From the NCBI GenBank assembly GCA_017512625.1, contig JAFWFB010000055.1, forward strand, positions 1 to 6,836: a stretch of 6,836 bases of DNA. Direction: 5' to 3'. The position numbers and the translations under genes were made by a program. This document shows, piece by piece, positions 1 to 6,836 of this stretch. The stretch's first letter is position 1; every line of letters begins with the position of its first letter. Origin of the DNA: Erysipelotrichaceae bacterium. GTDB lineage: Bacteria; Bacillota_I; Bacilli_A; Erysipelotrichales; Erysipelotrichaceae. The notes under the pieces are model-generated. The model had not been told where the DNA came from. It worked only from the letters and a program-made list of their open reading frames with translations, and ran no database searches.

Positions 1-885
1 CTCGTTTTCACTTCGTCTATATAGGATCGTTACACTTTCAACCTGTTTTAAACGGATCGCGTCTCTGGCAACATCCATCGCTACATTGCCGCCACCGACA
101 ACTACTACATTCCTGCCACAGGCTTCAAAGCTGCGATTTCCCTGTTTATCAAGTGGTGCTAGGTTGACGCTTTTAAGGAAATCGTCAGCAAAATATACAC
201 CCCTTAGATCTTCGCCTTCCAGCTTTGATCTGTTAGGAATGGTTGCACCGATGCCGATAAAGACCGCATCATATTCTTTCTTTAATTTACTTAGATCATT
301 TATTTCGCAGTTGTTTATAAAACGGACTCCCCGTTTTCTTAACAGTTCGATCTTATCTTCCAGGATCTTTGGGTTTAAGCGGTAGGAAGGAATGCCCCAT
401 TTAAGAACACCTCCAAAGTATTCTTCTTTTTCATAAATGGTGATGTTATAGCCATTTTCACTGAGTAAAAGGGCTAAGGCAAGGGATGCGGGACCAGAGC
501 CGATACAGGCAATATTGTATTTATTGCTGGTTATGTTTTGCTTATATTCACTTTGGCTTTCCCTGATCTTTTTAGCGGTAAAGGCTTCGATGGCCCCGAT
601 CTTGACCGGTGTGCCTTTAATGCCCAGGATGCATTTTCCCTGACACTGTTTTTCGTGTGGACAGATAGTGCCACAGATCTCAGGCAGGATCGTTTCTTCC
701 TTAAGGATCTTATAGGCCGAGTCAAAATCACCCTGCTTTACCTGTTTGATGAAATCAGGGATCTTATTAGGAAGCGGACAACCCTTGACACACTGCGGGT
801 TAAGGCAGCTAAGACAACGGTTGGCTTCTTTGATTATTTCTTCTTCCGTAAGGGATGACTCAGGCAGAAAAGTCAGATCTTTCAT
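1..885 (-). CDS. gltD: NADPH-dependent glutamate synthase small chain-like flavoprotein (3' end outside window)
   Basis: The first 295 codons are present and the C-terminus lies beyond the left edge. The N-terminal domain has two cysteine groups, C24/C27/C32/C36 and C71/C75/C81/C85, as in GltD-type proteins, where they bind 4Fe-4S clusters. An FAD-binding GSGPAS motif starts at residue 129, followed by the family's FGG...GIP..RL segment (157-170). A second Rossmann motif, GGGNVAMD, spans 264-271, and YRR at 289-291 suits NADPH binding. The family passes electrons from NADPH through FAD and Fe-S centres, usually to the glutamate synthase large subunit in the cytoplasm. No large subunit is visible here, and related stand-alone proteins (GltA, SudA or NfnB type) have other partners, so the exact reaction is uncertain. 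ATG at 885 is chosen because it precedes the first cysteine group by 23 residues and no other ATG fits. It has no Shine-Dalgarno sequence, and a promoter ends six bases upstream. Confidence 0.87.
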   Translation of the reverse strand, partial: MKDLTFLPESSLTEEEIIKEANRCLSCLNPQCVKGCPLPNKIPDFIKQVKQGDFDSAYKILKEETILPEICGTICPHEKQCQGKCILGIKGTPVKIGAIEAFTAKKIRESQSEYKQNITSNKYNIACIGSGPASLALALLLSENGYNITIYEKEEYFGGVLKWGIPSYRLNPKILEDKIELLRKRGVRFINNCEINDLSKLKKEYDAVFIGIGATIPNRSKLEGEDLRGVYFADDFLKSVNLAPLDKQGNRSFEACGRNVVVVGGGNVAMDVARDAIRLKQVESVTILYRRSENE

Positions 886-891
886 AATTAA

Positions 892-920
892 ATAATAGTT
901 AATTAAAATACCCTTTTCAA
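892..920 (-). promoter_or_regulatory. Sigma-A-type promoter of the gltD-like gene, leaderless geometry
   Basis: On the minus strand TTGAAA (915-920, five of six consensus bases) is separated by exactly 17 bases from TATTAT (892-897, five of six). Only TTAATT lies between the -10 box and the ATG at 885, so the expected transcription start falls on or beside the A of the start codon. It lies just downstream of the tRNA terminator, giving the flavoprotein gene its own transcription unit. It is a prediction from sequence only. Confidence 0.65.
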
Positions 921-930
921 TTAAACAGAA

Positions 931-958
931 TTAAAAAGGAACAGCATCAGCTATTCCT
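931..958 (-). terminator. Rho-independent terminator after tRNA-Ser
   Basis: Read on the minus strand, AGGAATAGC (950-958) pairs with GCTGTTCCT (937-945) as nine continuous base pairs including one G-T pair, with a four-base TGAT loop, and runs into a T-rich tract (933-937). It starts 11 bases after the tRNA's CCA end, so it ends the transcript carrying the small FakA-like gene and the tRNA. The other strand has no immediate T tract, so it should work in one direction. Confidence 0.85.
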
Positions 959-969
959 GTTGTTTTAAA

Positions 970-1059
970 TGGCGGAGAGAAGGGGATTCGAACCCCTGCG
1001 CCGTTTCACCGACCTATACCCTTTCCAAGAGCACCCCTTCACCGCTTGGGTATCTCTCC
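970..1059 (-). tRNA. tRNA-Ser(GGA), CCA encoded
   Basis: The 90-base minus-strand sequence folds as a class II tRNA. The acceptor stem is GGAGAGA with TCTCTCC, followed by discriminator G and an encoded CCA (970-972). The T arm is AGGGG-TTCGAAT-CCCCT (981-997). The anticodon stem TGCTC/GGGTA contains two G-T pairs, and its loop TTGGAAA puts anticodon GGA at 1024-1026, which reads UCC and UCU serine codons. The long variable arm with a GTCG/CGGC stem is the class II feature expected of tRNA-Ser. It starts only five bases after the stop codon of the upstream small gene and is followed by a terminator, so it is probably cut from a joint mRNA-tRNA transcript. Confidence 0.97.
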
Positions 1060-1064
1060 TTTTA

Positions 1065-1316
1065 TTAACCTTTAAGACCTCTGGATTGTCGATCCATGTC
1101 TTCTACGACTATATCATAGATTTCGCCTAAGGTCGAACAATACTCCAAAATTTTCCATGGTTCATTGGTATGGAAATGGATCTTGATCAGAGTATCATCA
1201 CCTACAGCTAAAAGGCAGTCTCCTTCAAAGTGTTCGATGATGTAATCGTTGATCTCATCTTCATTAAGGCCTTCGCCTTCAATTAACAGCTGTGTATCAT
1301 AACGGAATTCCAACAT
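1065..1316 (-). CDS. Small stand-alone FakA/YloV middle-domain protein (83 aa)
   Basis: The whole protein aligns with the region between the DAK2 kinase domain and the C-terminal DegV-like domain of FakA/YloV, the ATP-using kinase that phosphorylates FakB-bound fatty acids. The recognisable pieces are FRYDTQ (4-9), GD.LLAVGDD (32-41), IKIHFHTNEP (44-53), LGEIYDI (63-69) and VEDM..Q (71-77). Full FakA is about 550 residues, so both catalytic and FakB-contacting parts are missing and this protein cannot itself be a kinase. From memory, the FakA middle domain dimerises and binds zinc through a YCTE cysteine and the two histidines of VHVHT. Here H47 and H49 remain but the cysteine position is D7. 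A regulatory or partner-binding role is possible, but the function is unknown. The start is secure because a strong ribosome binding site lies four bases upstream. The gene leads directly into tRNA-Ser(GGA). Confidence 0.85.
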   Translation of the reverse strand: MLEFRYDTQLLIEGEGLNEDEINDYIIEHFEGDCLLAVGDDTLIKIHFHTNEPWKILEYCSTLGEIYDIVVEDMDRQSRGLKG

Positions 1317-1320
1317 AAGA

Positions 1321-1327
1321 CACCTCC
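1321..1327 (-). promoter_or_regulatory. Ribosome binding site of the small FakA-like gene
   Basis: The minus strand reads GGAGGTG, then four bases, then the ATG at 1316. This near-perfect Shine-Dalgarno sequence fixes the start of the 83-residue protein. It also shows that this genome uses standard ribosome binding sites, which makes their absence before the gltD-like and addB starts more notable. Confidence 0.9.
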
Positions 1328-1340
1328 AAAGTACGTATCT

Positions 1341-1369
1341 ATTTTAAGATAAAAAACGATTTAAGTCAT
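1341..1369 (-). promoter_or_regulatory. Promoter of the small FakA-like gene and tRNA-Ser
   Basis: On the minus strand ATGACT (1364-1369, four of six -35 bases) lies 17 bases from TAAAAT (1341-1346, five of six -10 bases). Transcription would start near 1334, leaving a leader of roughly 18 bases that contains the ribosome binding site. The promoter is back to back with the addB promoter, whose -35 box begins 28 bases away, so a regulator bound between them could affect both directions. Confidence 0.5.
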
Positions 1370-1396
1370 CTTTTTTAAACCAGCAAAACTGGATAA

Positions 1397-1425
1397 GTAA
1401 CATTCAGCTTTTTGAATGATAGAAT
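1397..1425 (+). promoter_or_regulatory. Extended -10 promoter of addB, leaderless geometry
   Basis: TAGAAT (1420-1425, five of six bases) is preceded by TGA, forming a TGn extended -10 element (1417-1419). A weak -35 box, GTAACA (1397-1402, four of six), lies 17 bases upstream. The -10 box ends six bases before the ATG at 1432, and no purine-rich Shine-Dalgarno sequence lies between. The expected transcript therefore begins at or next to the start codon, as for the gltD-like gene. Confidence 0.55.
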
Positions 1426-1431
1426 TTAAGT

Positions 1432-3951
1432 ATGAAACAGCGGATCCTGGTAATCGATAATATCAATGGCAGCCGTCTGCTTAAGACTTTGGGTATCAAT
1501 GGTGTAAATACCATTGGACTTAGGGTGATGAGTGGATTGCAACTGGCGCAATATTGCTTGGAAACAAGCGACTTTGAAAGTGAAAAGACCTTTATCTCTT
1601 CCAAGGAAGCGACAGCTCTTATCTATTCCTTTTTAAAGGATATCCCTTACTTTACTAACGCATCCTATACCGATGCTAAGAATCTGGTGAACTCGCTTAA
1701 TTCCTTAAGGATGCTTATTACCGATGATGAAGAGTCAAAGATACATCATCAGTTTATAGAACAGGCGGAATTCAAGGAAAAGAATGAAGCGATCGTAGCA
1801 GTCTATGACCGCTATATTGAATATTTAAAGACAAATGAACTGAGCGATAATGTCTCTTTTTTACGCAAGGCGATCGCTGGTGGTGAAAAGATAGATGCTG
1901 AGTTTTATGAACTTTCCGGTTATAAGCTTAACCCACTCGAAAAAGCCCTGGTTGAATCCATTGGCGGCAGGCTTAAGACGATAAGCAGCGCTTCCCTTTT
2001 TGAAAGAAAAGGTGAAGAGATCAGGATAGAAGACTATCAGCGCTATTATGGTGCCTCCAATGAGATCGACTATGTCCTGGGCGACATCTTAAGCCGTAAC
2101 CTTAACCTGGATGAATGTCAGCTGGTATTGGCTGATAGCAGTTACGTAGATCTTTTGATGGAATATGACATTGCTTTAAATACGGATCAGGGAAGATCAT
2201 TAAGATCCTTTAATGCCTATAAGGTACTGGATCTGTTTTACCGCTGGAGTGAAAGATCATTTAACAGCCACGATGCTTTACTGGAGATCATCGAAAGCGA
2301 AGCCTTTGACCGCAATAAACTGATGGAAAAGATCTCGGGTGGCGATCCGGATAGGTTTAAGAAGGTCTTGGATCTTGCGGGAAACATGCGTCTTGGCTTT
2401 GACACGGAGGAAAATAGGAAGAAGCTAAGAGGCGCTGAAAGGATCATCGTTTCCGATAACCGCAACAATGTCTTTAATGACCTGGTGCTTTTAAGCGATG
2501 AGCTTTGTAAAGGGTACCGTTATCTGGTAAACGAATATACGCTGATCGAAGAAGATGATATAGAAGAGCAAAGTGCCTTGATGGCCATCGATCAGGAACT
2601 GGAGATCTTTAGCCGCTACAATCATGATGATAAGGCTTTGATCGAAAGGATGGGTGGCATCGGTCTAAGGATCGATAGCGGTAATAACAGCCTTTTAGTC
2701 AATACCATCGATAAGGCCATTGGCAGTCTTAGAAAACATATCTATGTAATGGGCCTGTCTGCTGATAATTTCCCGGGTAAACCGGTAGAGAATTATCTGC
2801 TTCTGGATAACGATTACCGTCTTTTCGAAGATGAAGATAAGCTTCCTAATTCGATCGAGGTGATCGAGCAAAAGAAACAAAGACTTATCGATTTCCTTAG
2901 CTGTGCATCCCTGTCTGGAAGCACTATCCATCTTTCCTATTCCCATTTTGATCTGGCCCAGGTCAAGGAAGCCAACCCTTCCTCGATCCTATTCGAACTG
3001 TATCAGAAGCAGTATCCTAAAGGTTCGTATGGTGACTTTGAAAAGATGCTTGAAGAAAGCCATATCGGTTATTTTGAAAACCGTAATGACTTAAAAGCTT
3101 TGCTGGTAAAAAGATACAGTGAAGACTATCAGATCACCAATGACTTTAAAGTAAATAAACAGGAACCGTTGATCAAAGAGAATACTTTCTCTCCTTCAGC
3201 GATCGAAGATTACCTGATCTGCCCTAGACTTTTCTATCTGGCCAGGATCTTAGGCATTCCGGAACTGGAGAAAGATGACCCGTTAGTCATCATCAATCCG
3301 ATCGACTATGGTATCCTTACCCATTCCTTAATGGAATCTTTAGCAAAGAAAGACTATACAAAGCAGTCATTCATAAAACTTTGTACTGATGCCTTTGATG
3401 ATTATCTGAGATTGCGTCCTCCGGTCAGCGAACATATCTCCCAAGCGGAAAGGGACAGCTTTATCCGGATGATGGAAAATGCCTATGACAGCGACTATGG
3501 AAGAAAAGTCATCGATGCTGAGGGTGGCAACATGAATGATCCGATCGATACCGGAAGAGGCATCAGAGTAAGGGGCATTCCTGACCGTGTAGAACAGGAG
3601 ATCGATGGCAGGATCATCATTGCGGACTACAAGACCGGAAAAAGGATCGTTCATCGCCGTGATGACTTTGAGTCCTGTATCCAGACAATTATCTACTGCT
3701 TCATCGAAGAGAAGCTGTTGAAGAAAAAGGTCTCCGGTTCCGTTTACCGCTATCTACGCTTCCCTGCCAGCGTCGTTTGTGAATACAACGAGCAGATGAG
3801 AGGCGATCTCAATAAACTATATGGAGATATAGCCGATAGCATTAAAGAAAATAATTTCCCATTGACCGATAAGAATAAGGCCAGCTGTCAATATTGTCAG
3901 TATCTGTTTGTCTGTGGCCGTTACGCGAAGGAGGAAGAAGATGATCAGTAA
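1432..3951 (+). CDS. addB: AddB-like PD-(D/E)XK nuclease subunit of a helicase-nuclease
   Basis: This 839-residue protein is the nuclease/Chi-scanning type of subunit that partners an AddA/RecB-like motor to resect double-strand breaks and load RecA. An inactive helicase-like core includes GLSADNFPG (441-449) and LSYSHF (501-506). The C-terminal domain starts at FSPSAIEDYLICPRLF (586-601). The nuclease residues are visible as H631 (ILTH), D718 (GIPD), D732-Y733-K734 and Q751...Y755. C597 plus C819, C822 and C828 (CX2CX5C) match the four cysteines that hold the 4Fe-4S staple in AddB. The N-terminus (RILVIDNINGSRLL) lacks the P-loop found in Bacillus subtilis AddB, and the protein is shorter than that enzyme's roughly 1,160 residues. 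In both respects it is closer to RexB or to compact relatives annotated only as PD-(D/E)XK nucleases. ATG 1432 has no ribosome binding site. The 3' end overlaps the next start by 11 bases, which implies translational coupling with addA. Confidence 0.88.
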   Translation: MKQRILVIDNINGSRLLKTLGINGVNTIGLRVMSGLQLAQYCLETSDFESEKTFISSKEATALIYSFLKDIPYFTNASYTDAKNLVNSLNSLRMLITDDEESKIHHQFIEQAEFKEKNEAIVAVYDRYIEYLKTNELSDNVSFLRKAIAGGEKIDAEFYELSGYKLNPLEKALVESIGGRLKTISSASLFERKGEEIRIEDYQRYYGASNEIDYVLGDILSRNLNLDECQLVLADSSYVDLLMEYDIALNTDQGRSLRSFNAYKVLDLFYRWSERSFNSHDALLEIIESEAFDRNKLMEKISGGDPDRFKKVLDLAGNMRLGFDTEENRKKLRGAERIIVSDNRNNVFNDLVLLSDELCKGYRYLVNEYTLIEEDDIEEQSALMAIDQELEIFSRYNHDDKALIERMGGIGLRIDSGNNSLLVNTIDKAIGSLRKHIYVMGLSADNFPGKPVENYLLLDNDYRLFEDEDKLPNSIEVIEQKKQRLIDFLSCASLSGSTIHLSYSHFDLAQVKEANPSSILFELYQKQYPKGSYGDFEKMLEESHIGYFENRNDLKALLVKRYSEDYQITNDFKVNKQEPLIKENTFSPSAIEDYLICPRLFYLARILGIPELEKDDPLVIINPIDYGILTHSLMESLAKKDYTKQSFIKLCTDAFDDYLRLRPPVSEHISQAERDSFIRMMENAYDSDYGRKVIDAEGGNMNDPIDTGRGIRVRGIPDRVEQEIDGRIIIADYKTGKRIVHRRDDFESCIQTIIYCFIEEKLLKKKVSGSVYRYLRFPASVVCEYNEQMRGDLNKLYGDIADSIKENNFPLTDKNKASCQYCQYLFVCGRYAKEEEDDQ
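3928..3934 (+). promoter_or_regulatory. Ribosome binding site of addA inside the end of addB
   Basis: AAGGAGG lies six bases before the ATG at 3941 and within the last codons of addB. It decides the addA start in favour of 3941, giving an 11-base overlap with addB (stop TAA 3949-3951). The alternative ATG at 3951 is in another frame and meets TAG after two codons. Confidence 0.88.
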
Positions 3952-6836
3952 TGATGTAGAAGCCAGAAAAGCCATCGTCGAAAAGACCGATCATAACTTC
4001 TTCGTAGAAGCGGGAGCCGGTTCAGGAAGACGACGATGCTGGTAAGAAGGATGGTAGCCATGGTCGAGGATGGCATCGATATCTCCAAGATCTGTGCCAT
4101 CACCTTTACCAAGGCGGCTGCCAATGAATTCTATTTGCGCTTTCAAAGGATGCTTTATCAAAGAGCTAATGATTTTTCCAAGGAAGAACCAAAAGCAGGT
4201 GAACTGGGTATAGCCAACGATCTTACCCGTAGCCGTTGCCTTAAAGCTTTAAATGACATCGATCTCTGTTTCATGGGAACCATCGATTCCTTCTGCAACA
4301 TGGTCTTAAGTGAACATCCGGCCAGTGCCGGAATACCTTTTGACTCCAAGGTGGTCGATGAGCAAGAGATCAATGATATCTATCGCAATGAATACCGCCG
4401 GATCCTGATCGGCGAGTATGGGGAGCAGTTAAGAGAAAAGGCTGTAGCCTATAATAACTGTCTGCGTCATCCGGACCAGATGTTTGTGGAAGAGATCGGA
4501 AGGATCATCTCTTTGGTGCGCACCAACCTGGTAAGGGAAGAGCACAAGGATATCTTTAATGATCAGGAATTCAAATACCGTCAGGAAAGCTTCCTTCAGA
4601 TGGTCGACACCCTGGTCGCCAATGAAGAATCGCTTAAAAAAGGTGATAAGGAATCCCAAAAGGCGGCTGATAACCTGATCGGCTTTAAGAGATCGTTCCA
4701 CGATACCAAACACTGGCCGGAAAGGATCTCTGAGCTGATCAGAGCGCTTAATGATATTAAAAAAGTCCGTTTATATACCGATGATCCGAAAAGTATCGGT
4801 ATCGATCATTCCGGTTTCTTTGAATTGAAGGGAAGCCGACCGGTTTACTACGCCTTAAACATCGAAGATCCATATTATCCTTTAAACGATCTTAAGAATT
4901 ATCAGTATGACATCTGTCTGGATTTTCTGACTGATGCGGCCAAGGCGATCAGTGAGCATTTAAAAAGCGAAGGTCTTTTAACCTTTGATGACTATCTTTA
5001 CTATCTAAGGGATACCTTAAGGGAAGATGCCCAAAAGGGTGGCAGACTGATCAGACATATCAGGGAACGCCATTCCTACTTCCTGATCGATGAGTTCCAG
5101 GATACCAACCCGATCCAGGCTGAGATCTTCTTCTATCTAAGCCAGATAAAGCCGGAAAAGGACTGGAGCAAGGGTGATCTTAGGGATGGCTCACTGTTTA
5201 TCGTCGGCGACCCAAAACAGTCGATCTACCGATTCAGGAATGCAGATATCAAGTCCTTTAACAATGTCAAAAGACTGTTTGACGGTGATAAGCGGGAAGT
5301 ATTGTATCTGACGCAAAACTTCCGTTCGAAAGACTATCTTAAGCAGTGGTTCAATGACAGCTTTATCCCGATGTTTAGCAATGAAACCAACATCGATAAA
5401 TGTGAATACCTGACCATACCTTACAAACAGGAAGAGATCAAGAATGATCAAAGCGTCTATCAGTACAGCATTTCCGAATTTAAACAGGACCCGGAAGCTG
5501 TTTCCAATATCATTCAGAAGATGATCGATGAAAAGGTGATGATCGATACCCGTAATGGCCTTAGACCTTGTTCCTACAAGGACTTTATGGTCATCACCTA
5601 CCGCAAGAGTAAACTGAATGACTATATCGATGCCTTTGTCCGTCACCGGATCCCGGTCAAGGTCGAAGGCAAGGTCAATTTCTCCCAGTGTGAGATCCTG
5701 ACCACTACGATCAAGGTTTTCCTTGCCCTGGTCTTCTATGATGAGATCTATGCCTATGATGCTTTAAGATCGAAAGCTTTCAACCTAAGTGAGAAGCAGA
5801 TCTACGATCTTAAAAAGAGCACCAAGACCCTTAGGGTTACAAGCGATATCAAGATAGCTGATTACAGTCCGGTAAGACTGTTTGAAAAGATCACTGATGA
5901 ATACAAGATCATGGAGATCTGTAACAGCGATAATCTGGAATACTACTACTATGCTTTGGAACTTTTAAGAAAAGCCCAAAGCGATGGTACGGTCGTTAAC
6001 TTAAGGGATGCGGGAAGATTCTTGTTGGATATCTTGCAAGGCCGAAGCTCAGAGGAAAGAAGCGCCTCCTTCAAGCAGGATGAGGATGTCGTCCATCTCG
6101 CAAACCTGCATAAGGTAAAGGGTCTGGAAAGACCGATCGTCATCCTGGCGACCTCCACCAATCAGAAAGGAAGTCAGGGTGACCGTTACAGAGTTGAATA
6201 CGAGATAGATGGTGTAAACAGTTATGCCATGAAGATCGGTGAGATCGAGACCAATAACTATGGTGAGCAGGATGAAGATGAACTACGCTCTTCTGAGTGC
6301 GAAAGACAAAGGCTTCTATATGTTGCTGCTACCAGGGCAGCGCAATATCTGCTTATCGGTGTCAAGCTGAATAAAGGCGATGTCATTGCTAAACAAAATG
6401 CCTGGAATGACTTGGTAAACAATGTCAGCTACTACGATATCAGCCGTAAGACTGTCGAAAACAAGGAAAAAGAAATCATTGATATCAAACAGCTGATAAG
6501 TCAGGCCAAGGAACGGGATTTCAGCAAGCTATCAGGAAGGCAATCCTATGAGATAGCTACCCCAAGCCGGATCTCTACCCCGGGAAAAATCGAAGATGAA
6601 GTCGAAGAAGCCTATAGCATCACCAGGGAAAGAGCTTTGGTCATGGGTACCATGGCCCATAAGCTGATGGAGATCCTGGTAAGATCCAAAAATGATATCG
6701 ATCTTAATAAGGCTGTTATTAGGACAAGCAATGAATATGCTGATGGAATGTATCGAGAAGACTTATTAAAGCTGGGTAACAGTATCCGAAGCGGAGGCTT
6801 CAGGCAGGAGAATGAATGTCCTAAGGACATCCTAAA
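3941..6836 (+). pseudogene. addA: AddA/RecB-like helicase-nuclease, frameshifted in Walker A; 3' end outside window
   Basis: This is the ATP-driven 3'-5' UvrD-family motor and second nuclease of the AddAB complex. As written, the frame opened at 3941 stops at 4043-4045 after 34 codons. Restoring one A near 4027-4029 joins it to an open frame of over 930 codons reaching the right edge. In repaired numbering the motifs are GAGSGKTT (25-32), TFTKAAANE (55-63), TIDSF (114-118), Walker B IDEFQDTN (383-390), GDPKQSIYRFR (423-433), NFRS (460-463), LHKVKGLE (723-730) and RLLYVAATRA (791-800). GTMAH (903-907) opens the nuclease domain, whose D...DYK motif lies past the edge. The N-terminus has DVEARKAI where UvrD-like helicases carry the Q motif, recalling RecB-like proteins with a DxxAR start. 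No other stop or shift is seen, so the damage is either recent or a base-call error. ATG 4036 could restart translation, but only of a protein without a P-loop. Confidence 0.88.
4025..4038 (+). other. Single-base deletion site in the addA P-loop
   Basis: The sequence reads GGAAGACGACGATG. With one extra A it would encode Gly-Lys-Thr-Thr-Met, completing GAGSGKTTM. As it stands it encodes Gly-Arg-Arg-Arg and meets a stop three codons later. The expected homopolymer is only three A's (AAA read as AA). The in-frame ATG at 4036-4038 sits seven bases before the stub's stop codon, with an AGGA at 4024-4027, so termination-reinitiation is conceivable. Confidence 0.85.

Follow-up and report, generated by a model that had tools for sequence, protein, structure and literature searches.

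A one-base frame break at the Walker A lysine of the AddA-like gene in a divergent AddAB-like pair

This locus raises the question of whether a helicase gene whose reading frame is lost at the Walker A lysine has really been inactivated, has been misassembled or is recoded, and of what its loss would cost the cell. The window, meaning the whole stretch of DNA that was analyzed, appears to be a complete metagenome contig of 6836 bases, and the AddA-like gene in question runs off its right edge (Table 1). The frame break is a real feature of the contig sequence. Very probably it is a single-base loss in a divergent AddAB-type motor gene that entered the record either as an assembly error or as a very young null allele.

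Table 1 Features of the window, with contig positions and, for motifs, residues of the downstream frame
Feature	Position	Strand	Basis or remark
Glutamate-synthase small-subunit-type gene (gltA-type)	1-885	minus	Partial; ORFs and family profile matches
Serine tRNA	970-1059
FakA-like middle domain, stand-alone	1065-1316	minus	PF21645 match
AddB-like gene, 839 aa	1432-3951	+	ORF, PF12705, motif patterns, fold matches
Truncated 5' ORF of AddA-like helicase gene	3941..4045	+	34 codons and TAA
Frame-loss site	4024..4035	+	Codons of Walker A lysine region; one base short versus relatives
Rest of AddA-like gene, -1 frame	4036..6834	+	933 codons, open to contig end, motifs Ia to VI
Walker B / motif II DEFQDT	5089..5106	+	Intact; residue 352 of downstream frame
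TFTKAA	residue 23
GDPKQSIY	residue 391
LTQNFRS	residue 425
HKVKGLE	residue 692
LLYVAATRA	residue 760

Frame break and state of the remaining gene

The ATG at 3941 of the AddA-like ORF overlaps the end of the AddB-like gene (stop at 3949-3951), and relatives of the AddA-like gene start within about 8 codons of this position. The ancestral frame is kept for residues 1-29 (MISND...FVEAGAGSG), up to GAGSG of the Walker A motif, after which five out-of-frame codons lead to a TAA at 4043-4045 and a 34-residue product. A frame lost at the Walker A lysine and a protein truncated to this length had been described in an earlier note, and both can be read directly from the sequence, which is one base short compared with relatives.

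The -1 frame was followed from 4036 to 6834, at the contig edge, and contained zero stops. Six motif patterns were sought in this frame by pattern search and all were present in order (motifs Ia to VI), in agreement with the earlier statement that the helicase motifs are intact downstream. Codon usage of the 933-codon frame correlated with that of the upstream AddB-like gene at r=0.93, versus 0.04 and 0.20 for the other two frames. The expected C-terminal nuclease domain of the AddA-like protein lies beyond the contig end. Given that the contig edge precedes this domain, intactness is demonstrated for about 960 of about 1100 codons, and the earlier description of an otherwise perfect gene applies to that portion.

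By simple arithmetic, a random lesion in a gene of ~3.3 kb would hit the five codons GSGKT in roughly 0.5% of cases, a figure that concerns one event singled out after the fact for its location. With no further disabling change in 2799 bases, a neutral pseudogene could have diverged by no more than about 1 to 1.6%, if the indel rates assumed here hold.

Homologues were examined at the same site. The 120 best of 6285 matches were listed, one of them from the window itself; the GKT lysine was kept in all 119 others, of which 118 match GxGxGKT and one, P0101, reads SAGSGKT. The earlier note had also proposed that the codon be compared in other strains; the Walker A codons were intact in the DNA of 14/14 relative genomes. 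A search with the 200 residues downstream of the site returned 110 fragments, the best of which by E-value showed 57% identity over 79% of the query, and the highest identity was 72% over 51% of the query. No sister copy of the site was seen among these fragments. GKT was present in 103 (102 by pattern, P0178 by eye), and the other seven begin downstream of it, as expected of contig-end fragments. The intact remainder of the gene and the retention of the lysine in relatives together indicate that one base was lost from a gene that was whole until recently, or still is.

A genome scan with the window's own protein gave no match. A scan with an alignment was evaluated for 80 of 561 loci, of which only L001 and L002 were taken as clear orthologues. 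The window's 933-residue frame (P0001) represents a cluster of 5 member sequences, with the representative alone visible. Upstream of the pair, the FakA-like domain is 83 aa long, matches PF21645 over nearly its full length without a kinase domain, and is separated from the AddB-like gene by only 115 bases.

Identity of the gene and its partner

The gene, named addA in the earlier note, is a divergent AddA-like helicase with a short, P-loop-less AddB-like partner and is not canonical addA. The AddA-like frame, which is truncated in the window, scored 137.7 bits against addA_Gpos (TIGR02785; cut-off 707.65), and the intact relatives P0002 and P0030 also fell below the cut-off, at 216.2 and 206.5 bits; this cut-off is strict, as canonical-type AddA passes it in 0/145 genomes of the Holdemania family. 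In a tree from which the broken copy of genome G144 was left out, a branch of 3.8 with support 100/100 separated the AddA-like clade from four AddA rows used as outgroup, which were labeled by the analyst and of which only the G706 and G700 rows were matched to TIGR02785. Under a broad definition of AddAB-type systems, a functional Walker A in the AddA subunit was present in 14/14 relatives and absent from the window.

Among the closest known systems is AddAB of Bacillus subtilis. Its AddA (3u44_A) was the best solved-structure match of the AddA-like family profile (E 1.3e-42), has the same UvrD-type SF1A motifs in the same order, and likewise is encoded directly after an AddB-like gene. Relatives of the AddA-like protein also carry a C-terminal PD-(D/E)XK domain, PF12705 being listed for P0002-P0120 among the best 120 of 6285 matches, and measure 1034-1166 aa versus 1232 in B. 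subtilis AddA.

The AddB-like protein comprises a helicase-like N-terminal part, a C-terminal PD-(D/E)XK nuclease and a Cys cluster, recognized from PF12705, CxxCx5C and fold matches to B. subtilis AddB (3u44_B, 4ceh_B). Compared with that protein it is short (839 versus 1166 aa) and has no P-loop; its identity to AddB rows was 13-15%, and by sequence alone the resemblance was weak (3u44_B, E 0.0051). That this neighbor has no P-loop had been stated before and was borne out by pattern search, which found none in 16 AddB-like proteins (the window and P0121-P0135). The AddB-like gene lies directly upstream of the AddA-like UvrD gene in the window and in 14/14 relative loci, in some of which it is cut by a contig edge. 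In two relatives, small regulator-like genes were seen by eye in translated ORFs just upstream of the pair (L132:1496-2863 and L135:12475-13161) and look zinc-finger/antitoxin-like or HTH-like.

Other helicase systems share some features with the pair. The best NCBIfam score of the AddA-like frame was to RecB (TIGR00609, 1w36) at 188.5 bits, far from the cut-off of 696, and RecC chains were among the fold matches of the partner; unlike in RecBCD, the neighbor of the helicase gene in the window is AddB-like. Similarity to Gabija GajB and other UvrD-family defense helicases was generic (best 66 bits) and is expected of any SF1A helicase, and the partner, unlike that in Gabija, matched Cas4-type nuclease models and no Gabija partner.

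Membership in a defense system was rejected, as PADLOC and PHROGs gave generic UvrD, Cas4-like and exonuclease similarity only. A viral origin was likewise rejected, with no relative among 85 pattern matches; the broken-site sequence had no exact match in viral contigs, by a pattern that is blind to intact copies. Plasmid searches matched 410 records, all at <60% identity and none covering 80% of the query. No description of this pair was found in the literature on AddAB, as represented mostly by titles and abstracts.

More distant AddA-like proteins, with about 28-43% identity in matched stretches, were seen in G613 (C26:5325-8504), G025, G086 and G010, and may be further relatives of the clade or other AddA types.

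Distribution of the pair and of canonical-type AddA

Pair frequencies were determined at E <= 1e-100. The pair was patchy, occurring in 4/148 genomes of the family of a Lachnospiraceae-labeled genome and in 4/150 of the family of an unclassified Bacillota genome; both counts take in the seed genome that led to the respective family. Weaker matches were not counted as pair-bearers (G025 1.1e-45, G086 1.6e-36, G010 1.7e-34), and a class-wide search with P0002, limited to two candidates per genome and not used for counts, added G613 (2.0e-86, 30% identity). Canonical-type AddA was also held by all eight pair-bearers of these two families, in seven of them over the cut-off; in G238 it takes the form of two partial frames, on separate contigs, that both stay below the cut-off. 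In these two families the divergent pair looks like a second machine.

The Holdemania-containing family, whose label rests on one locus (L026 in G681), gave a different picture. Strong pair matches (E <= 1e-142) were found in 6/145 genomes and canonical-type AddA (E <= 1e-50) in 130/145, "canonical-type" here meaning about 216-552 bits for the best stretch, with at most four candidates scored per genome. The pair survey and the AddA survey were taken as covering the same 145 genomes, since the 28 listed handles were all shared. Canonical-type AddA was present in only one of the six pair-bearers (G908, as partial frames) versus 129 of the 139 others (Fisher p = 3.4e-5, a value that ignores shared ancestry and genome completeness). 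In the tree, two of these pair-bearers group as close sisters and are therefore not independent. The result was unchanged when every candidate in the six was scored (E <= 1e-20). Ten of the 139 genomes without the pair also had no canonical-type match, two of these having no candidate at all. Matches in G735 and G757 (E about 1e-21) overlap their own canonical-type AddA and were not counted as pairs. In this family the pair may have replaced canonical AddAB and may be the only AddAB-type machine.

More interesting than the lesion is a by-product of the survey: the pair and canonical-type AddA occur together in two families and nearly exclude each other in a third. On this pattern, the displacement of a core repair complex by a divergent relative can be tested. 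Tentatively, a divergent pair with a short, P-loop-less AddB could be spreading in gut Bacillota, repeatedly displacing canonical AddAB in the Holdemania family and being kept beside it elsewhere, and the window would then catch its loss in one lineage through a lesion at its sole recognizable ATP-binding site.

The gltA-type fragment hints, weakly, at a host in the Holdemania order. Its best matches (55-56%) were in two genomes of that order, and matches at E <= 1e-85 occurred in 6/244 genomes there; two other orders, sampled with 247 and 246 genomes, gave none. Neither of the two best genomes is among the pair-bearers, and most Holdemania-order genomes do not match.

Another broken copy was found in G144, where the AddA-like gene carries an in-frame TGA (L131:9181-9183) just after GDPKQSIYRF and the genome also holds canonical AddA over the cut-off. 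The idea that this TGA removes a conserved arginine following YRF was rejected, as 14 other sequences have R, N, K or S at that position. Near the pair in the same genome, a P-loop ATPase-like stretch (L131:17135-17994) is also broken, by a stop immediately in front of VGKT and by a change of frame further on.

Origin of the lesion and its consequences

As written, the contig would yield a 34-residue peptide and no functional motor, since an SF1A ATPase deprived of its Walker A lysine should be inactive and the partner itself lacks a P-loop. Very probably one base has dropped out of the gene for the motor subunit in a divergent helicase-nuclease pair of AddAB type, and the break is neither designed nor recoded. 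The sequences show the lesion and its position, the intact remainder, the whole copies in relatives and the gene family; the loss of function, the age of the lesion and the division between error and mutation are what we infer from them. Because the rest of the gene is intact, either a consensus error or a very recent real null allele would account for the break, and the absence of decay there upholds the earlier suggestion of a sequencing error or a very recent mutation.

An assembly consensus error has about an even chance. It would leave one isolated lesion in an otherwise undecayed gene, as seen here on a short contig, and assembly errors are reported as a documented cause of apparent pseudogenes (PMC11017572). 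However, the run of A at the site is very short, so this is no classic homopolymer site; no other frame break occurs across roughly 6.5 kb of coding sequence; and the simulated error rate given in the same report is low for a contig of such size (PMC11017572).

The probability of a real, very young null allele falls somewhat short of one half. The undecayed state of the rest of the gene counts against it. With 5 members in the cluster of the 933-residue frame, the same break could be present in sister contigs. P0121, an AddB-like protein from another contig and the nearest known relative of the partner, is 96% identical to that of the window, without gaps and with 36/839 residues different; a real lesion therefore probably arose after that split.

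If the allele is real, its cost depends on whether the cell holds a second machine. That the broken gene belongs to an accessory AddAB-like pair, whose recent loss the cell tolerates because it also has canonical AddAB, is a possible but doubtful reading. Since canonical-type AddA stands alongside the pair in all eight pair-bearers of two families, loss could be silent there; the patchy occurrence of the pair and the state of G144, which keeps canonical AddA beside its interrupted AddA-like copy, also argue for it. Against this, the host may belong to the Holdemania order, where the sampled pair-bearers mostly have no canonical-type AddA, and the stop in G144 could itself be an assembly error.

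It is unlikely, though not negligibly so, that the lesion is a real null allele of the cell's sole AddAB-type machine, which would make the cell repair-defective and more transformable. The five of six pair-bearers without canonical-type AddA in the Holdemania-containing family, set against 129 of 139 other genomes with one, and the best gltA-type matches of the window in the Holdemania order are consistent with it. The assignment of the host is weak, and the intactness of the remainder fits an error just as well. Selection should also act against a cell that loses its sole machine for double-strand-break resection. In Thermus, addAB loss is reported to have appeared spontaneously in ppol mutants and to bring damage sensitivity and much higher transformation (PMC9751324). 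Wolbachia strains are reported with a premature stop in addA that takes away its nuclease domain (PMC4224334).

A repair defect in the window's cell, which the earlier note had thought probable, is accordingly possible: it could hold in the Holdemania-containing family and might not appear in the two families where canonical-type AddA accompanies the pair. A gene that looks like addA is here something other than canonical addA, and one broken "addA" is no safe sign of repair deficiency. The lesion by itself, one unverified base on one contig, has little weight and is ordinary; most likely it is either a mistake in the sequence or a private null allele of recent origin, in a member of a divergent AddAB-like pair.

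Recoding and other causes jointly are very improbable. For recoding in particular, whether by ribosomal or transcriptional frameshifting that restores the protein or by re-initiation at ATG 4036, the chance is slim. No slippery heptamer (X XXY YYZ) occurs in any phase of the 105-base ORF at 3941-4045, which contains two AAAA runs, neither at the break site, and no other run of that length or longer, and the RNA of 4020-4110 is hardly more stable than shuffled sequence (z -0.90), so that a programmed -1 frameshift gene was rejected for want of heptamer and stimulator. No break at the same place was seen in the 14 relatives read as DNA. Some re-initiation is conceivable, as the stop at 4043-4045 follows closely on ATG 4036, which has AGGAAG six bases upstream. 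The Shine-Dalgarno score of this ATG is ordinary for an internal start (-4.3 kcal/mol versus -12.2 at the true start), since 6 of the 31 other internal in-frame ATGs score as well or better, and a product begun there would keep the rest of the protein without Walker A.
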